From Streptomyces sp. NBC_00525 (lineage in GTDB: Bacteria; Actinomycetota; Actinomycetes; Streptomycetales; Streptomycetaceae), in the NCBI RefSeq assembly GCF_036346595.1, contig NZ_CP107834.1, positions 4,340,001-4,404,000 on the forward strand: DNA of 64,000 bases, in the 5' to 3' direction. Shown here piece by piece: positions 1-64,000 of the stretch (the stretch's first letter is position 1; each line of letters starts with the position of its first letter). Below the pieces are notes generated by a model, which saw only the letters and a list, made by a program, of their open reading frames with translations, was not told the origin of the DNA and ran no database searches. A program made the position numbers and the translations under genes.

Positions 1-1442
<1,442 letters not shown>

Positions 1443-1507
1443 GCCCGGCTGCCCGTACGGCGACGGCTGGGCCCGGTCGCGCCCGTACGGTGACGGGCTG
1501 GGTGGCT

Positions 1508-1542
1508 CCCGGTCCGCGCGTCCTGGGGGCGCGTGGACCGGG
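1508..1542. terminator. Bidirectional hairpin terminator after pckG
   Basis: The arm CCCGGTCCGCGCG (1508-1520) pairs with CGCGTGGACCGGG (1530-1542), 13 pairs with one G-U, around a 9-base loop. It lies between two convergent stop codons (1442 and 1547). A 10-base direct repeat GCCCGTACGG occurs just upstream at 1451-1460 and 1481-1490. Confidence 0.7.
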
Positions 1543-1546
1543 GCCG

Positions 1547-1945
1547 TCAGTGGGCGCCGACCAGATCGGTCCGGGAGCCGGCCGGCAGGGCCTCCGTGTG
1601 GGCGTCCATGCGCTCGGCCGCGAGGATCGCGACCGTCGTGTCGGCGCGGGAGGCCGCCACCACCAGGGCCCGGCCCGCGAGGGCGTGGGCGCGGCGGTGG
1701 AGGGCGGATGCGGGCGCGTCGCTCAGACCGGCGTGCCGGACGGGCGGGGCGCCGCGCAGCCTGGCGACCTGCTCGGCGATGCGGTCGGCCGCCTCGTCGA
1801 GCCCCAGGTCGTCGGTGACCGCGAGCAGCGCGGCCAGGTGTCCCGCGAGCTGGATGTCCAGCTCCTCCTCGCGAGTGCGGCGCGGGAAGTCGCCGGCGTG
1901 GTCGGCCGGTGTGAGGACCGATTTGGGACGGATCGGTTCGTACAT
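1547..1945 (-). CDS. Conserved hypothetical protein, 132 aa
   Basis: I do not recognise a named domain. The protein is Ala-rich and mostly helical in character, with no signal peptide or membrane segment. It begins MYEPIRPKSVLTP and contains a histidine/alanine-rich middle (ALHRRAHALAGRALVVAASRADT). The ATG at 1943-1945 is preceded by AGGAGG at good spacing, which supports the start. It converges on pckG, and in Streptomyces a small gene of this kind commonly accompanies PEPCK, but nothing here shows a functional link. The A+T-richer stretch 1946-2037 upstream is the likely promoter. Confidence 0.75.
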   Translation of the reverse strand: MYEPIRPKSVLTPADHAGDFPRRTREEELDIQLAGHLAALLAVTDDLGLDEAADRIAEQVARLRGAPPVRHAGLSDAPASALHRRAHALAGRALVVAASRADTTVAILAAERMDAHTEALPAGSRTDLVGAH

Positions 1946-2037
1946 GGATGGCCTCCTGGTGGTGCTGTGAGGACCATCCTAGCTTGGATTCAGTCTAAAG
2001 TTATCCATCTTCGAGTATTGGGCCGGATCGGTGGTGG

Positions 2038-3249
2038 TTACACCTGGCTGTAGCCGTCCAGGAAGTGGGCGATCCGGCCGATCGCGTCCGTCAGGTCCTC
2101 GGTGGTGGGCAGCGTGACCACGCGGAAGTGGTCCGGGTCCGGCCAGTTGAACCCCGTCCCCTGCACCACCATGATCTTCTCCGCCCGCAGCAGGTCCAGG
2201 ACCATTTGGCGGTCGTCCTTGATCTTGTAGACCTTCGGGTCGAGCCGGGGGAAGAGGTAGAGCGCGCCCTTCGGCTTCACACAGGTCACGCCCGGAATCC
2301 GGGTCAGCAGGTCGTACGCCGCGTCGCGCTGCTCCAGGATGCGGCCGCCCGGCAGCACCAGCTCGTTGATCGACTGCCGGCCGCCGAGCGCCGTGGCGAC
2401 GGCGTGCTGCGCGGGCATGTTCGCGCACAGCCGCATGTTGGCCAGGATCGTCAGCCCCTCGATGTACGAGGAGGCGTGGGCCTTGGGGCCGCACACCGCC
2501 ATCCAGCCCGAGCGGTACCCGGCGACGCGGTAGTTCTTGGACAGCCCGTTGAAGGTCAGCACCATCAGATCGGGGGCGATCGTGGCGGTGGGCGTGTGCG
2601 TCGCCCCGTCGTACAGGATGCGGTCGTAGATCTCGTCGGAGCAGACGACCAGGTTGTGCCGGCGGGCGATCTCCGTCAGCCCGCGCAGCATCTCCTCGTC
2701 GTACACCGCGCCGGTCGGGTTGTTCGGGTTGATGATCACCAGCGCCTTGGTGCGGTCGGTGACCTTCCGCTCGATGTCGGCGAGGTCCGGCATCCAGTCG
2801 GACTGCTCGTCGCAGCGGTAGTGCACGGCCGTGCCCCCGGCCAGCGCGACCGACGCCGTCCACAGCGGGTAGTCCGGGGCGGGGACCAGCACCTCGTCGC
2901 CGTCGTCGAGCAGCGCCTGCATCGACATCTGGATCAGCTCCGAGACGCCGTTGCCCAGGTAGACGTCCTCGACGTCCAGCTCGATGCCCTTGGTCTGGTA
3001 GTGCTGCATCACCGCGCGGCGGGCCGACAGTAGCCCCTTCGCGTCGCCGTAGCCGTGCGCCCCGGCGACATTGCGCAGGATGTCCTCGAGGATTTCGGGT
3101 GGGCACTCGAAGCCGAAGGCGGCCGGGTTGCCGGTGTTCAGCTTGAGGATGCGATGCCCGGCCGCCTCCAGCCGCATCGCCTCCTCCAGCACCGGGCCGC
3201 GGATTTCGTAGCAGACGTTGGCGAGCTTCGTGGACTGGATGACCTGCAT
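2038..3249 (-). CDS. Alanine/aspartate-type PLP aminotransferase (AlaA-like)
   Basis: Class I/II fold-type I aminotransferase of the AlaA/AlaT group, which interconverts pyruvate and alanine with glutamate. Visible family marks are KLNTGNPAAFGFECP near the N-terminus, NPNNPTGA in the middle, the SDEIYDRILYDG segment with the PLP-binding Asp and Tyr, and the Schiff-base lysine in LSKNYRVAGYRSGW (Lys238 by this start). The length of 403 residues is normal. I chose the ATG at 3249 because homologues align from MQVIQSTKLANV. A GTG nine codons upstream (3276) is possible and gives 412 residues, and neither start has a strong Shine-Dalgarno sequence. It is transcribed alone, with a long upstream region shared with the divergent protease gene. 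Confidence 0.9.
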   Translation of the reverse strand: MQVIQSTKLANVCYEIRGPVLEEAMRLEAAGHRILKLNTGNPAAFGFECPPEILEDILRNVAGAHGYGDAKGLLSARRAVMQHYQTKGIELDVEDVYLGNGVSELIQMSMQALLDDGDEVLVPAPDYPLWTASVALAGGTAVHYRCDEQSDWMPDLADIERKVTDRTKALVIINPNNPTGAVYDEEMLRGLTEIARRHNLVVCSDEIYDRILYDGATHTPTATIAPDLMVLTFNGLSKNYRVAGYRSGWMAVCGPKAHASSYIEGLTILANMRLCANMPAQHAVATALGGRQSINELVLPGGRILEQRDAAYDLLTRIPGVTCVKPKGALYLFPRLDPKVYKIKDDRQMVLDLLRAEKIMVVQGTGFNWPDPDHFRVVTLPTTEDLTDAIGRIAHFLDGYSQV

Positions 3250-3655
3250 GCCGGCGAGCTTACGACTGTGATTCACGGCCCGCCCCGCCTTCGGTGACGG
3301 CCCGGCCCGGCCGGGCGGGGGCGCACGTACGTGCGGGCTTTCATCGCCATGCGCCCGCCTCCCGCGAGCCGTGGGAACGCTGGAAGCGGACGGCGCGCGG
3401 CTTGGAAACGGGTGGTCCGGCGGTGTGACGCACGGGGACGGGTGAGATACGCCACGGAGTGGTACGGAAGGGAGCCTCCGCGAGGTTCGCGTTGACGCTC
3501 ATCCGGGAAGCCGCGCACCCCCGGGCCCGGCGGACGGCCGGAATTCACCTCTTGTGCGGGCCACCCGCGTACGCGAGCATGCGCATGTCAAACCGAAGGA
3601 ACTTCGGTTGCAGAGGGCTGTCGCGCTCTGTTCGTTCGCAAGAGGGGACCCCCAC
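3250..3655. promoter_or_regulatory. Divergent intergenic region, aminotransferase / protease
   Basis: About 400 bases without a convincing gene between two divergent starts. Reading frames across it are Arg/Pro/Gly-rich with no codon bias of a real gene. A small perfect hairpin, AACCGAAG (3591-3598) with CTTCGGTT (3602-3609) and loop GAA, sits about 45 bases before the protease start and would lie in its 5' leader. No clear -10/-35 pair is visible. Confidence 0.5.
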
Positions 3656-4498
3656 ATGAAAAAGCCTCTCGTCGGTGCGCTCTTCGCCGTGCTGCTCATG
3701 GGCGCGGGCATCGCGCCCGCCACCGCCGCTCCGACGCAGGCCCCGGCCCCGGCTCCGGTCCGGGCCGCCGTCGGCTTCGCCGGCACCGTGGCGCTCAGCA
3801 ACTGCTCGGGCTCCGTCGTCCGCACCCCCGCCTCGCAGCCGGACGACCCCGCCCTGGTGCTGTCCAACGGGCACTGCCTGGAGACCGGCTTCCCGGCCCC
3901 CGGCGAGGTCGTGTACAACCGCTCCTCCAGCCGGAGCTTCACCCTGCTCAACGCCTCCGGCCGGGGCGTCGGCACGCTCCGGGCGAGCAGGATCGCGTAC
4001 GGGACGATGACGGACACCGACATATCGGTGTACCGGCTCACCTCCACGTACGCCCAGATCAAGAGCCGCTACGGGATCGACGCCCTGGAACTCAGCACCA
4101 CGCACCCCGTGCAGGGCACCGCGATCACCGTCGTGTCCGGGTACTGGAAGCGCACCTACAGCTGCAACGTGGACGGATTCGTCTACCGGCTCAAGGAGGG
4201 CTCCTGGACCTGGAAGGACTCGGTCCGCTACACCTCCGCCTGCCAGACCATCGGCGGCACGTCCGGCTCGCCGGTGATCGACAACGCCACCGGCAAGGTC
4301 GTCGCCGTCAACAACACCGGCAACGAGGACGGCCTGCGGTGCGCGGACAACAATCCGTGCGAGGTCGACGAGAACGGACAGGTGACGGTCCGCCAGGGCA
4401 TCAACTACGCCCAGCACACCTACGGCATCGCCGCGTGCGTCGGTACCGGCAACGTCTTCGACCTGAACCGCGCCGGATGCACCCTGCCCAAGCCGTGA
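3656..4498 (+). CDS. Secreted trypsin-like serine protease (S1 family)
   Basis: Extracellular serine peptidase of 280 residues. The start ATG at 3656 follows AGAGGGG and gives a clean Sec signal peptide (MKKPLVGALFAVLLMGAGIA, cleavage near ATAA-PTQ). The catalytic triad can be read directly: His73 in SNGHC, Asp120 or Asp122 in TDTDIS, and Ser203 in GGTSGSPV. Cysteines flank the histidine and serine regions, as in secreted actinobacterial S1 enzymes. There is no long propeptide, so it is unlike the SGPB-type proteases. It ends at a very strong bidirectional hairpin. The substrate is unknown. Confidence 0.88.
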   Translation: MKKPLVGALFAVLLMGAGIAPATAAPTQAPAPAPVRAAVGFAGTVALSNCSGSVVRTPASQPDDPALVLSNGHCLETGFPAPGEVVYNRSSSRSFTLLNASGRGVGTLRASRIAYGTMTDTDISVYRLTSTYAQIKSRYGIDALELSTTHPVQGTAITVVSGYWKRTYSCNVDGFVYRLKEGSWTWKDSVRYTSACQTIGGTSGSPVIDNATGKVVAVNNTGNEDGLRCADNNPCEVDENGQVTVRQGINYAQHTYGIAACVGTGNVFDLNRAGCTLPKP

Positions 4499-4504
4499 CG
4501 TGTG

Positions 4505-4550
4505 ACGTGTGAGGGGGCGGGGCCGCGTCCGGCCCCGCCCCCTCACACGT
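4505..4550. terminator. Perfect 20-bp bidirectional terminator
   Basis: The arm 4505-4524 (ACGTGTGAGGGGGCGGGGCC) is perfectly complementary to 4531-4550 around the loop GCGTCC. It separates the convergent protease and DUF1206 genes. Confidence 0.9.
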
Positions 4551-4559
4551 CCGCTCCGG

Positions 4560-5402
4560 TCAGATCCTGCGCCACCGCGCGTTCGCCAGCGAGAAGACGC
4601 CGAAGGCGACCAGGCCCGCCGCGACGAGGCCCAGCAGCCAGGGCCCGGCCGGGGTCGCGCTGAAGGCGCGCAGGGTGTCGTCCATGCCCTTGGCCTCGCC
4701 GGAACGGGCCTTCACCGCGGCCGACACCGCGAAACCTCCCGCCACCGCGAAGACGAGCCCCCGGCTGACCCCGCCCGCGACCCCGGCGACGTCCACCGCC
4801 CGCCGCACCGCCGCCGACATCGCGTCCGTCCGCAGATGCTCGCGGAACTTCCGGAGCGCCGCCCGGCCCGCGATCCACAGCCCCGCGCAGGCGATGCCCA
4901 CGCCCGCCGCGCCCACCAGCCAGCGGCCGCCCGGCATGTCCAGCACGCGGGCCGTGACGTCCTGCGAGCGGGCGTCACCGCTGCCGCTCCCGCTGCCCCG
5001 GTCACCGGCCGCGAACATCAGGACCGAGGAGGCGACGAAGGCGTAGAAGACGGCCCGTCCGCCCGAGGCCAGCCGCTTGGTCGCCTTGCGGCCGTCCGGG
5101 CCGGCCGCGCCGAACGCCGCCTCGGACAGCCGCCACAGGGCCATGCCCGCCAGGGCCAGACCCAGCACCCACAGCAGTACGTGGCCGAAGGGCTTCCGCG
5201 CGATCTCCGCGAGCGCCCCGCCCCGGTCCGCCTGCTCGCCGCCGCCGCCGTCGAGGGCGATGCGCAGGGCGAGGAACCCGACGAGGAAGTAGATGACCCC
5301 GCGCGCCGCGAACCCGGCGCGGCCGGCCGCCCCCACGGTCGTACTGTTGCCCGCCCGCCGTGCCTTCCGGTGGCCCTTGGAGGCCGTCGCAGAGATGTCC
5401 AT
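4560..5402 (-). CDS. DUF1206 family integral membrane protein
   Basis: 280-residue membrane protein of the actinobacterial DUF1206 family, which is built of three related two-helix units. The repeats are visible as GRAGFAARGVIYFLVGFLALR near the N-terminus, GVGIACAGLWIAGRAALRKF in the middle and GGVSRGLVFAVAGGFAVSAA towards the end, each with an Ala/Gly-rich helix pair. A short basic N-terminus precedes the first unit. Function is unknown for the family. It starts 34 bases after the stop of the D-aminoacylase gene on the same strand, so it may be read through from the catabolic operon, but its weak ribosome site and different theme argue against a tight functional tie. Confidence 0.85.
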   Translation of the reverse strand: MDISATASKGHRKARRAGNSTTVGAAGRAGFAARGVIYFLVGFLALRIALDGGGGEQADRGGALAEIARKPFGHVLLWVLGLALAGMALWRLSEAAFGAAGPDGRKATKRLASGGRAVFYAFVASSVLMFAAGDRGSGSGSGDARSQDVTARVLDMPGGRWLVGAAGVGIACAGLWIAGRAALRKFREHLRTDAMSAAVRRAVDVAGVAGGVSRGLVFAVAGGFAVSAAVKARSGEAKGMDDTLRAFSATPAGPWLLGLVAAGLVAFGVFSLANARWRRI

Positions 5403-5436
5403 GCCGGCTCGGTTGCCCCGGCGGCGGCCGGGGAAA

Positions 5437-7059
5437 CTACGCCGCGCCCGCCGTCCGGCGCACGGAGCGGCCGGCCAGTACCTGCGTACGCCTGCCGTCC
5501 TCGATCACGAAACGGCCGTCGATCAGCACGTGCGGGATGCCCGTCGGCAGGGCGCGCGGCTCGTCGAAGGTGGAGCCCGCCGCCACCGTGTCCGGGTCGA
5601 AGAGCACCAGGTCGGCGCGGTAGCCCTCGCGCACGAGCCCCCGGTCGGGCAGCCGCAGCCGGGCCGCCGGGCGCGCGGTGAGATGGGCGACGCACTCCTC
5701 CAGCGGGAGGACGCCCAGCTCGCGTGCGTAGCGGCCCAGGTAGTGGGGAAAGGTGCCGTAGGCGCGGGGGTGAGGCTTGTCGCCCTGGAGGATGCCGTCG
5801 CTGCCGCCCGTGTGCACCCGGTGGCGCATGATCCGGCGGACGTTCTCCTCGTGGCCGACGTGTTGCAGGATCGTCGTCCCGAGCCGGTCCTCCAGCAGCA
5901 GCCGCCGCGCGACCGTCCAGGGCTCCTCGCCCCGCCGGTCCGCCGACTCGGCCACCGTGAGACCGATGTACGCGGCGAGCGCGGGCTCGCCGGTGCCGGA
6001 GATCTCGATGGTGTCCCACTCGATCGGCACCCCGTGGCAGCCGTCCGAGCCGGTGACCTCCAGGGCGTGGCGGATGCGGGCGGCCGTGTCCGGGCCGGCC
6101 AGCCGGGCCAGGACCGCCGCCGGGCCGCCCTCGCTGGCCCAGCCGGGCAGCAGCGCGGCGAGCGTCGTACAGCCCGGCGTGTACGGGTAGGTGTCCAGGG
6201 AGATGTCGGCGCCCGCGTCGAGCGCCCCGTCCAGCAGGGCGAGCAGTTCGGGGGCGCGGCCCTCGTTGACCCCGAAGTTCATGGTCGCGTGCGCCAGATG
6301 CAGGGCGCAGCCCGCGCTCCGGGTGAGCCGCACCATCTCCTCGTACGCCTCCAGCGCCCCGGCGCCGTACGAGCGGTGGTGCGGGCAGTAGTAGCCGCCG
6401 TGCGCGGCCACCACCCGGCACAGCTCGGTGAGTTCGGCGTCGTCCGCGTACATGCCGGGCGTGTACGTCAGCCCGGACGACATGCCGACCGCGCCCTCGC
6501 GCATGCCCTGGTCCACGAGCGCGCGCATCCGGTCCAGTTCGGCGGCGGTCGCGGGCCGGTCCTCCCAGCCGACCGCGTACATCCGGACCGTGCCCTGCGG
6601 GATCAGATAGGCGGCGTTGACCGCGATGCCCCGGCCGCCGAAGTTGCGGTCGAGCCGGTCGAGGTAGCCGCCGACCGTGCGCCAGTCGAAGTCGATGTCC
6701 TCGCCGTCGCCGTTCCACCCGGCGATGGAGCGGCGGACCTCGGCGAGCGTGCGGTCGTCCACGGGCGCGTACGACAGGCCGTCCTGGCCCAGGACCTCCA
6801 GCGTGACGCCCTGCGCGGCCTTCGCGCTGTGGTCCGGGTCGCGCAGCAGCGCCAGGTCGCTGTGGGCGTGCATGTCGATGAAGCCGGGGGCGAGGGCGAG
6901 CCCGCCGGCGTCCAGGGTGCGGGCGCCGGCGGGACGGGGGCCGGGGGAGTCCTCGCGGTGGATCTCCGCGATCCGGCCGCCGGAGACGGCCACGTCGGCG
7001 CGGTAGGAGGGCGTGGCGGTGCCGTCGATGACGCGGGCGTCGCGGATGACGAGGTCCAT
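5437..7059 (-). CDS. N-acyl-D-amino-acid deacylase family amidohydrolase
   Basis: 540-residue cytosolic member of the D-aminoacylase branch of the amidohydrolase superfamily, which removes the acyl group from N-acyl-D-amino acids or similar substrates. Seen: MDLVIRDARVIDGTA start, HxH metal motif in GFIDMHAHSDL (His64, His66), CPHHRSYG and LHLAHATMNFG histidine regions, SLDTYPYTPG, and HTGGSDGI with the catalytic-type Asp. The segment that in classical D-aminoacylase reads GNCG, supplying a zinc-binding cysteine, reads GQDG here (residues 91-94), so this is a distinct subclass. ATG at 7059 has AAAGG upstream. It lies 36 bases after the deaminase gene and is probably cotranscribed with it. The neighbours suggest the deacetylation step of an amino-sugar acid or D-amino-acid pathway. 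Confidence 0.9.
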   Translation of the reverse strand: MDLVIRDARVIDGTATPSYRADVAVSGGRIAEIHREDSPGPRPAGARTLDAGGLALAPGFIDMHAHSDLALLRDPDHSAKAAQGVTLEVLGQDGLSYAPVDDRTLAEVRRSIAGWNGDGEDIDFDWRTVGGYLDRLDRNFGGRGIAVNAAYLIPQGTVRMYAVGWEDRPATAAELDRMRALVDQGMREGAVGMSSGLTYTPGMYADDAELTELCRVVAAHGGYYCPHHRSYGAGALEAYEEMVRLTRSAGCALHLAHATMNFGVNEGRAPELLALLDGALDAGADISLDTYPYTPGCTTLAALLPGWASEGGPAAVLARLAGPDTAARIRHALEVTGSDGCHGVPIEWDTIEISGTGEPALAAYIGLTVAESADRRGEEPWTVARRLLLEDRLGTTILQHVGHEENVRRIMRHRVHTGGSDGILQGDKPHPRAYGTFPHYLGRYARELGVLPLEECVAHLTARPAARLRLPDRGLVREGYRADLVLFDPDTVAAGSTFDEPRALPTGIPHVLIDGRFVIEDGRRTQVLAGRSVRRTAGAA

Positions 7060-7095
7060 GGGGCCTGGGCCTTTCTCGGGGGCGGGGGGCCCGGC

Positions 7096-8385
7096 TCAGA
7101 AGAAGGTGCGGACGAAGTCGGTGACCGTGCCGTCCGTGTCGACGAGGGGGATCAGCTGCCACTTGTCGAAGCTGGTGCACGGGTGGGACAGGCCCATCCC
7201 CACCCAGTCCCCGACCTCCAGCTCCGCGCCCTCCTCCGTGCGCAGCCAGGTGTGCTGGTCGGACAGGCCGGTGACGGTGATTCCCGCGGCCGGCCGCACC
7301 GAGCCGTCCCGGCCGGAGCGCACCACCTGCGCCTCGGGCAGATCCAGGTCGTACGCCGCGTCCCGCTTGCCCGCGTTGAGGAACGCCTGCCCGGCGGACG
7401 GGCGCGACACCACCTGCGCCCACAGCCGGAACGCCGGTCGCAGCGCGCCCTCCTCGGGCACCCGGTTGAACGGGGTGAGGTGGCGGTAGTGCCCGTCGTC
7501 GTGCGAGACGTAGGCGCCCGAGCGCAGCAGCTTGAGCACGGGGGCGGACAGCTCCGGGATCTCGGCGAACACGTCCGCCACCGCGTCGAACCACGCGCTG
7601 CCGCCCGCGCTGATCACGATGCGCTCGCCGGGCCCCAGCGCGGCGAACCGGCCCGCCGCGTCGAACCCGGCGGCCAGCGCGACGAGTCGGCGCAGCCAGG
7701 CCCGGACCCGCTCGCCGGACGCCTCGGGCACCTCGCCCTCGTACCCGGCGACGCCCACCAGACGCAGCGTCGCCGCCCCGGCCACCGCGTCGGCCACGGC
7801 GGCGCACTCCGCCTCGGTCCGCGCCCCGGTGCGGGCGCCCTCGCCGGCGCCCAGCTCCACCACCACGTCCACCGGGCGGACGGCGCCCGCCGCGCGCAGG
7901 GCCGCGTCCATCAGCTCGACGCCGCGCACGGAGTCGACGTAGCAGACGAAGGTGAGGCCGGGGTCGGCGTCCAGTTCGCCGGCGAGCCAGCGCAGTGCGG
8001 CGGGGTCCACCAGCTCGTTGGCCAGGAAGATCCGGTCGATGCCGAACGCGCGGTAGACGCGCGCCTGGTGGGGGACGGCCGCCGTGATGCCCCAGGCGCC
8101 GTGCTCCAGCTGGCGGGCGAACAGCTGCGGGGACATCGAGGTCTTGCCGTGCGGCGCGAACGCGAGGCCGTGGCGCTCGGCGTACGTCTCCAGGAGCGCG
8201 AGGTTGTGTTCGACGGACTCGGCGGACAGCGCGAGCACCGGGGTGGTGAAGCCGCCGTCGAAGAGGTTCCGGCGCTCGGCGGCCAGCGCGCCGACGGTCA
8301 GGCCCTCGGCGTCGGGCGGGAGGCCCTTGAACCGGTGGTCGACCGGTTCGTCGGCGAGAGCGGTCACGTGGGGCGCGGTGGCCAT
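7096..8385 (-). CDS. Fold-III PLP D-amino acid / amino-sugar acid deaminase
   Basis: 429-residue enzyme related to eukaryotic-type D-serine dehydratase and D-threonine aldolase: an alanine-racemase-like barrel with the PLP lysine in APHGKTSMSP (Lys81) and a C-terminal beta domain with the zinc-type His-x-Cys pair in GLSHPCTSF (His401, Cys403). These enzymes eliminate water or ammonia from D-hydroxy-amino acids and also act on D-glucosaminate. The ATG at 8385 follows GAGGAG; a longer reading to 8436 lacks a ribosome site. It is the promoter-proximal gene of a two- or three-gene minus-strand unit and diverges from the kinase/IclR/RidA operon across a 143-base region with repeat elements. Confidence 0.88.
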   Translation of the reverse strand: MATAPHVTALADEPVDHRFKGLPPDAEGLTVGALAAERRNLFDGGFTTPVLALSAESVEHNLALLETYAERHGLAFAPHGKTSMSPQLFARQLEHGAWGITAAVPHQARVYRAFGIDRIFLANELVDPAALRWLAGELDADPGLTFVCYVDSVRGVELMDAALRAAGAVRPVDVVVELGAGEGARTGARTEAECAAVADAVAGAATLRLVGVAGYEGEVPEASGERVRAWLRRLVALAAGFDAAGRFAALGPGERIVISAGGSAWFDAVADVFAEIPELSAPVLKLLRSGAYVSHDDGHYRHLTPFNRVPEEGALRPAFRLWAQVVSRPSAGQAFLNAGKRDAAYDLDLPEAQVVRSGRDGSVRPAAGITVTGLSDQHTWLRTEEGAELEVGDWVGMGLSHPCTSFDKWQLIPLVDTDGTVTDFVRTFF

Positions 8386-8528
8386 GGGGTCTCCTCGGTC
8401 CGGTCGGCTTACGATTGCAGCATATGCAACACCCATTGCGTATATCGCTCATGGCTGTCTAACATCCGAGCCGACGCCCGGTCAATGGTGAGTGCCGGTG
8501 CCGCCGCCCGACTGCTGAGGAGCCCCGC
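8386..8528. promoter_or_regulatory. Divergent promoter with repeated operator-like elements
   Basis: The region contains ATTGCAGCATATGCAA (8414-8429), whose core TTGCA...TGCAA is an inverted repeat, and a related copy ATTGCGTATATCGC (8435-8448), spaced about two helical turns apart. This A+T-rich block stands out against its surroundings. The IclR regulator encoded in the divergent operon is the natural candidate to bind it. The binding assignment is inference. Confidence 0.55.
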
Positions 8529-9560
8529 GTGTCCGCAACCGCGACCGCCGACGTCGTGTGCCTCGGCGAGTCCATGGTGACGTTCCTGCCCTCGCGCCCC
8601 GGACGCCTCGCCGACGTGCCGTCCTTCGCGCGCGGCATCGGCGGCGCCGAGTCCAACGTGGCCTGCGCGCTCGCCGCCGCCGGACACCGCACGGCCTGGG
8701 TGAGCCGGGTCGGGGCGGACGGCTTCGGCGACCACCTGGTCGGGGCGATCGCCGCCTACGGCGTGGACACCTCGTACGTACGGCGCGATCCGTCGCGGCC
8801 CACCGGGATCTACTTCCGCACGGCGACCGACCGGGCCGCGGACGTCCACGAGGTGGCGTACTACCGGGCCGGGTCGGCCGCCTCGGCGATGTCGCCGCGG
8901 ACCGTGCCGTACGAAGGGCTGCCGCAGGGGCGCGTCCTGCACCTCTCCGGGATCACGGCGGCGCTCTCGGCGGACTGCCTGGCGCTGCTCCGCGAACTCA
9001 CCGCCCCCCGGCCGGGACGGCCGCTCATCTCCTTCGACGTGAACTTCCGGCCGGCGCTGTGGCGGGGCGAGTCCCCCGCCGTCCTGCTCGATCTGGCGCG
9101 CCGGGCGGACGTGGTCTTCGTGGGCGAGGACGAGGCACAGGCGGCGTGGGGCGTCGTGGGCGCCGCCGCGATCCGGGAGGCGCTGCCGGAGCCGGGCGTG
9201 GTGGTCGTGAAGCGCGGCGCCGACGGCGTGACGGTGTTCTCCCGCCCCGCCCCGTGCGGCGGTCCCGACACCGTCACGCACGTGCCCGCGCTCCGGGTGG
9301 ACGTCGTCGCGCCCGTCGGCGCCGGGGACGCCTTCGCCGCCGGGTTCCTGTCCGGGACGCTGCGCGGGCTCCCCGTACGCGAACGGGCCCGGCACGGGCA
9401 TCTGATGGCCGCCGCCGTGCTCACCGTCGCCGGGGACCTCACCGGGCCGCCCGCGCGCGATTCGGCCGACCGGCTCGTCGCCCTGGACGACGACGCCTGG
9501 GGGAGACTGCGTCTCGGCCCCGGCTGGACGGGGGACGACACGGAGGTACGTACGCCATGA
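8529..9560 (+). CDS. PfkB-family sugar kinase, 2-keto-3-deoxygluconate kinase type
   Basis: 343-residue ribokinase-fold kinase. The N-terminus (CLGESMVTFLP, GGAESNVACALAAAG) matches KDG kinases, and the C-terminal PfkB signature reads GAGDAFAAGF with catalytic base Asp267. It would phosphorylate 2-keto-3-deoxygluconate or a similar acid sugar with ATP. The GTG start at 8529 follows GAGGAG. Its stop overlaps the IclR start by four bases (ATGA), indicating translational coupling. A KDG kinase is the expected next step after a D-glucosaminate deaminase, which fits the divergent deaminase and deacylase genes. Substrate identity is inferred from context and family only. Confidence 0.87.
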   Translation: MSATATADVVCLGESMVTFLPSRPGRLADVPSFARGIGGAESNVACALAAAGHRTAWVSRVGADGFGDHLVGAIAAYGVDTSYVRRDPSRPTGIYFRTATDRAADVHEVAYYRAGSAASAMSPRTVPYEGLPQGRVLHLSGITAALSADCLALLRELTAPRPGRPLISFDVNFRPALWRGESPAVLLDLARRADVVFVGEDEAQAAWGVVGAAAIREALPEPGVVVVKRGADGVTVFSRPAPCGGPDTVTHVPALRVDVVAPVGAGDAFAAGFLSGTLRGLPVRERARHGHLMAAAVLTVAGDLTGPPARDSADRLVALDDDAWGRLRLGPGWTGDDTEVRTP

Positions 9561-10315
9561 GCCAGACCGTCGACCGGGCACTGAGCATCCTGCCGCTCCT
9601 CGCCCAGGGGCCCGCCGACCTCGGACGGGTCGCCGACCGCCTCGGCGTGCACAAGTCCACCGCGCTGCGCCTGCTCCGTACGCTCCACGAGCACGGGCTC
9701 GTCTACCGCCAGCAGGACCAGCGCTACCGCCTGGGCGCCCGGCTGTTCGCGCTGGCGCAGGAGGCCGTCGAGAACCTCGACGTACGCGAGATCGCCCACC
9801 CCCACCTCGTCGCGCTCAACGAGAACTGCGGACACACCGTCCACCTCGCCGTGTACGAGGAGAACGAGGTCCTCTACATCGACAAGGTCGAGAGCCGCTA
9901 CCCGGTCCGCATGTACTCGCGGATCGGCAAGCCCGTCGCGATCACCGTCGCCGCCGTGGCCAAGCTGCTCCTCGCCGACCTGAGCGAACCCGAGCGGCGC
10001 GCCATCGCCGACAAGCTCGACTACCCCATGTACACGCCCCGTTCGACGCCCGGCGCCGCCGCGTTCCTCAAGGAGCTGGCCGCCGTACGCGAACAGGGCT
10101 GGGCCACCGACCTCGGCGGCCACGAGGAGTCCATCAACTGCGTCGGCGCCCCCATTCGCGGCGCGGACGGGCGCGTCGTCGCCGCCATGTCGGTCTCCGC
10201 GCCGAACGTGGTGGTCACGGCCGAGGAACTCCTCACCCTGCTCCCCCTGGTCCGTCGCACCGCCGACACCATCAGCCGGGAGTACTCCGGCAGCAACCTA
10301 CCCAAGAAGGCCTGA
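9557..10315 (+). CDS. IclR-family transcriptional regulator
   Basis: 252-residue regulator with an N-terminal winged helix-turn-helix (QTVDRALSILPLLAQ, then VADRLGVHKSTALRLLRTL) and a C-terminal IclR effector domain (LNENCGHTVHLAVYEENEVLYIDKVES, and GAPIRGADGRVVAAMSVSAP). The ATG at 9557 overlaps the kinase stop. IclR proteins are usually local repressors or activators of catabolic operons controlled by an acid metabolite. Here it probably controls both arms of the divergent locus through the repeated elements at 8414-8448. Followed 6 bases later by the RidA gene. Confidence 0.93.
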   Translation: MSQTVDRALSILPLLAQGPADLGRVADRLGVHKSTALRLLRTLHEHGLVYRQQDQRYRLGARLFALAQEAVENLDVREIAHPHLVALNENCGHTVHLAVYEENEVLYIDKVESRYPVRMYSRIGKPVAITVAAVAKLLLADLSEPERRAIADKLDYPMYTPRSTPGAAAFLKELAAVREQGWATDLGGHEESINCVGAPIRGADGRVVAAMSVSAPNVVVTAEELLTLLPLVRRTADTISREYSGSNLPKKA

Positions 10316-10321
10316 ACCGCG

Positions 10322-10732
10322 ATGACCGAAAAGACCGCCCTCACCCCGAGCACCCACACCACCCCGCCGGCCAAGTTCTCGCACGGCGTGCGCAAGGGCA
10401 ACATCCTCCAGGTCGCCGGCCAGGTCGGCTTCCTGCCCGCCGTGGAGGGCCAGGCGCCCACCCCGGCCGGGCCCACCCTGCGCGAGCAGACCCTCCAGAC
10501 CTTCGCCAACGTCAAGGCGATCCTGGAGGAGGGCGGCGCGAGCTGGGACGACGTGATGATGATGCGCGTCTACCTCACCGATGTGGACCACTTCGCCGAG
10601 ATGAACGAGATCTACAACGCGTACTTCGCCGAGCAGGACCTGAAGCAGCCGCCCGCCGCGCGCACCACGGTCTACGTCGGCCTCCCCAAGGGCCTGCTCA
10701 TCGAGATCGACGCCCTCGCGGTCCTCGGCTGA
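10322..10732 (+). CDS. RidA family enamine/imine deaminase
   Basis: 136-residue RidA/YjgF/UK114 protein. RidA hydrolyses reactive enamine/imine products released by PLP dehydratases to the keto acid and ammonia. The family's substrate-carboxylate arginine is visible (Arg114 in PAARTTVYVG) together with the C-terminal glutamate in LIEIDALAVLG (Glu128). It is the last gene of the kinase-IclR-RidA operon. Its presence beside a fold-III PLP deaminase supports a pathway in which that enzyme releases an enamine intermediate. The start ATG lies 6 bases after the IclR stop. Confidence 0.92.
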   Translation: MTEKTALTPSTHTTPPAKFSHGVRKGNILQVAGQVGFLPAVEGQAPTPAGPTLREQTLQTFANVKAILEEGGASWDDVMMMRVYLTDVDHFAEMNEIYNAYFAEQDLKQPPAARTTVYVGLPKGLLIEIDALAVLG

Positions 10733-10762
10733 TCCGGTCGCTCACGCCCGGTCGGGTACGGG

Positions 10763-12973
10763 TCAGGCGGCCGAGGCGCAGATGATGCTGCGGCCCTGGT
10801 TGACCGACCAGTACCAGAACCGTTCGCCGGGCCCCGCCGGGCAGGTCCAGTCCTGGCCCGCCTTCGGGGCCCGGTAGAAGCCGGTGATCCGCAGAATCGA
10901 CTGGCCCGCCTTCGGCACCTTCGACGCGTCGCAGCGCCACACCACCGTCAGGTCCGCGTTGGTCTGCCCGTTCACCTTGGCCGGGAAGCACTGGCCCGCC
11001 CGGTAGACCCGGTCCAGGCACAGCGTCCGCGTGATCCCGTCGTCGCCCTCGCGGCTCCACCAGGTGAAACCCACCCCGGTGTCGCAGGAGCCGGAGGCAC
11101 CGGCCCGGGTGCTCACCCGGTTGACGTGCATGTACGCGTTCGAGGCGCTGCACCGCACCCGGACCGGGTGGTCGGCGCTCATGTTGCCGTAGCCGTCGTT
11201 GTACACGTCGAGGCAGTCGCCCGCGTGCACGGCGGCGAACGCCCGGTCCGTCGCGTCCATGGTCGGCGTGGGTGTCGGCGTCGGGGTGGGCGTGGGCGTC
11301 GGGGTCGTGTCGTCCGTATCGGTGTCCGAACCGGACGAGACCCGCTCCGTCGAGCCGCCCCCGCCGCTCCCGGTGTCCGGGTCGGTGCCCGTGCTGTCGT
11401 CGGCGTGCGTGTCGAGGCCACTGCCCGAGGTGACGGAGCCGGACGCGCTGCCCCCCGACGACGAACCGCCCCCGCCCGCCTTCTCCCACGGCTGCCATGT
11501 CAGCAGCCCGGCCACCACCACGAGCGCGACCAGCCAGCCCAGGACGGACGACGAGGAACCGGTGCGCGCGGGTGCGGGCTCCGGCACCGGGGTGGGCCGG
11601 GCGGCCCGCTCCGCGCGCTGCCGGGCCGCCCGTTCCCGGTCCGCGCGCTCGCGCTCGGCCCGTTCCCGCGCGGCGCGGGCCCTGGCGGCGCGCCCGGCCT
11701 CCTGGCGGGCCGCCTCCCGCCGCGCCGCCTCCTGCCGGGCGGCCTCGCGGCGGGCCGCCTCCACGCGCTCCCGTTCGGCCTGCCGCTCCGCCTCGGCCCG
11801 CTGCCGCTCCTCCCGGTCGGCCTGCCGGCGGGCCCGGATCTCGGCCTCCTCGCGCTCCGCCTGTTCGCGCTCGGCGCGCTGACGCTCGGCCAGCTGAGCC
11901 AGGGCCGCCATCTCGCGGCGGGTGCGGTCGCGGTCGGCCCTGGCCTGCCGCTCCGGTGAGTACACCAGGGTCGGCGGCGGCTGCGGGACGACACGGGTGC
12001 GCCGGGTGGTGGCCGGGGCCCGCGACGGGCCCGCGTCGCGGCCGCCCGCCGACTCCCGGCCGCCCGCCCACTCCCGGCCCTGCGCGGCGTACGCCTCGAT
12101 CAGCGCCGTCCAGCGCGGCGGCAGCCACCGGGCGCCGCTCGTCGTCGAGGGCTGCCCGGCCTGCTGCGCCCGGAAGCGGGCGAGTAACCCGGCGGGCGTC
12201 GGCCGGTGCCGGGGCTGGACGGCCAGGCACGGCCGGATCGTCTCGACCAGCTCCTTGGGCAGGCCGGTCAGGTCGAGCTCGCCGCGCTGCACCCGCGCCA
12301 GCAGCCGCAGCGTGTCGCCGTCGGCGCGGTAGGGCGCCCGGCCGGTGGCCAGCAGGAAGAGCGTGGCGCCCAGCGAGTACACGTCGGACGCGGCGGTGGA
12401 CTCCTCGCCGCGCGCCTGCTCCGGTGAGGTGAAGGCGATCGTGCCCAGGGTGAGGCCGGTCAGGGTGAGGTCGCTGGCGTGCGAGATGCCGAAGTCGATG
12501 ACCCGGGGCCCGTCCAGCGGCAGCAGCACGTTCTGCGGCTTCACGTCGCGGTGGACGATCCCCACCCCGTGCAGGGTGGCCAGGGCCTCGGCGGTGCCGG
12601 CCGCGATCCACCGTACGGCCGATGCGGGCAGCACCCCGCAGGAGCGCACCAGTTCGGAGAGCGGGGGCGCGGCGATGTAGTCGATGGCCATCCAGGGGCG
12701 CTCGGCGCGCGGATCGGCGTCCAGGACGCGGGCGGTGAAGGCGCTGTCCACGCGCTGGGCGACCGCCACCTCACGGGCGAAGCGCCGCCGGTCGGTGTCG
12801 CCGACCCGGCCCTCCGCGAGCAGCGTCTTGACGGCGACGAGCCCGCGGCCGTCGCCGCCGCGGGCCAGATAGATCCGGCCCATGCCGCCGGACGCCAGCC
12901 GCCCGAGCAGTCGGTACGGCCCGAGGGTCGCCGGATCGTCCCCGCCCAGCGCATCGATCCGCGCCCCGGCCAT
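10763..12973 (-). CDS. Membrane Ser/Thr protein kinase with extracytoplasmic C-terminal domain
   Basis: 736-residue PknB-type kinase. Kinase domain roughly residues 18-280: glycine loop LLGRLASGGMGRIYLA, VAVKTL (Lys49), HRDVKPQN and DFGISH. A long Arg/Glu/Ala-rich coiled-coil-like stretch follows, then one membrane helix (about 478-494, GWLVALVVVAGLLTW), a Ser/Gly/Asp linker, a Thr-Pro repeat (about 556-571) and a 150-residue outside domain with six or so cysteines that resembles LppU-like Streptomyces proteins (tentative). The ATG at 12973 is preceded by GGGAG; an upstream extension to 13162 lacks one. Codon 263 (12185-12187) is a TTA leucine codon, so translation should need the bldA tRNA. 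It probably senses a cell-wall or external signal; the ligand is unknown. Confidence 0.9.
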   Translation of the reverse strand: MAGARIDALGGDDPATLGPYRLLGRLASGGMGRIYLARGGDGRGLVAVKTLLAEGRVGDTDRRRFAREVAVAQRVDSAFTARVLDADPRAERPWMAIDYIAAPPLSELVRSCGVLPASAVRWIAAGTAEALATLHGVGIVHRDVKPQNVLLPLDGPRVIDFGISHASDLTLTGLTLGTIAFTSPEQARGEESTAASDVYSLGATLFLLATGRAPYRADGDTLRLLARVQRGELDLTGLPKELVETIRPCLAVQPRHRPTPAGLLARFRAQQAGQPSTTSGARWLPPRWTALIEAYAAQGREWAGGRESAGGRDAGPSRAPATTRRTRVVPQPPPTLVYSPERQARADRDRTRREMAALAQLAERQRAEREQAEREEAEIRARRQADREERQRAEAERQAERERVEAARREAARQEAARREAARQEAGRAARARAARERAERERADRERAARQRAERAARPTPVPEPAPARTGSSSSVLGWLVALVVVAGLLTWQPWEKAGGGGSSSGGSASGSVTSGSGLDTHADDSTGTDPDTGSGGGGSTERVSSGSDTDTDDTTPTPTPTPTPTPTPTMDATDRAFAAVHAGDCLDVYNDGYGNMSADHPVRVRCSASNAYMHVNRVSTRAGASGSCDTGVGFTWWSREGDDGITRTLCLDRVYRAGQCFPAKVNGQTNADLTVVWRCDASKVPKAGQSILRITGFYRAPKAGQDWTCPAGPGERFWYWSVNQGRSIICASAA
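11261..11308 (-). repeat. Degenerate hexanucleotide repeat encoding (Thr-Pro)n
   Basis: About eight 6-base units of the GTCGGC/GTGGGC type (plus strand) encode the Thr-Pro linker of the kinase. Such repeats are prone to length change between strains. Confidence 0.75.
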
Positions 12974-13099
12974 GTCACTCCCCCTGTCGCCCAGCATCGC
13001 GCCCCACCACGGTGCCACGTCGCGGCGCGGACAGTCAGCGATGAGGCAACTCCCGTACAGGACTGTTGCGTTACCGGTATCGAACGCCTTCCGGAAACG

Positions 13100-13161
13100 C
13101 AGCAGCGCCGCCGGGGGAGCGGCGGCGCTGCTGGTCGGGGCTGCCGGCGGAGAGGCCGGCA
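13100..13161 (-). terminator. Tandem hairpin terminators after the chitinase gene
   Basis: Two hairpins follow the chitinase stop in its direction of transcription. The first is TGCCGGC (13142-13148) with GCCGGCA (13155-13161). The second is a perfect 13-bp stem, CAGCAGCGCCGCC (13100-13112) with 13121-13133. Confidence 0.75.
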
Positions 13162-13169
13162 AGCGGTGG

Positions 13170-14894
13170 TTACGGCAGGTTGTGGACGTGCGGGCCGACC
13201 GCGTTCGACCAGGCGTTGCCGGCCGTGGCGTCCCAGTTGGTCGACCAGGTCATCGCACCGCGGAGACCGGGGTAGGTCTTCGACGGCTTGAAGTTGCCGC
13301 AGTTGGTGCCCTGGGTCAGGCAGTCCAGCGCCGCGTTCACGATCGACGGGGAGACGTAGCCGCTGCCCGCGCCGCGGGTGGAGGCGGGGACGCCGATGCC
13401 GACCTGCGACGGGTCGAGGCCGCCCTCCAGCTGGATGCAGGCGAGCGCGGTGAGGAAGTCCACCGAGCCCTGCGAGTAGACCTTGCCGTCACAGCCGAGC
13501 ATCGCGCCGCTGTTGTAGTACTGCATGTTGACGACGGTCAGGATGTCCTTGATGTTGAGCGCGGTCTTGAAGTACTCGCCACCGGTGGACTGCATGTCGA
13601 TGGTCTGCGGGGCCATCGTGATGACGAGGCCGGGGCCGGCCTTCTGCGACAGCGAACGCAGCGCCTTCGTCATGTACGTGGAGTTGAGGCCGTTCTCCAG
13701 GTCGATGTCGACGCCGTTGAAGCCGTACTCCTGGATCAGCGTGTACAGCGAGTTGGCGAAGTTGTTCGCGGACGCCTCGCTGTTGACCGAGACCGTGCCC
13801 TTCTCGCCGCCGACCGAGATGATGACGTTCTTGCCGGCCGCCTGCTTCGCCTTGATGTCGGCCTTGAACTGGGCGACGGTGTAGCCGTTCAGGCCGGCCG
13901 TGTCCAGGTTGAAGGTGACGGCACCCGGCGTGGACGTGGCGTCGGCGAAGGAGACCGCGATGATGTCGTAGTTCGCGGGCACGTCGCTGAGCTTCTGGAC
14001 GGTCGCGCCGTTGTTGAAGTTCTGCCAGTAGCCGGTCACCGCGTGCTTCGGCACCGAGGTGTCGGGGATCGTGCCCCCGTCCTTGGCGGTGCGGCCGCTG
14101 ACGGCCGCCGACTTCGCGGACTCGCCGGCCTTGTTGGTCGCGCTGACCGCGAACTGGTACGCCGTGTCCGCGGAGAGGCCGCTGATGGTCGCCGAGGTGC
14201 CGGTGGTGGTGGTGGCCTTCACGCCGTCCTTGTAGACGGTGTAGCCGGTCGCGCCGGACACCGCGTTCCAGGACAGGTTGATCGAGGAGGCGGTGGTGGA
14301 GCCGACCGCCAGTCCGGCCGGGGCGCCGGGGATCGTCGGGCCGGGCTCCTCGGTGCCGCCGCCGTCGGGGCCGGTGACCGCGAGGTCGTCCACGTAGTAG
14401 GCGGCCTGGCCGTACCAGCCGTGCGTGTACACGGTGACGGACGTGGTGTTGGCGCCGGTGGTGAAGCTGGTCTTCAGCTGGGTCCAGCCGGTGGAGCCCG
14501 GCGACCAGGTCGAGACGTCGGTGGTGCCGGTGCCGCTGGCGCCCAGGTAGGCGTAACCGCCCTGCACCCAGGAGCTGAGCTGGTACGTCGAGTTGGGCTT
14601 GACGGTGACGACCTGCGAGCACTTGGCGTTGTCCAGGCCGGCCGGGGAGGCCTTGAGCGCGGAGGTGCCGCCGTGCACGGGGGAGGAGACCGCGGCACCG
14701 GAGTTGCCGGTGCAGGTCCAGTTGGCGAGGCCGGACTCGAACCCGGCGTTCTTCGCGACGTTGATGTCGGCGGCCTCGGCGCTGGTGACGAGCCCGGTGA
14801 GGGTCAGCGCGCCGGCGGCCACAACGGCCATGGCGGAGCCGAGGACCGGGCGCGTACGCCGTCGTCTCGGGCTCGATGCGGGGGAACGATCCAC
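13170..14894 (-). CDS. Secreted GH18 chitinase with CBM and fibronectin III domains
   Basis: 574-residue extracellular chitinase that cleaves chitin beta-1,4 links. Order: basic signal peptide (RRRRTRPVLGSAMAVVAAG, cleavage near SAEA), a carbohydrate-binding jelly-roll (about 41-180, FESGLANWTCTG), one fibronectin III module (about 195-275) and the GH18 barrel (about 290-574). The active-site strand reads FNGVDIDLENG with catalytic Glu400 and Asp396/Asp398; the first Asp of the usual DxxDxDxE is Asn393. The GTG at 14894 has GGAGG six bases upstream, better than an ATG at 14978. The promoter contains a DasR-type operator, so it is probably repressed by DasR and induced by chitin-derived amino sugars. 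Two hairpins follow the stop. Confidence 0.92.
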   Translation of the reverse strand: MDRSPASSPRRRRTRPVLGSAMAVVAAGALTLTGLVTSAEAADINVAKNAGFESGLANWTCTGNSGAAVSSPVHGGTSALKASPAGLDNAKCSQVVTVKPNSTYQLSSWVQGGYAYLGASGTGTTDVSTWSPGSTGWTQLKTSFTTGANTTSVTVYTHGWYGQAAYYVDDLAVTGPDGGGTEEPGPTIPGAPAGLAVGSTTASSINLSWNAVSGATGYTVYKDGVKATTTTGTSATISGLSADTAYQFAVSATNKAGESAKSAAVSGRTAKDGGTIPDTSVPKHAVTGYWQNFNNGATVQKLSDVPANYDIIAVSFADATSTPGAVTFNLDTAGLNGYTVAQFKADIKAKQAAGKNVIISVGGEKGTVSVNSEASANNFANSLYTLIQEYGFNGVDIDLENGLNSTYMTKALRSLSQKAGPGLVITMAPQTIDMQSTGGEYFKTALNIKDILTVVNMQYYNSGAMLGCDGKVYSQGSVDFLTALACIQLEGGLDPSQVGIGVPASTRGAGSGYVSPSIVNAALDCLTQGTNCGNFKPSKTYPGLRGAMTWSTNWDATAGNAWSNAVGPHVHNLP

Positions 14895-15233
14895 TTGCTG
14901 CCTCCGGGGGGAGTCGGGGATGGCGGGGGGACGACACGGGGGGTGCCGGGGTGTGTGGAATCGAGGAACGGTGGCCACCGCTGGCCGATAAACTGGTCCA
15001 GACCAATCGAGTTGTCAAGACCTCTGGCAGTCTCCGGCCCTACGAGGAAGGCCGGTTTGCCCGAAGAGTGCGGTGGGAAGACCCCGTTTTCCTTGCCCCG
15101 CAAGCTTCTTGAAGGTGTTCTCTCGTCCTGCCGTACGTGGATAAAGTGCTCAGGCGGGAGCATCCGAGCGGAAGCACCCGGCAGGAGCGAGTGCGGCCGG
15201 CGGTACGCGGCGGCCCGAGGAACGGGGAACGGC
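14895..15233. promoter_or_regulatory. Divergent region, chitinase / Tad locus
   Basis: 339 bases between the chitinase GTG (minus) and the zinc-ribbon gene (plus). It holds the chitinase promoter with the DasR-type box (separate entry). No open frame here looks coding. Promoter elements for the Tad side are not evident. Confidence 0.6.
14994..15018 (-). promoter_or_regulatory. DasR-responsive element within the chitinase promoter
   Basis: TGGTCCAGACCA (14994-15005) is an inverted repeat matching 14 of 16 positions of the DasR dre consensus as I recall it (ACTGGTCTAGACCACT) when its flanks are included. On the minus strand a perfect -35 hexamer TTGACA (15013-15018 complement) lies just upstream, so the operator occupies the promoter spacer. 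DasR binding is inferred. Confidence 0.75.
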
Positions 15234-16088
15234 GTGCCGACAGCCATAGCAGTGACCGGTCCCGGCCTGGTCCTGCCGCCGCAGGACCAGCGGACGCCCC
15301 CCGCGGCCGTTCTGCGCTCCCCCGCCGAACAGCCGCTCGACCAGGCGCTGACCGATATGCAGATCCTCCTGGAGCAGCACGACCACGTCATCGCCGTCTA
15401 CCCGGCCGGCCTCCCCGTCGCCCACGAGCGCCGGCTGCACACCGTCCGCGCCATGCTGGAGAGCGACCGGATCGCCCTGCTCAAGTCCGACCTGCCGCCG
15501 CTCGGCGTGGCCGTCCTGGTGCGCCAGTTACGCCAGTTGTCCGTCTGCGACTTCAGTGCCGGAGTGGTCGCGTCCGCCGCCCGGCTGCTCTCCCACTACG
15601 TGTACGCCGGGGCGCTGCTCCACTCCGTGACCAGGCTGGACCGGGTGCCGGTCGGCCTGAAGTCGCACGCCAAGTCCTGGTTGCCAGGCTCGCAGTTCGC
15701 CGTCCTCGCCCACCCGCAGCCCCAGCTTGTGAGGGTCGGTACGGGCGAACTCGCCGGACCCCGGTTCGCCACCCAACTCGTCGTCGCGCGGGGCCAGTCC
15801 GCCTCGGAGTGGGTGACCGGGACGCTGGCCCCCGCCTGGCAGGTGGCGGCGGTCCACGAAGCGGTGCTGCCCGACGAGTCCGCCGCCTGGTGGGGCACGC
15901 CGAAACTGGTCGAGTTCGCGGCCTTCCTGCCCGACCTCTCGCTCATCCACCAACTGGTGTCCTCGGTGCGCCGAGAGGTCTGCACCTGGTGCGGGAACGA
16001 ACTCATCGGCGACCGCTGCGGCCTGTGCAACGCCCCGCTGAACCCGCCCGAGGAACGCAGCCGCGGCCCCGCCGCGCTGAACCCCTGA
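15234..16088 (+). CDS. Tad-locus protein with C-terminal zinc ribbon; TTA codon
   Basis: 284-residue cytosolic protein that I do not recognise by name; it is the first gene of the Tad pilus locus. There is no signal peptide or membrane helix. The N-terminal two thirds contain a helical stretch (LDQALTDMQILLEQHDHVIAV) and VRAMLESDRIALLKSDLPPLG. The C-terminus has a zinc ribbon, CTWCGNEL plus DRCGLCNAP (Cys250, 253, 262, 265). The GTG at 15234 is chosen by codon bias and a GGGGA upstream. Codon 99 (15528-15530) is TTA, predicting bldA dependence. The stop codon lies in a 21-bp tandem duplication. It could be a regulator or cytoplasmic cofactor of pilus assembly; that is inference from position. 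Confidence 0.8.
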   Translation: MPTAIAVTGPGLVLPPQDQRTPPAAVLRSPAEQPLDQALTDMQILLEQHDHVIAVYPAGLPVAHERRLHTVRAMLESDRIALLKSDLPPLGVAVLVRQLRQLSVCDFSAGVVASAARLLSHYVYAGALLHSVTRLDRVPVGLKSHAKSWLPGSQFAVLAHPQPQLVRVGTGELAGPRFATQLVVARGQSASEWVTGTLAPAWQVAAVHEAVLPDESAAWWGTPKLVEFAAFLPDLSLIHQLVSSVRREVCTWCGNELIGDRCGLCNAPLNPPEERSRGPAALNP

Positions 16089-16117
16089 CGGGAGACGCTG
16101 AATCCCTGACGGGAGAC
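16076..16117 (+). repeat. 21-bp tandem duplication spanning a stop codon
   Basis: Unit 1 (16076-16096) and unit 2 (16097-16117) differ at one base. The unit includes the last sense codons and the TGA of the zinc-ribbon gene, and because 21 is a multiple of three the second copy carries another in-frame TGA at 16107-16109. Confidence 0.9.
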
Positions 16118-16181
16118 CCCCGACCGCACCGCACCGCCCCGCCCGTCCCGGCCCCCAGATCCCAACGAGGTTGCCCCGCCC

Positions 16182-16895
16182 ATGAATGCACGGCAGCGCC
16201 GCGGCGTCATCCTGATCCTCCTGTCGGTCCTGTGCGCCCTAGGGGCCTTCGCCGGCGTGCTGTCGGTGATCGGTGACGTGAACTCCAAGGTCGGCCCCGA
16301 GGTCACCGCGTACCGGGTGAAGACCACCATCGAGCCCTACCGCCCCCTGGAGGCGGGCCAGTTCGAGAAGATCTCGATCCCCGAGCGCTGGCTCTCCGAG
16401 AACGCCGTCACCGACCTCTCCGCCCTGCGCGGCAAGATCGCCGTCACCGAACTCCACAAGGGCTCGCTCCTCCAGGACGACATGCTGGTCGACCGGCCCG
16501 CCCTGGAGAGCGGGCAGCAGGAGATCGCCATCATGATCGACGCGGAGACCGGCGTCGCCGGCAAGATCAGGCCGGGCAACCTCGTCAACATCTACGCCAC
16601 CTTCGCCGGCCGCACCGACCGGGAGAAGTCCACCTCGCGCGTCATCGTCGCCAACGCCAAGGTCATCGACGTCGGCCGGCTGACCTCGCTCGAACCCGAC
16701 GCGGACGACCGCGGCGCCGGCCCCACCGAGGCCGTGCCGATCACCTTCGCGCTGAACACCGACGACGCCCAGCGCGTGGCCTACGCGGAGTCCTTCGCCG
16801 AGCACGTCCGCCTCGCCCTGCTCCCCGACGGCAGCCGCGCCACCCTGCGCCCGGGCGAGGGCAGCTACAACCTCGACGAAGACAAGAACAAGTGA
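16182..16895 (+). CDS. cpaB: Flp pilus assembly protein CpaB/RcpC (SAF domain)
   Basis: 237-residue protein with one N-terminal membrane helix (GVILILLSVLCALGAFAGVL) and an SAF domain outside (residues about 40-110, YRPLEAGQFEKISIPERWLS and ALRGKIAVTELHKGSLL), then the RcpC-type beta domain (GKIRPGNLVNIYATF). CpaB proteins are periplasmic or envelope parts of Tad pili, thought to interact with wall or glycans. It is followed 7 bases later by the CpaE-like gene, so the two are cotranscribed. Length is somewhat shorter than proteobacterial RcpC, which fits the lack of an outer membrane. Confidence 0.88.
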   Translation: MNARQRRGVILILLSVLCALGAFAGVLSVIGDVNSKVGPEVTAYRVKTTIEPYRPLEAGQFEKISIPERWLSENAVTDLSALRGKIAVTELHKGSLLQDDMLVDRPALESGQQEIAIMIDAETGVAGKIRPGNLVNIYATFAGRTDREKSTSRVIVANAKVIDVGRLTSLEPDADDRGAGPTEAVPITFALNTDDAQRVAYAESFAEHVRLALLPDGSRATLRPGEGSYNLDEDKNK

Positions 16896-16902
16896 GGACC
16901 GG

Positions 16903-18150
16903 ATGAGCACACGCATCCTCCCGGCCGTCGGCGACGCCGACGCGGCCCGAGCGGTCGGCACGCTGCTCGGCCAGCTCCCCGACGCGGAGCCCGCCGCCCC
17001 GCTCGGCGACTCGACCTCACTGCTGGACACCCTCGCTTTGCTCGCCGCCGAATCCCTGGACGAGCTGCCCGAGGTCGTCCTCGTGCACGAACGGATCGGG
17101 CCCGTCCCGGCCCTGGAGCTGATCCGGGAGGTGGCGCTGCGCTTCCCGGCGGTCGGCGTCGTCCTCGTCACCGCGGACGCGAGCCCCGGCCTGTACTCCG
17201 CCGCCATGGACGCCGGCGCCCGCGGCCTGGTCGGCCTGCCCCTCTCCTACGAGGAGCTCGCCCAGCGCGTCCAGGCCGCCGCCGGCTGGTCCACCGGGGT
17301 CCGCCGCCACCTGGGCGCCGGGTCCGAGGTCTTCACCGGCCCCGGCGGCACCGTCGTCGCGGTCTGCGGCGCCAAGGGCGGCGTCGGCACCACCGTCACC
17401 GCCGTCCAGCTGGCCCTCGCCGCCGCCGCGTCCGGGCACACCGTCGCCCTGGTGGACCTGGACCTCCAGTCGGGCGACGTCGCCTCCTACCTCGACGTGC
17501 AGTTCCGCCGGTCCGTGGTGGACCTCGCCGCCATCCAGGACATCTCGCCGCGGGTCCTCCAGGACGCCCTCTACAACCACGAATCCGGGCTCGCCCTGCT
17601 CCTCGCACCCGCCGAGGGCGAGCGCGGCGAGGACGTCACCGACCGCGTCGTACGCCAGACGGTCAGCGGACTGCGCCACCGCTACGAGGTCGTCGTCGTG
17701 GACTGCGGTACGTACATGAATTCGGCCAACGCGGCGGCCGTCGAGATGGCGGACCGCACCCTGCTCGTCACCACCCCCGACGTGATCACCGTCCGGGCCG
17801 CCAAGCGCATGGTCCGGCTCTGGGACCGGCTCCAGGTCCGCAAGGCCGAGGAGACCACCACCCTGGTCAACCGGCACACCCGGCACACCGAGATCCAGCC
17901 CGCGCTCGTCGAGAAGATCACCGCCACCCGGGTCGCCCGGATCGCCGTCCCGGCCAACTTCAAGGAACTCCAGGCCGTCGTGGACGCCGGACGGCTCCAG
18001 GACCTGGACCCCAAGTCCGCGGTGAAGCAGGCCCTGTGGGGGCTGGCCGGCGAACTCGGCCTCGTCAAGAATGCGGAGGGAGCCGCCCGGACCGGCAGGA
18101 CCAGGGGCGAGCGCGCCGCGTCGGGCGGCCGCCGGGCCCGGGCGAAGTGA
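16903..18150 (+). CDS. CpaE/TadZ-like ATPase (MinD/ParA family)
   Basis: 415 residues. The N-terminal ~130 residues form a receiver-like domain (VVLVHERIGPVPALELIREVALRFPAVG, VVLVTAD) lacking obvious phosphoacceptor context. The C-terminal part is a MinD/ParA ATPase with deviant Walker A CGAKGGVGTTVT (Lys158), the switch region VDLDLQSGDVASYLDV and VVVVDCGTY. TadZ/CpaE proteins position the pilus machine at a cell site. Located directly after cpaB and 22 bases before the first TadE-like gene. Confidence 0.9.
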   Translation: MSTRILPAVGDADAARAVGTLLGQLPDAEPAAPLGDSTSLLDTLALLAAESLDELPEVVLVHERIGPVPALELIREVALRFPAVGVVLVTADASPGLYSAAMDAGARGLVGLPLSYEELAQRVQAAAGWSTGVRRHLGAGSEVFTGPGGTVVAVCGAKGGVGTTVTAVQLALAAAASGHTVALVDLDLQSGDVASYLDVQFRRSVVDLAAIQDISPRVLQDALYNHESGLALLLAPAEGERGEDVTDRVVRQTVSGLRHRYEVVVVDCGTYMNSANAAAVEMADRTLLVTTPDVITVRAAKRMVRLWDRLQVRKAEETTTLVNRHTRHTEIQPALVEKITATRVARIAVPANFKELQAVVDAGRLQDLDPKSAVKQALWGLAGELGLVKNAEGAARTGRTRGERAASGGRRARAK

Positions 18151-18172
18151 ACACCGAGGGGAGCGGAGCGCC

Positions 18173-18586
18173 ATGAACCTCTTACCCGCGCACCGGCGCC
18201 GGGTGGCGGGCCGTGCCGCCCGCTCCGACCGGGGCCAGACCGCGATCGAGTTCGTCGGCACCCTGCCCCTGATCCTCCTCACCCTCGCCCTGCTCTGGCA
18301 GGCGGGGCTCGTCTGCTACACGTACATCCTCGCCGGGAACGCGGCCGACAAGGCCGTCCGCGCCGCCGCCGTCACCGAGGGCGACCCGGGGGCGGCCTGC
18401 GCGCGTGCGGTGCGCGAAGACGTCCCCGGCGCCTGGTCGACCCAGGTGGAGTGCGGCGGGTCCGGCGAACTGGTCACCGCGACCGTGCGCATCGACGTAC
18501 CCCTGCTGTTCCCCGGCGCGTTCAGCGTGCCCATGCACGCCACGGGCAAGGCCAGTGCCCGCGACGAGCGGCGGGACGCATGGTGA
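18173..18586 (+). CDS. TadE-like minor pilin; TTA codon at position 4
   Basis: 137 residues with a class III prepilin leader: basic N-terminus then RG-QTAIEFVGTLPLILLTLALL, with predicted cleavage after Gly and the conserved Glu at +5 followed by the hydrophobic helix. The mature part has a cysteine pair region typical of TadE-like pseudopilins. The ATG at 18173 follows GAGGGGAGCGGAG. Codon 4 (18182-18184) is TTA, so bldA tRNA should be needed almost at once in translation. The stop overlaps the start of the next TadE-like gene. It is a likely minor pilin or pilus-base protein processed by the prepilin peptidase at 30638. Confidence 0.88.
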   Translation: MNLLPAHRRRVAGRAARSDRGQTAIEFVGTLPLILLTLALLWQAGLVCYTYILAGNAADKAVRAAAVTEGDPGAACARAVREDVPGAWSTQVECGGSGELVTATVRIDVPLLFPGAFSVPMHATGKASARDERRDAW

Positions 18587-18951
18587 CCCGGCCGCCCCGT
18601 CCCGGCTCCCGGCAGCGCGGGCAGGCCGCCATCGAGTACGTCGGCGTGCTCACCCTGCTCCTCGTCGTCGCCCTGGCCGTCGTCCAGCTCGGCCTCGCCG
18701 TCTACGCCGCCCAGCAGGCGGGCACGGCCGCGCGCACGGCGGCCCGTGTGGCCTCCACCGAGGACCAGGAGCACCGGGCCCGGTCGGTGGCCCTCGCCTC
18801 CATGAGCGGCTGGCTCGCCGACGGGGCCACCGTGACGCGGGAGACCGGCGCCGATGCGGTCACCGTCGAGGTACGGGTTTCCGTCCCCGGCCTGCTGCCG
18901 ATGTTCTCCTTCGGCTCCGTCACCAAGAGCGCCACCATGCCGCGCGACTGA
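18580..18951 (+). CDS. Second TadE-like minor pilin
   Basis: 123 residues. The start ATG at 18580 (or GTG at 18583) overlaps the previous stop, indicating translational coupling. The prepilin motif RG-QAAIEYVGVLTLLLVVALAVV shows Gly-cleavage with Glu at +5 and a hydrophobic helix, followed by AAQQAGTAARTAARVAS as in TadE proteins. Tad systems usually carry two or three such minor pilins. Ends 42 bases before tadA. Confidence 0.87.
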   Translation: MVTRPPRPGSRQRGQAAIEYVGVLTLLLVVALAVVQLGLAVYAAQQAGTAARTAARVASTEDQEHRARSVALASMSGWLADGATVTRETGADAVTVEVRVSVPGLLPMFSFGSVTKSATMPRD

Positions 18952-18993
18952 CCCGGAACCGAAGCGTCCACAGGAATCGAAGGAGACCAGCAC

Positions 18994-20334
18994 ATGAGCC
19001 TGCGGGCGCGCATCACCAGCCCCGAACCGGCCGGCGGCCTGAGCGAGGAGAACCGGCTCGTCGGCGTCTACCGCGCCAAGCTGCTGGAGGAGATCGACCT
19101 CGCCGAGATGTCCGCCCTCGCGGCCGCCGAACGCCGCGCCCGGCTCGAACGCGTCCTCGGCCACATCATCAGCCGCGAAGGCCCCGTCCTGTCCTCCGCG
19201 GAGCGCTCACAGCTCATCCGGCGCGTCGTCGACGAGGCACTGGGCCTCGGCATCCTCGAACCGCTCCTGGAGGACGCCTCCATCAGCGAGATCATGGTCA
19301 ATGGCCCCGACCAGGTCTACGTCGAGCGCGGCGGACGCCTCGAACTGCTCCCCATGCGCTTCTCCTCCACCGAGCAGCTGATGCAGACCATCGAACGCAT
19401 CGTCTCCACGGTCAACCGCCGCGTGGACGAGTCCAACCCGATGGTCGACGCCCGGCTCCCCTCCGGCGAGCGCGTCAACGTCATCATCCCGCCGCTCTCC
19501 CTGTCCGGCCCGGTCCTCACCATCCGGCGCTTCCCCCGCGCCTTCACCCTCGAAGAGATGATCGCCCTCGGCTCGCTGGACGAGCACATGCTGCTCCTGC
19601 TCGCCTCGTTCGTCCGCGCCAAGTTCAACGTGATCGTCTCCGGCGCCACCGGCACCGGCAAGACCACCCTGCTCAACGCGCTCTCCGGGCTCATCCCCGG
19701 CGGCGAACGCATCGTCACCATCGAGGACTCCGCCGAACTCCGCCTCCAGCAGTCCCACGTCATCACCCTGGAGAGCCGCCCGCCCAACGTCGAGGGCAAG
19801 GGCCGGGTCACCATCCGCGACCTCGTCCGCAACTCGCTGCGCATGCGGCCCGACCGCATCATCGTCGGCGAGGTCCGCGGCGGCGAAACCCTGGACATGC
19901 TCCAGGCCATGTCCACCGGCCACGACGGCTCGCTCGCCACCGTCCACGCCAACAGCGCGGAGGACGCCCTGATGCGCCTCCAGACCCTCAGCTCCATGTC
20001 CGAGGTCGAGATCCCCTTCGCCGCGATCCACGACCAGATCAACAGCGCCGTCGACGTGATCATCCAGCTCACCCGGCACGGCGACGGCTCCCGCCGCGTC
20101 ACCGAGATCGCCGTCGTCGACTCCTACGGCCGCGAGGACTACCGCATCGTCTCCGTCTGCCGCTTCGACGCCCTGCCCATGGCCGCCGACGGCCGCGTGT
20201 ACGGGCGCTTCGCGTACTTCCCGGTGCCCCGACGGGTCGCCGAACGCTTCTACATGGCCAACGAGTCGGTCCCGGTCGCCTTCGGTATCGCCGACACCGA
20301 CGAGCAACTGCTGGTCCGCACCTCGACCCCGTAG
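18994..20334 (+). CDS. tadA: Tad pilus assembly ATPase TadA/CpaF
   Basis: 446-residue type II/IV secretion ATPase that powers pilus assembly from the cytosolic side. Visible: N-terminal helical domain (LSSAERSQLIRRVVDEALGLG), ISEIMVNGPDQVYVERGG typical of CpaF, VDARLPSGERVNVIIPPL, Walker A GATGTGKTTLL (Lys223), Asp/His boxes, VGEVRGGETLDMLQAMSTGHDGSLATVHAN and the C-terminal ISEIA-type region. AAGGAG precedes the ATG. Full length for the family. In Streptomyces this class drives Tad/Flp pili rather than type II secretion. Confidence 0.95.
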   Translation: MSLRARITSPEPAGGLSEENRLVGVYRAKLLEEIDLAEMSALAAAERRARLERVLGHIISREGPVLSSAERSQLIRRVVDEALGLGILEPLLEDASISEIMVNGPDQVYVERGGRLELLPMRFSSTEQLMQTIERIVSTVNRRVDESNPMVDARLPSGERVNVIIPPLSLSGPVLTIRRFPRAFTLEEMIALGSLDEHMLLLLASFVRAKFNVIVSGATGTGKTTLLNALSGLIPGGERIVTIEDSAELRLQQSHVITLESRPPNVEGKGRVTIRDLVRNSLRMRPDRIIVGEVRGGETLDMLQAMSTGHDGSLATVHANSAEDALMRLQTLSSMSEVEIPFAAIHDQINSAVDVIIQLTRHGDGSRRVTEIAVVDSYGREDYRIVSVCRFDALPMAADGRVYGRFAYFPVPRRVAERFYMANESVPVAFGIADTDEQLLVRTSTP

Positions 20335-20382
20335 CCCTCCCGCACCCCGCCCCGCCCGCCGCTCACCCAGAAGGCCCCCGAC

Positions 20383-21321
20383 ATGGACAACCTCCCGCTC
20401 CTGACGGTCGGCGTGACCCTGCTCGCCTGCGTCCTCGCCGTCCTCGGCCTCCACGTCTTCGCCTCGGGCCGGGAACAGCAGCGCGCGCTCATCGAACGGC
20501 TGTCCCGGACCGGGCCGCCCGCGATCGAAGGCCGCGTCCGGCGCTTCCGTACCCTCGACCGCCGGCTGCGCCGGACCCGCCTAGGCAAGCGCATCGAACG
20601 CAAGATCGCCGTCACCGGGCTCGACCTCACACCGGGGGAGTACGCCGTCTACGTCGCCGCCGCCCTCCTCGCCCTCTACTTCGTCACGGCGTCCGTCTTC
20701 GCCCCGTTCTTCGGGCTCGTCGCCGTCCTCGTCGGCGCCTGGGGCGGCAACGCCTTCCTCAACTGGCAGCGCGCCAAACGCACCGAGGCGTTCATCAACC
20801 AGCTCCCCGAGCTCACCCGCGTCCTCGCCAACGCCACCCAGGCCGGGCTCGCCCTGCGCACCGCCATCTCCATGGCCGTCGAGGAGCTGGACGACCCCGC
20901 CCACGAGGAACTGCGCCGGGTCGCCGACCGGCTGGCCATCGGCCACTCCCTGGACGACGCCCTCAACGAACTCGTGGAACGACTGCCCTCCCGCGAACTG
21001 ACCGTCCTGGTCTCCACCCTCATCCTCTCCAACCGGGCCGGCGGCACCATCGTCTCCTCGCTGCGCAACCTCACCGACACGCTGGAGGAACGCAAGGAGA
21101 CCCGGCGCGAGGTCACCACCCTCCTCTCCCAGGTCAAGGTCACCGCCGTCGCCGTCCCCGTCCTCGGCCTCGTCTTCCTCCTCCTCATCAACGGCATGCG
21201 CGGCGGAGCCCTGGACGACATGGCCGGCGCCGCGGCCGGCCGGATCGCGATCGTCGTGGCCGCCGGCCTGTACGGCCTCGGCTTCTTCCTCATCAGCCGC
21301 CTCACCCGCGTTCGCGTCTGA
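20383..21321 (+). CDS. tadB: Tad inner-membrane platform protein TadB
   Basis: 312 residues. One N-terminal helix, a basic linker (RFRTLDRRLRRTRLGKRIERKI), two helices near 90-140, the T2SSF cytosolic domain (LPELTRVLANATQAGLALRTAISMAVEEL, ELTVLVSTLILSNRAGG) and two C-terminal helices. TadB and TadC form the polytopic platform that couples TadA to pilin assembly. Spaced 48 bases after tadA and 40 before tadC. Confidence 0.92.
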   Translation: MDNLPLLTVGVTLLACVLAVLGLHVFASGREQQRALIERLSRTGPPAIEGRVRRFRTLDRRLRRTRLGKRIERKIAVTGLDLTPGEYAVYVAAALLALYFVTASVFAPFFGLVAVLVGAWGGNAFLNWQRAKRTEAFINQLPELTRVLANATQAGLALRTAISMAVEELDDPAHEELRRVADRLAIGHSLDDALNELVERLPSRELTVLVSTLILSNRAGGTIVSSLRNLTDTLEERKETRREVTTLLSQVKVTAVAVPVLGLVFLLLINGMRGGALDDMAGAAAGRIAIVVAAGLYGLGFFLISRLTRVRV

Positions 21322-21361
21322 CCGCCGCGAGTAGAAGAAGAAGAAGGAGGAGGAGACAGAG

Positions 21362-22249
21362 ATGGAACTGCTGCTCGCGGCCGTCGCCGGACTCGCCGTC
21401 CTCGGCGTCTTCCACGGCATCCGCATGTACCGCGCCGACGCCAAGCTGCCCGGCGACCTCGCCATCGCCCTGGAGGTCGGCGCCACGCGCACCGGCGCGG
21501 CAGCCTCGGCGATCGACCGCATCGGCATGCCGTACGCGCCCCGGGTGCTGTCCCTGATGGGCCCCAAGCGCGTCGACCGCATGCGCCGGAAGCTGGACAT
21601 GGCCGGCAATCCGCGCGGCCTGACCGTCGACCGCTACGCCGCCCGGCGCGCGGTCTACGGCGGCCTCGGCATCCTGGCGGCCTGCGCCATGCTGATGAAC
21701 GGTCAGGTACTGCTGGCCGTCGTCCTGCTCGTGTACGGCCTGTTCTGGACGGACGTGATCATCCGGGCCGCGATCAGCCGGCGCAAGGACGACATCGACC
21801 GCACCCTGCCGGACTTCCTGGACGTCCTGGCGGTGGTCGTCTCCGCCGGACTGGGCTTCCGGCAGGCCCTGGAACGGGTCTCGGAGAAGTACACCGGGCC
21901 CTGGGCGGACGAACTGCGCATCACCCTGCGCCAGATGGACATGGGCGTCAGCCGGCGCGACGCCTTCGACCAGCTCCGCCGGCGCAACGAGTCCGAACAG
22001 GTGTCCATGTTCGTCTCCGCCCTGCAGCAGGGCGAGGAGCTGGGCGCGCCGATCGTGGACACGTTGATCCAGATCGCCAACGACATGCGGCGCACCGACG
22101 CCCAGAACGCCCGCCGCAAGGCGGCGAAGGCCGTACCCAAGGCGACGCTGATCGTGACGAGCTTCATGCTGCCGGGCACGATCATCCTGATCGCGGTCGG
22201 CTTCTACTACGCGGCGGATGTCGACATCAACGGCATCTTCGGCAGCTGA
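21362..22249 (+). CDS. tadC: Tad inner-membrane platform protein TadC
   Basis: 295 residues, T2SSF family. DFLDVLAVVVSAGLGFRQALERVSEKY and FVSALQQGEELGAPIVDTLIQIANDMRRTDAQNARRKAAKA are characteristic of TadC. Membrane helices lie at the N-terminus, near 100-135 and at the C-terminus. A run of GAAGAAGAAGGAGGAGG lies just before the ATG, an unusually long purine-rich ribosome site. Probably the last gene of the first Tad transcription unit, since a 263-base gap with hairpins follows. Confidence 0.92.
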   Translation: MELLLAAVAGLAVLGVFHGIRMYRADAKLPGDLAIALEVGATRTGAAASAIDRIGMPYAPRVLSLMGPKRVDRMRRKLDMAGNPRGLTVDRYAARRAVYGGLGILAACAMLMNGQVLLAVVLLVYGLFWTDVIIRAAISRRKDDIDRTLPDFLDVLAVVVSAGLGFRQALERVSEKYTGPWADELRITLRQMDMGVSRRDAFDQLRRRNESEQVSMFVSALQQGEELGAPIVDTLIQIANDMRRTDAQNARRKAAKAVPKATLIVTSFMLPGTIILIAVGFYYAADVDINGIFGS

Positions 22250-22512
22250 CCCGCGTCGGCGGGGCGTTTGTGGGACATTCGGAGCCGAGGCAACGGGAGG
22301 TGACGGTGAGCGGACCGAACTTCCGCAGGAACGACCCGCGATGGCCGAAAGACACACGAAAATCGGGCCCGACTTGCGTGACCGGGCCCGGAGTTGGGTT
22401 CTGAGGCCCATGATGTGGGGTGTTGTACCGACGTACGCCGCTCGCGGCCCGCGAGCGCAGGGACCAACGTCGACCGATTCCCGGTCGGTCGAACTCGGAG
22501 GGGGACATCGCC
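22250..22512 (+). promoter_or_regulatory. Intergenic region before the Flp pilin gene, with palindromes
   Basis: The region holds a hairpin CGGGCCCG (22364-22371) / CGGGCCCG (22383-22390), a possible end of the tadC transcript. It also holds an almost continuous palindrome CGCTCGCGG (22439-22447) / CCGCGAGCG (22449-22457) and a smaller CGACCG (22471-22476) / CGGTCG (22482-22487). The last two lie within about 75 bases of the pilin start and would be in its leader or overlap its promoter. The pilin probably has its own promoter here. Confidence 0.55.
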
Positions 22513-22758
22513 ATGAAGGACATCACGCTCAGGGCGGCGGTGCGCACGCAGACTCATGTGAACCACTGGGCGAGGACGACGGTGGCTCACATGCAGCGAA
22601 GGAAGGACAGGGGCCAGGGGGCGATCGAGTACGTCGGTATCACAATCCTCGTCGTGGCGATCGTGATCGCCCTGATGAACACCAAAATGGGCTCCACCAT
22701 CGCCAACAAGTTCACAGAGAAGGTCAACTCCGTTCTCAACGGGGGATCGGGTAAGTGA
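22513..22758 (+). CDS. flp: Flp major pilin
   Basis: 81-residue Flp-type pilin. A long basic leader of about 35 residues ends RKDRG, cleavage is predicted before QGAIEYVGITILVVAIVIAL (Glu at +5), and the short mature part ends KFTEKVNSVLNGGSGK. This is the standard Flp plan. The ATG follows GGAGGGG. The stop overlaps the GTG of the TadG-like gene by four bases. It is the expected major subunit of the pilus assembled by the preceding genes. Confidence 0.9.
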   Translation: MKDITLRAAVRTQTHVNHWARTTVAHMQRRKDRGQGAIEYVGITILVVAIVIALMNTKMGSTIANKFTEKVNSVLNGGSGK

Positions 22759-23411
22759 AATGCGATTCGGGGCAGGCCGCACCGCTGTACGCTGCGGCGG
22801 TGGCTGGCCTGCTCTTCGTCGCATTGATCTTCTTCACATTCGGTGAAGCGGACATCCGCCGTAATGGCGCTCAGGGCGCGGCCGACGCGGCAGCGCTGGC
22901 GGCGGCCAAGGAATCACGCAGTCTGCTCGAGCCGGAACTCGAAGCGCACCTCACGGACCCCGACTACTTCGAATCCGTTTTCGGTACGTCATTTCTCGGT
23001 GGTCCCGGCAATGCTTGCGGGAAGGCATCCGAATTCGCCGCCTTGAACGACGCCGCCGATGTCCGCTGTCGCCCGCTCTCCGACGGGCGGTGGGGTTACG
23101 AGGTCAGCCTCCGATCGTCCAAGGGCATGAGCACGGACCTCGTGCCGGGAACCAAGGGCAAGAAGGCGTCTGCCGAGGCTGTGGCCGTGGTCGAACCCCG
23201 CTGCACGTTCGCTCCGGCTGCCGAGGACGACACGGTCCCGGACCCGGAAACGGAGCCGGACCCCGACACGGACGCTGACCCGGACCCGGTCATCGTGTCG
23301 ATCGGCAAGGTGAGCTGTGACGGCGGTTTGAACTGGGTGGTGGACCCCGAGGAACTTGAGCTCATGCCCGACATTGCCGATCTCTTCACCGTACGCCTGG
23401 CCGAAGACTGA
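22755..23411 (+). CDS. TadG-like pilus-associated membrane protein
   Basis: 218 residues. It begins KCDSGQAAPLYAAAVAGLLFVALIFFTFG, a TadG-type N-terminal anchor; the Glu at +5 of true prepilins is absent, so peptidase processing is doubtful. DIRRNGAQGAADAAALAAAKESR is the typical TadG-like segment. The outside part has a few cysteines and an acidic Pro/Asp repeat (PDPETEPDPDTDADPDP). GTG start overlaps the flp stop. Codon bias is visibly weaker than in tadA-tadC. Confidence 0.8.
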   Translation: MKCDSGQAAPLYAAAVAGLLFVALIFFTFGEADIRRNGAQGAADAAALAAAKESRSLLEPELEAHLTDPDYFESVFGTSFLGGPGNACGKASEFAALNDAADVRCRPLSDGRWGYEVSLRSSKGMSTDLVPGTKGKKASAEAVAVVEPRCTFAPAAEDDTVPDPETEPDPDTDADPDPVIVSIGKVSCDGGLNWVVDPEELELMPDIADLFTVRLAED

Positions 23412-23440
23412 CTGAGACTGACCGCAAAGGATAGAGACCG

Positions 23441-24037
23441 ATGAGTGCTCGGTACGTGAAGAACGTACGCCGAACCGGTGTCGCGGCGCTTCTGGCGGCG
23501 ACGTTGGCCGTCTCCGTCGCCGCTTGTGGCGGTGACGAGGGCGGCACCCAGGAAAAGGGTCCGTCGAGCTCCGCGGCGTCGCCGGGCGCCGATAAGGCCA
23601 AGAACGGGTCAGGTGGAGCTACCTCGGAGACCGAAACTGTCCTGGCGACGGTCAAGGGGGACGCCGGAGTCGAAATGGTGATCAATTCCGCGACGCGTGA
23701 TTCGGGCGGATTCCTCACCTTGAACGGCCAGATCAAGAACACGGGCAGCGAGGCCTACACCACACCGGTCCAGTGGAGCGGTACGGAGGAGGCCGTGGCT
23801 GCCACCGACCGGTCGTTCGCCGGCATGACGTTGGTGGACTCGAAGGCGAAGAAGCGCTACTACGTGCTTCGCGACACGGACAACCGGCCGCTCACCACCA
23901 GCGGATTCGACCCGAGCATCAGCGGCGGTTCCGCGCTCACGTTCTTCGCCCAGTTCCCGGCGCCCGAGGCATCCACCCACGAACTCGGTGTGCAGTTCCC
24001 CGGCTTCCCCAACGCCACGATCGAGATCTCCGGATGA
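23441..24037 (+). CDS. Lipoprotein of the Tad locus, unknown function
   Basis: 198 residues with a lipoprotein signal (VAALLAATLAVSVAACGG, lipobox VAAC) followed by a Ser/Gly/Lys-rich linker and a beta-rich domain (FLTLNGQIKNTGSEAYTTPVQW, KRYYVLRDTDNRPLTTSGFDP). The domain layout resembles small immunoglobulin-like extracellular lipoproteins, but I do not recognise a named family. Its stop overlaps the start of the OmpA-domain gene (ATGA), so the two are translationally coupled. Probably membrane-anchored on the outer face next to the pilus machinery. Confidence 0.8.
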   Translation: MSARYVKNVRRTGVAALLAATLAVSVAACGGDEGGTQEKGPSSSAASPGADKAKNGSGGATSETETVLATVKGDAGVEMVINSATRDSGGFLTLNGQIKNTGSEAYTTPVQWSGTEEAVAATDRSFAGMTLVDSKAKKRYYVLRDTDNRPLTTSGFDPSISGGSALTFFAQFPAPEASTHELGVQFPGFPNATIEISG

Positions 24038-24654
24038 CCCCCCGCAGCGCCGCGGCCTTCGTCGTCGTCGGGATCGTTGTGCTCGGGGGCTTCGGGGTGC
24101 CGCAGGCGTTCGCCGATGACAGTCCCTACCCCTCCGCATCCGCCGAACCCCCCGTCGAGGTCGACCCGGACGACTCCGATCTCAAGCTCCCCGAAGGCGC
24201 CACCCTCGCGCCGCCCAAGGTGCTCGACATCAAGTCCGTCATCGAGGATCTCGGCGGTGAGGAGCGGCGCGAGGACACCAACGCCGACATCAAGTTCGCC
24301 CTCCAGGCCGAGGTCCTCTTCGGCAAGGACAGCGCCAAGCTCAGCGGCGAGGCCACGGGGCGCATCAACGCCATCGCCGAGGAGATCAAGAAGCAGGACG
24401 CCCGGAAGGTCCGCGTCTTCGGGTTCACCGACGACCTCGGCTCCTCCGAGCACGGCGACGTGCTGTCCAAGAAGCGCGCCGAGGCCGTGCACAACGTCCT
24501 GGACGAGGCCCTCGGCGGCACCGGGATCACCTTCGAGATCCGGGGCTACGGCGAGGACTACCCGATCGCCAGCAACGAGGACGAGGAGGGCCGCCGCAAG
24601 AACCGCCGCGTGGAGGTCTCCTTCCAGCGCGGCGAACCCGCCTCGCAGAGCTGA
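24034..24654 (+). CDS. Secreted OmpA C-terminal-like domain protein
   Basis: 206 residues. Signal peptide (AAAFVVVGIVVLGGFGVPQAFA), an acidic linker, and an OmpA/MotB-type peptidoglycan-binding domain (about 95-200): ALQAEVLFGKDSAKLSGEA, VRVFGFTDDLGSSEHGDVLSKKRAEAV, GYGEDYPIASNEDEEGRRKNRRVEV. The Asp and Arg that bind diaminopimelate in this fold are present (TDD and NRRV). In a monoderm it would grip the cell wall, and coupling to the lipoprotein gene suggests a wall-anchored complex around the pilus. The start ATG overlaps the preceding stop. Confidence 0.88.
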   Translation: MTPRSAAAFVVVGIVVLGGFGVPQAFADDSPYPSASAEPPVEVDPDDSDLKLPEGATLAPPKVLDIKSVIEDLGGEERREDTNADIKFALQAEVLFGKDSAKLSGEATGRINAIAEEIKKQDARKVRVFGFTDDLGSSEHGDVLSKKRAEAVHNVLDEALGGTGITFEIRGYGEDYPIASNEDEEGRRKNRRVEVSFQRGEPASQS

Positions 24655-24663
24655 CCGGCCCGA

Positions 24664-24701
24664 CCCGCGCGGCGGCGGCATCCGTGCCGCCGCCGCGCGG
24701 G
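24664..24701. terminator. Perfect 17-bp bidirectional terminator ending the Tad locus
   Basis: The arm 24664-24680 pairs perfectly with 24685-24701 around the loop TCCG. It lies between the convergent OmpA-domain and FG-GAP genes. Confidence 0.9.
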
Positions 24702-24705
24702 CGTA

Positions 24706-26370
24706 TCAGCGCAGAGCCGTGTAGATGTTGAAGCCGTAGCCGATCTGCTTGCGCTTGTTGATCGTGCTCGTCCCGGTGGACGTGTAGCGGTACAGATCGC
24801 CGTAGCCGTTGACCCCGACCAGGTCGGTCCTGCCGTCACCGTTCAGGTCGCCGATCGCGGCGAACTTGTTGTAGATGTCGAAGCCGGAGCCGATCTTCAC
24901 GCGCGCCTTCAGCGGCGCGGACGCCTTGCCCGTGCCCTCGTACAGGTACAGCGTGCCGTCCCCGGCGATCCCCACCACGTCCGCCCGGCCGTCCCGCGTG
25001 AGGTCTCCGGCGCCGACGATGTGGCGGTACGAGCCGTAGCCGTAGCCCACCTTGATCTTCGCCGCGAGCGCGGTGCCCTTGCCGTTCCCCCGGTACAGGT
25101 AGAGGTCGCCCTTGGTGTCGCGCGCGAGGAGGTCGCCCGCGCCGTCACCGCTCAGGTCGCCGGGGCCGATGAGGTCGTTGTAGACGCCCCAGCCGCTGCC
25201 GATCCGCACGCCCGCGATGTACAGCACGCCGTTGTCCACCCAGAGGTTGTCGGCCTGCCCGTCGTCGTTGAGGGAGGCGGCGAGCCACCCCTCGGGCTGG
25301 GGGAGCCGGCCCACGCGGCTGAAGAGCTCGCCGTTGTTCTTGGAGTCGTACCAGAATCCGCCGCCCGTGGCGTTGACACCCAGGATGCTCCGCTTGGAGG
25401 CGCCCGGATTTCCGCCCGCCCCGACCAACAACGCGGCCTTGTGCCACCCGAAGGTGCTGGGGGTTCTCATCCGGAGGTGGCCGTTGGAGAGGGCGCGGTA
25501 GACGTATGTGTCACCGTTCTCCTTGCGGCCCATGAGGTCGCCGAGACCGTCCCCGTTGATGTCGTCGACACCCACGAGCTGGTTGTAGGTGTCGAACCCG
25601 TAGCCGATCATGAACGGTGGCTTGAAGGGCTTGGCCGGGTCCCCGGTGCCGCCGTAGAAGTACAGATATCCGTCGGGGGTCCGGGTGACGACATCGCCGA
25701 TCCCGTCGCCGGTGGAGTCGTTCATGCCGACGAGCTGGTCGTACCGCTCCCAGCCGGAGGCCACCTTGACGGCGGGTTCGAAGGGCTCGCCGTCGATGCG
25801 CCCGGTGGAGACGTAGAGATAGACGTCGCCGGCGGGCGTACGCGCGATCAGGTCGTTGTGACCGTCGCCCGTCAGGTCGCCCGGCGCGACGATCTTGTTG
25901 TACTTCTGCCAGCCCTTCCCGGACCAGGTGGGAGTGCCCCCTGTCGGGTCCATGCCCACCATCGGGTGCAGGGTGAGCGTGCCGGACTCCGTCAGGGTGA
26001 GGAGCTCGACCTGGCCGTCTCGCTGGAGATCACCCGGAGCGATGATGTCCTTGTACACGAGCTGTTCGTAGGGGTCGGCGGGGTCGTTGAACCCGACGGG
26101 GTAATCCTCCACCGTCGCGCCCACCGACTGCATCAGGAGGCCCTGCCGGTTCTGGTAGAGGATGTCGCTCCTGCCGTCGCCGGTGATGTCCATGCGCGGC
26201 GTCGAGCCGACGGCCTTCGGCGCGTCGGCGCCCTTCGCGTCGTCGGCCGAGGCCGGGGCCGCCAGCAGCATGCCGGCGGAGAGAACGAGCGCGGTGCAGG
26301 CCGCGATCCGGCTCGCGCGCTTCGACCGCGCGCGACCGGTGCGACGGGATTTCGATGAAGACAGGTGCAA
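24706..26370 (-). CDS. Secreted FG-GAP/VCBS repeat beta-propeller protein
   Basis: 554 residues. A basic signal peptide (ASRIAACTALVLSAGMLLAAPASA) is followed by about nine repeats centred on Ca-binding loops such as DITGDGRSDI, DLTGDGHNDL, DINGDGLGDL, DLSGDGAGDL and DLNGDGRTDL. Such repeats fold as integrin-like propellers and mediate adhesion or binding. The start appears to be TTG at 26370, preceded by a G-run; no in-frame ATG or GTG lies before the signal peptide. It converges with the Tad locus, so a role as a surface adhesin is possible but unproven. No catalytic domain is present. Confidence 0.85.
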   Translation of the reverse strand: MHLSSSKSRRTGRARSKRASRIAACTALVLSAGMLLAAPASADDAKGADAPKAVGSTPRMDITGDGRSDILYQNRQGLLMQSVGATVEDYPVGFNDPADPYEQLVYKDIIAPGDLQRDGQVELLTLTESGTLTLHPMVGMDPTGGTPTWSGKGWQKYNKIVAPGDLTGDGHNDLIARTPAGDVYLYVSTGRIDGEPFEPAVKVASGWERYDQLVGMNDSTGDGIGDVVTRTPDGYLYFYGGTGDPAKPFKPPFMIGYGFDTYNQLVGVDDINGDGLGDLMGRKENGDTYVYRALSNGHLRMRTPSTFGWHKAALLVGAGGNPGASKRSILGVNATGGGFWYDSKNNGELFSRVGRLPQPEGWLAASLNDDGQADNLWVDNGVLYIAGVRIGSGWGVYNDLIGPGDLSGDGAGDLLARDTKGDLYLYRGNGKGTALAAKIKVGYGYGSYRHIVGAGDLTRDGRADVVGIAGDGTLYLYEGTGKASAPLKARVKIGSGFDIYNKFAAIGDLNGDGRTDLVGVNGYGDLYRYTSTGTSTINKRKQIGYGFNIYTALR

Positions 26371-26457
26371 AGCCCCCCCAGGGGTTGTCCATGAGTAGGT
26401 GACCAGCGGGACAGGCGTGGTTCAGTTATGCCTCAGCTGGTGTTCATATGACTGGTA

Positions 26458-26481
26458 CCGGACCCTTTTGGAGGGGTCCGG
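26458..26481 (-). terminator. Terminator after the ABC-F gene
   Basis: CCGGACCC (26458-26465) pairs with GGGTCCGG (26474-26481), loop TTTTGGAG. It lies 34 bases beyond the ABC-F stop. Confidence 0.7.
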
Positions 26482-26514
26482 ATTCAGCCATCGGGATCGT
26501 TGTTTATCGGCCAA

Positions 26515-28164
26515 TCATGCCGCCTCCGTACATTCCCTCACGCGTCCACCGTCGAGTTCCAGCCGCGCCCCCCGGAACCGTTCCCGCAGCCGGCGGTCAT
26601 GGGTGACCACGACCACCGCCCCGCCGAAGCCGGCCAGCGCGCCCTCCAGCTCCTCCACCAGGGCGGGGGAGAGGTGGTTCGTCGGCTCGTCCAGCAGGAG
26701 CAGATCGACGGGCTCGCTCACCAGCCGGGCCAGTTCGATCCGGCGGCGCTGCCCGTACGACAGCTCGCCCACCCGCAACCGCAGGTCCGCCGGGCCGAAC
26801 AGGCCCAGCGAGAGCAGCCGTTCGGTGTGCGCGTCCAGGACCCCGCCGCGCCCGAGCGCGTACGCCTCCGGGAGCGTCAGGCCGGGCGGCCACGGCGTCT
26901 CCTCCTGGCGCAGATGACCGACCCGCCCCCGCGTGCGCACCGTCCCCGCGTCGGGCCGCAGCTCACCGGCGAGCACCCGCATCAGCGTCGACTTGCCGGC
27001 CCCGTTGGGCCCCGTGACCAGCAGCCGTTCGCCGCCGCCGACGCGCAGCGCCGGCACGGACAGCCGGGCCCCCACCCGTACGCCGGTCAGCTCCGCCGCG
27101 ACGGCGGGCGCGCCGCCCTCCGGGGTGGCGGTGACGATCGGCGCCGCGAACACCAGCGGGTCCGGCGGCGGCGCGACCGGCCGCTCCGTGAGCCGCTCGA
27201 CGCGCTCCTTCGCGTTGCGGATGCGGACCATCGCCCCGTGCCCCCGCCCCCGCGCCCGGAAGCCGCCGTGCCCGAACACGCTGAGCGGCACCTTGCGCGG
27301 AATGGCGTCCAGCCGGGCCACGTTGGCGGCGGCCAGCTCCCGGTTGCGGGCCAGCTCCTCGCACCACCGCGCGTACTCCCGCAGCCGGCGCCGGCGCTCC
27401 GCGGCCTTCGCGGCGAGGTACCCCCCGTAGCCGTCGCCGTACCGGGTGACCCGGCCCTCGCCGACCTCCAGGATCGTCGTGGTGACCCGTTCCAGGAACA
27501 CCCGGTCGTGGGTGACCGCGAGCACCGTGCCCCGGTGCGCCCGCAGGTGTGCCTCCAGCCAGGCGACCGCCCGGTCGTCCAGGTCGTTGGTCGGCTCGTC
27601 CAGCAGCAGCAGCTCCGGCCGGGACGCCAGCGTTCCGGCGAGCGCCAGCCGCGCCCGCTCGCCGCCCGACAGGGTGGACAGCGGCCGGTCGCGGTCCAGG
27701 CCGGGCAGCCCGAGGCCGTGCAGGGCGATGTCCACCCGCGCGTCGGCCTCGTAACCGGCCCGCGCCTCGTACCGGGCGACCAGCTCGGCGTACCGGTCCA
27801 GCGCGGCGGCCAGCTCCGCCCCGGCCAGACCCGTGAGCCCGGCCTCGGCCCGGCGCATCCGGGCCTCCAGCGCCCGCAGTCCGGCGAGCGCGGCGTCCAC
27901 CGCGTGCTGCACGGTCGCCCCGGCGGGCAGGTCGAGCGACTGGGCGAGGTAGCCGGTGCCGCCGGGCGCGGCCACGGTCAGCTCGCCGTTGTCGGGCCGG
28001 TCCTGACCGGCGATCAGCCGGAGCAGCGTGGACTTGCCGGCCCCGTTGTCGCCGATGATCCCGGCCCGTTCGCCGGGCCGCACGCTGAAGGTGACGTCGT
28101 CCAGCACGACGTGGTCGTCGTAGCGGCGGGTGATGTTCTGGAGAGATAGCTGTGCGGTGTGCAT
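26515..28164 (-). CDS. ABC-F family ATPase, possible ribosome-protection type
   Basis: 549 residues, two ABC ATPase domains in one chain and no membrane segment. Domain 1: GDNGAGKSTLLRL, LSGGERARLALAG, LLLDEPTNDLD. Domain 2: GPNGAGKSTLMRV, LSYGQRRRIELAR, LLLDEPTNHLS. The linker between them is long (about 100 residues, rich in Arg, including RRRRLREYARWCEELARN), as in ABC-F proteins that enter the ribosomal exit-site region. These act on stalled or drug-bound ribosomes; housekeeping or antibiotic-resistance function cannot be told apart by reading. The ATG at 28164 follows a GGGGG run; longer readings have no support. Confidence 0.88.
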   Translation of the reverse strand: MHTAQLSLQNITRRYDDHVVLDDVTFSVRPGERAGIIGDNGAGKSTLLRLIAGQDRPDNGELTVAAPGGTGYLAQSLDLPAGATVQHAVDAALAGLRALEARMRRAEAGLTGLAGAELAAALDRYAELVARYEARAGYEADARVDIALHGLGLPGLDRDRPLSTLSGGERARLALAGTLASRPELLLLDEPTNDLDDRAVAWLEAHLRAHRGTVLAVTHDRVFLERVTTTILEVGEGRVTRYGDGYGGYLAAKAAERRRRLREYARWCEELARNRELAAANVARLDAIPRKVPLSVFGHGGFRARGRGHGAMVRIRNAKERVERLTERPVAPPPDPLVFAAPIVTATPEGGAPAVAAELTGVRVGARLSVPALRVGGGERLLVTGPNGAGKSTLMRVLAGELRPDAGTVRTRGRVGHLRQEETPWPPGLTLPEAYALGRGGVLDAHTERLLSLGLFGPADLRLRVGELSYGQRRRIELARLVSEPVDLLLLDEPTNHLSPALVEELEGALAGFGGAVVVVTHDRRLRERFRGARLELDGGRVRECTEAA

Positions 28165-28317
28165 GAAAGCCCCCTGTTCCCGGCCCAGCCGATCGGCGCG
28201 TGCCGACGGGCACGCGGTGATGCGGTGATGTGGTGTGCGAGAAGGCGCGTTCCGCGGAGCGGTGCTCGACGCGGACGCGCGGGGGATTTCACAGAGAACC
28301 CATGGGCACCAAGGTAG

Positions 28318-28337
28318 GCGGGGGCCGGAACCCCCGC
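28318..28337 (-). terminator. Hairpin between the 129-aa gene and ABC-F
   Basis: GCGGGGG (28318-28324) pairs with CCCCCGC (28331-28337), loop CCGGAA. It lies downstream of the 129-residue gene. It is also about 150 bases upstream of ABC-F, so an attenuator role is possible. Confidence 0.6.
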
Positions 28338-28364
28338 AAACGCTTTTCCGCATGCTTCAGCGGT

Positions 28365-28754
28365 TCAGCGTTCCCCCTCCGCCGCCAGTTCGGCCGCGAG
28401 GTCCGCGTCGCGCATGCCGGGCAGTTCGTAGCCCGCGGCCTCGTCCCACTCGATGTCCAGGTCGTCCATGTGCACATGCCACTCGGCATCGGGCAGCGCC
28501 CGGCGCAGCTCCGTGACGGAATCCAGCACATGGGCGACCACCGGCAGCAGCCGGCCGGGATCGAACGGCATCTTCGTGGAGCCGTCGAGGACGATCCCCG
28601 GCTCCGCGACGCGGGGGTCGTACACGTACAGGCTCTCCTCGTCCTCGTACGGGAACGATGCCTGGCGCGCGCCGGTGACGCGGGTGACGGCGGCCTGCTC
28701 GGACTCGCTCAGCGGCGTGGCCCGGCGGGCGGTGTAGTAGAGGGAGACGCTCAT
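28365..28754 (-). CDS. Conserved hypothetical protein, 129 aa
   Basis: I do not recognise the family. The protein is acidic, has no signal peptide or membrane helix, and begins MSVSLYYTARRATPLSESEQAAV. It has an aromatic segment (FPYEDEESLYVYDPR) and a repeated Asp/Glu pattern towards the end (WHVHMDDLDIEWDEAAGYELPG). The look is that of a small Streptomyces cytosolic protein of the type found beside immunity-like or DUF1877-like genes, but I cannot name it. It lies alone between two hairpins. Confidence 0.7.
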   Translation of the reverse strand: MSVSLYYTARRATPLSESEQAAVTRVTGARQASFPYEDEESLYVYDPRVAEPGIVLDGSTKMPFDPGRLLPVVAHVLDSVTELRRALPDAEWHVHMDDLDIEWDEAAGYELPGMRDADLAAELAAEGER

Positions 28755-28783
28755 GGGGGGAGCGTACGGGCGGGGTACGACAA

Positions 28784-28804
28784 CGGGGCCGCGCTCCGGC
28801 CCCG
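28784..28804 (-). terminator. Terminator after the DinB-family gene
   Basis: CGGGGCCG (28784-28791) pairs with CGGCCCCG (28797-28804), loop CGCTC. Downstream of the minus-strand stop at 28839. Confidence 0.7.
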
Positions 28805-28838
28805 ATGACGCGTGCCCGCCCGGTGCGGGGAGGCGCGG

Positions 28839-29339
28839 TCAGTCCCCGGTCGTCCCGTCCAGGATCTCCCGGATGATGTCGATGTGGCCGTTGTGGCGGG
28901 CCGTCTCCTCGATGAGGTGCAGGACGATCCAGCGCAGATCGGGGCGGCGGCCGTGGCGCTCCCGCACGGCGAGGGTGTCCAGGTCGTGGGCCGCGACCAG
29001 CTCCCGGTAGCGGGCGCTCTGCTCCCGGTACTCGCGCAGCACGTCGGCGAGCGGCATGTCGACGGCGATCCGCATCTCGCGGTCCGGGTCCTCGTCCGTC
29101 CACGGGCCCTCGTCCTCGCCGCCGAGGAACACCACCTCGAACCAGTAGTACTCGACCCAGCGCAGATGGTTGACGATCCCCGCGAGCGTCATCAGCGGGG
29201 AGCCCGGCAGGGGCGAGCGGACGGCGTTCTCCCGGGAGAGCCCGTCGCACTTGGCCAGCGCGGTGGCGCGGGTGTAGTCGAGGAAGGTGGCCAGCTGGGA
29301 GCGCTCGTCGCGGGCGGGCGGTGAGTCGGTGCGTGTCAT
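28839..29339 (-). CDS. DinB/DUF664 family protein
   Basis: 166-residue four-helix DinB-like protein. Metal-binding histidines sit at the usual places: NHLRWVEYYWFE in the first half and HLIEETARHNGHIDIIREIL near the C-terminus. The DUF664 branch in actinobacteria includes mycothiol-dependent transferases and many members of unknown activity. Likely a cytosolic thiol-dependent enzyme. It begins with MTRTDSPPARDERSQ and has no near operon partner. Confidence 0.87.
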   Translation of the reverse strand: MTRTDSPPARDERSQLATFLDYTRATALAKCDGLSRENAVRSPLPGSPLMTLAGIVNHLRWVEYYWFEVVFLGGEDEGPWTDEDPDREMRIAVDMPLADVLREYREQSARYRELVAAHDLDTLAVRERHGRRPDLRWIVLHLIEETARHNGHIDIIREILDGTTGD

Positions 29340-29388
29340 GGTCGTACAGCCTCACGGAGCGGCGCGCCCGTGTCCAAGACATTTCCCC

Positions 29389-29420
29389 GCACGCCGCACG
29401 CCGCACGCCGCACGCCGCAC
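29389..29420. repeat. Heptamer tandem repeat GCACGCC
   Basis: Four full copies and a partial copy of GCACGCC lie in the intergenic region upstream of the DinB-family gene. Probably slippage-derived; no function is evident. Confidence 0.85.
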
Positions 29421-29515
29421 CCCGCCCCCGCACGCCGCACCCGTGCACCGGACCACGGGACCCGGGCCGGGGGTTGGCTCTACGCTGGTGGTCCCGACCA
29501 CGAGGTGACGCGCCG

Positions 29516-30109
29516 ATGAGTGACGGATTCTTCTGCTCGTACCACCTGTGCTGGAGCCGCCCCGACGCGGAGTCCCTGCTCGGCGATCTGGAGGCGGCGG
29601 GCGTACGGGCCGACCACCCCGTCACCCGGCGCATCACGCTGATCAGCCCCGGCAGCGACCCGTCCGGCACCCAGTCCTGGGTGACCCGCGACCAGTTGGT
29701 GCTGCTGGCCGGGCTGCAGCGCCTCGACCGGGTCGACTTCCTGCTCTGGCTCCCCGGCGGGGCGGAGATACGGGCCCGGATCAGCCGGGGCGAGGACGGC
29801 ACCGTGGAACTGCGCTTCGGCCTGGGCCCGCTGGACCGCGCCGACGAGGAACGGCTGGTGCGCGTGATACGCGAGGCGATCGGGCGCGCCTCACTGCTCT
29901 GCGTCGGCTTCGTCCTCGACCGCGAGGGCGCATCCGGGGCCACCGACTGGCGCGGCTTCATCGTCAAGGGGTCGGTGTACTTCGACTGCTGGCCGGACAC
30001 GCTCGCCGTCCTGCCCGAAGTGGCCGCCGCCCAGCCGCAGTTGTCCGGAGTGAACTCCTTCGAACAGTCGCCGTGGGTGGTGTACGGCAGCGACGTGGCC
30101 CTCCGCTGA
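29516..30109 (+). CDS. Conserved hypothetical protein, 197 aa
   Basis: I do not recognise the family. It starts MSDGFFCSYHLCWSRP with GAGGTGA upstream of the ATG at 29516. It appears cytosolic, with a central helical part (DRADEERLVRVIREAIGRASLLCVGFVLD) and a C-terminal WRGFIVKGSVYFDCWPDT. The layout suggests a mixed alpha/beta fold. Transcribed alone, and converges on the DUF192 gene. Confidence 0.75.
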   Translation: MSDGFFCSYHLCWSRPDAESLLGDLEAAGVRADHPVTRRITLISPGSDPSGTQSWVTRDQLVLLAGLQRLDRVDFLLWLPGGAEIRARISRGEDGTVELRFGLGPLDRADEERLVRVIREAIGRASLLCVGFVLDREGASGATDWRGFIVKGSVYFDCWPDTLAVLPEVAAAQPQLSGVNSFEQSPWVVYGSDVALR

Positions 30110-30130
30110 GGGACGGCCGCGGGGCGCCCG

Positions 30131-30511
30131 TCAGCCGTCCACCGCATGCTGGACGATCCGCACCTGGCTGCCCGGCCGCATCCCCCACGCCGCCATCGCG
30201 CCCGCCTCCGCCTCGATCACATGGCGACCGCGCGGCCGGGGCAGCCCCAGCCGGCCCGGCCGCATCGTGTGGATCTCCAACACGTTGAACCTGCCGTCCA
30301 GGTACGCCACATCGATGGCGAACCGCATCCGGAACGAGTGCACACTCCCGCACGGCGTGATCATCAGCGCCCCGTCCACCCCGTCCCGCCCGAGCAGCCC
30401 GCGCGTCCGGTGCCGGAAGGAGGCCGCGATCCGGAGCGGCACATGGGTCTCCGTCACCCCGTCCCGGTCCGTGATCGTGAGCGTCCCCGTGCCATCGCGC
30501 CATCGAGCCAT
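30131..30511 (-). CDS. DUF192 family protein
   Basis: 126 residues with DUF192 hallmarks: FRHRTRGLLGRDGVDGALMITPCGSVHSFRMRFAIDVAYLD and a C-terminal VIEAEAGAMAAWGMRPGSQV. Function is unknown for the family. In actinobacteria these genes often accompany prepilin-peptidase or pilus genes, and here it diverges from the prepilin peptidase with 126 bases between starts. The ATG at 30511 has no strong ribosome site, so the transcript may be leaderless. Confidence 0.85.
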   Translation of the reverse strand: MARWRDGTGTLTITDRDGVTETHVPLRIAASFRHRTRGLLGRDGVDGALMITPCGSVHSFRMRFAIDVAYLDGRFNVLEIHTMRPGRLGLPRPRGRHVIEAEAGAMAAWGMRPGSQVRIVQHAVDG

Positions 30512-30637
30512 GGCCCGACGGTAGCGGCGCCGGCCGGACGGCGGAGCCGAATCGGTGCGGAAGGGGCACAAGGGGTGTCTGTCAGGCACCCCTGGGGGCC
30601 AAGGCCGTGCGTCCGTACGGAGATTAGGATCGCTCAG

Positions 30638-31348
30638 GTGTACGCCATGCTGACAGGGGCCGCCGCGCTCTGGGGTGCCCTGGCCGGACTGCTGGTCCCG
30701 CGCGCCGCCTACCGGTTCGCCGTGCCGTCCGGCGAACCCCGGCGGACCGCCTGCCCGGACGGCCGTCCCCTCACCGGCCCCGCGCGCGGCTGGCTGGGCA
30801 CCGCCCCGTACGCCCCCCACCGCCTCGCCCCCGTCGTCACCGCGCTCGCCTGCGCCGCCCTCGCCGCCACCACCGGAACCCGGCCCGAACTGGCGGTGTG
30901 GCTGCTGCTCGCCCCGGTCGCCGTGCTCCTGGCGAGCATCGACCACCGCGTGCACCGGCTGCCGGACGGGCTGACGCTGCCCGCCGCCGCGGCGGCCGTC
31001 CTGCTGCTCGGCCTGGCGGCCCTCCTGCCGGAACACGCGGGCTCCTGGCTCTCCGCGCTGCTCGGCGGGCTCGCCCTGGGCGCGTTCTACTTCCTGCTCT
31101 TCCTCATCAACCCGAGCGGCATGGGCTTCGGCGACGTCAAACTCGCCCTCTCCCTGGGCACCGTCCTCGGCTGGTACGGCTGGGCGGTCGTCTTCACCGG
31201 AGGCTTCGCCGGCTTCCTGTTCGGCGCGGTGTACGGGGTGGTGCTCGTCGCCCTGCGCAGGGCGGGGCGCAGAACGGGCATCCCCTTCGGCCCGTTCATG
31301 ATCGCCGGCGGGTTCCTGGGGCTGCTCTTCGGCGGCCTGGCGGCCTGA
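30638..31348 (+). CDS. A24 prepilin peptidase
   Basis: 236-residue aspartic membrane protease that cleaves class III prepilins. The two catalytic aspartates are visible: Asp102 in ASIDHRVHRLPD and Asp166 in GMGFGDVKLA (GxGD motif). About six to eight membrane helices. There is no long N-terminal cytosolic zinc domain with the methylase function, only a short segment with a single Cys, as in archaeal/TadV-like short peptidases. It is the only candidate in the window to process Flp and the TadE-like proteins, 6 kb from their genes. GTG at 30638 follows GGAT; ATG at 30647 is an equal alternative. Confidence 0.9.
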   Translation: MYAMLTGAAALWGALAGLLVPRAAYRFAVPSGEPRRTACPDGRPLTGPARGWLGTAPYAPHRLAPVVTALACAALAATTGTRPELAVWLLLAPVAVLLASIDHRVHRLPDGLTLPAAAAAVLLLGLAALLPEHAGSWLSALLGGLALGAFYFLLFLINPSGMGFGDVKLALSLGTVLGWYGWAVVFTGGFAGFLFGAVYGVVLVALRRAGRRTGIPFGPFMIAGGFLGLLFGGLAA

Positions 31349-31473
31349 CCACAGCCCGCCGCCGGGCGGCCCGCCGGCCCGGTCCGCGAGGGGTGCGGCC
31401 CAGGACCGCGCCCGGCGCCCACCCCCCCGTAATCCGGTCGCGTCCGGCCGCCCGCCCCTGCGACCATGGACCC

Positions 31474-32274
31474 ATGCCCGCCACCCCCGACGACACCGCG
31501 CCCCTGCCCGGCGAGGACGACCGGTTCGACGCGCTGGTCGCCGAGGCCGGCACGGTCTCCGTGGCCGGCTGGGACTTCTCCTGGCTGGACGGGCGGGCCA
31601 CCGAGCAGCGGCCGTCCTGGGGGTACGCGCGGGCCATGGGGGAGCGGATGGGCCGCGCGCGGGCGGCGCTCGACATCCAGACGGGCGGCGGCGAGGTGCT
31701 GGCCTCCGTACCGAAGCTGCCGCCGCTCACCGCGGCCACCGAGTCCTGGCCGCCGAACATCGCCCGCGCCACCGCGCTGCTGCACCCGCTCGGGGCCGTC
31801 GTCGTCGCGGACGAGGACGAGCCGCCGCTGCCGTTCGGCGACGCGGCGTTCGACCTGGTCGTCAGCCGCCACCCGGTGACCACCTGGTGGGACGAGATCG
31901 CACGGGTGCTGGCCCCCGGCGGCACGTACTTCTCCCAACAGGTCGGACCCGCCAGCGTCTTCGAACTCGTCGAGTACTTCCTCGGCCCCCAGCCACCCGA
32001 GGTGCGCGGCGCGCGCGACCCGGAACGGGCACGGGCCGACGCCGAGGCGGCCGGGCTGGAGGTCGTCGACCTGCGGGCGGAACGGCTGCGCACCGAGTTC
32101 TTCGACATCGGCGCCGTCGTCTACTTCCTGCGCAAGGTGATCTGGATGGTGCCCGGATTCACCGTCGAGCGCTACCGCCCCCGACTGCGCGCACTGCACC
32201 ACCGGCTGGAGACCGGGGGCCCGTTCGTCGCCCACACCAGCCGGTTCCTGATCGAGGCCCGCAAGCCCGCGTGA
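31474..32274 (+). CDS. Class I SAM-dependent methyltransferase
   Basis: 266 residues, methyltransferase-11 type. The core reads LDIQTGGGEVLASV (SAM loop), VVADEDEPPLPFGDAAFDLVVSRHPVTTWWDEIARVLAPGG and FFDIGAVVYFLRKVIW, resembling small-molecule methyltransferases. Substrate unknown. ATG at 31474; an out-of-frame ATG sits at 31466. Possibly in one transcript with the preceding peptidase, but 125 bases separate them. Confidence 0.85.
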   Translation: MPATPDDTAPLPGEDDRFDALVAEAGTVSVAGWDFSWLDGRATEQRPSWGYARAMGERMGRARAALDIQTGGGEVLASVPKLPPLTAATESWPPNIARATALLHPLGAVVVADEDEPPLPFGDAAFDLVVSRHPVTTWWDEIARVLAPGGTYFSQQVGPASVFELVEYFLGPQPPEVRGARDPERARADAEAAGLEVVDLRAERLRTEFFDIGAVVYFLRKVIWMVPGFTVERYRPRLRALHHRLETGGPFVAHTSRFLIEARKPA

Positions 32275-32357
32275 GCCCGCCGCCCGCGACCGGCCCGAAG
32301 GATGGCACTCTGGTCGCGAGCGCTCGGGGGTGTTGTGCCGAGGGGAAGGAGCAGGCC

Positions 32358-32816
32358 ATGGACCGCGGCACCGACGAGGACGCCGTGCCCGGCCCGCGCC
32401 GGGGCGGTGCCGAGTGGCTCAAGGGAGCCAGGATCATCGGCGTGCTCGGGATCTTCTACCGCCCCGAGGGCCGGATGGGCGAGCCCGAGGCCGTCTCCTT
32501 CGTGCTCGACGACGGCCAGTCGGTCCGCCTGACCTGCGCCTCCGACGGCACCCTGCACGTGGGCGCCGGCACCTGGCCGCACCTGCCCGACTGGTGTGTG
32601 CCCGCCGCGCAGTGGGAGTTCGCCGAACCGGCCGGGCTGCCGCAGCCCCCGGACGGCGGCTGGACCGTGCTCAGCACCGACGAGCGCAGGGACGAGCGGG
32701 GCGAGGTCCACGAGGCCGTGATCCGCTGCGAGGGCGGCCGGTTCGTCGTCGTCGGCGGGGACACCGTGGGCGTCCGTTTCACCCGCGGCCACCGGGGCGC
32801 GGCCGCCGCGACCTGA
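32358..32816 (+). CDS. Conserved hypothetical protein, 152 aa
   Basis: I do not recognise the family. No signal peptide or membrane helix. It has a beta-rich core (ARIIGVLGIFYRPEGRMGEPEAVSFVLDDGQSVRLTC) and ends in a Gly/Ala-rich tail. AAGGAG precedes the ATG at 32358. Lies 83 bases after the methyltransferase gene. Confidence 0.75.
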   Translation: MDRGTDEDAVPGPRRGGAEWLKGARIIGVLGIFYRPEGRMGEPEAVSFVLDDGQSVRLTCASDGTLHVGAGTWPHLPDWCVPAAQWEFAEPAGLPQPPDGGWTVLSTDERRDERGEVHEAVIRCEGGRFVVVGGDTVGVRFTRGHRGAAAAT

Positions 32817-33105
32817 CCGCCGCGCCGAACGGAATGTGGACATCCTGTGGACGTATCGGCCGCCGTCGCGGCACCGCTCCGGCACGCGCGGGCATCCACG
32901 CAGGTCACAGCCGTACGAAGAGGCGGAGGTCGTCTCCGGAGCGCAGCCTCTCACTCTCGGAGAGTAATTATTCCGCGCCGCGGCGCCCACCATCCCTTAC
33001 GAAGGGTTATGGTGGAAACCCCCCCTCGGGCCGGTCCGTAACCCCCCCCACGGACCGGCCCGTTTTCTCATGCCCCGCAAGGGGCAAGGCGGTTGGGCGC
33101 CGCGC
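32817..33105 (+). other. Intergenic region with palindromes; candidate small transcript
   Basis: 289 bases between the 152-aa gene and the convergent aldo/keto reductase stop. It has ACTCTC-G-GAGAGT (32953-32965), an imperfect inverted repeat 32989-33013 (ACCAT-CCCTT...AAGGG-TT-ATGGT) and a strong terminator with a T-run (33028-33061, separate entry). The terminator is more than 200 bases past the last plus-strand stop, so either a long 3' UTR or an independent small RNA ends here. Confidence 0.45.
33028..33061 (+). terminator. Intrinsic terminator with T-tract
   Basis: GGGCCGGTCCGT (33028-33039) pairs perfectly with ACGGACCGGCCC (33050-33061), followed by GTTTT on the plus strand. The T-run indicates plus-strand orientation. 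Confidence 0.85.
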
Positions 33106-34146
33106 TCAGCCGCGCGCGGCCCAGATGTTGGTGCCCTCGGTGTCCACCGCGAACGCGTCGATCTCCGTCAGCTCCCCGGCCGTCAGCTCCGGGCCCGCGA
33201 GCGCCGCCACGTTCTCCTCCAGCTGCGCCACGCTCGACGCGCCGATCAGGGCCGACGTCATACGGCTGTCGCGCAGCACCCAGGTCAGGGCCAGCTGCGC
33301 CAGCGACTGGCCCCGGCGGCGCGCGATGTCGTTCAGCCCGTTGAGCCGGCGGACCACCTCGTCCGACAGCAGCCGGGGGTCGAGCGACTTGCCCTGCGTC
33401 GCGCGCGAACCCTCCGGGATGCCGTTCAGATACTTGCCGGTCAGCAGTCCCTGGGCCAGCGGCACGAAGGAGATGCAGCCCATGCCGGCCGCCTCCAGCG
33501 TGTCCAGCAGCCCGTCCTCCTCGGTCCAGCGGTTGATCATCGAGTAGGACGGCTGGTGGATCAGGGCCGGCACCCCCATCTCCCGCAGCAGCCGCGCCGC
33601 CTCGGCCGTCTGCGCCGAGTTGTACGAGGACACCCCCACGTACAGCGCCTTGCCCCGGTGTACGGCGGAGGCGAGCGCCCCCATCGTCTCCTCCAGCGGG
33701 GTCTCCGGGTCGAAGCGGTGCGAGTAGAAGATGTCGACGTAGTCCAGGCCGGTCCGCCGCAGCGAGGCGTCCAGCGACGACAGCAGGTACTTGCGGGACC
33801 CCCACTCCCCGTACGGGCCGGGGTGCATCTCGTACCCCGCCTTGGTCGAGACGAGCAGTTCGTCCCGGTACGGGGCGAAGTCCTGCCGGAACAGCTTGCC
33901 GAAGTTCAGCTCGGCGGAGCCGGCCGGCGGACCGTAGTTGTTGGCCAGGTCGAAGTGGGTCACCCCGAGGTCGAAGGCGCGGCGCAGGATGGCCCGCTGG
34001 GAGGCGAGCGACCGGTCGTCGCCGAAGTTGTGCCACAGCCCGAGCGAGACGGCCGGGAGTTTGAGGCCGCTGCGTCCGCTGCGCCGGTACTCCATGGAGT
34101 CGTAGCGCGAGCCGGCGGCCAGGTAGGGGGAGGAGGAATCAGTCAC
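33106..34146 (-). CDS. Aldo/keto reductase (YghZ-like)
   Basis: 346 residues of the aldo/keto reductase superfamily, close to L-glyceraldehyde-3-phosphate reductases and potassium-channel beta subunits. Seen: FDLAN-NYGPPAGSAE with catalytic Asp and Tyr, KAGYEMHPGPYGEWGSRKYLLSSLDASLRRTG, YVDIFYSHRFDP, and C-terminal NADPH-phosphate region (GASSVAQLEENVAAL). NADPH-dependent reduction of small aldehydes is likely. The GTG at 34146 has AAGGAG at the right distance. It diverges from uppS; the 203 bases between them hold both promoters. Confidence 0.9.
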   Translation of the reverse strand: MTDSSSPYLAAGSRYDSMEYRRSGRSGLKLPAVSLGLWHNFGDDRSLASQRAILRRAFDLGVTHFDLANNYGPPAGSAELNFGKLFRQDFAPYRDELLVSTKAGYEMHPGPYGEWGSRKYLLSSLDASLRRTGLDYVDIFYSHRFDPETPLEETMGALASAVHRGKALYVGVSSYNSAQTAEAARLLREMGVPALIHQPSYSMINRWTEEDGLLDTLEAAGMGCISFVPLAQGLLTGKYLNGIPEGSRATQGKSLDPRLLSDEVVRRLNGLNDIARRRGQSLAQLALTWVLRDSRMTSALIGASSVAQLEENVAALAGPELTAGELTEIDAFAVDTEGTNIWAARG

Positions 34147-34349
34147 GATTCTCTCCTTATCACGGAGTTGTGACAGGCCGGGTTGGGTGGGGGCGGGGCC
34201 CGCGCAGTAATGTGGTTGCCCTGACGGGACTGCCATGACACGGCGGGGCGATCCGCCCCCTTCCAGTGCGGCGATCCGATCCCCAGGGGACGACCCCGGA
34301 CCCCTGACACGGGGCCGGCGGGCCCGCACGGAACCGAGAGGTGGACTCA

Positions 34350-35111
34350 GTGAACTTGCGCGACCTGGTGTACGGGCTCTACGCGCGCCGGGTGGAGGGC
34401 CGCCTGGACCACACCCAGGTGCCCAAGCACATCGGAGTCATCCTCGACGGCAACCGGCGCTGGGCCAAGGCGTCCGGCGGCACCGCCGCCGAGGGGCACC
34501 AGGCCGGGGCGGAGAAGATCAAGGAGCTCCTCGGCTGGTGCAGCGAGACCGACGTCGAGGTCGTCACGCTCTGGATGCTCTCCACCGACAACTTCGACCG
34601 GCCCGAGTCGGAGCTGACCCCGCTGCTCGGCATCATCGAGAACACCGTGCGCGGCCTCGCCGCGGACGGCCGCTGGCGCGTCCACCACGTCGGCACACTC
34701 GATCTGCTGCCCGCCCACACCCAGACCGTCCTCAAGGAGGCCGAACAGGCCACGGTCGGGGTGGACGGCATACTCGTCAATGTCGCCGTCGGCTACGGCG
34801 GCCGGCAGGAGATCGCCGACGCCGTGCGCTCCCTGCTCCTCGAACACTCCGCCAAGGGCACCTCCTTCGAGGACCTCGCCGAGATCGTCTCCACCGACCT
34901 GATCTCCGAGCACCTCTACACGCGCGGCCAGCCCGATCCCGACCTGGTCATCCGCACCAGCGGCGAGCAGCGGCTGTCCGGTTTCATGCTCTGGCAGAGC
35001 GCCCATTCCGAGTACTACTTCTGCGAGGTCTTCTGGCCCGCCTTCCGCCGGGTCGACTTCCTGCGGGCACTGCGCGACTACGCGGCCCGCCACCGCCGCT
35101 ACGGAGGCTGA
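34350..35111 (+). CDS. uppS: Z-isoprenyl diphosphate synthase (UppS family)
   Basis: 253 residues. Cis-prenyltransferases elongate allylic diphosphates with IPP to give polyprenyl carriers for wall synthesis. The signature HIGVILDGNRRWAK with catalytic Asp, STDNFDRPE and the C-terminal LVIRTSGEQRLSGFMLWQSAHSEYYF are complete. It resembles the shorter-product actinobacterial homologue group, so it may be a second cis-prenyltransferase rather than the main UPP synthase. GTG at 34350 (NLRDLVYGLY) lies 8 bases after GAGAGG; GTG at 34341 is too close to it. Confidence 0.92.
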   Translation: MNLRDLVYGLYARRVEGRLDHTQVPKHIGVILDGNRRWAKASGGTAAEGHQAGAEKIKELLGWCSETDVEVVTLWMLSTDNFDRPESELTPLLGIIENTVRGLAADGRWRVHHVGTLDLLPAHTQTVLKEAEQATVGVDGILVNVAVGYGGRQEIADAVRSLLLEHSAKGTSFEDLAEIVSTDLISEHLYTRGQPDPDLVIRTSGEQRLSGFMLWQSAHSEYYFCEVFWPAFRRVDFLRALRDYAARHRRYGG

Positions 35112-35410
35112 GACCCCCACCGCAGAGGCCGGGACCCCCCGTTCGGCATGGCCGGACGTGTATGAGGGCATATCCCTGACAGGTCGGCGCCCGGTCACCA
35201 GCCAGGCGGGCGCCGTGTCCAAGCGAGCGGCATCGAGTCCGCTCGCCCGGGAGGCCCTTTGCACACGAAGGACCGTACATACGGTGCGGCTGACGTGGAG
35301 GGCCGGCGCACGGCCCGCGCGAGGTGGCCGGAGCCCGGTCCGTCCTCTCCCATTGGGATGCTCCGCGACGCCGTCGCACCCCAACCTCTTCCGAGGGGGT
35401 ACGTCCTTCC
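35112..35410 (+). promoter_or_regulatory. Region upstream of phoH with palindromes
   Basis: 299 bases without a gene. It contains a hairpin GCGAGCGG (35223-35230) / CCGCTCGC (35239-35246) and a 14-base inverted repeat ACCGTA-CA-TACGGT (35272-35285), an operator-like site about 125 bases before the phoH start. No clear promoter hexamers seen. Confidence 0.5.
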
Positions 35411-36733
35411 GTGGTGACCAGCACAAAGCGCCGCATGCCCGACAGGCGCACCTACGTTCTCGACACCAGCGTCCTGCTGGCCGATCCGAACGCCATGGCC
35501 CGCTTCGACGAGCACGAAGTCGTGCTCCCGGTCGTCGTGGTCACGGAACTGGAGGCCAAACGGCACCATCCGGAACTCGGCTACTTCGCACGCCAGGCCC
35601 TGCGCCTGCTGGACGACTTCCGGGTCCGCTACGGCCGGCTGGACGCGCCGATCCCCCTCGGGGATCTCGGCGGGACGCTCCGCGTCGAGCTCAACCACTC
35701 CGATCCCGGCGTCCTGCCCGCCGGCTACCGGTTGGGGGACAACGACTCACGGATTCTCGCGGTCGCGCGCAACCTCCAGGCCGAGGGGTACGACGTCACG
35801 GTCGTCTCCAAGGACCTGCCGCTGCGGATCAAGGCCTCGTCGGTCGGCCTGCTGGCCGAGGAGTACCGCGCCGAACTGGCCATCACCGACTCCGGCTGGA
35901 CGGGCATGGCGGAACTGCCCCTCGCCGCCGACCAGATCGACCTGCTCTTCGCCGAGGACACGCTGTACGTCCCCGAGGCCGCCGAGCTGCCCGTGCACAC
36001 CGGCCTGGTCCTCCAGTCCGAACGCGGCAAGGCACTGGGCCGGGTGACCCCCGACGGCAACGTACGCCTGGTGCGCGGCGACCGGGAGGCGTTCGGCATC
36101 CACGGCCGCAGCGCCGAGCAGCGCATCGCCCTGGACCTGCTGCTGGACCAGGAGGTGGGCATCGTCTCGCTGGGCGGCCGGGCCGGCACCGGCAAGTCCG
36201 CGCTGGCGCTCTGTGCGGGCCTGGAGGCGGTTCTGGAGCGCGGACAGCACAAGAAGGTGATGGTCTTCCGCCCGCTGTACGCGGTCGGCGGACAGGAGCT
36301 CGGCTATCTCCCCGGCAGCGAGGCCGAGAAGATGAGCCCCTGGGCGCAGGCCGTCTTCGACACGCTGTCCGCCGTCTCCGGGCGCGAGGTGATCGAGGAG
36401 GTGCTGGGGCGCGGGATGCTGGAGATCCTGCCGCTCACCCACATCCGGGGCCGCTCGCTGCACGACGCCTTCGTGATCGTGGACGAGGCCCAGTCGCTCG
36501 AACGCAACGTCCTGCTGACCGTGTTGTCCCGGATCGGCACGAATTCCCGGGTCGTGCTCACCCACGACGTGGCCCAGCGGGACAACCTCAGAGTCGGCCG
36601 GTACGACGGAGTGGTCGCCGTCGTGGAGAAGCTGAAGGGCCATCCGCTCTTCGCCCACGTCACGCTCACGCGCTCCGAGCGTTCCCGTATCGCCGCACTG
36701 GTGACCGAAATGCTGGAGGAAGGCCAGATCTGA
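35411..36733 (+). CDS. phoH: PIN-PhoH fusion protein (PhoH2-type)
   Basis: 440 residues joining an N-terminal PIN RNase domain ([37 protein letters not shown] with acidic metal ligands) to a PhoH-type ATPase ([37 protein letters not shown]). Such proteins are RNA helicase/ribonucleases. Start GTG 35411, with GAGGGGG about 12 bases upstream; ATG 35435 is possible. A strong terminator follows. Its usual Streptomyces partner, a transglycosylase gene, is next. Confidence 0.92.
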
Positions 36734-36751
36734 TACGGATTGGGATACCGA

Positions 36752-36788
36752 CGCCGCCCGGCGGGCCAAGCAGCCTAGCCGGGCGGCG
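36752..36788 (+). terminator. Terminator after phoH
   Basis: CGCCGCCCGGC (36752-36762) pairs perfectly with GCCGGGCGGCG (36778-36788), loop of 15 bases, starting 18 bases after the stop. Confidence 0.8.
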
Positions 36789-37122
36789 GCGCGTCGCGGT
36801 GCCTTTTCCGAAATTCAGATGCTCCAAACGAGGTGTGACCTTTCACACGCAACGGAGAATTGCTTCCCGGTGTCTCGTTCCGGCAAAGTCTTGCTTCCGT
36901 CAGGCCCCGCATACGGCACACCGGCACCTCCAGAGGCGCCACGCACCACACAACTCAACAACCGCCGTCCGTATGCCGCCCGCGAGTACCACGCGGCGCT
37001 TCCTCCGGGGAGCCGCCCACCGGGCCCGTGCCTCCCGTGACCCAAGCTGTAGGGAGGCCAGTGCCAGGGGCACGATTGCGCCCGCGAGGTCACCTAAGCG
37101 GGCGATGCTGGAAGGACACCGT
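36789..37122 (+). promoter_or_regulatory. Long structured leader before the transglycosylase gene
   Basis: 334 bases without a gene. An inverted repeat GTGTGA-CCTT-TCACAC (36833-36848) looks like an operator. Close to the gene, three stems can form: CCTCCC (37031-37036)/GGGAGG (37052-37057), GTGCC (37061-37065)/GGCAC (37069-37073) and CGCCCGC (37079-37085)/GCGGGCG (37098-37104), the last ending 6 bases before the ribosome site. In Streptomyces, wall-hydrolase genes are known to be controlled by c-di-AMP (ydaO-type) riboswitches; the position fits, but I cannot match the full consensus. Confidence 0.5.
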
Positions 37123-37830
37123 GTGAGCCGGATTTCGGTCCGGGGGTTCGCCGTGGCATCCGCCACCGCGGTCACCACCGTAGGCGCCGTCGTAGGCGTT
37201 GCAGCAGGCAGCACTCCCGCTGTCGACGACAACAACTTCGAGGCGACCGCAGCCGACACCACGCTGCTCGCAGACATTCCCGCGGGCCAGCAGGCCCAGG
37301 TGCAGACCGCTTCGCTGACGCAGCAGGCCGACGCGCAGGCGTCCGCCGCCGACGCGGCCGCGAAGAAGTCCGCGGAGGAGTCCGCCCGCGTCCAGGCCGC
37401 CAAGGACGCCAAGTCCAAGAAGCAGGCGGCCGAGGACAAGCTGGAGCGCGAGCGCGAGGCGGCGAAGAAGGAGCGCGAGGAGCGGGCGAGCCGTTCCCAG
37501 GTCCGCTCCACCGCCACGTTCGCCCAGCAGAGCTCCTACTCGGTGGCCGAGGTCCAGGCCATCGCCCGGCAGATCGTGCCCGCCGACCAGTTCCAGTGCT
37601 TCAGCAACATCGTGAACCACGAGTCGAGCTGGAACTACCGGGCGAGCAACCCCTCCTCGGGTGCCTACGGTCTCGTCCAGGCCCTGCCCGGCTCCAAGAT
37701 GTCGTCGGCCGGCGCCGACTGGATGACCAACCCGGCCACCCAGATCAAGTGGGGCCTCAGCTACATGAACAACCGCTACGACAGCCCCTGCGGCGCGTGG
37801 TCGTTCTGGCAGGCCAACCACTGGTACTAG
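37123..37830 (+). CDS. Secreted lytic transglycosylase-like cell-wall hydrolase
   Basis: 235 residues. Signal or anchor segment (GFAVASATAVTTVGAVVGVAAGS), then an Ala/Lys/Glu-rich coiled coil (about 65-125), then a C-terminal SLT-like domain: VPADQFQCFSNIVNHESSWNYRASNPSSGAYGLVQALPGSKM with catalytic Glu in NHESSW, and NNRYDSPCGAWSFWQANHWY at the end. It would cleave peptidoglycan outside the cell, as in growth or spore germination. GTG at 37123 has GAAGGA six bases upstream. A structured leader precedes it and a strong terminator follows. Confidence 0.9.
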   Translation: MSRISVRGFAVASATAVTTVGAVVGVAAGSTPAVDDNNFEATAADTTLLADIPAGQQAQVQTASLTQQADAQASAADAAAKKSAEESARVQAAKDAKSKKQAAEDKLEREREAAKKEREERASRSQVRSTATFAQQSSYSVAEVQAIARQIVPADQFQCFSNIVNHESSWNYRASNPSSGAYGLVQALPGSKMSSAGADWMTNPATQIKWGLSYMNNRYDSPCGAWSFWQANHWY

Positions 37831-37857
37831 AACCAGGGTTCACCCGCTCAACCACGT

Positions 37858-37890
37858 GAAGCCCCTCGCCGTCCTACGGTGAGGGGCTTC
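37858..37890 (+). terminator. Terminator after the transglycosylase gene
   Basis: GAAGCCCCTC (37858-37867) pairs with GAGGGGCTTC (37881-37890). The stem continues with CCGT/ACGG around a 3-base loop. Confidence 0.85.
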
Positions 37891-37961
37891 GCGCGTGTAC
37901 CGTCGTGCGGTACCGCTCCGGGGGAGTGGTGGGCAGAGCGGACGGGGGTAGAGGAACGGTT

Positions 37962-39344
37962 ATGTCGAAACTGCCGGGATGGCTCGGACAACTGGGTGCC
38001 GAGCTGAGCAGGCTGAGCGAGCGCCTCGAAGAACGGCGGGTCGATACGGTGGCCGACGAGCCCCCTCTCACGGACCCGGACACACCGGTTCCGGCGGAGG
38101 GCGGCAAGGACGAGACACCGCCCGTCGACCAGGTGCCCGCCCCGCCGACGTACGCGCCCACCGTCGCCGCGCGGCCCGATCCGGTCGCGGCGATCCCGTG
38201 GGGGATGCGGGTCGCCGCCGAGGCGGGCTGGCGGCTGCTGGTGCTCGCGGGAACCCTCTGGGTGCTGATGCGGGTCATCAGCGCCGTGCAACTGGTGGTG
38301 CTGGCCTTCGTCGCCGCGCTGCTCGTCACCGCGCTGCTCCAGCCGACCGTCGCCCGGCTGCGGCGTTACGGCCTGCCCAGGGGGCTGGCCACCGCGGTCA
38401 CGGCGATCTCCGGGTTCGTCATCATGGGCCTGGTCGGCTGGTTCGTGGTGTGGCAGGTCATGGACAACATCGACACCCTGTCCGACAAGGTGACGAAGGG
38501 GATCGACGACCTCAAGAACTGGCTGCTCGACAGCCCGTTCCATGTGACCGACAAGCAGATCAACAACATCGCGCAGAACCTCAGCGACACCGTCGGCACC
38601 AACACCGAGGCCATCACCTCCGCCGGGCTCCAGGGCGTCACCGTGGTCGTGGAGTTCATGACCGGCGCCCTGCTCGCGATGTTCTCGACGCTCTTCCTGC
38701 TCTACGACGGTGCCCGCATCTGGAACTGGGTGCTCAAGCTGGTGCCCGCCCAGGCACGGCCCGGAGTGGCGGGTGCGGGGCCGCGCGCCTGGCGGACCCT
38801 GACCGCCTACATCCGGGGCACGGTCATCGTCGCGCTGATCGACGCCATCTTCATCGGGCTCGGGATCTACTTCCTCGACGTCCCGATGGCGGTGCCGCTG
38901 GCCGTCTTCATCTTCCTGTTCGCCTTCATCCCGCTCGTCGGCGCGGTGGTCTCCGGGGCGCTGGCGGTGGTCGTGGCGCTGGTCACCGAGGGCGTGTTCA
39001 CGGCGCTGATGGTGCTGGCGGTGGTCCTCGCGGTGCAGCAGATCGAGGGCCATGTGCTCCAGCCGTTCATCCTGGGGCGCGCGGTGCGGGTGCATCCGCT
39101 GGCCGTGGTGCTCTCGGTGGCCGCGGGCGGCATGATCGCCGGCATCGGGGGCGCGGTCGTCGCGGTGCCGCTGGTCGCGGTGACCAACACGGTGGTCGGC
39201 TATCTGCGGGCCTACGGGCAGGAGGAGTCGCGCCGCCACTCTCCGCCGCCGCACGGCTCGACCGCGCTGGACGCGGCCCCGGTCGCGGCCCCCGGCGCCC
39301 CGCCGGGCGGGGGCGACGGCGGACCGGAGCGGGACGCCCCGTAA
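37962..39344 (+). CDS. AI-2E family transporter / permease
   Basis: 460-residue membrane protein of the AI-2E exporter (UPF0118/PerM) family, with about eight helices. Seen: VISAVQLVVLAFVAALLVTALLQPTVARLRRYGLPRG, ISGFVIMGLVGWFVVWQVM, FMTGALLAMFSTLFLLYDG, FIFLFAFIPLVGAVVSGALAVV, and GHVLQPFILGRAVRVHPLAVVLSV, which is the family signature. Substrate is unknown in Streptomyces. Hydrophilic, acidic N-terminus of about 75 residues. The ATG at 37962 follows GAGGA. Its stop lies in an 18-bp tandem repeat. Confidence 0.9.
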   Translation: MSKLPGWLGQLGAELSRLSERLEERRVDTVADEPPLTDPDTPVPAEGGKDETPPVDQVPAPPTYAPTVAARPDPVAAIPWGMRVAAEAGWRLLVLAGTLWVLMRVISAVQLVVLAFVAALLVTALLQPTVARLRRYGLPRGLATAVTAISGFVIMGLVGWFVVWQVMDNIDTLSDKVTKGIDDLKNWLLDSPFHVTDKQINNIAQNLSDTVGTNTEAITSAGLQGVTVVVEFMTGALLAMFSTLFLLYDGARIWNWVLKLVPAQARPGVAGAGPRAWRTLTAYIRGTVIVALIDAIFIGLGIYFLDVPMAVPLAVFIFLFAFIPLVGAVVSGALAVVVALVTEGVFTALMVLAVVLAVQQIEGHVLQPFILGRAVRVHPLAVVLSVAAGGMIAGIGGAVVAVPLVAVTNTVVGYLRAYGQEESRRHSPPPHGSTALDAAPVAAPGAPPGGGDGGPERDAP

Positions 39345-39393
39345 CGCGGACACGCCCTGTAAGGCGGACACGCCCCGTAAGGCGGACACGAAG
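39331..39393 (+). repeat. 18-bp tandem repeat at the AI-2E gene end
   Basis: Units 39345-39362 and 39363-39380 differ at two bases, with partial copies before (39331-39344) and after (39381-39393). Each contains TAA, and because 18 is a multiple of three the stops at 39342, 39360 and 39378 are all in the AI-2E reading frame. Confidence 0.9.
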
Positions 39394-39395
39394 AA

Positions 39396-39429
39396 GGGCC
39401 CCTCGGACGGTCGGTCGTCCTCGGGGCCC
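39396..39429. terminator. Convergent terminator between AI-2E and ahpD genes
   Basis: GGGCCCC-TC-GGACG (39396-39409) pairs with CGTCC-TC-GGGGCCC (39416-39429) with a small internal loop. Confidence 0.75.
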
Positions 39430-39456
39430 CTCTGGTATCCAGGGTACTGCGGTTGC

Positions 39457-39990
39457 CTACTCGGCGAGTACGCCCTCGGCCTCCAGGGTCACGCCCACCG
39501 CCTGGATCACCGAGGCGATCTTGACGGCTTCCTGGATGGTCTCACGGTCCACACCGGCCTTGCGCAGGACCTGCTCGTGCGAGTCCAGGCACTGGCCGCA
39601 GCCGTTGATCGCGGAGACGGCCAGCGACCACAGCTCGAAGTCGACCTTCTCCACGCCCGGCTTGCCGATGACGTTCATCCGCAGGCCCGCGCGCAGGTTC
39701 CCGTACTCGGGGTCCGAGAGCAGGTGGCGGGTCCGGTAGAAGACGTTGTTCATCGCCATGATGGCGGCGGCCGACTTCGCGGCGGTGTACGCCTCCGCGG
39801 AGAGGTTGGCCTTGGCCTCCGGCTCCAGCTCGCGCAGCACCTTCGGCGAGCGCGAGGCGATCGCGCAGGCCAGGACGGTGCCCCAGAGCTGCTGCTGCGG
39901 GAGTTCGCTGTTGCCGATGACCGAGCCGAGGTTCAGCTTCAGGTCCTTGGCGAAGTCCGGTATCGAGGACTTCAGTTCGTCGAGAGCCAT
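39457..39990 (-). CDS. ahpD: Alkyl hydroperoxidase AhpD
   Basis: 177 residues, all helical. AhpD reduces AhpC in actinobacteria, taking electrons from a dihydrolipoamide system. The active site [10 protein letters not shown] is complete (Cys131, Cys134, His138) with the upstream Glu in [14 protein letters not shown] at 39990 lies 12 bases after the ahpC stop, so the two are one operon. The order ahpC-ahpD with divergent oxyR is as described for S. coelicolor. Confidence 0.96.
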
Positions 39991-40002
39991 GGTGGTATCA
40001 GC

Positions 40003-40557
40003 TCACTCGCCCGAGAGGAGCGCGACCGGGTCCAGGGTGTTCTCGCCCTTGGTCCAGTTGCAGGGGCAGAGCTCGTCGGTCTGCAGGGCGTCGAGGACCC
40101 GCAGGACCTCCTTGGGGTTACGGCCCACGGAACCGGCGGTGACCATCGTGAACTGGATCTCGTTGTTCTGGTCCACGATGAAGACGGCGCGCTGGGCGAA
40201 GCCGTCCTCGCCCTCGATGCCGAGCGCGCGCATCAGCTCGTGCTTGGAGTCGGCCATCATCGGGAAGGGCAGGTCCGTCAGGTCCGGGTGGTCCTTGCGC
40301 CAGGCGTGGTGCACGAACTCGGAGTCGCCGGAGAAGCCGAGGATCTGGGCGTCACGGTCGGCGAACTCGTCGTTCAGCTTGCCGAAGGCGGCGATCTCGG
40401 TCGGGCACACGAAGGTGAAGTCCTTCGGCCACGCGAAGACGATCTTCCACTGACCCTCGTAGGTCTTGTGGTTGATCTGCTCGAACTCCTTGCCGCTCTC
40501 CAGCGAGACGCAGGCGGTCAGATCGAACTCGGGGAACTTGTCACCGACAGTGAGCAC
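40003..40557 (-). CDS. ahpC: Peroxiredoxin AhpC
   Basis: 184-residue typical 2-Cys peroxiredoxin that reduces organic peroxides and hydrogen peroxide. Peroxidatic Cys51 in DFTFVCPTEIAAFG. The C-terminal resolving region reads ELCPCNWTKGE (Cys164 and Cys166), a CPC pair characteristic of actinobacterial AhpC. GTG start at 40557 with GGAGAG upstream. Divergent from oxyR across 132 bases. Expression should be induced by peroxide through OxyR. Confidence 0.96.
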   Translation of the reverse strand: MLTVGDKFPEFDLTACVSLESGKEFEQINHKTYEGQWKIVFAWPKDFTFVCPTEIAAFGKLNDEFADRDAQILGFSGDSEFVHHAWRKDHPDLTDLPFPMMADSKHELMRALGIEGEDGFAQRAVFIVDQNNEIQFTMVTAGSVGRNPKEVLRVLDALQTDELCPCNWTKGENTLDPVALLSGE

Positions 40558-40689
40558 GCGCTCTCCTTACAGCGTAGGTCCTCCCCTTTTGGGGGAGTTC
40601 CTGGGGGTTGGACGATCTCCACCATGGCACAGAGTGCATTGATCGCGGAAATAGCTACACTTGGTCGTGATGATCGGAGGTACCTATCA
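40558..40689. promoter_or_regulatory. ahpC-oxyR divergent promoter region
   Basis: 132 bases. It contains CTCCCC-TTTTG-GGGGAG (40581-40597), a hairpin near the ahpC leader, and the A+T-richer block around 40639-40665 with ATAG (40651-40654) and two TGATCG copies, the best candidate for OxyR binding. The exact operator cannot be fixed by reading. Confidence 0.55.
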
Positions 40690-41655
40690 GTGACGCACGG
40701 TAATCAGGGCAACCGGCATAAACAGCCCAGCCTTTCGCAGCTGCGCGCCTTCGCGGCCGTCGCGGAATATCTGCACTTCCGGGACGCGGCCGCCGCGATC
40801 GGGATGAGTCAGCCCGCTCTCTCCGGTGCCGTGTCCGCGCTGGAGGAGGCACTGGGTGTCCAGCTCATCGAGCGTACGACGCGCAAGGTGCTGCTCTCGC
40901 CCGCCGGGGAACGGCTCGCCGTACGGGCCAGGGTCGTGCTCGACGCCGTGGGCGAGCTGATGGAGGAGGCGGAGGCCGTCCGCGCGCCGTTCACCGGAGT
41001 GCTCCGGCTCGGCGTCATCCCGACCGTCGCCCCGTACCTCCTGCCGACCGTGCTGCGGCTGGTCCAGGAGCGCTACCCGGCCCTCGACCTCCAGGTCCAC
41101 GAGGAGCAGACCGCCTCACTGGTGGAGGGGCTCGGCGCCGGACGGCTCGACCTGCTGCTGCTCGCCGTGCCGCTCGGGGTCCACGGAGTCAGCGAGCTGC
41201 CGCTGTTCGACGAGGACTTCGTCCTGGTCATGGAGCGCGGGCACCGGCTGGGCGGCCGGGCGGACATCCCCCGCCTCGCGCTGCGCGAGCTGCCGCTGCT
41301 GCTGCTCGACGAGGGCCACTGCCTGCGGGACCAGGCGCTCGACATCTGCCGCGAGGCCGGCCGCACCGAGGGTGCCCCGGTCACCACGACCGCCGCCGGG
41401 CTCTCGACCCTGGTGCAGCTGGTGGCCGGCGGCCTCGGGGTCACGCTGCTGCCGCGCACCGCGGTGCACGTCGAGACCGCCCGCAACGAGTCGCTGACCA
41501 CCGGGTACTTCACGGACCCGGCCCCCACCCGGCGGGTGGCGCTGGCCATGCGGACCGGGGCGGCCAGGCACGAGGAGTTCGAGGAGTTCGCGGCCGCGCT
41601 GCGCGAGGCGATGCGGTCGCTGCCGGTACGCGTGACGGAGGGCGCCCGCGCCTGA
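40690..41655 (+). CDS. oxyR: LysR-family peroxide regulator OxyR
   Basis: 321 residues. N-terminal winged HTH (PSLSQLRAFAAVAEYLHFRDAAAAIGMSQPALSGAVSALEEALG). The effector domain contains EGHCLRDQALDICREAG, two cysteines nine apart (Cys211, Cys220) as in the redox switch of OxyR. GTG at 40690 has GGAGG at 8 bases; an upstream in-frame ATG lacks one. It activates the divergent ahpCD operon under peroxide stress. A perfect palindrome sits just after the stop. Confidence 0.95.
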   Translation: MTHGNQGNRHKQPSLSQLRAFAAVAEYLHFRDAAAAIGMSQPALSGAVSALEEALGVQLIERTTRKVLLSPAGERLAVRARVVLDAVGELMEEAEAVRAPFTGVLRLGVIPTVAPYLLPTVLRLVQERYPALDLQVHEEQTASLVEGLGAGRLDLLLLAVPLGVHGVSELPLFDEDFVLVMERGHRLGGRADIPRLALRELPLLLLDEGHCLRDQALDICREAGRTEGAPVTTTAAGLSTLVQLVAGGLGVTLLPRTAVHVETARNESLTTGYFTDPAPTRRVALAMRTGAARHEEFEEFAAALREAMRSLPVRVTEGARA

Positions 41656-41656
41656 C

Positions 41657-41672
41657 CCGTACAGCTGTACGG
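41657..41672 (+). terminator. Palindrome after oxyR
   Basis: CCGTACAGCTGTACGG is a perfect 16-base palindrome, 2 bases after the oxyR stop. It may act as a short terminator or as a binding site. Confidence 0.5.
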
Positions 41673-41731
41673 ACCAGGCCCGGCCGCCCTCCGCGGCGCG
41701 TGCTCCCCGCGTTCCCCGGTGCCTCCGGGGG

Positions 41732-44131
41732 TTACTCGGAGCGCAGTCCGTCCGGGCGCATCATGCGCCACAGCGGCGGCAGCGAGAGCAGCGTGACGAG
41801 CAGGATCAGTGCCGCGCCGGCGCCGGCCAGCGGCAGGAACACCAGCCAGTCGGACACCTCCTTGTCGACCATCCAGCACAGCGCCGCGCCCAGGGTGAGG
41901 CCGCCGGCCACCGCGACCACGAGGCCGAGGAGCACCGGGACGGCGGTCTGCCAGAGCACCGACCAGCCCAGGGTGGTGCGCCGGGTGCCGAAGGCGACCA
42001 GGACCGAGAGCAGCCGCTTGCGCTCGCGCAGCTGTTCCAGCTGGGAGACCAGCATGGAGATGGCGATGAGCAGCAGCGTCACGGTGGCGCCGACCCGGAG
42101 ACCGGTCTGGACGCTGGCGTACTGCCGGTCGCGCTCCACGGACATCATGGTGACCAGGCGCATGCCGGGGTCGATCTTCGCGGCCGTGTTGCGTACGTAC
42201 TCGGCGGCGTCCGGGACGTCCGGGTCGATACGGATCTGGGTGGCGGTGACGGCGCCGGGCAGGGTGGTCGCGTCGATGGCTCCGGGGGTGACCATGATGC
42301 CCGTGCGCTCCTGGCCGAGCGGGTCCTTGCGGCTGACCACGGTCTTCGTGTCGGCGGGCAGGGTCCAGCGCAGCTTCCTGCCGCTGCCCGACTCGAACTC
42401 GATCTCCCTGCCCTTGCGGGCGGTCTTGTCCATCCAGCCGGCCATGTCCGGGTCGTCTGCGGGGTGGACGACGAAGCTGTCGCCGTCCGCGCAGGAGTCG
42501 ATGCGGGCGACCTCGCGCAGGGTGGCGCAGTCGCCGACGTTGAAGGACGTGGTGGGCTGCATCTCGTCGTCGGCGTAGGTGCCCGGCTTGGTGGCGTACG
42601 CCTCGATCATGCCGATGACCTGGGTGACGCCCCGCGTGGCGCGGAACCGCTCGATGGTGTCGACGGCGGCGGTGCCGCTGACCTGCTGGGAGACCGCGTA
42701 GAACTGGGCGCGGTCGGTGTCCTGGCCGGTGATCTTGTTGAAGTCGGCGTTCATCGCGGCGAAGAGCATCTGCACGGCGACCGCGCCGGCCACCGCCACG
42801 GTGACGCCGCTGACCGCGCGGGAGGCGGCCCCGCTGCTGAGCTGGAGCCTGCGGGTGGCGAGCTGCCAGGGCACCGGGCCGCCGTGCAGCCGGCTCACGC
42901 ATGCCTCGACCAGCCACGGCAGCAGCAGGGCGAGCCCGACGAGGATCAGGACCGCGCCGCCGGCGATGGCGTACGGGTTGACGACCTCGTACGCGCCGGA
43001 CTTGCCGGTGAGCGCGAACACGCCGAGCCCCGCGAGCGGGAACAGCAGCCGCCACCACAGCCGGCGGCTGCGGGACCGGCTGTTGCGGACCACGCCCAGC
43101 GGCTCGATGACGACCGAGCGCATCGCACTCAGCGTGACGAGCACCGCGGTCAGCGGCACGGCGACCGCGATGAGCAGGCACAGCCGCAGATCGGGGGAGA
43201 GGTCGGAGGGGAAGGCGCTGACGTCCCACACCTCGATGTGGCTCACGAACTGTCGCCCCACCAGGAACATGACGAGTCCGATGAGCAGACCGAGGGTGGA
43301 GCCGAACAGGGCCTCACCGGCGGCGATCCGGCGGGTGGAGCGGATGTCCGTGCCGACCAGCCGCAACGCAGCCAGCCTGCGGTCGCGGCGGTCGCCGCCG
43401 AAGCGCACGGCGGTGGCGATGAAGATCGCGACGGGCGCCAGGAGCACCACGCAGCCCACGATCACCAGGACGACCAGGATGGGGGCGAGCGGCGGGGTGG
43501 GGGCCGGGTTCCCGTAACTGGTGATCCGGTGGCCGCCCGACGCCGTGGTCAGGGTGTCGCTGCCCGCGTAGAACGACAGTTCGTTGGGTGAACGCAGCCC
43601 GTCCTCGTTGATGGTGCCGGTGATCGTGTACGGATAACGGTCCTTGAGCAGGGCGTTGTCCGGATCGGCGAGCAGGTCCTTCAGCGCGGGGGAGACCACC
43701 ATCTCGCCCGCCGCGGGCAGGGCGTCGATGCCCGGCGGGAGCACCGGGTGGCTGCCCTCGGCGCGCAGCAGATAGCCGTTGATGGAGCGGTCGTGGTACT
43801 CGGTGTCGGACGAGATCCGCAGGACGGAGGTGTCGGACTTCTTCCCCAGCGTTTCGGGGTTCTCGGACACCTTGGTCTCGCTGCGGGCCTGGCTGCGGTC
43901 GTTGCGTGCGTCGAGCGCGTGCGGGACGGACGCGGCGAGGAAGAGGAGCGTCACGCCGAGGCCGACGCCCACGGCGGTGAGGAGGGTGCGGGTCCAGCCG
44001 GCGCGGCCGCCGCCGGCGGCGAAGCGGATGCCGAGGGCGAGATCACGCAGCCACGGTGCGGTGCGGGAGCGGCCGGGAGTGGGGGACTGGTGCATGGGGG
44101 TGGTGGTCCGTTTGTCGTCGAGGAGCGTCAC
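41732..44131 (-). CDS. ABC transporter permease with FtsX domains
   Basis: 799-residue MacB/FtsX-type permease. An N-terminal helix and an outside domain (about 50-200), a set of membrane helices (PILVVLVIVGCVVLLAPVAIFIATAVRF, first FtsX domain), helices near 360-430, a second outside domain and a C-terminal FtsX domain (VGATVTLLLIAISMLVSQLEQLRERKRLLSVLVAFGT). Such duplicated permeases export peptides, lipids or drugs. GTG start at 44131 overlaps the ATPase stop by 4 bases. Third gene of the PadR-ABC operon. Confidence 0.9.
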   Translation of the reverse strand: MTLLDDKRTTTPMHQSPTPGRSRTAPWLRDLALGIRFAAGGGRAGWTRTLLTAVGVGLGVTLLFLAASVPHALDARNDRSQARSETKVSENPETLGKKSDTSVLRISSDTEYHDRSINGYLLRAEGSHPVLPPGIDALPAAGEMVVSPALKDLLADPDNALLKDRYPYTITGTINEDGLRSPNELSFYAGSDTLTTASGGHRITSYGNPAPTPPLAPILVVLVIVGCVVLLAPVAIFIATAVRFGGDRRDRRLAALRLVGTDIRSTRRIAAGEALFGSTLGLLIGLVMFLVGRQFVSHIEVWDVSAFPSDLSPDLRLCLLIAVAVPLTAVLVTLSAMRSVVIEPLGVVRNSRSRSRRLWWRLLFPLAGLGVFALTGKSGAYEVVNPYAIAGGAVLILVGLALLLPWLVEACVSRLHGGPVPWQLATRRLQLSSGAASRAVSGVTVAVAGAVAVQMLFAAMNADFNKITGQDTDRAQFYAVSQQVSGTAAVDTIERFRATRGVTQVIGMIEAYATKPGTYADDEMQPTTSFNVGDCATLREVARIDSCADGDSFVVHPADDPDMAGWMDKTARKGREIEFESGSGRKLRWTLPADTKTVVSRKDPLGQERTGIMVTPGAIDATTLPGAVTATQIRIDPDVPDAAEYVRNTAAKIDPGMRLVTMMSVERDRQYASVQTGLRVGATVTLLLIAISMLVSQLEQLRERKRLLSVLVAFGTRRTTLGWSVLWQTAVPVLLGLVVAVAGGLTLGAALCWMVDKEVSDWLVFLPLAGAGAALILLVTLLSLPPLWRMMRPDGLRSE

Positions 44132-44814
44132 GGGGTGTGTTCCAGGTCGGTGGCGCGGCCGTCGCGGACGGTGATGTCGCGGTCGGAGTAGGCGGCGACG
44201 CGGGCTTCGTGGGTGACCAGGACGACGGCGACGTTGGTGGAGCGGGCGGCCTCGGTGAGCAGTTGCATGACGCGTTCGCCGTTGAGGGAGTCCAGTGCTC
44301 CGGTGGGCTCGTCGGCGAAGATGACCTTCGGGGAGGCGGCGAGGGCGCGGGCGACGGCGACGCGCTGGCCCTGGCCGCCGGAGACCTCGCCGGGGCGCTT
44401 GGCGCCGATGTCCTCGACCTCCAGGCGCTCCATCCAGGAGCGGGCGGTGCGTTCGGCGTCCTTGCGGCGGACGCCGTTGAGGCGCAGCGGCAGGGCGACG
44501 TTCTCGGTGCAGGTCAGTTCCGGGACGAGCTGGCCGAACTGGAAGACGAAGCCGAAGTCGCTGCGGCGCAGGGCGCTGCGTTCGGCGTCGGACATGGCGG
44601 ACAGCTCGCGCCCGGCGTAGGTGATGGTGCCGGAGTCGGGGGTGATGATCCCGGCGAGGCAGTGCAGGAGGGTGGACTTGCCGGAGCCGGAGGGGCCCAT
44701 GACGGCGACGACTTCGCCGGGGTGGACGGAGAAGGACGCGCCGTCCAGGGCGGGGGTCGGTCCGTAGGTCTTGCGCAGGTCGTGGGCGGCGAGGAGGGAG
44801 CCGTCGGGGGTCAT
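44128..44814 (-). CDS. ABC transporter ATP-binding protein (MacB/LolD type)
   Basis: 228 residues. Walker A GPSGSGKSTLLHC, Q-loop VFQFGQLVPELT, signature VSGGQGQRVAVARALA, Walker B VIFADEPTGALDS, switch LVTHEARVAAYSDR. Pairs with the FtsX-type permease encoded next. ATG overlaps the PadR stop (ATGA), so all three genes are translationally coupled. Probably repressed by the PadR protein until a cargo appears. Confidence 0.94.
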   Translation of the reverse strand: MTPDGSLLAAHDLRKTYGPTPALDGASFSVHPGEVVAVMGPSGSGKSTLLHCLAGIITPDSGTITYAGRELSAMSDAERSALRRSDFGFVFQFGQLVPELTCTENVALPLRLNGVRRKDAERTARSWMERLEVEDIGAKRPGEVSGGQGQRVAVARALAASPKVIFADEPTGALDSLNGERVMQLLTEAARSTNVAVVLVTHEARVAAYSDRDITVRDGRATDLEHTP

Positions 44815-45335
44815 GCGGTCACTGCTTTCCGGAGCTGGCCGAGGCGGGCGGCGGTGAGTTCCAGCCAGCGCAGATCGGCTTCGAGGTGGAACAGGGCGTG
44901 GTCGCAGATCAGCTGGTCCGCGAGGTCGCCGCGCCGCTTTCGGTCGGTGAGGATGCGCATCAGGCGCAGGTGTTCGGAGCGCTGGGCGTCCAGGACGTCG
45001 GCCGCGTCGCGGCCGGTGAGCAGGGCCAGGACGACCTTGGTGTAGAGGGTCGACTGGAGGTAGGGCTCGGGTTTCTCGGGCTGCGCGAGCCAGGCGGTGA
45101 CGTCGGTGATGCCGGCGTCGGTGATCGCGTAACGCTTGCGCTCGGGGCCGCCCCCGCTCTCCACGCCGTCGACCTCCACGAGGCCGTTCTTCAGGAGCCG
45201 GGACATCGTCGAGTAGACCTGCCCGTAGTGCAGGGGGCGGTCGTGTCCGAACTTCTCGTCGAACGTCCGCTTGAGGTCGTAACCATGGCGGGGCCCCGAT
45301 TCCAGGAGCCCGAGCAGGGTGAGGCCGATAGACAT
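44811..45335 (-). CDS. PadR-family transcriptional regulator
   Basis: 174 residues. N-terminal PadR winged helix (SIGLTLLGLLESGPRHGYDLKRTFDEKFG, LHYGQVYSTMSRLLKNGLVEVDG) and a C-terminal helical dimerisation part (Vir-type). PadR proteins are usually repressors of adjacent efflux genes. ATG at 45335 is chosen because the fold begins there; a longer reading would run through the operator. The strong inverted repeat at 45353-45379 lies just upstream. Confidence 0.93.
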   Translation of the reverse strand: MSIGLTLLGLLESGPRHGYDLKRTFDEKFGHDRPLHYGQVYSTMSRLLKNGLVEVDGVESGGGPERKRYAITDAGITDVTAWLAQPEKPEPYLQSTLYTKVVLALLTGRDAADVLDAQRSEHLRLMRILTDRKRRGDLADQLICDHALFHLEADLRWLELTAARLGQLRKAVTA

Positions 45336-45352
45336 GCGGAGCACTCTACACG

Positions 45353-45379
45353 GTGTGTATACCTGCGATGTATACACAC
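45353..45379 (-). promoter_or_regulatory. PadR operator, 10-bp perfect inverted repeat
   Basis: GTGTGTATAC (45353-45362), spacer CTGCGAT, GTATACACAC (45370-45379). It is A+T-rich in a very G+C-rich setting and lies 18 bases upstream of the PadR start, so it is the probable autoregulatory operator. Confidence 0.8.
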
Positions 45380-45441
45380 GGGGTGCACTCGAACGGCGCA
45401 CGTCAGCGGCGTGTGCGGCCCCTACCGCCGGGGGAACGCCG

Positions 45442-45475
45442 ACGGCCCGCCCCCTCGCGGGAGGGGGCGGGCCGT
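45442..45475 (-). terminator. Perfect 15-bp terminator after the RHH gene
   Basis: ACGGCCCGCCCCCTC (45442-45456) pairs perfectly with 45461-45475 around the loop GCGG. It lies just beyond the stop at 45482. Confidence 0.85.
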
Positions 45476-45481
45476 TCGTGG

Positions 45482-45739
45482 TCACTCGTCGTCGGGCGGC
45501 ACCGGCGGGGCCTTGGGCGGGCGGCCCCGGCGGGGGATCGGGCCCGCTCCGCCGGGCAGCCGGCCCGCCTCGGCGAGCGCCCGCCGCAGCAGGAACTCGA
45601 TCTGCGCGTTGGCGCTGCGCAGCTCGTCCGACGCCCAGCGGGCCAGCGCGTCGTACACGGCCGGGTCCAGCCGCAGCAGCATCTGCTTGCGCTGCCGCGG
45701 CCGGGCGCGGGGTGTGTCCCCCGGGGTGTCCGCCGTCAC
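45482..45739 (-). CDS. Small ribbon-helix-helix protein coupled to SPFH gene
   Basis: 85 residues. An Arg/Pro-rich start, then a ribbon-helix-helix-like core KQMLLRLDPAVYDALARWASDELRSANAQIEFLLRRALAEAG, and a Pro-rich tail. The core matches Arc/CopG-type DNA-binding proteins. GTG at 45739 overlaps the SPFH stop by four bases (GTGA), so it is translationally coupled to it. It could regulate its own operon through the palindromes at 46729-46761; that is inference. Confidence 0.8.
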   Translation of the reverse strand: MTADTPGDTPRARPRQRKQMLLRLDPAVYDALARWASDELRSANAQIEFLLRRALAEAGRLPGGAGPIPRRGRPPKAPPVPPDDE

Positions 45740-46707
45740 TGGTAGAGCGTGCCCGTGTTGAGGACCGGCTGGGCCGCGCGGTCGCCGCACAGCACCACCA
45801 TGAGGTTGCTCACCATGGACGCCTTGCGCTCCGCGTCCAGCTCGACGATGTCCTGCTCGGCGATCCGGGCCAGCGCCATCTCGACCATGCCGACGGCGCC
45901 CTCGACGATCTGCTGCCGGGCCGCCACGACCGCGCCCGCCTGCTGGCGCTGGAGCATCGCGGAGGCGATCTCGGGGGCGTACGCGAGGTGGCTGAAGCGG
46001 GACTCGATGATCCGCACCCCGGCCGCCTGTACCCGCGCCGTCAGTTCCACGGCCAGCTTCTCGGTGATCTCCTCGGCGTTGCCGCGCAGCGAGAGGCCGC
46101 CCTCCTCGTGGGCGTCGTACGGGTACTCCAGGGCGATGTGCCGGACGGCGGACTCGGTCTGGGTGGCGACGAACTCCAGGAAGTCGTCCACCTCGAAGAG
46201 GGCCTGGGCGGTGTCCTCCACCTTCCACACGACGATCGCGGCCAGCTCGATGGGGTTGCCGTAGGCGTCGTTGACCTTGAGGACGGCGGTCTCGTGGTTG
46301 CGGACGCGGGTGGAGATCTTCCGGCTGGAGGTCAGCGGGTTCACCCAGCGCAGTCCGTCGGTGCGGATGGTGCCCACGTACCGGCCGAACAGCTGGATGA
46401 CCCGTGCCTCGCCCGGTGCGACCATCTTCACACCGCCCATGCAGAAGAACGAGGCGATGGCGAGCAGGATGCCGACGACGCAGACCGGGATGCCGACGGC
46501 GTTGTTCCCGTTCGAGCCCATGACGCCGCCCACGACGGCCAGGGCGATGCCGGCGATCACGCCGAGCACGGTCAGCAGCAGCCCGAGGCCCCCGGCGATG
46601 CTGTGCGCCCGTGTCTCGCGGACCTGCGGTTCCGGCATCTGGGGAGCGTCCGGGGTGAGTCCGGCGGAGGGCTGGGGCGCGGGGTGCGCGGCGTGCGGGT
46701 CGGTCAT
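45736..46707 (-). CDS. SPFH/Band 7 domain membrane protein
   Basis: 323 residues. Two N-terminal hydrophobic helices ([45 protein letters not shown]) are followed by a stomatin/prohibitin-like SPFH domain ([53 protein letters not shown]) and an oligomerising helix ([42 protein letters not shown]). Such proteins scaffold membrane microdomains. ATG at 46707 follows GGGGGA. Its promoter region has two inverted repeats. Confidence 0.93.
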
Positions 46708-46728
46708 GGTGTCCCCCCGTGGTGACGA

Positions 46729-46761
46729 GCTAGCCGGTCGCTAGCAATGTGATTACACATT
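46729..46761 (-). promoter_or_regulatory. Twin inverted repeats in the SPFH promoter
   Basis: GCTAGC-CGGTC-GCTAGC (46729-46745) abuts AATGTG-ATTA-CACATT (46746-46761). Both are perfect inverted repeats and the second is strikingly A+T-rich. They lie 22-54 bases upstream of the SPFH start and are likely operators. Confidence 0.65.
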
Positions 46762-46930
46762 AACCGTTCTCGCAACCTTGTGCACCCCTGGGGAGTCGGT
46801 TCCATCGGAAGCGGGTGCTGATTCTCACGTCCGTAAAAAGTCGGATCGCCTGCTTTTCGGGCTTGCCAACGGTGTTAGCTGGCAGGTCCGAGCTGATCCG
46901 GCCGAGCAGAGAAACGGGAGCGACCAAGCG

Positions 46931-49219
46931 ATGGGTCGAGCGGAAGCGCGACGAGCCCAGCGGCAGGCTGAGAAGAAGGGCGGCATACGCCGCTTCCTCA
47001 CCTGGCGCAAACTACTGGGCACGGCCTTCGGGGTGATCCTCCTGGGCATGGGAGCCTTCGCGGTGCTCTACGTTGTCGTGGACGTGCCGGATGGCAACCC
47101 CAAGATGGACTTGCAGGCGAACGTCTACAAGTACGCCGACGGGAGCCTGCTGGCCAGGACCGGCGAGGTCAACCGCGAGATCGTGAGCCTCGCCGAGGTG
47201 CCCAAGGAAGTCCAGGACACCTTCGTCGCCGCCGAGAACAAGTCGTTCTACAACGACCACGGCGTCGACCTGAAGGGCACCGCGCGCGGACTGATCAACA
47301 CCGTGTCCGGCAAGGGCAAGCAGGGCGGCTCGACCATCACCCAGCAGTACGTCAAGAACTACTACCTGGACCAGGACCAGACGGTCACCCGCAAGCTCAA
47401 GGAACTCGTCATCTCCCTCAAGGTCGACCAGAAGAAGACCAAGAAGGAGATCCTCGCCGGGTACATCAACACCAGCTACTTCGGACGCGGCGCCTGGGGC
47501 ATCCAGGCCGCCGCCCAGGCCTACTACGGTGTGGACGCCAAGGAACTGGACGTCTCGCAGGGCGCCTACCTCGCCGCGCTGCTCCAGGCGCCGAGCCAGT
47601 ACGACTGGGCCGTCGCAGGTCCCAACGGCAAGCGGCTGGTGAAGGCGCGCTGGGCGTACACCCTGGACAACATGGTCGAGGAGGGCTGGCTCGACGCCGG
47701 CAAGCGCAAGGGCCTGACGTTCCCGGTGCCGCGCGAGCCCAAACCGCTGGACGGGACGTCCGGGCAGAAGGGCTACATCGTCGACGCGGCCCGCAAGGCG
47801 GTGCTCAAGGAGACGGGCCTCAGCGACAACCAGTTCGACATGGGCGGCTGGACCATCACCGTCAACATCGACAAGAAGAAGCAGCGGCAGCTGGAGAAGT
47901 CGGTCGAGGCCAAGCTGCTCGACAAGCTGGACCCCGAGAAGCGCAAGCTGGACCAGGACATCCAGGCCGGCGCGGTCTCCGTGAACCCGAAGACCGGCGC
48001 GGTGGTCGCCCTGTACGGCGGCCGCGGCCAGAACGTGCACTGGACGTCGAACGCCACCCGTTCCGACTTCCAGCCCGCGTCCACCTTCAAGCCCGTCATC
48101 CTCGCCGCCGCGCTCGACCGGGAGTCGAAGACCCAGGACGGCGAGCGGATCACCGCGAACACCCGCTACGACGGCACCAGCAAGCGCCCGGTCGTCGGCA
48201 GCGACGTCCCGTTCAACCCGGAGAACGAGGACGACCAGAACTACGGCCAGGTCACCGTCCAGACCGCGATGAACAAGTCCATCAACTCCGCGTTCGCGCA
48301 GATGGGCGTGGACGTCGGCATGGACGAGGTGATGAAGACCGCCGGCGAGCTGGGCATGGACGTGGAGGGGCTGGACGCCGTACCGGCGCAGACCCTCGGC
48401 TCCATGGGCGCCAGCCCCATGGAGATGGCCGGCGTCTACGCCACCCTCGACCACCACGGCAAGAAGGTCACCCCGCAGATCGTGAAGTCCGCGGTGCACC
48501 AGGGCGACGCCCCGCTGAAGATGCCCGACGCGATCGGTGACCAGGTGATCTCCCGCCAGGCCGCGGACTCCGTGACCTCGGTGCTGACCGGTGTGGTCGA
48601 CGACGGAACGGCCCGCGTGTCGGTCCGCAACGCCGAGGGGCTCCAGCGCCGCGACATCGCCGGCAAGACCGGTACCTCCGACGACAACAAGTCGGCCTGG
48701 TTCACCGGCTACACCCCCGACCTGGTCACCTCGGTCGGGCTGTTCGGCGAGGCCGCCTTCGACCGCACCGGCGACGACGGCAAGAAGATCAGGAAGACCG
48801 CGCAGGTGACCCTCAAGGGCGCCGGCGGCGGCGGACGCGTCAACGGCGGCGGCTTCCCCGCCGAGATCTGGGCCGACTACATGGCGAACTCCCTGGGCGA
48901 GCCCGTGAAGTTCGACCTCGACACCGACATGGGCGCCGCGGTCAGCCCGCCGCCCACGTCCCACTCGCCGAGCCCGAGCACCTCGCCGTCCGACGACCCC
49001 ACCCCGTCGCACTCGCCGTCCAGCCAGGCCCCGTCCTCGGAGCCCCCGCCGGTCAGCCAGTCCCCGGAGAGCAGCCCGCCCGCCTCGCCGTCCGGCGGCA
49101 CATCGAGCGAGCCGGCCCCCGACCCGACCGCGGACCCGGGCCCCTCGACCTCGGTGGGGCTCCCGGACCTCCCCGGCACCAACAAGCGCCCGGACGACGA
49201 CAACGCGATGCCCCGCTGA
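46931..49219 (+). CDS. Class A penicillin-binding protein (bifunctional)
   Basis: 762 residues. A basic cytosolic N-terminus, one membrane helix (LLGTAFGVILLGMGAFAVLYVVV), GT51 glycosyltransferase (about 60-240: FVAAENKSFYNDHGVD, KGKQGGSTITQQYVKN, GYINTSYFGRGAWG), then a transpeptidase with STFK (Ser384, Lys387), SIN (Ser450) and KTGT (Lys579). The C-terminal ~100 residues are Ser/Pro-rich. It builds and crosslinks peptidoglycan outside the membrane. ATG at 46931 follows GGGAG. Divergent from the SPFH gene. Confidence 0.95.
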   Translation: MGRAEARRAQRQAEKKGGIRRFLTWRKLLGTAFGVILLGMGAFAVLYVVVDVPDGNPKMDLQANVYKYADGSLLARTGEVNREIVSLAEVPKEVQDTFVAAENKSFYNDHGVDLKGTARGLINTVSGKGKQGGSTITQQYVKNYYLDQDQTVTRKLKELVISLKVDQKKTKKEILAGYINTSYFGRGAWGIQAAAQAYYGVDAKELDVSQGAYLAALLQAPSQYDWAVAGPNGKRLVKARWAYTLDNMVEEGWLDAGKRKGLTFPVPREPKPLDGTSGQKGYIVDAARKAVLKETGLSDNQFDMGGWTITVNIDKKKQRQLEKSVEAKLLDKLDPEKRKLDQDIQAGAVSVNPKTGAVVALYGGRGQNVHWTSNATRSDFQPASTFKPVILAAALDRESKTQDGERITANTRYDGTSKRPVVGSDVPFNPENEDDQNYGQVTVQTAMNKSINSAFAQMGVDVGMDEVMKTAGELGMDVEGLDAVPAQTLGSMGASPMEMAGVYATLDHHGKKVTPQIVKSAVHQGDAPLKMPDAIGDQVISRQAADSVTSVLTGVVDDGTARVSVRNAEGLQRRDIAGKTGTSDDNKSAWFTGYTPDLVTSVGLFGEAAFDRTGDDGKKIRKTAQVTLKGAGGGGRVNGGGFPAEIWADYMANSLGEPVKFDLDTDMGAAVSPPPTSHSPSPSTSPSDDPTPSHSPSSQAPSSEPPPVSQSPESSPPASPSGGTSSEPAPDPTADPGPSTSVGLPDLPGTNKRPDDDNAMPR

Positions 49220-49227
49220 TCCCCGCG

Positions 49228-49254
49228 CGCGGGGGCGGACTCACCGCCCCCGCG
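49228..49254. terminator. Hairpin at the convergent PBP / SpoIIE ends
   Basis: CGCGGGGGCGG (49228-49238) pairs perfectly with CCGCCCCCGCG (49244-49254). The loop (49239-49243) contains the stop codon of the SpoIIE gene. Confidence 0.8.
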
Positions 49255-51130
49255 TCGGCATCTCGAACCACACCACCTTGCCGGTCGACAGCCGGGTCGC
49301 ACCCCACCGCCGGGCCAGCCGGTTGACCAGGAACAGCCCGCGGCCGTTCTCGTCCATGTCCTTGGCGCGCCGCTGCCGGGGCAGCTGCGGGGAGTCGTCG
49401 CCGACCTCGCAGCGCAGCGTCTCGGTGCGCAGCAGCCGCAGGCTCACCGGCCGCTCCGCGTACCGCACGGCGTTGGTCACCACCTCGCTGATCAGCAGCT
49501 CCACCGAGTCCGACAGGTCGTCCAGGCCCCAGCGGCCCAGCGCCCTGCGCGCCAGCCTGCGGGCCCGGCCGGGGGCCGACTCGTCCGGCTCCAGGTCCCA
49601 GTAGGCGACGTCGCTCGGCGCGATCCCGTCGAAGCGGGCGGCCAGCAGCGCGATGTCGTCGTCCCGGTCACCGGGCCCGAGCATGTCCAGCACGTCGTCG
49701 CACAGGGCCTCCAGCGGCGGCGAGTGGTCCGGGCCGGTCAGCCGGGCCGTCGCGGCCAGCCGCTCACGCAGCAGCTCGATGCCCGTCCACACGTCCCGCA
49801 GCCGCGACTCCACAAGGCCGTCCGTGTAGAGCAGCAGCGTCGCACCGGCCGGCGCGTCCAGCTCGACGGCCTCGAAGTCCACTCCGCCCACGCCGATCGG
49901 GGCGCCCGGAGGCACCCGCAGCACCTCCGCACGGCCGCCCAGGTGAAGCAGGACGGGCGGCGGATGGCCCGCGTTGGCGACGGTGATGCGGTGCGCGACG
50001 GGGTCGTACACCGCGTACAGGCAGGTGGCCATGCGGTCGCTGCCCAGCCGCTGTGCCTGCTCGTCCAGGTGGTGCAGGACCTCCTGCGGGGGCAGGTCGA
50101 GACCGGCCAGGGTCTGCGCGGTGGTGCGGAGCTGGCCCATGATCGCGGCGGACGTCATGGAGTGGCCCATGACGTCACCGACGACCAGGGCGACCCGGCT
50201 GCCGGGCAGCGGGATCGCGTCGTACCAGTCGCCGCCGACCCGGGCGGTCTCGGCCGCCGGGAGATAGCGCGAGGCGAGTTTCACGCCGGTCGGCTGGGGA
50301 AGCGAGTCGGGCAGCATGGTGCGCTGCAGCTCGTCCGCGATGTACGCCTCGCGTCCGTAGAGCACCGCCTTGTCGATGCCGAGGGCGGTGTGCGTCGCGA
50401 GCTGGGCGGCCACCAGCAGGTCGTTGGCCTCGAAGGCGGGGCGCTCGGGGCCGCGCTGGAAGACCGCGGCGCCGATCACCCGCCGCCGGCCGCGCAGCGG
50501 GGCGAGGATCACCCGGTGCCCGGACGGCACCGTGCGCTCGGCGCCCAGCAGCTCGGGCAGGGCGACACGGGCCGCGGCGGAGTCGCCGAAGACCGGCCGC
50601 ACCCCGCGCAGCACCTCGGCGAGCGCGCTCCCGGCCCGTACCTCGCACAGCTCGGCGGCCGGCATCAGATCGCCCTGCGGGTCCAGGGCGGGCAGCCGCA
50701 GCCGTTCCGTCTCCGACAGGCTCTCGGGCTCGTCCTCGGTCAGCCGCAGCCGGTCCGAGCGGCGCAGCCGCAGCACGAACGGGTTGACGGGCCGCTCGTC
50801 GCCCACGGGCAGCGGGTCGCGCAGGTAGACGAGTATGGCGTCGGAGAACGTGGGCACACTGGCCCGGCACAGCCCCAGCACGATCTCGTCCAGGTCTATG
50901 CCGCGTGCGATCCGCCGGGTCGCGGCCCCCACGAAGCGCAGCCGGTCGCCCTCGCGCCGCGCCGCGGCCTGTGGGTCGGGCGCGGCGGCGGGGCCCTTGG
51001 CGGGGGCCGGGATGGCCGTGGCGGCAGCGGCGGCCGCCACGGCGGCGTCCCGCTGCCGCGGCCGGGTACGTTCCTGCGGCCGGGCGGCGAGAGGCTGCCG
51101 GCCTTCGTGGGAGGTGGAGTGCTCCGTCAC
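49241..51130 (-). CDS. SpoIIE-type PP2C phosphatase fused to an ATPase anti-sigma-like kinase
   Basis: 629 residues. An Ala-rich start, a GAF-like sensor (about 70-290, RRIARGIDLDEIVLGLCRASVPTFSDAILVYLRD; RVILAPLRGRRRVIGAAVFQR), a SpoIIE phosphatase (about 305-500, GGDWYDAIPLPGSRVALVVGDVMGHSMTSAA; LLLYTDGLVESR) and a C-terminal HATPase_c domain (SVELLISEVVTNAVRYAERPVSL, ENGRGLFLVNRLARRWG). Both halves of a partner-switching module are in one chain, so it could phosphorylate and dephosphorylate an anti-anti-sigma factor. GTG at 51130 is chosen (TEHSTSHEG); its ribosome site is weak. Confidence 0.92.
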   Translation of the reverse strand: MTEHSTSHEGRQPLAARPQERTRPRQRDAAVAAAAAATAIPAPAKGPAAAPDPQAAARREGDRLRFVGAATRRIARGIDLDEIVLGLCRASVPTFSDAILVYLRDPLPVGDERPVNPFVLRLRRSDRLRLTEDEPESLSETERLRLPALDPQGDLMPAAELCEVRAGSALAEVLRGVRPVFGDSAAARVALPELLGAERTVPSGHRVILAPLRGRRRVIGAAVFQRGPERPAFEANDLLVAAQLATHTALGIDKAVLYGREAYIADELQRTMLPDSLPQPTGVKLASRYLPAAETARVGGDWYDAIPLPGSRVALVVGDVMGHSMTSAAIMGQLRTTAQTLAGLDLPPQEVLHHLDEQAQRLGSDRMATCLYAVYDPVAHRITVANAGHPPPVLLHLGGRAEVLRVPPGAPIGVGGVDFEAVELDAPAGATLLLYTDGLVESRLRDVWTGIELLRERLAATARLTGPDHSPPLEALCDDVLDMLGPGDRDDDIALLAARFDGIAPSDVAYWDLEPDESAPGRARRLARRALGRWGLDDLSDSVELLISEVVTNAVRYAERPVSLRLLRTETLRCEVGDDSPQLPRQRRAKDMDENGRGLFLVNRLARRWGATRLSTGKVVWFEMPTRGR

Positions 51131-51515
51131 GCGTGGGATTCCGTCCGTCCGGGCCGGTTGTATGAGGCAATCGCCTTGTGGGGCGCTACTGTGCCCCGGC
51201 AGGAGCGGCGATAACAACGGCTGACATCGCCTTCCCCGGCAGACGGGGCCGAAACCGAATGCCTGTGCCGGGTGTCGTTGACAACGTTTGCGAAGGGGCG
51301 GCAGCGGTCAGCGGACACGTCTCCACCCCCTCGTAGTGGCTCATGCGATGCGGGAAACTCGTGCGACCCATGACGCCGATGCGGACCATGAGGGGGCGGT
51401 TCGTGCGACGAGCCGATGACTTGCGATCAGGTTCTGCGCCCCGCCTGCCGGTTGGGGCCCAGCCGCTCTCCTCGGGACGATCCTACGTTTGCACCCCTGG
51501 GGTGCATCAAGGGTC
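51131..51515 (-). promoter_or_regulatory. Intergenic region upstream of the SpoIIE gene
   Basis: 385 bases without a convincing gene. It has the odd palindrome CGTTG-A-CAACG (51276-51286) and, at its right end, a terminator for the DUF402 gene. The promoter of the SpoIIE gene should lie here, but I cannot place it. Confidence 0.45.
51490..51506 (-). terminator. Terminator after the DUF402 gene
   Basis: TGCACCCC-T-GGGGTGCA is a perfect 17-base palindrome just past the minus-strand stop at 51516. Confidence 0.7.
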
Positions 51516-52223
51516 TCACGACGGCATGGCGGAAGCCGTGCGGTCGAAACCGCCCGGACGGCGGTCCCAGTCGTCCGGCAGTTCGGGCACCCGCCACGCC
51601 GGATCGGGCCGCCAGTCCTCCCAGCCGTCCCGGAACGGCGACCCCCAGTCGCGGATCAGCGCGACCGCCGCGCGCCCCGCCGCCCGGACCCGGCGGGCCG
51701 TCTCCGGCGACATCAGGCCCACCCGCTGGGCCTGCTCGAACTCGTCCTCGTCGCGCCACAGCCAGCTGTGGTCCGGGTAGACGGAGATGTCGAGGAAGTG
51801 GTCCTCGGAATCGACCCCTCCGGCCCATCTGGTGCGCGGTTCCTCCAGGTTCACGTACCAGCTGCGGAACTGCCAGCCGCGCTCCCAGAACAGCCAGACG
51901 GACCACGGATCGCCGGGTCCGGCGAGCTTCAGCACCCCGTTCCCCAGCCAGGGCGACTGGGCCGTCGTACGCGGTGCGGTGTACCGGGTGGCGAGCGGCT
52001 CGGCGTGTACGTCGGTGCCGTCGGCGAGGACCGGTTTGACGCACCGGGTGCCGGGCGCCACCCAGACCGCGAGCAGCTCGTCGGTGTCCTGGACGACGGT
52101 GACCGGGCGGCAGATGTGGAACGCCTGAGCGGCGGAATCCGGCCGCCGGGGGCCGTTGCCCCGGTAACGCCACAGGATCTGGTCACCCGGCGCCCAGCGC
52201 GCGGTCTCTCCGGTACCTGTCAT
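51516..52223 (-). CDS. DUF402 family protein
   Basis: 235 residues of the DUF402 (FomD/Ntdp-like) family. Core: GNGVLKLAGPGDPWSVWLFWERGWQFRSWYVNLEEPRTRW, FLDISVYPDHSWLWRDEDEFEQAQRVGLMSP, which matches the nucleoside-phosphate hydrolase-type fold with acidic metal ligands. Cytosolic. Activity here is not known. ATG at 52223. It is 44 bases downstream of fumC on the same strand and may share its transcript. Confidence 0.85.
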   Translation of the reverse strand: MTGTGETARWAPGDQILWRYRGNGPRRPDSAAQAFHICRPVTVVQDTDELLAVWVAPGTRCVKPVLADGTDVHAEPLATRYTAPRTTAQSPWLGNGVLKLAGPGDPWSVWLFWERGWQFRSWYVNLEEPRTRWAGGVDSEDHFLDISVYPDHSWLWRDEDEFEQAQRVGLMSPETARRVRAAGRAAVALIRDWGSPFRDGWEDWRPDPAWRVPELPDDWDRRPGGFDRTASAMPS

Positions 52224-52267
52224 GGAGAGATCTTACGGAGCGCGCCGCGCCCGCACGGCGGTGCCCG

Positions 52268-53683
52268 TCACGGACGGGTCATGCGCAGCACGTCCAGTGC
52301 CTCGTCGAGCTGCTGTTCGGTCAGGTCTCCGCGCTCCACATAGCCGGACTCCAGGACGACCTCACGGATCGTCCGGCGTTCCGCGAGCGATTTCTTGGCG
52401 ACCTTGGCCGCCTCCTCGTAGCCGATGTACTTGTTCAGCGGGGTGACGACGGACGGCGAGGACTCGGCGTACTCCCTGGCCCGTTCCACGTGCGCGGTGG
52501 TGCCGTCCACGGTGCGGTCGGCGAGCAGCCGGGAGGCGTTGGCGAGCAGCCGTACGGACTCCAGGAGGTTCTTCGCCATGACCGGGAGCATCACGTTCAG
52601 CTCGAAGTTGCCGGCGGCGCCCGCGGCGGCGACCGTGGCGTCGTTCCCCGTGACCTGCGCGGCGACCATCAGGACCGCCTCGGGGACGACCGGGTTCACC
52701 TTGCCCGGCATGATCGAGGAGCCGGGCTGGAGGTCGGGCAGCGAGATCTCGGCGAGCCCGGTGCGCGGTCCGGAGGCCATCCAGCGCAGGTCGTTGCAGA
52801 TCTTGGTGAGCGAGACGGCGACGGTGCGCAGCTGGCCGGAGGTCTCCACCAGGCCGTCGCGCGCGCCCTGTGCCTCGAAGTGGTCGCGGGCCTCGGTGAG
52901 CGGCAGCCCGGTGGCGCGGGCGATCTCGGCGATCACGGCGGCGGAGAAGCCGGGCGGGGTGTTGATGCCGGTGCCCACGGCGGTGCCGCCGAGGGGGAGT
53001 TCGGCGAGCCGGGGGAGCGAGGCGCGCAGCCGTTCGACGCCGTAGCGGATCTGGGCGGCGTAGCCCCCGAACTCCTGGCCGAGGGTGACGGGCGTGGCGT
53101 CCATCAGATGGGTGCGCCCGGACTTCACCACCGTGGCGAACTCCGCCGCCTTGCGCTCCAGGGCGGCGGCGAGGTGGTCCAGGGCGGGGATCAGGTCGGC
53201 GGTGACCGCGGCGGTGGCGGCGATGTGGATGGAGGAGGGGAAGACGTCGTTGGACGACTGCGAGGCGTTGACGTGGTCGTTGGGGTGGACCGCGCGGCCG
53301 AGGCGCTCCGCGGCGAGGGTCGCCAGGACCTCGTTGGTATTCATGTTCGAAGAGGTACCCGAGCCGGTCTGGAAGACGTCGACGGGGAAGTGCGCGTCCC
53401 AGCACCCCTCGGCGACCTCGGCCGCCGCCTCCTGGATCGCCCGCGCGATGTCCGGTTCGAGCACGCCCAGTTCGGCGTTGACCCCGGCCGCCGCCGCCTT
53501 GATGCGCGCCAGCGCCTCGATGTGGGCCCGCTCCAGCCGCTGCCCGGAGACCGGGAAGTTCTCCACGGCCCGCTGGGTCTGGGCGCGCCACTTCGCGTCC
53601 GCGGGCACCCTGACCTCGCCCATCGAGTCGTGCTCGACGCGGAAGCCCTCGTCCGGGCCGGCGCCCGTTCCCCGATCCGTCAT
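52268..53683 (-). CDS. fumC: Class II fumarate hydratase FumC
   Basis: 471-residue fumarase/aspartase-superfamily enzyme that interconverts fumarate and malate in the TCA cycle without a metal centre. Seen: [39 protein letters not shown] and the signature [12 protein letters not shown] near residues 318-330. ATG at 53683 has AAGGAGG at ideal spacing. A small inverted repeat CCCGTC-ACG-GACGGG (52264-52278) overlaps its stop. A second, class I fumarase is encoded 5 kb away. Confidence 0.95.
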
Positions 53684-53797
53684 CGTCCAACCTCCTTGAA
53701 GCGGCCCAAAAAGATGAGCACTTGTCTTGTTCCATGTATTCCCAAGTCGCCTACCGACCAGTAAATACCGGGGGTAACCACAACCAGGGGAGGCGCA

Positions 53798-55321
53798 ATG
53801 AGGCGCACCAGGCACAGAATCCGCTGTACCGTCGCAGCCGCGGCCGCCGTCGCGGCGGCGTTCGGCGGGATGACCGCGGCAGCCGGACCGGCCACCGCCC
53901 AGCCCGGTACCACCAGTACCGCATCGACGCCCCTGCCGCCCGAACTGGAGGCCATCCGCGCCGCGGAGGCCACCCGGCTGTACGGCGACCCGGCCGAGCG
54001 CCCGCTCGACGAGCGCAGGACCGGACTCATCTCGCTCGGCGACAGCGAGATATCCGGCGAGGGCGTCGGCACGTACGAACCCGGCACCAACGGCCCCGAC
54101 AACTGGTGCCACCGCTCGCCCGACGCCGCCATCCACCGCACCGGGATACCGGCCGACGTCACGTACAACGTCTCCTGCTCCGGCGCGTACACCGGAAACA
54201 TCGTCATCGGCGGCTCCAAGCAGTACGCCGACGAACTGGTCCAGAGCGACAACCTGGCCATCAAGGCGCGCAACACCCGCATCAAGATGATCGTGCTGGT
54301 GGCGGGTGCCAACGACGACCTCCAGTTCGGGCCCGTCATGACGGACTGCGTCGAGCGCTGGATACTCCTCAAGGGCACGTGCCAACCGAAGTACGAGGGC
54401 GGCTGGCAGGCCCGTGTGGACGGGCTCGTCCCCAAGGTCGAGAAGACCGTGCGCGACCTGCGCACCGTGATGACCGGCGCCGGTTACGCGAACAGCGACT
54501 ACAAGCTCGTCGTCATGGGCTACCCGAGCCCCATCGGCCCGGACTTCTACGACAACCCGAACTTCCCCGGCAAGCTTCCCGGCGGCTGCGCCGGGTACGA
54601 CTCCGACGCCGCCTGGGGCCGCAACGCCGCCGTACCCGCCTTCGAGCGGGGCATGCGCAAGGCGGCCGCCGACACCGGGGCCGTCTACCTGGACAACTCC
54701 CGGCTCTTCCACGGCCACGAGGTGTGCAGCGAGTCCACCTGGGCGCGCGGCCTCTACATCGACCTGTCGCACTTCCCGCCGGACTCCAACTCGGTGCGCC
54801 AGTCCTTCCACCCCAACGCGGCCGGGCACGGCGCCTTCGCCTCCTGCCTGACCCAGATCTACGACTCCGGCCTGCGCGAGGCGAGCTGCGCCGACCCGGC
54901 GAGCACCGGCCGGCCCGTCCTCCAGCCGGTCGCCTGGGACGACGTCTTCGAGCCGGTGCGCGGCGAGGCGACCTCCAGCTGCCTGGACGCCCCCGCCTCC
55001 GTCACCCGCAACGAGACCGGGGTCACCGGCTGGGAGTGCCACGGCGGACGCAACCAGGACTGGTGGTACGACTCCGGCACCCGGACCCTGCGCACCGCGC
55101 TGAGCCACGACCGCTGCCTGGACGTCCCCGGCGCCGACTACCGGGCCGGCGCCTCGCTCATCCTCTACAACTGCTCCGGCGCCGCCAACCAGCGCTTCGT
55201 CCGCCAGGCGGGCACCCTGCGCCCGGCCGCCGCGACGGGCCTGTGCGCGACCCTCGCGGGCGCCCATGACCCGCTGAGGCTGCAGACCTGCGACGGCAGC
55301 GCGAAGCAGCGCTTCGCGTAA
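53798..55321 (+). CDS. Secreted SGNH hydrolase with ricin-B-type lectin domain
   Basis: 507 residues. Signal peptide ([22 protein letters not shown]), an SGNH/GDSL esterase domain (about 75-365) with [11 protein letters not shown] (Ser83), AGANDD (Asn172) and [11 protein letters not shown] (His338), then a C-terminal beta-trefoil half (about 385-507) with repeated Cys and QxW-like units ([58 protein letters not shown]). Likely acts on acylated polysaccharide outside the cell, with the lectin part binding sugar. GGGGAGG precedes the ATG. Confidence 0.88.
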
Positions 55322-55347
55322 CCCGCCGCATGACGTGCCGCACGCAC

Positions 55348-55386
55348 GGGTAGGGGGAAGGGCCGCACCGGCCCTTCCCCCTACCC
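55348..55386. terminator. Perfect 18-bp terminator
   Basis: The arm 55348-55365 pairs perfectly with 55369-55386 around the loop CAC, between the convergent SGNH and M18 genes. Confidence 0.9.
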
Positions 55387-55407
55387 CGCTCGTGAAACCC
55401 CGCCGAT

Positions 55408-55433
55408 CGGTCCGGCCGGTCGGTCCGGCCGGT
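55408..55433. repeat. 13-bp exact tandem duplication at the M18 stop
   Basis: CGGTCCGGCCGGT occurs twice head to tail (55408-55420 and 55421-55433). The second copy touches the minus-strand stop codon of the aminopeptidase gene. Confidence 0.9.
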
Positions 55434-56731
55434 CAGCCCGACGTCATGAACGCGCGCAGGATCGACGCCAGATGGGCCGGGTCCGCCACCCCGCACAGCT
55501 CACGGGCCGAGTGCATGGAGAGCCCCGGAACGCCCACATCGACGGTCGGCACCCCCAGCCGGGCCGCGGTGAGCGGGCCGATCGACGTCCCGCACGGCAT
55601 CGCGTTGTTCGAGACGAACGGCTGCCACGGCGCCCCCGCCCGCTCGCAGGCGGACGCGAACACCGCGATCCCCGTCGAGTCCGTGGCGTACCGCTGGTTG
55701 ACGTTCACCTTGACCGTCGGCCCGCCGTTGGGCAGCGGCTGGTGGCCGGGGTCGTGGCGCTCCGCGTAGTTGGGATGCACCGCGTGCGCCATGTCCGCCG
55801 AGACGCAGTACGCCCCGGCCAGCGCCCGCGACCAGTCCTCCGGGCTGCCGCCCCGCGCCGTCACCGAACGGCTCAGCACCCGCTCCAGCAACGGGCTCTG
55901 CGCCCCCGTGTCCGAACCGCTGCCGACCTCCTCGTGGTCGAAGGCCGCCAGCACCGGCACGTACGCGGGCGGCTCGGCGGCCGTCGCCGCCGCCGTCAGC
56001 GCGGTCACCCCGGCGTGCACCGACACCAGGTTGTCCAGCCGCGAGGCCACCACGAACTCCCGCTCCGCGCCCAGATAGCCGGGCGGCTGCACATCGTGCA
56101 GCATCAGGTCCCAGCCCAGCACGTCACCCGGCTCCGCCTCGGCGGCCTCCGCCACCCGGCGCAGCAGCGCGCCCTCCTCGGCCGCGCCGAGCGACCAGAC
56201 GGGGGCCAGGTGGCGCTGCCGGTCCAGGGCCAGGCCGTCGTTGACCGTGCGGTCCAGATGGATCGCCAGCTGCGGCACCCTCAGCAGCGGTTCGTCGATC
56301 TGCACCAGCCGGGACTCGGTCCCGCCGGGGCCGCGCAGCGCGAGCCGGCCGGAGATGCCCAGATCGCGGTCGAGCCAGGTGTTGAGCGGCACCCCGCCGT
56401 AGATCTCCACCGCCACCTGCCGCCAGCCCGCCGATGCGGTGTCCGGGGTGGGCTTGATCCGCAGGTTCGGCGAGTCGGTGTGGGTGCCGACGATCCGGAA
56501 CGGGGTGTGGGCGGGCAGCGGTTCGGGAACGTACCAGGCGATCAGCGCGCCCCCTCGGGCGACGAACGAGCCACCCGTCGCGCCCGTCCAGTCGTCGGTG
56601 CCGCGCAGTTCCCGGAAGCCCGCCTTCTCCAGCCGCTGAACCGCGCTCGCCACGGCGTGGTACGGCGAGGGACTGGCGGCGATGAAGGTGAGCAGGTCGT
56701 CGGCGTGGCTGCGGTGGGGGACCGGCGTCAT
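55433..56731 (-). CDS. M18 family aspartyl aminopeptidase
   Basis: 432-residue cytosolic zinc aminopeptidase that removes N-terminal acidic residues. Metal and active-site motifs are visible in order: GTHTDSPNLR, ASRLDNL, FDHEEVGSGSD, YCVSADMAHAVHPNY and VPGLSMHSARELCG. ATG at 56731 has AAAGG about 10 bases upstream. Transcribed alone between two convergent terminators and a long upstream region. Confidence 0.94.
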   Translation of the reverse strand: MTPVPHRSHADDLLTFIAASPSPYHAVASAVQRLEKAGFRELRGTDDWTGATGGSFVARGGALIAWYVPEPLPAHTPFRIVGTHTDSPNLRIKPTPDTASAGWRQVAVEIYGGVPLNTWLDRDLGISGRLALRGPGGTESRLVQIDEPLLRVPQLAIHLDRTVNDGLALDRQRHLAPVWSLGAAEEGALLRRVAEAAEAEPGDVLGWDLMLHDVQPPGYLGAEREFVVASRLDNLVSVHAGVTALTAAATAAEPPAYVPVLAAFDHEEVGSGSDTGAQSPLLERVLSRSVTARGGSPEDWSRALAGAYCVSADMAHAVHPNYAERHDPGHQPLPNGGPTVKVNVNQRYATDSTGIAVFASACERAGAPWQPFVSNNAMPCGTSIGPLTAARLGVPTVDVGVPGLSMHSARELCGVADPAHLASILRAFMTSG

Positions 56732-57138
56732 GCGGTGTCCGCCTTTCCGGAGTGGGACGGTGAGGGTGGCGCGGCCGCACGGGGGTGGGCGGCCGAACGG
56801 AGTGAGGGGGTCGGCAGGGGCGGGGACGGCGGCGGGCGCGGCGTCCGTCGGTGGCACCGGGCCGGCCGCCCGGCGGTGCGGAGTTCTCCGGCAACGCCGG
56901 ACAACCCATCCCATGTGCACCGTCCCCCGCAAGTCCGGCAGGCGGCCCGGTGCGCGAAAGCGGCGGTGCGCCGCGGACGGCGCAGGAGGGCGGCCGGGCC
57001 TCCGGGGCCCCGGCCCGGTCCGTGGCGGCTCGGTGCGAACCCGGCCGGCACCGCCGGACGGCTGCCGCGCCGAACGCACGAGATTGGCTGATATTCGTCG
57101 TACGTGTAAAGGCCCGGTTTCCTGCCGGGGCGGGCGGG
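56732..57138 (-). promoter_or_regulatory. Intergenic region upstream of the M18 gene
   Basis: 407 bases with no credible gene. The right end has a hairpin, CCCGG (57113-57117) with CCGGG (57125-57129), that can end the MFS transcript. The rest is featureless G+C-rich DNA apart from an A+T-richer patch near 57080-57112, and it must hold the M18 promoter. Confidence 0.45.
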
Positions 57139-58416
57139 CTACGGCACCGACGGGGCGGTGCTCCGGGCGCGCGCCATCGCCGTACGGACGAGGAAGACCA
57201 CCGCGAAGACGAGGGCCGCGCCGTGCGACCAGCCGACGACCGCGAGCGGGCTCGTGTGCTCCAGGGCCGCCGCCACGGCGATCATCCCCACGCCGAAGCC
57301 CAGGTTCTCCACCGTCGCGGACAGCCCGAAGGCGTGGGCGCGCGGCCCGGCCGGCAAGGTCTGGAGATGCGAGGTGTACGCCACCTCGGTCAGCCCGTCC
57401 GCCGCGCCCGCGACCAGCGCGACGACGGCCGCTGCCGCCGCCGGGAGCCCCGCGAACGCCAGGACGAACGCCGCCGACATGACACAGGTGCCGTAGCCGA
57501 AGGCCGCCGCGCCCGCGGACCGGCCGGTACGCCGCCCGTACCGCTGGATCACCTGCTGCGCCGCGATGTTGCCGACCGCCCACAGGCACCAGAAGGCGCT
57601 CACGAACAGCGCGGGGCGCGCGGCGTCCAGCGCGGCCGAGTACACCGGCAGCGCCGCGTTGTGCGAGGAGGAGCCCAGCGCGTCCACCCCGCGCAGCGCG
57701 ACCATCAGCCCCAGCCCCGGCACCGCCGCAAGCGCGGCGAACGCGACCGGCCCGCGCCGCACTTTCTCGGGCCGCTCGCCGACTGCCGCGTCCCGGCCCT
57801 TCCCGCCGCCCGCGACCGGCAGCAGGGCCACCGTCAGCGCGCACACCGCGAACGTGCCCAGGTCGACGGCGAACGCGGCGGTGTACCCCACCAGGGAGAC
57901 GACGACACCCGCCGAGGCGAACCCGGCCACCATGGCCAGCGAACGCCCGGTCACCGAGAGCGAGTTCGCCCAGGCCCGCCGCTCCTCGCCCACCATCTCC
58001 GGTACGGAGCTGCGCAGCGCCACCATGAACAGCGTCCCGCAGCTCCCGGCCACCACGGAGACGGCGAACAGCGACGGCGTACGCCAGCCCTCGGGCGCCG
58101 CGATCAGCGGCACCAGCACCGCGCCCTGCGCGACATTCGTCCACAGCAGCACGCTCTTCGCCGACCGGCGCGCTAGCAGGGCCCCCGCGACCAGACCGGC
58201 GAGGAATCCTGCGCCCAGCCGGACCGCCATGAACAGCCCCATGGCCAGCGCCCGCCCCGTCGTCTCGTAGACGAAGAGATTGAGCGCCACCATATTGAGG
58301 AACGTGCCGTACGAGGAGACCGCGTACCCGACCACCAGCAGACGGAACACGCGCTCGCCGCGCGGCGGCCCGGTGGCGCCGGCCCCTTCCCGCCCGTGCG
58401 CGGAGGCAATCCGCAT
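57139..58416 (-). CDS. MFS transporter
   Basis: 425 residues, twelve helices, of the enterobactin-exporter/multidrug MFS group. Seen: GTFLNMVALNLFVYETTGRALAMGLFMAVRLGAGFLAGLVAGALLARRSAKSVLL as first helices and loop, SVPEMVGEERRAWANSLSVTGRSLAMVAGFASAGVVV in the fifth and sixth, and AGAADGLTEVAYTSHLQTLPAGPRAHAFGLSATVENLG in the ninth and tenth. Substrate unknown. ATG at 58416 is preferred because GGAGGG lies 10 bases upstream; a GTG at 58428 abuts that site. Confidence 0.88.
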   Translation of the reverse strand: MRIASAHGREGAGATGPPRGERVFRLLVVGYAVSSYGTFLNMVALNLFVYETTGRALAMGLFMAVRLGAGFLAGLVAGALLARRSAKSVLLWTNVAQGAVLVPLIAAPEGWRTPSLFAVSVVAGSCGTLFMVALRSSVPEMVGEERRAWANSLSVTGRSLAMVAGFASAGVVVSLVGYTAAFAVDLGTFAVCALTVALLPVAGGGKGRDAAVGERPEKVRRGPVAFAALAAVPGLGLMVALRGVDALGSSSHNAALPVYSAALDAARPALFVSAFWCLWAVGNIAAQQVIQRYGRRTGRSAGAAAFGYGTCVMSAAFVLAFAGLPAAAAAVVALVAGAADGLTEVAYTSHLQTLPAGPRAHAFGLSATVENLGFGVGMIAVAAALEHTSPLAVVGWSHGAALVFAVVFLVRTAMARARSTAPSVP

Positions 58417-58447
58417 ACGTCTGTGCACCCTCCCCCGGCAGAAGCGA

Positions 58448-58479
58448 CGCCGCCGGAGGGGAGAGCCCCTCCGGCGGCG
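58448..58479 (-). terminator. Perfect 14-bp terminator after class I fumarase
   Basis: CGCCGCCGGAGGGG (58448-58461) pairs perfectly with CCCCTCCGGCGGCG (58466-58479), loop AGAG, just past the stop at 58486. Confidence 0.9.
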
Positions 58480-58485
58480 CGGAAA

Positions 58486-60153
58486 TCAGCCCAGTCCGGG
58501 GCCGCGCACCGGAATGCTGGTGAACGTCGGCGCCGGAGCGGGCTCGGTGAAGAAGTCGTTGCCCTTGTCGTCCACGACGACGAACGCCGGGAAGTCCTCC
58601 ACCTCGATCCGCCAGACCGCCTCCATGCCGAGCTCTTCGTACTCGACGACCTCGACCTTCTTGATGCAGTCCTGCGCCAGCCGGGCCGCCGGGCCGCCGA
58701 TCGAGCCGAGGTAGAAGCCGCCGTGCGCCTCGCACGCGTCGGTGACCTGCTTGGAACGGTTGCCCTTGGCGAGCATGACCTTGGAGCCGCCCGCCGCCTG
58801 GAACTGGGCGACGTAGCTGTCCATGCGGCCGGCCGTCGTCGGGCCGAACGAGCCGGAGGCGTAGCCCTCGGGGGTCTTCGCGGGACCCGCGTAGTACACC
58901 GGGTGGTCCTTGAGGTACTGCGGCATCTCCTCGCCCGCGTCCAGACGCTCCTTGATCTTGGCGTGCGCGATGTCGCGTGCCACGACCAGCGGACCGGTCA
59001 GCGAGAGCCGGGTCTTGACCGGGTACTTCGTCAGCTCCGCGAGAATCTCGTCCATCGGCCGGTTCAGGTCGATCCGGACGACGTCGCCCTCGCTCGCCAG
59101 CTGCTCGTCCGTGGTGTCCGGCAGGAAGCGGGCCGGGTCCTTCTCCAGCTGCTCCAGGAAGACGCCCTCGGCGGTGATCTTCGCGGTGGCCTGGCGGTCC
59201 GCCGAACAGGACACGGCGATGGCGACGGGCAGCGAGGCGCCGTGCCGGGGCAGGCGCACCACGCGGACGTCGTGGCAGAAGTACTTGCCGCCGAACTGCG
59301 CGCCGATGCCGATCTTCTGCGTCAGCTCGAAGACCTTCTGCTCCAGCTCCTTGTCCCGGAAGCCGTGCCCGGTGGGGGAGCCCTCGGCGGGCAGCTCGTC
59401 CAGGTAGTGGGCGGAGGCGTACTTCGCGGTCTTGAGCGCGAACTCGGCGGACGTACCGCCGACGACGATCGCCAGGTGGTACGGCGGGCAGGCCGCGGTC
59501 CCCAGCGAACGGATCTTCTCCTCCAGGAACTTCATCATGGAGGCCTCGTTGAGAACCGCCTTCGTCTCCTGGAACAGGAACGACTTGTTGGCCGAGCCAC
59601 CGCCCTTGGCCATGAACAGGAACTTGTACGCGCCGCCGTCGGTGGCGTACAGCTCGATCTGCGCGGGGAGGTTGGAGCCGGTGTTCTTCTCCTCCCACAT
59701 GGTCAGCGGGGCCATCTGCGAGTAGCGCAGGTTGAGCTTGGTGTACGCGTCGAAGATGCCGTGCGACAGGGCCTCCTCGTCACCGCCCGCGGTCAGCACG
59801 TTCTGCCCGCGCTTGCCCATCACGATCGCCGTGCCGGTGTCCTGGCACATGGGCAGCACGCCCGCGGCGGCGATGTTCGCGTTCTTCAGCAGGTCGAGCG
59901 CGACGAACTTGTCGTTGGACGACGCCTCGGGGTCGTCCACGATCCGCCGCAGCTGCGCCAGGTGCGCGGGCCGCAGGTAGTGCGAGATGTCGTGCATGGC
60001 CTCGGCGGCCAGGGTGCGCAGCGCCTCCGGCTCGACCTTGAGGAACGTACGCCCGTCGGCCTCGAAGGTGGACACGCCCTTCGCGGTGACCAGACGATAC
60101 GGCGTGGTGTCCTCTCCCAGCGGGAGCAGATCGGAGTACGCAAACTCTGGCAT
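58486..60153 (-). CDS. Class I fumarate hydratase (Fe-S)
   Basis: 555-residue iron-sulfur fumarase of the FumA/FumB type with N- and C-terminal domains in one chain. Cluster cysteines can be read in [11 protein letters not shown] and the SCSADRQA and [11 protein letters not shown] segments; [12 protein letters not shown] and [12 protein letters not shown] are also family marks. ATG at 60153 lies 9 bases after GAGGA; an ATG at 60162 is too close to it. Together with fumC this gives an oxygen-sensitive and an oxygen-stable fumarase in the same region. Confidence 0.93.
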
Positions 60154-60315
60154 TACGGCCATTCCTCACTCGGCAGACAGTGGCTGACCACCCTTGGGCA
60201 GCGCACCCACCAGGGTAGGACGCGCCGGGAGCGCCGGGCTTGTGAGGTAGGGCTCACCGTGCGGCACGCCGTACGGCCCCTGTCGCGATCTATCGCGTTT
60301 CGGTACGCTGGGGCG

Positions 60316-60996
60316 GTGGACCTCGAGAAGCAGCCCCAGCAGCCCACCGTACCGGCGGACGGCGACGCCATCCGCGCCTCCGACGCGGACCGCGACCGGA
60401 TCGCGGACATCCTGCGGGAAGCGCTGGCCGAGGGCCGGCTGACCGCCGACGAACACGCGGAGCGGATCGACTCCGTCTACCGCGCCAAGACCGTCGGCGA
60501 GCTGGAACCGCTCGTACGGGACCTGCCGGCGCCGGCCCCGGCGCCCGGTGGCGCGACCGCCTCCCCGTACGCCTACGGCCCCGAGCCGGCGTCCGGCCCC
60601 GCCGAGAACCTGGTGGCGATCTTCAGCAGCTCGACGCGCAAGGGCCGTTGGCGGGTGGGCGCCCGTACCAACGCCTTCTCGCTTTTCGGCAGTGTGGAAA
60701 TCGACCTGACGGAGGCTCTTTTCGGCCAGCGTCTGACGGTGATCAACGCGACCTCCGTCTTCGGCAGCGTCGACATCCGGGTGCCCGAGAACATCTCCAT
60801 GCGCGGCAGCGGAACGGGCATTTTCGGCAGTTTCGAAGTCCGCACCCTGGAATCCGCCGACCCCGAGGCGCCGGTGGTCGTCGTCAATGGATACGCGGTG
60901 TTCGGCAGCGTCGAGGCGAAGCCGAAGCGCGGCAAGTTCATCGCCGACCTCCAGGACCGGGTGCGCAAGCACCTCGGTAAGCACCTCGACCACTGA
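60316..60996 (+). CDS. DUF1707 / LiaF-like C-terminal protein
   Basis: 226 residues. DUF1707 near the N-terminus (RASDADRDRIADILREALAEGRLTADEHAERIDSVYRAKTVGELEPLVRDLP), then a beta-helix-like C-terminal half with repeated FGSVEI/FGSVDI/FGSFEV/FGSVEA units, as in LiaF/DUF2154 proteins that watch the cell envelope. No membrane helix is evident. GTG at 60316. It lies just upstream of a WhiB-family gene on the same strand. Confidence 0.87.
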   Translation: MDLEKQPQQPTVPADGDAIRASDADRDRIADILREALAEGRLTADEHAERIDSVYRAKTVGELEPLVRDLPAPAPAPGGATASPYAYGPEPASGPAENLVAIFSSSTRKGRWRVGARTNAFSLFGSVEIDLTEALFGQRLTVINATSVFGSVDIRVPENISMRGSGTGIFGSFEVRTLESADPEAPVVVVNGYAVFGSVEAKPKRGKFIADLQDRVRKHLGKHLDH

Positions 60997-61162
60997 CGGC
61001 ATTCGGCCAGGCGTGTCGGCAGCGATTCTTTCCGGCCGAAAAGGGGCTCGACCGCAATTGCGCGGGGCGGACTTGAGTACCACTCAGTGCATAGGCGCAC
61101 GCACAGCGGGTAGGGACTGCTGCATCGCATCTCGCTCGCGAAGCCGTCGTCAGGAGTGGACC

Positions 61163-61534
61163 GTGCTGCAACTGCCGCCTCAGCCCCTGCAGGTCGCCGC
61201 CGTCCCACCGCAGCGGGTCCCCGCTCGGGAGGACCAGGCCGGCCCCTGGCACTCGGAGGCGGTGTGCCGCCGGGACGAGGCCGGGCTGTTCTTCGCCCCG
61301 TCGAAGGAGCCGACCGCCGCCCGCCTCTCGCGCGAGGAGTCCGCCAAGCGGGTCTGCGCGCGCTGCCCCGTGATGGTGGAGTGCCGCGAGCACGCCCTGA
61401 TGCAGCCCGAGCCGTACGGGGTGTGGGGCGGGCTCACGGCCGCCGAGCGCCGTGTGGCGCTGGCCCGGCGCAGGCGGCGCGATGTGGAACTGAAGGCGTC
61501 GGGCGCCACCGGCCGGATCGCGGCGGCCGGCTGA
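61163..61534 (+). CDS. WhiB-family iron-sulfur regulator
   Basis: 123 residues. WhiB-like [4Fe-4S] protein: cysteines Cys35, Cys65, Cys68 and Cys74 (AVCRRDE, RVCARCPVMVEC), GVWGG turn at 86-90, and a basic C-terminal tail (RRVALARRRRRDVEL) for DNA binding. These proteins bind sigma factor and control development. By position before glpX it corresponds, as I recall, to wblI of S. coelicolor. GTG at 61163 follows CAGGAG. Confidence 0.93.
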   Translation: MLQLPPQPLQVAAVPPQRVPAREDQAGPWHSEAVCRRDEAGLFFAPSKEPTAARLSREESAKRVCARCPVMVECREHALMQPEPYGVWGGLTAAERRVALARRRRRDVELKASGATGRIAAAG

Positions 61535-61568
61535 CCGCCTGCCCCGGCCCGCCCCCCCCCGCACATAC

Positions 61569-61606
61569 GAAGAGGCGCCCCCACCGCACATGGGGGGCGC
61601 CTCTTC
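61569..61606. terminator. Convergent terminator, WhiB / glpX
   Basis: GAAGAGGCGCCCCC (61569-61582) pairs perfectly with GGGGGCGCCTCTTC (61593-61606). Confidence 0.88.
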
Positions 61607-61648
61607 GGGCGGACGCGCGACCGCGTACCGGGGGACGGGCCCCGGCCG

Positions 61649-62680
61649 CTACTTCGCGCGGTCGAAGTCGATGGCGCTGTAGGCGCGCAGCTTCGACAGC
61701 CGGTGGGTGGAACTGATGGTCCGGATGGTGCCGGACTTGGATCGCATCACGATGGACTCGGTGGTCGCCGTCTCCGAGCGGTAGCGCACGCCGCGCATCA
61801 GCTCGCCGTCCGTGATCCCGGTCGCCACGAAGAACACGTTGTCCCCGCCGACCAGGTCGTCCGTGGACAGCACCCGGTCCAGGTCGTGCCCGGCGTCCAG
61901 GGCGCGCCGGCGCTCCGCCTCGTCCTTCGGCCACAGCTTGCCCTGGATCACACCGCCGAGGCACTTTATGGCGCAGGCCGAGATGATGCCCTCCGGCGTG
62001 CCGCCGATGCCCATCAGCAGGTCCACGCCGGTGCCCTCGCGGGCGGCCATGATCGACCCGGCCACGTCACCGTCGGAGATGAACTTGATCCGGGCGCCGG
62101 TCTCCCGGATCTCCTTGACGATGCCCTCGTGGCGGGGACGGTCCAGGACGACGACCGTGACGTCCTCGGGCGTGGAGTTCTTCGCCCTGGCGACCCGGCG
62201 GATGTTCGCCGACACGGGGGCGTTGATGTCCACGAAGTCGGCCGCCTCGGGGCCGGTGACCAGCTTGTCCATGTAGAAGACGGCGGACGGGTCGAACATC
62301 GCGCCCCGGTCGGCGGCGGCCAGGACGGCGATCGCGTTCGGCATGCCCTTGGCGTTCAGCGTCGTGCCGTCGATCGGGTCCACGGCGATGTCCACCTCGG
62401 CCCCGGTGCCGTCGCCCACGTGCTCGCCGTTGAACAGCATGGGCGCCTCGTCCTTCTCGCCCTCACCGATGACGACGACGCCGTTCATGGAGACGGTGGA
62501 GACGAGGGTCCGCATGGCGTTCACCGCGGCGCCGTCGGCCCCGATCTTGTCCCCGCGGCCGACCCAGCGCCCGGCGGCCATGGCGGCGGCCTCGGTGACC
62601 CGGACCAGCTCCAGCGCGAGGTTGCGGTCGGGGGCCTCCGGGGAGACCTCCAGTTGGGACGGCAGATGATGCTCGGACAT
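61649..62680 (-). CDS. glpX: Class II fructose-1,6-bisphosphatase GlpX
   Basis: 343 residues. Converts fructose-1,6-bisphosphate to fructose-6-phosphate, the other committed step of gluconeogenesis beside PEPCK. Metal and substrate motifs: [52 protein letters not shown] at 62680 with AAAGGTG upstream. This is the only FBPase type normally found in actinobacteria. Confidence 0.96.
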
Positions 62681-62823
62681 CGGAGCGCACCTTTCTGTAC
62701 GGCGACGACCGGATGAGGGTGATCTGACTCTATCGCCAGGCCGATAAAATGAGCAGACCGGGTCACGTTTGAGCGGGGTGGCCCCCGATTCGGTCGCGCG
62801 GGGGCTGATGCGACGATGGACCC

Positions 62824-63342
62824 GTGGCAAGCAAGCGAGGCAAGCAGACCGTCCGGGACATGATCCTGTCGTTGTTGGCGATCGCCGCCGTGTCGGGTGT
62901 CGTCTACATCTTCATTCCGCACGACGACTCCGGCGACCCGGTCAAGGCGGTCGACTACCGCGTCGAACTCGCGACGGCGCGGCGCGCCGCGCCGTACCCG
63001 GTGGCGGCCCCCAGCGGCCTGCCCGAGGGCTGGAAGCCCACGTCGGTGACGTACGACGGGCCCGGGGGCAACAGCTGGCACCTGGGCTTCCTCGACCCGG
63101 ACGGCCGGTACGTCGCGGTCGAGCAGTCCACCTCCCCGGCCAGGACCTATGTCAGCCGGGTGAGCCAGAAGGCCGAGGACACCGGGCGCACGCAGGAGGT
63201 CGCGGGGAAGACCTGGCGGCGCTGGGAGGGCCCGAAGTACGACGCGCTGGTGCGCGAGGAGGACGGCGCCACGACCGTGGTGACCGGCTCGGCGCCGCCG
63301 GAGCGGCTGGCGGAGATGGCCGCGGCGCTCAGGACCTCCTGA
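62824..63342 (+). CDS. DUF4245 family membrane-anchored protein
   Basis: 172 residues. One N-terminal helix ([19 protein letters not shown]) after a basic start, and an outside DUF4245 domain ([48 protein letters not shown]). Function unknown; the gene is conserved beside glpX in actinobacteria. GTG at 62824. The upstream gap to glpX (143 bases) holds both promoters. Confidence 0.9.
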
Positions 63343-63361
63343 CGCCCGCGCCCACGAACAA

Positions 63362-63402
63362 CGGGGAGGGCCCCGGAGCGGTTCGCTCCGGGGCCCTCCC
63401 CG
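63362..63402. terminator. Perfect 19-bp terminator
   Basis: The arm 63362-63380 pairs perfectly with 63384-63402 around the 3-base loop GTT, between the convergent DUF4245 and nitroreductase genes. Confidence 0.92.
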
Positions 63403-63431
63403 CGTGGTGTCCGGTTCCGGGAAACGCCGGC

Positions 63432-64000
63432 TCAGACGGTCTTGATGACCTCGTCGTAGGCGAGGCGCGGCAGACGCGGGAACCAGGCGTCCTCGCCCGG
63501 CTTGCCGATGTTGACGACCATCAGCAGGCTGTGGTCGCCGTCGAGGAACTCCTTCTCGATGCCCGCGGCGTCGAAGCCGGTCATCGGGCCGGCGGCCAGA
63601 CCGGCGGCGCGGACGCCGATGATGAAGTACGCGGCCTGGAGGGCGGCGTTCAGCGAGGCGGCGGACTCGCGGACCGGGCGCTCCGAGAAGAACATGTCCT
63701 TGGCCTGCGGGAAGTGCGGCAGCAGGCCCGGAAGCTCCTCGTGGAACTCGTTGTCGGCGGCCAGGATCGCGACCAGCGGGGCGGTCGAGGTCTTCGCCTG
63801 GTTGCCCTCGGCCATGTGCTTGACGAGGCGCCCGCGAGCGTCCTCCGAACGCACCAGCACGACGCGCAGCGGCGACTGGTTGAAGGCGGTCGGGCCGTAC
63901 TTGACCAGGTCGTAGATGGCCTGGACCTGCTCGTCGCTCACCGGCTCGTCGGTGAACGTGTTGGCGGTGCGGGCCTCACGGAAGAGGAGGTCCTGGGCGG
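63432..64000 (-). CDS. Nitroreductase-family protein (RutE/HadB-like), 5' truncated
   Basis: The gene runs off the right edge: reading is open to base 64000 and homologues need further N-terminal residues (AQDLLFREARTANTFTDEP precedes a GTG at 63941 in frame). Nitroreductase-like FMN protein: YDLVKYGPTAFNQSPLRVVLV, IGVRAAGLAAGPMTGFDAAGIEKEFLDGDHSLLMVVNIGKPGEDAW. The group includes malonic semialdehyde reductases, which use NAD(P)H. 189 residues are visible of about 196. Confidence 0.88.
   Translation of the reverse strand, partial: AQDLLFREARTANTFTDEPVSDEQVQAIYDLVKYGPTAFNQSPLRVVLVRSEDARGRLVKHMAEGNQAKTSTAPLVAILAADNEFHEELPGLLPHFPQAKDMFFSERPVRESAASLNAALQAAYFIIGVRAAGLAAGPMTGFDAAGIEKEFLDGDHSLLMVVNIGKPGEDAWFPRLPRLAYDEVIKTV

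Follow-up and report, generated by a model that had tools for sequence, protein, structure and literature searches.

A candidate locus for catabolism of the C1-oxidized chitin end in Streptomyces

Streptomyces, which are rich in AA10 LPMOs, rank among the main degraders of chitin in soil, and we found no described fate of the oxidized chitin chain end for them in the CC-licensed PMC literature. Which genes might take up this role is the question raised by a locus of Streptomyces sp. NBC_00525 within a 64,000-nucleotide stretch of DNA (the window). The original prediction had named a deacylase, a fold-type III PLP enzyme, a PfkB kinase, an IclR regulator and a RidA protein; checking open reading frames and Pfam/NCBIfam profiles, we found all five genes in place (Table 1). 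The PLP reading frame is open over 7096-8436 on the minus strand, its likely start, judged by eye, being the ATG at 8385, and the start of the IclR gene (9557) overlaps the stop of the kinase gene. We put at roughly 0.78 the probability that this locus encodes the central catabolic steps of an actinobacterial pathway for the C1-oxidized chitin end (GlcNAc1A, 2-acetamido-2-deoxy-D-gluconate).

Table 1. Coordinates in the window of the five-gene cluster, its neighbor and putative regulatory sites
Feature	Position	Strand	Assignment or remark
Deacylase, Amidohydro_3, D-aminoacylase-like	5437-7059	-	Proposed GlcNAc1A deacetylase
Fold-type III PLP ammonia-lyase	7096-8385	-	D-ser_dehydrat and Ala_racemase_N; proposed D-glucosaminate dehydratase, OngC-like
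PfkB kinase	8529-9560	+	Proposed 2-keto-3-deoxygluconate (KDG) kinase
IclR-family regulator, BhcR/KdgR-like	9557-10315	+	Probable regulator of the gene set
RidA-family protein	10322-10732	+	Counterpart of OngD
GH18 chitinase, CBM_4_9 and fn3 domains	13170-14978	-	Neighbor outside the cluster
Operator part 1, palindrome TTGCAGCATATGCAA	8415-8429		TTGC-N7-GCAA in the PLP/kinase divergent promoter
Operator part 2, CATTGCG	8434-8440		Fixed spacing from part 1
dre-like box TGGTCCAGACCA	14994-15005		Upstream of the GH18 chitinase; one mismatch to the DasR consensus

In the route that we propose, AA10 LPMOs and chitinases would free oxidized chitobiose, which an ABC importer encoded elsewhere would bring into the cell and a GH20 would split to GlcNAc and GlcNAc1A; in many species, the GntP encoded beside the cluster may import GlcNAc1A itself. 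The deacylase would strip acetate from GlcNAc1A, and the fold-type III PLP enzyme would remove ammonia to yield KDG, with RidA probably clearing the enamine or imine. The PfkB kinase would then convert KDG to KDPG, which the product of an unlinked eda would cleave to pyruvate and glyceraldehyde-3-phosphate. The cluster, eda and the ABC/GH20 genes would all answer to a regulator of the IclR family, most likely the cluster's own, acting at the two-part operator that they share. The substrates, the direction of flow, repression and IclR binding at these sites are predictions from sequence.

The partners of the deacylase recur across 24 Streptomyces loci (that of the window and 23 others), with the PLP gene and RidA nearby in all 24, IclR in 23 and the kinase in 22; thus, the five-gene set is not due to chance. 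The Tsukamurella cluster, ordered RidA-IclR-kinase / PLP-deacylase-eda-GntP, includes both the KDPG aldolase gene (eda) and a gluconate-type symporter (GntP). eda adjoins the deacylase cluster in 4 of 27 non-Streptomyces loci, and GntP in 5 of these 27 and in 15 of the 24 Streptomyces loci. There is no GntP beside the cluster of the window strain, whose only GntP-like match has 39% identity. The PLP gene of the window's kind occurs in 12/27 non-Streptomyces loci, leaving over half without it, and in one genome (L088) a DgaE-family enzyme replaces the deaminase. DgaE chemistry converts glucosaminate to a 2-keto-3-deoxy acid.

The PLP enzyme has the PHGKT and SHPC motifs in common with OngC of the marine ong pathway. 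For the PfkB kinase, the best NCBIfam matches are KDG/KDGal kinase and IolC, both under cut-off (the best, NF040938, at 159 bits against a cut-off of 400), and among solved structures its best relative (E 3e-46) carries the name 2-keto-3-deoxygluconate kinase. The IclR protein resembles the KdgR model at E 1e-43, also under cut-off.

TTGC-N7-GCAA is present in all 22 of the Streptomyces PLP/kinase intergenic regions compared, the two of the 24 loci without a kinase match having been excluded. A search with the palindrome alone was dropped, as it gave few sites at unrelated loci, and the two-part pattern was therefore used. Allowing one mismatch made this pattern noisy: in 61 genomes it matched 151 times, and its reversed control 59 times. 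Our counts are accordingly based on exact sites or on the identity of the gene; two single-mismatch sites that we fetched (G648 and G631) adjoin none of the genes sought. Among the matches listed, 22 genomes have at least two exact sites, and in 21 of them the site at 8415-8440 recurs upstream of the unlinked eda. Of their 45 exact sites, 22 lie at the PLP/kinase promoter and 21 at eda, the remaining 2 being elsewhere. In four deacylase-bearing Streptomyces genomes, no operator match within one mismatch was present. The cluster's IclR protein is the most likely regulator acting at this operator, presumably as a repressor. No sign of DasR control was found at the cluster promoter, which lacks a dre-like box (best match, six mismatches).

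Among the matches listed, all 19 Streptomyces sites of a variant operator with CGTTTCG lie upstream of a GH20 gene, and 18 of them head an SBP-permease-permease-GH20 operon (ABC-transporter/GH20). Sixteen of these 18 operons carry a dre-like (DasR-like) box 48-49 bp from the variant site, and their GH20 has no evident signal peptide. The variant site departs from the cluster operator in its second half and might therefore be bound by a different IclR protein. A physical link was found in Microbacterium (L055), where the reading frame at 5542-8853 encodes Amidohydro_3, GH20b and GH20 domains, that is, a deacylase fused to a hexosaminidase; the long relatives listed (120 of 317) all have both PF07969 and PF00728. 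The same locus holds ROK proteins and a glucosamine-6-phosphate isomerase-like gene. GH20 may belong to the system, as a fusion in Microbacterium and under the variant operator in Streptomyces, its activity on chitobionate being presumed. If the broader regulon reading given below is true, the fusion would be bifunctional, converting chitobionate to GlcNAc, GlcN1A and acetate.

The KdgR-like regulator, together with a kinase and an eda that are both KDG genes, would also suit a general KDG regulon for uronate polymers such as pectin or glycosaminoglycans; the deacylase and PLP enzyme would then have a different function. We regard this as highly improbable: Pfam scans of the sampled neighbors contained no KduI, KduD or GH88, and the second operon with such an operator codes for a GH20 and an ABC importer, not for uronate enzymes.

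We compared the deacylase with OngB, the GlcNAc1A deacetylase of marine bacteria; to one OngB, from Pseudoalteromonas, it is 28.5% identical. In a 47-row tree, its clade (P0001, 18 rows) lies apart from the OngB branch (three rows with a Klebsiella row inside), each well supported. It resembles PpOngB (PDB 9kb1) as a D-aminoacylase-like amidohydrolase and retains His68, His70, Tyr194, His222, His252, Tyr285, Asp368 and Arg379. However, metal-ligand Cys97 of PpOngB is replaced by Asp in the alignment and carboxylate-binding Lys254 by Thr, and 12 of 12 P0001-clade rows have this Asp with His222 and His252 kept. The mononuclear Cys/His/His metal site of OngB (Cys97, His222, His252) is therefore absent. 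Other GlcNAc1A- or metal-binding positions are changed as well (Leu116 to Trp, Glu226 to Tyr, Ser291 to Cys, Ser292 to Thr, Gln298 to Arg), as are Ala193 (Thr), Ala256 (Asn), Gly348 (Val) and Ser290, with positions 116, 298 and 348 adjoining gaps; the specificity residues Ser292 and Gln298 and the small or polar Ala193, Ala256 and Gly348 are thus all different. These residues and the tree rule out an OngB orthologue and point to a separate subfamily. Across 345 Actinomycete genomes, no OngB-like protein was found at E<=1e-90, while both known carriers (2/2) scored far below that E.

Two D-aminoacylases, AfDam (1m7j) and BbDam (3gip), are among the best solved-structure sequence matches to the deacylase, which has Arg at the Gln298 position, like BbDam, and Thr at the Ser292 position, in common with these enzymes. 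Could the locus then serve D-amino-acid catabolism? In that case, the deacylase would release D-amino acids from their N-acyl forms and the PLP enzyme would act as a deaminase on D-serine or D-threonine; RidA would remove 2-aminoacrylate, and the presence of the kinase would be coincidental. By sequence, the closest solved relatives of the deacylase and PLP enzyme are indeed a D-aminoacylase and a D-serine deaminase, an 85%-identical protein from Streptomyces sp. 87E3 bears the name D-aminoacylase (a literature search found no paper on it), OngC also accepts D-serine and D-threonine (PMC9537276), and the GntP family includes the D-serine carrier DsdX, though as a weaker match. Yet the deacylase departs from AfDam and BbDam in its Asp metal ligand and its KDG kinase and eda context; it lacks the Cys/His/His site and carboxylate Lys of D-aminoacylases (subtype V amidohydrolases), with Thr at the Lys254 position that binds the alpha-carboxylate in both D-aminoacylases and OngB (PMC12017989). 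D-amino-acid breakdown also leaves unexplained the KDG-type kinase in 22/24 Streptomyces loci, the operator shared with eda (21/22 genomes, among the matches listed), the adjacent eda of Tsukamurella-type loci and the GH20 fusion, and we consider it improbable. The preference for an amino-sugar-acid route, already expressed in the original prediction, is supported by the Tsukamurella eda and GntP, the GH20 fusion, the DgaE swap and the shared operators.

The window genome has seven AA10 LPMO genes, and so shares with ong-type systems an LPMO in the same genome; no palindrome was found at these LPMO loci. The co-occurrence with AA10 that had been proposed as a check gave a mixed picture: AA10 occurs in all 33 Streptomyces sampled, whereas outside that genus no more than 15 of 28 carriers have it. 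These 15 comprise 13/13 in one family (f84) and 2/15 elsewhere (Fisher p 0.00016); driven by a single family, the association is therefore not our main support. The nearby chitinase with a DasR-type operator, also noted originally, does lie 2.4 kb past RidA behind a dre-like box, but it is weak evidence, as a similar GH18 occurs in 9/24 Streptomyces loci, including the window, these loci being of limited length.

The 13/28 non-Streptomyces carriers without AA10 would fit a different amino-sugar acid route, acting for instance on another N-acyl hexosaminate or on GlcNAc1A made by sugar oxidases instead of LPMOs. GntP by itself would suffice for uptake of a free aldonate, and the predicted pocket, unlike that of PpOngB in its residues, also speaks for such a route. 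We think it unlikely, since both the fusion to GH20 and the ABC/GH20 operon, which has a similar operator and dre-like boxes, indicate beta-linked HexNAc oligomers and chitin control, and the DgaE-family swap, in one genome, indicates the glucosaminate configuration.

The oxidized-chitin reading is grounded in observed gene content, conservation, fusion, co-localization and shared operators. Counting against it are the divergent pocket, the D-aminoacylase name of the 85%-identical protein, the carriers without AA10, the four Streptomyces genomes lacking an operator match, the altered second half of the GH20 site, the missing GntP of the window strain, the LPMO loci without the palindrome and the non-Streptomyces loci without the PLP gene. 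Going further, we judge it fairly probable that Streptomyces and other Actinomycetes independently assembled an oxidized-chitin regulon. In it, an importer and a cytoplasmic GH20 for chitobionate would be under the joint control of an IclR-type operator and a DasR-like box, and operators of this IclR type would govern a new family of Asp-liganded amidohydrolases acting as GlcNAc1A deacetylases, a D-glucosaminate lyase, a KDG kinase and eda. This would supply named genes plus an operator for the fate of the oxidized end in Streptomyces, and it suggests that the D-aminoacylase fold gave rise to GlcNAc1A deacetylation on more than one occasion.

The closest known system is the ong cluster of Pseudoalteromonas prydzensis ACAM 620, in which OngB, OngC, OngD (RidA), KdgK and the GH20 OngA are all essential when GlcNAc1A or its dimer is the growth substrate (PMC9537276). 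The Streptomyces locus combines the same four enzyme roles (deacylase, fold-type III PLP deaminase, RidA and KDG kinase), by family role and not by orthology, and the GH20 of the ong cluster has a candidate counterpart in the linked or similarly regulated GH20 of Microbacterium and Streptomyces. In place of a MurR/RpiR regulator and SSS and TonB-dependent transporters, we found IclR at the cluster and GntP and ABC transporters at the cluster and operon; eda is under the operator, and the deacylase is of another subfamily. Of the original prediction, the amino-sugar-acid route to KDG-6-phosphate and the shared roles are supported, but not the exact marine enzyme set, given the deacylase subfamily, IclR instead of RpiR, and other transporters. 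The screen in PMC9537276 required at least four co-occurring genes above 30% identity, and the window locus would probably fail it, because, among its four proteins, the PLP enzyme alone is more than 30% identical to the P. shioyasakiensis ong proteins. The published view of a pathway found mostly in gammaproteobacteria may stem from a screen bound to marine sequences. In the portions available, an Arthrobacter paper cites only the marine pathway (PMC13106269) and an Aeromonas paper could not confirm that pathway in Aeromonas (PMC11653859). Compared with the DgaE-type route, the chemistry is of the same kind, and a DgaE-family gene appears in the L088 version of the cluster; Streptomyces, in contrast, has a fold-type III enzyme, and phosphorylation presumably follows deamination.

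All five genes of the locus lie at the positions given by the original prediction, and the GH18 chitinase and its upstream dre-like (DasR operator) box are both present; the box was identified against what we take to be the dre consensus. The window covers C1:4340001-4404000 of a 7.1-Mb genome (G000). We placed the start of the PLP enzyme at the ATG at 8385, which by eye has the better ribosome-binding context. A 333-residue open reading frame on the reverse strand (3545-4546) gave no match in Pfam and NCBIfam scans; several Streptomyces loci have a relative of it close to the deacylase.

Features of the cluster (window coordinates) and the variant operator site (genome coordinates)
Feature	Position	Strand	Remark
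Deacylase	5437-7059	-	
Fold-III PLP enzyme	7096-8385	-	ORF open to 8436
PfkB kinase	8529-9560	+	
IclR	9557-10315	+	
RidA	10322-10732	+	
GH18 chitinase	13170-14978		dre-like box upstream
Variant operator site	C1:2229293		heads SBP-permease-permease-GH20 operon

The divergent promoter carries a two-part operator, the palindrome TTGC-N7-GCAA followed by CATTGCG. The palindrome occurs between the PLP and kinase genes in 22/22 Streptomyces regions compared (two of 24 loci, without a kinase match, were excluded), followed by CATTGCG or a near form where sequence was shown. Searching 61 Streptomyces genomes for TTGC-N7-GCAA-N4-CRTTGCG with at most one mismatch gave 151 matches, versus 59 for the reversed control, with at least one match in 57 genomes. 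Among the matches listed, 22 genomes, including that of the window, had two or more exact sites. These 45 sites comprised 22 at the PLP-kinase promoter, 21 before eda, the KDPG aldolase gene, and 2 elsewhere, near IclR-like genes (33-34%; loci L195 and L266). The first base of each eda-linked site is 44 to 134 bp upstream of where the alignment, by extrapolation, puts the start of eda. One-mismatch sites at L217 and L218 are also at eda; none of the sought genes was found at two others (L269 and L270). In the window's genome, the sole PF01081 match is eda (about C1:1650182), with its operator site at 1650147-1650172. Separately, TTGCATGCCATGCAA occurs twice, 3 kb apart, at L150 (sites 3301 and 6436; G000:C1:1845300 and 1848435), and is again paired in genome G171; it may be the operator of another regulator.

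A variant of the operator marks a glycosidase operon. All 19 one-mismatch sites ending in CGTTTCG, among the matches listed, lie upstream of a GH20 gene, 18 of them, including one in the window's genome, at the head of an SBP-permease-permease-GH20 operon; in G651 only GH20 follows. In 16/18 operons, or 16/19 counting L147, an additional SBP operon from an earlier palindrome search, the variant site has a dre-like box (at most 3 mismatches) at a distance of 48-49 bp; L224 and L227 have no such box. In a shuffled control, 26/380 sequences reached this threshold anywhere within 200 bp. The window-genome GH20 (544 residues) has its GH20b domain right at the start and no evident signal peptide. 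According to excerpts of PMC10067821, degradation by the GH20 SmCHB halts at chitobionic acid, so a GH20 capable of splitting this product would be needed. In both genomes read, genes for molybdopterin-dehydrogenase FAD and 2Fe-2S subunits adjoin the operon (L221:1941-4174; L222:2373-4828).

We surveyed gene neighbors at 51 deacylase loci. The 24 Streptomyces loci, window included, had PLP (24), RidA (24), IclR (23), kinase (22), GntP (15), GH18 (9), and eda (0). The 27 others, several of which end at contig ends, had RidA (21), PLP (12), kinase (11), IclR (9), GntP (5), eda (4), ROK (2), DgaE-type (1), and GH20 (1). Over half of these 27 loci show no such PLP gene, so outside Streptomyces not every locus has the full set. 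A Tsukamurella plasmid encodes RidA-IclR-kinase divergently from PLP-deacylase-KDPG aldolase-gluconate symporter, its deacylase being 61% identical. In G257, deacylase and GH20 share one 1103-residue frame (Amidohydro_3 83-549, GH20b 582-684, GH20 692-1027), and the same protein is recorded for Microbacterium sp. M28 (P0126). Its neighbors in G257 include two ROK proteins and a gene resembling glucosamine-6-phosphate isomerase. The operon GH20 shares 42.7% identity with the GH20 part of this Microbacterium fusion. Of the long relatives scored, 317 reached E ≤ 1e-60; PF07969 and PF00728 are both present in all 120 that were listed, and every named organism among these is Microbacterium, except one unclassified actinomycete assembly. 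At L088 (G393; 10972-12102), a DgaE-family (SelA-like) PLP enzyme replaces the fold-III deaminase beside a deacylase of the same clade.

Ordinary D-amino-acid catabolism, the alternative reading of such a deacylase-deaminase pair, does not account for these links. As the original prediction argued from the kinase, it leaves the kinase unexplained, and likewise eda, GntP, GH20, and the operator. There is good support for a substrate of the N-acyl 2-amino-2-deoxy-aldonate class, which leads to KDPG. Within that class, we infer that 2-acetamido-2-deoxy-D-gluconate (GlcNAc1A) from chitin, the substrate originally proposed, is the best candidate, although the pocket of the deacylase is altered. Searches of the CC-licensed PMC literature turned up no description of such a route in Streptomyces, and the original prediction knew of no established one.

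Co-occurrence with AA10 LPMOs, checked for the deacylase (P0001) clade at our own cut-off of E ≤ 1e-130, held in Streptomyces (clade 32/33, AA10 33/33) but less clearly elsewhere. Among 312 other Actinomycetes sampled, 28 carried the clade and 70 AA10; 15 of the 28 carriers had both (Fisher p 0.00016), 13 of these 15 from a single family. Sixteen further Streptomyces, chosen for 0-2 operator matches, included 15 with the clade. Since the four of these with zero operator matches (at most one mismatch) all bear the clade, their operator has drifted or is absent. G504 has neither deacylase nor operator site. G555 keeps the deacylase, with no kinase or IclR seen beside it, and its single operator match is a stray one with one mismatch. 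G670 lacks a close deacylase but keeps the PLP gene, preceded by a one-mismatch site.

The known counterpart is the ong pathway of Pseudoalteromonas prydzensis. Excerpts of PMC9537276 describe OngA as a GH20 cleaving oxidised oligomers, deacetylation of GlcNAc1A by OngB, deamination of the product, GlcN1A, to KDG by OngC, KDG-6-phosphate formation by KdgK, and an in vivo requirement for OngD (RidA). They place ong clusters, screened as at least four genes above 30% identity, in Gammaproteobacteria and one Betaproteobacterium. We compared proteins from a P. shioyasakiensis plasmid, whose OngB aligns gap-free to P. prydzensis OngB (residues 1-484). Window identities were 28.5% (deacylase), 31.6% (PLP), 26.2% (kinase), and 26.8% (RidA), and the operon GH20 was 36.1% identical to OngA over 357 positions. 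OngB-like proteins were absent at E ≤ 1e-90 from 345 Actinomycete genomes; two known carriers did match. On a Klebsiella plasmid (L240, 2574-5434), genes for an amino acid deaminase and an OngB-like D-aminoacylase are divergently oriented, the latter grouping with Vibrio OngB in the tree. A third amidohydrolase lineage, with His at the Lys254 position, accompanies PLP and RidA genes (L034/L037 and L061; G268 and G225) and, in the case of G268, IclR, kinase, and eda as well; a route of this kind may thus have been put together on a further occasion. Of the metal- and substrate-binding positions described in excerpts of PMC12017989, 12 P0001-clade sequences retain His68, His70, Tyr194, His222, His252, Tyr285, Asp368, and Arg379. 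They differ from P. prydzensis OngB at Cys97 (Asp), Lys254 (Thr), Ser292 (Thr), and Gln298 (Arg beside a gap, Ala in one sequence), among other changes. In a 47-sequence tree, the clade forms a single branch (100/100) separate from OngB. These changed residues and the separate branch rule out the window deacylase being OngB. The marine enzyme set originally proposed is therefore matched in its kinds of genes but not in its deacylase.
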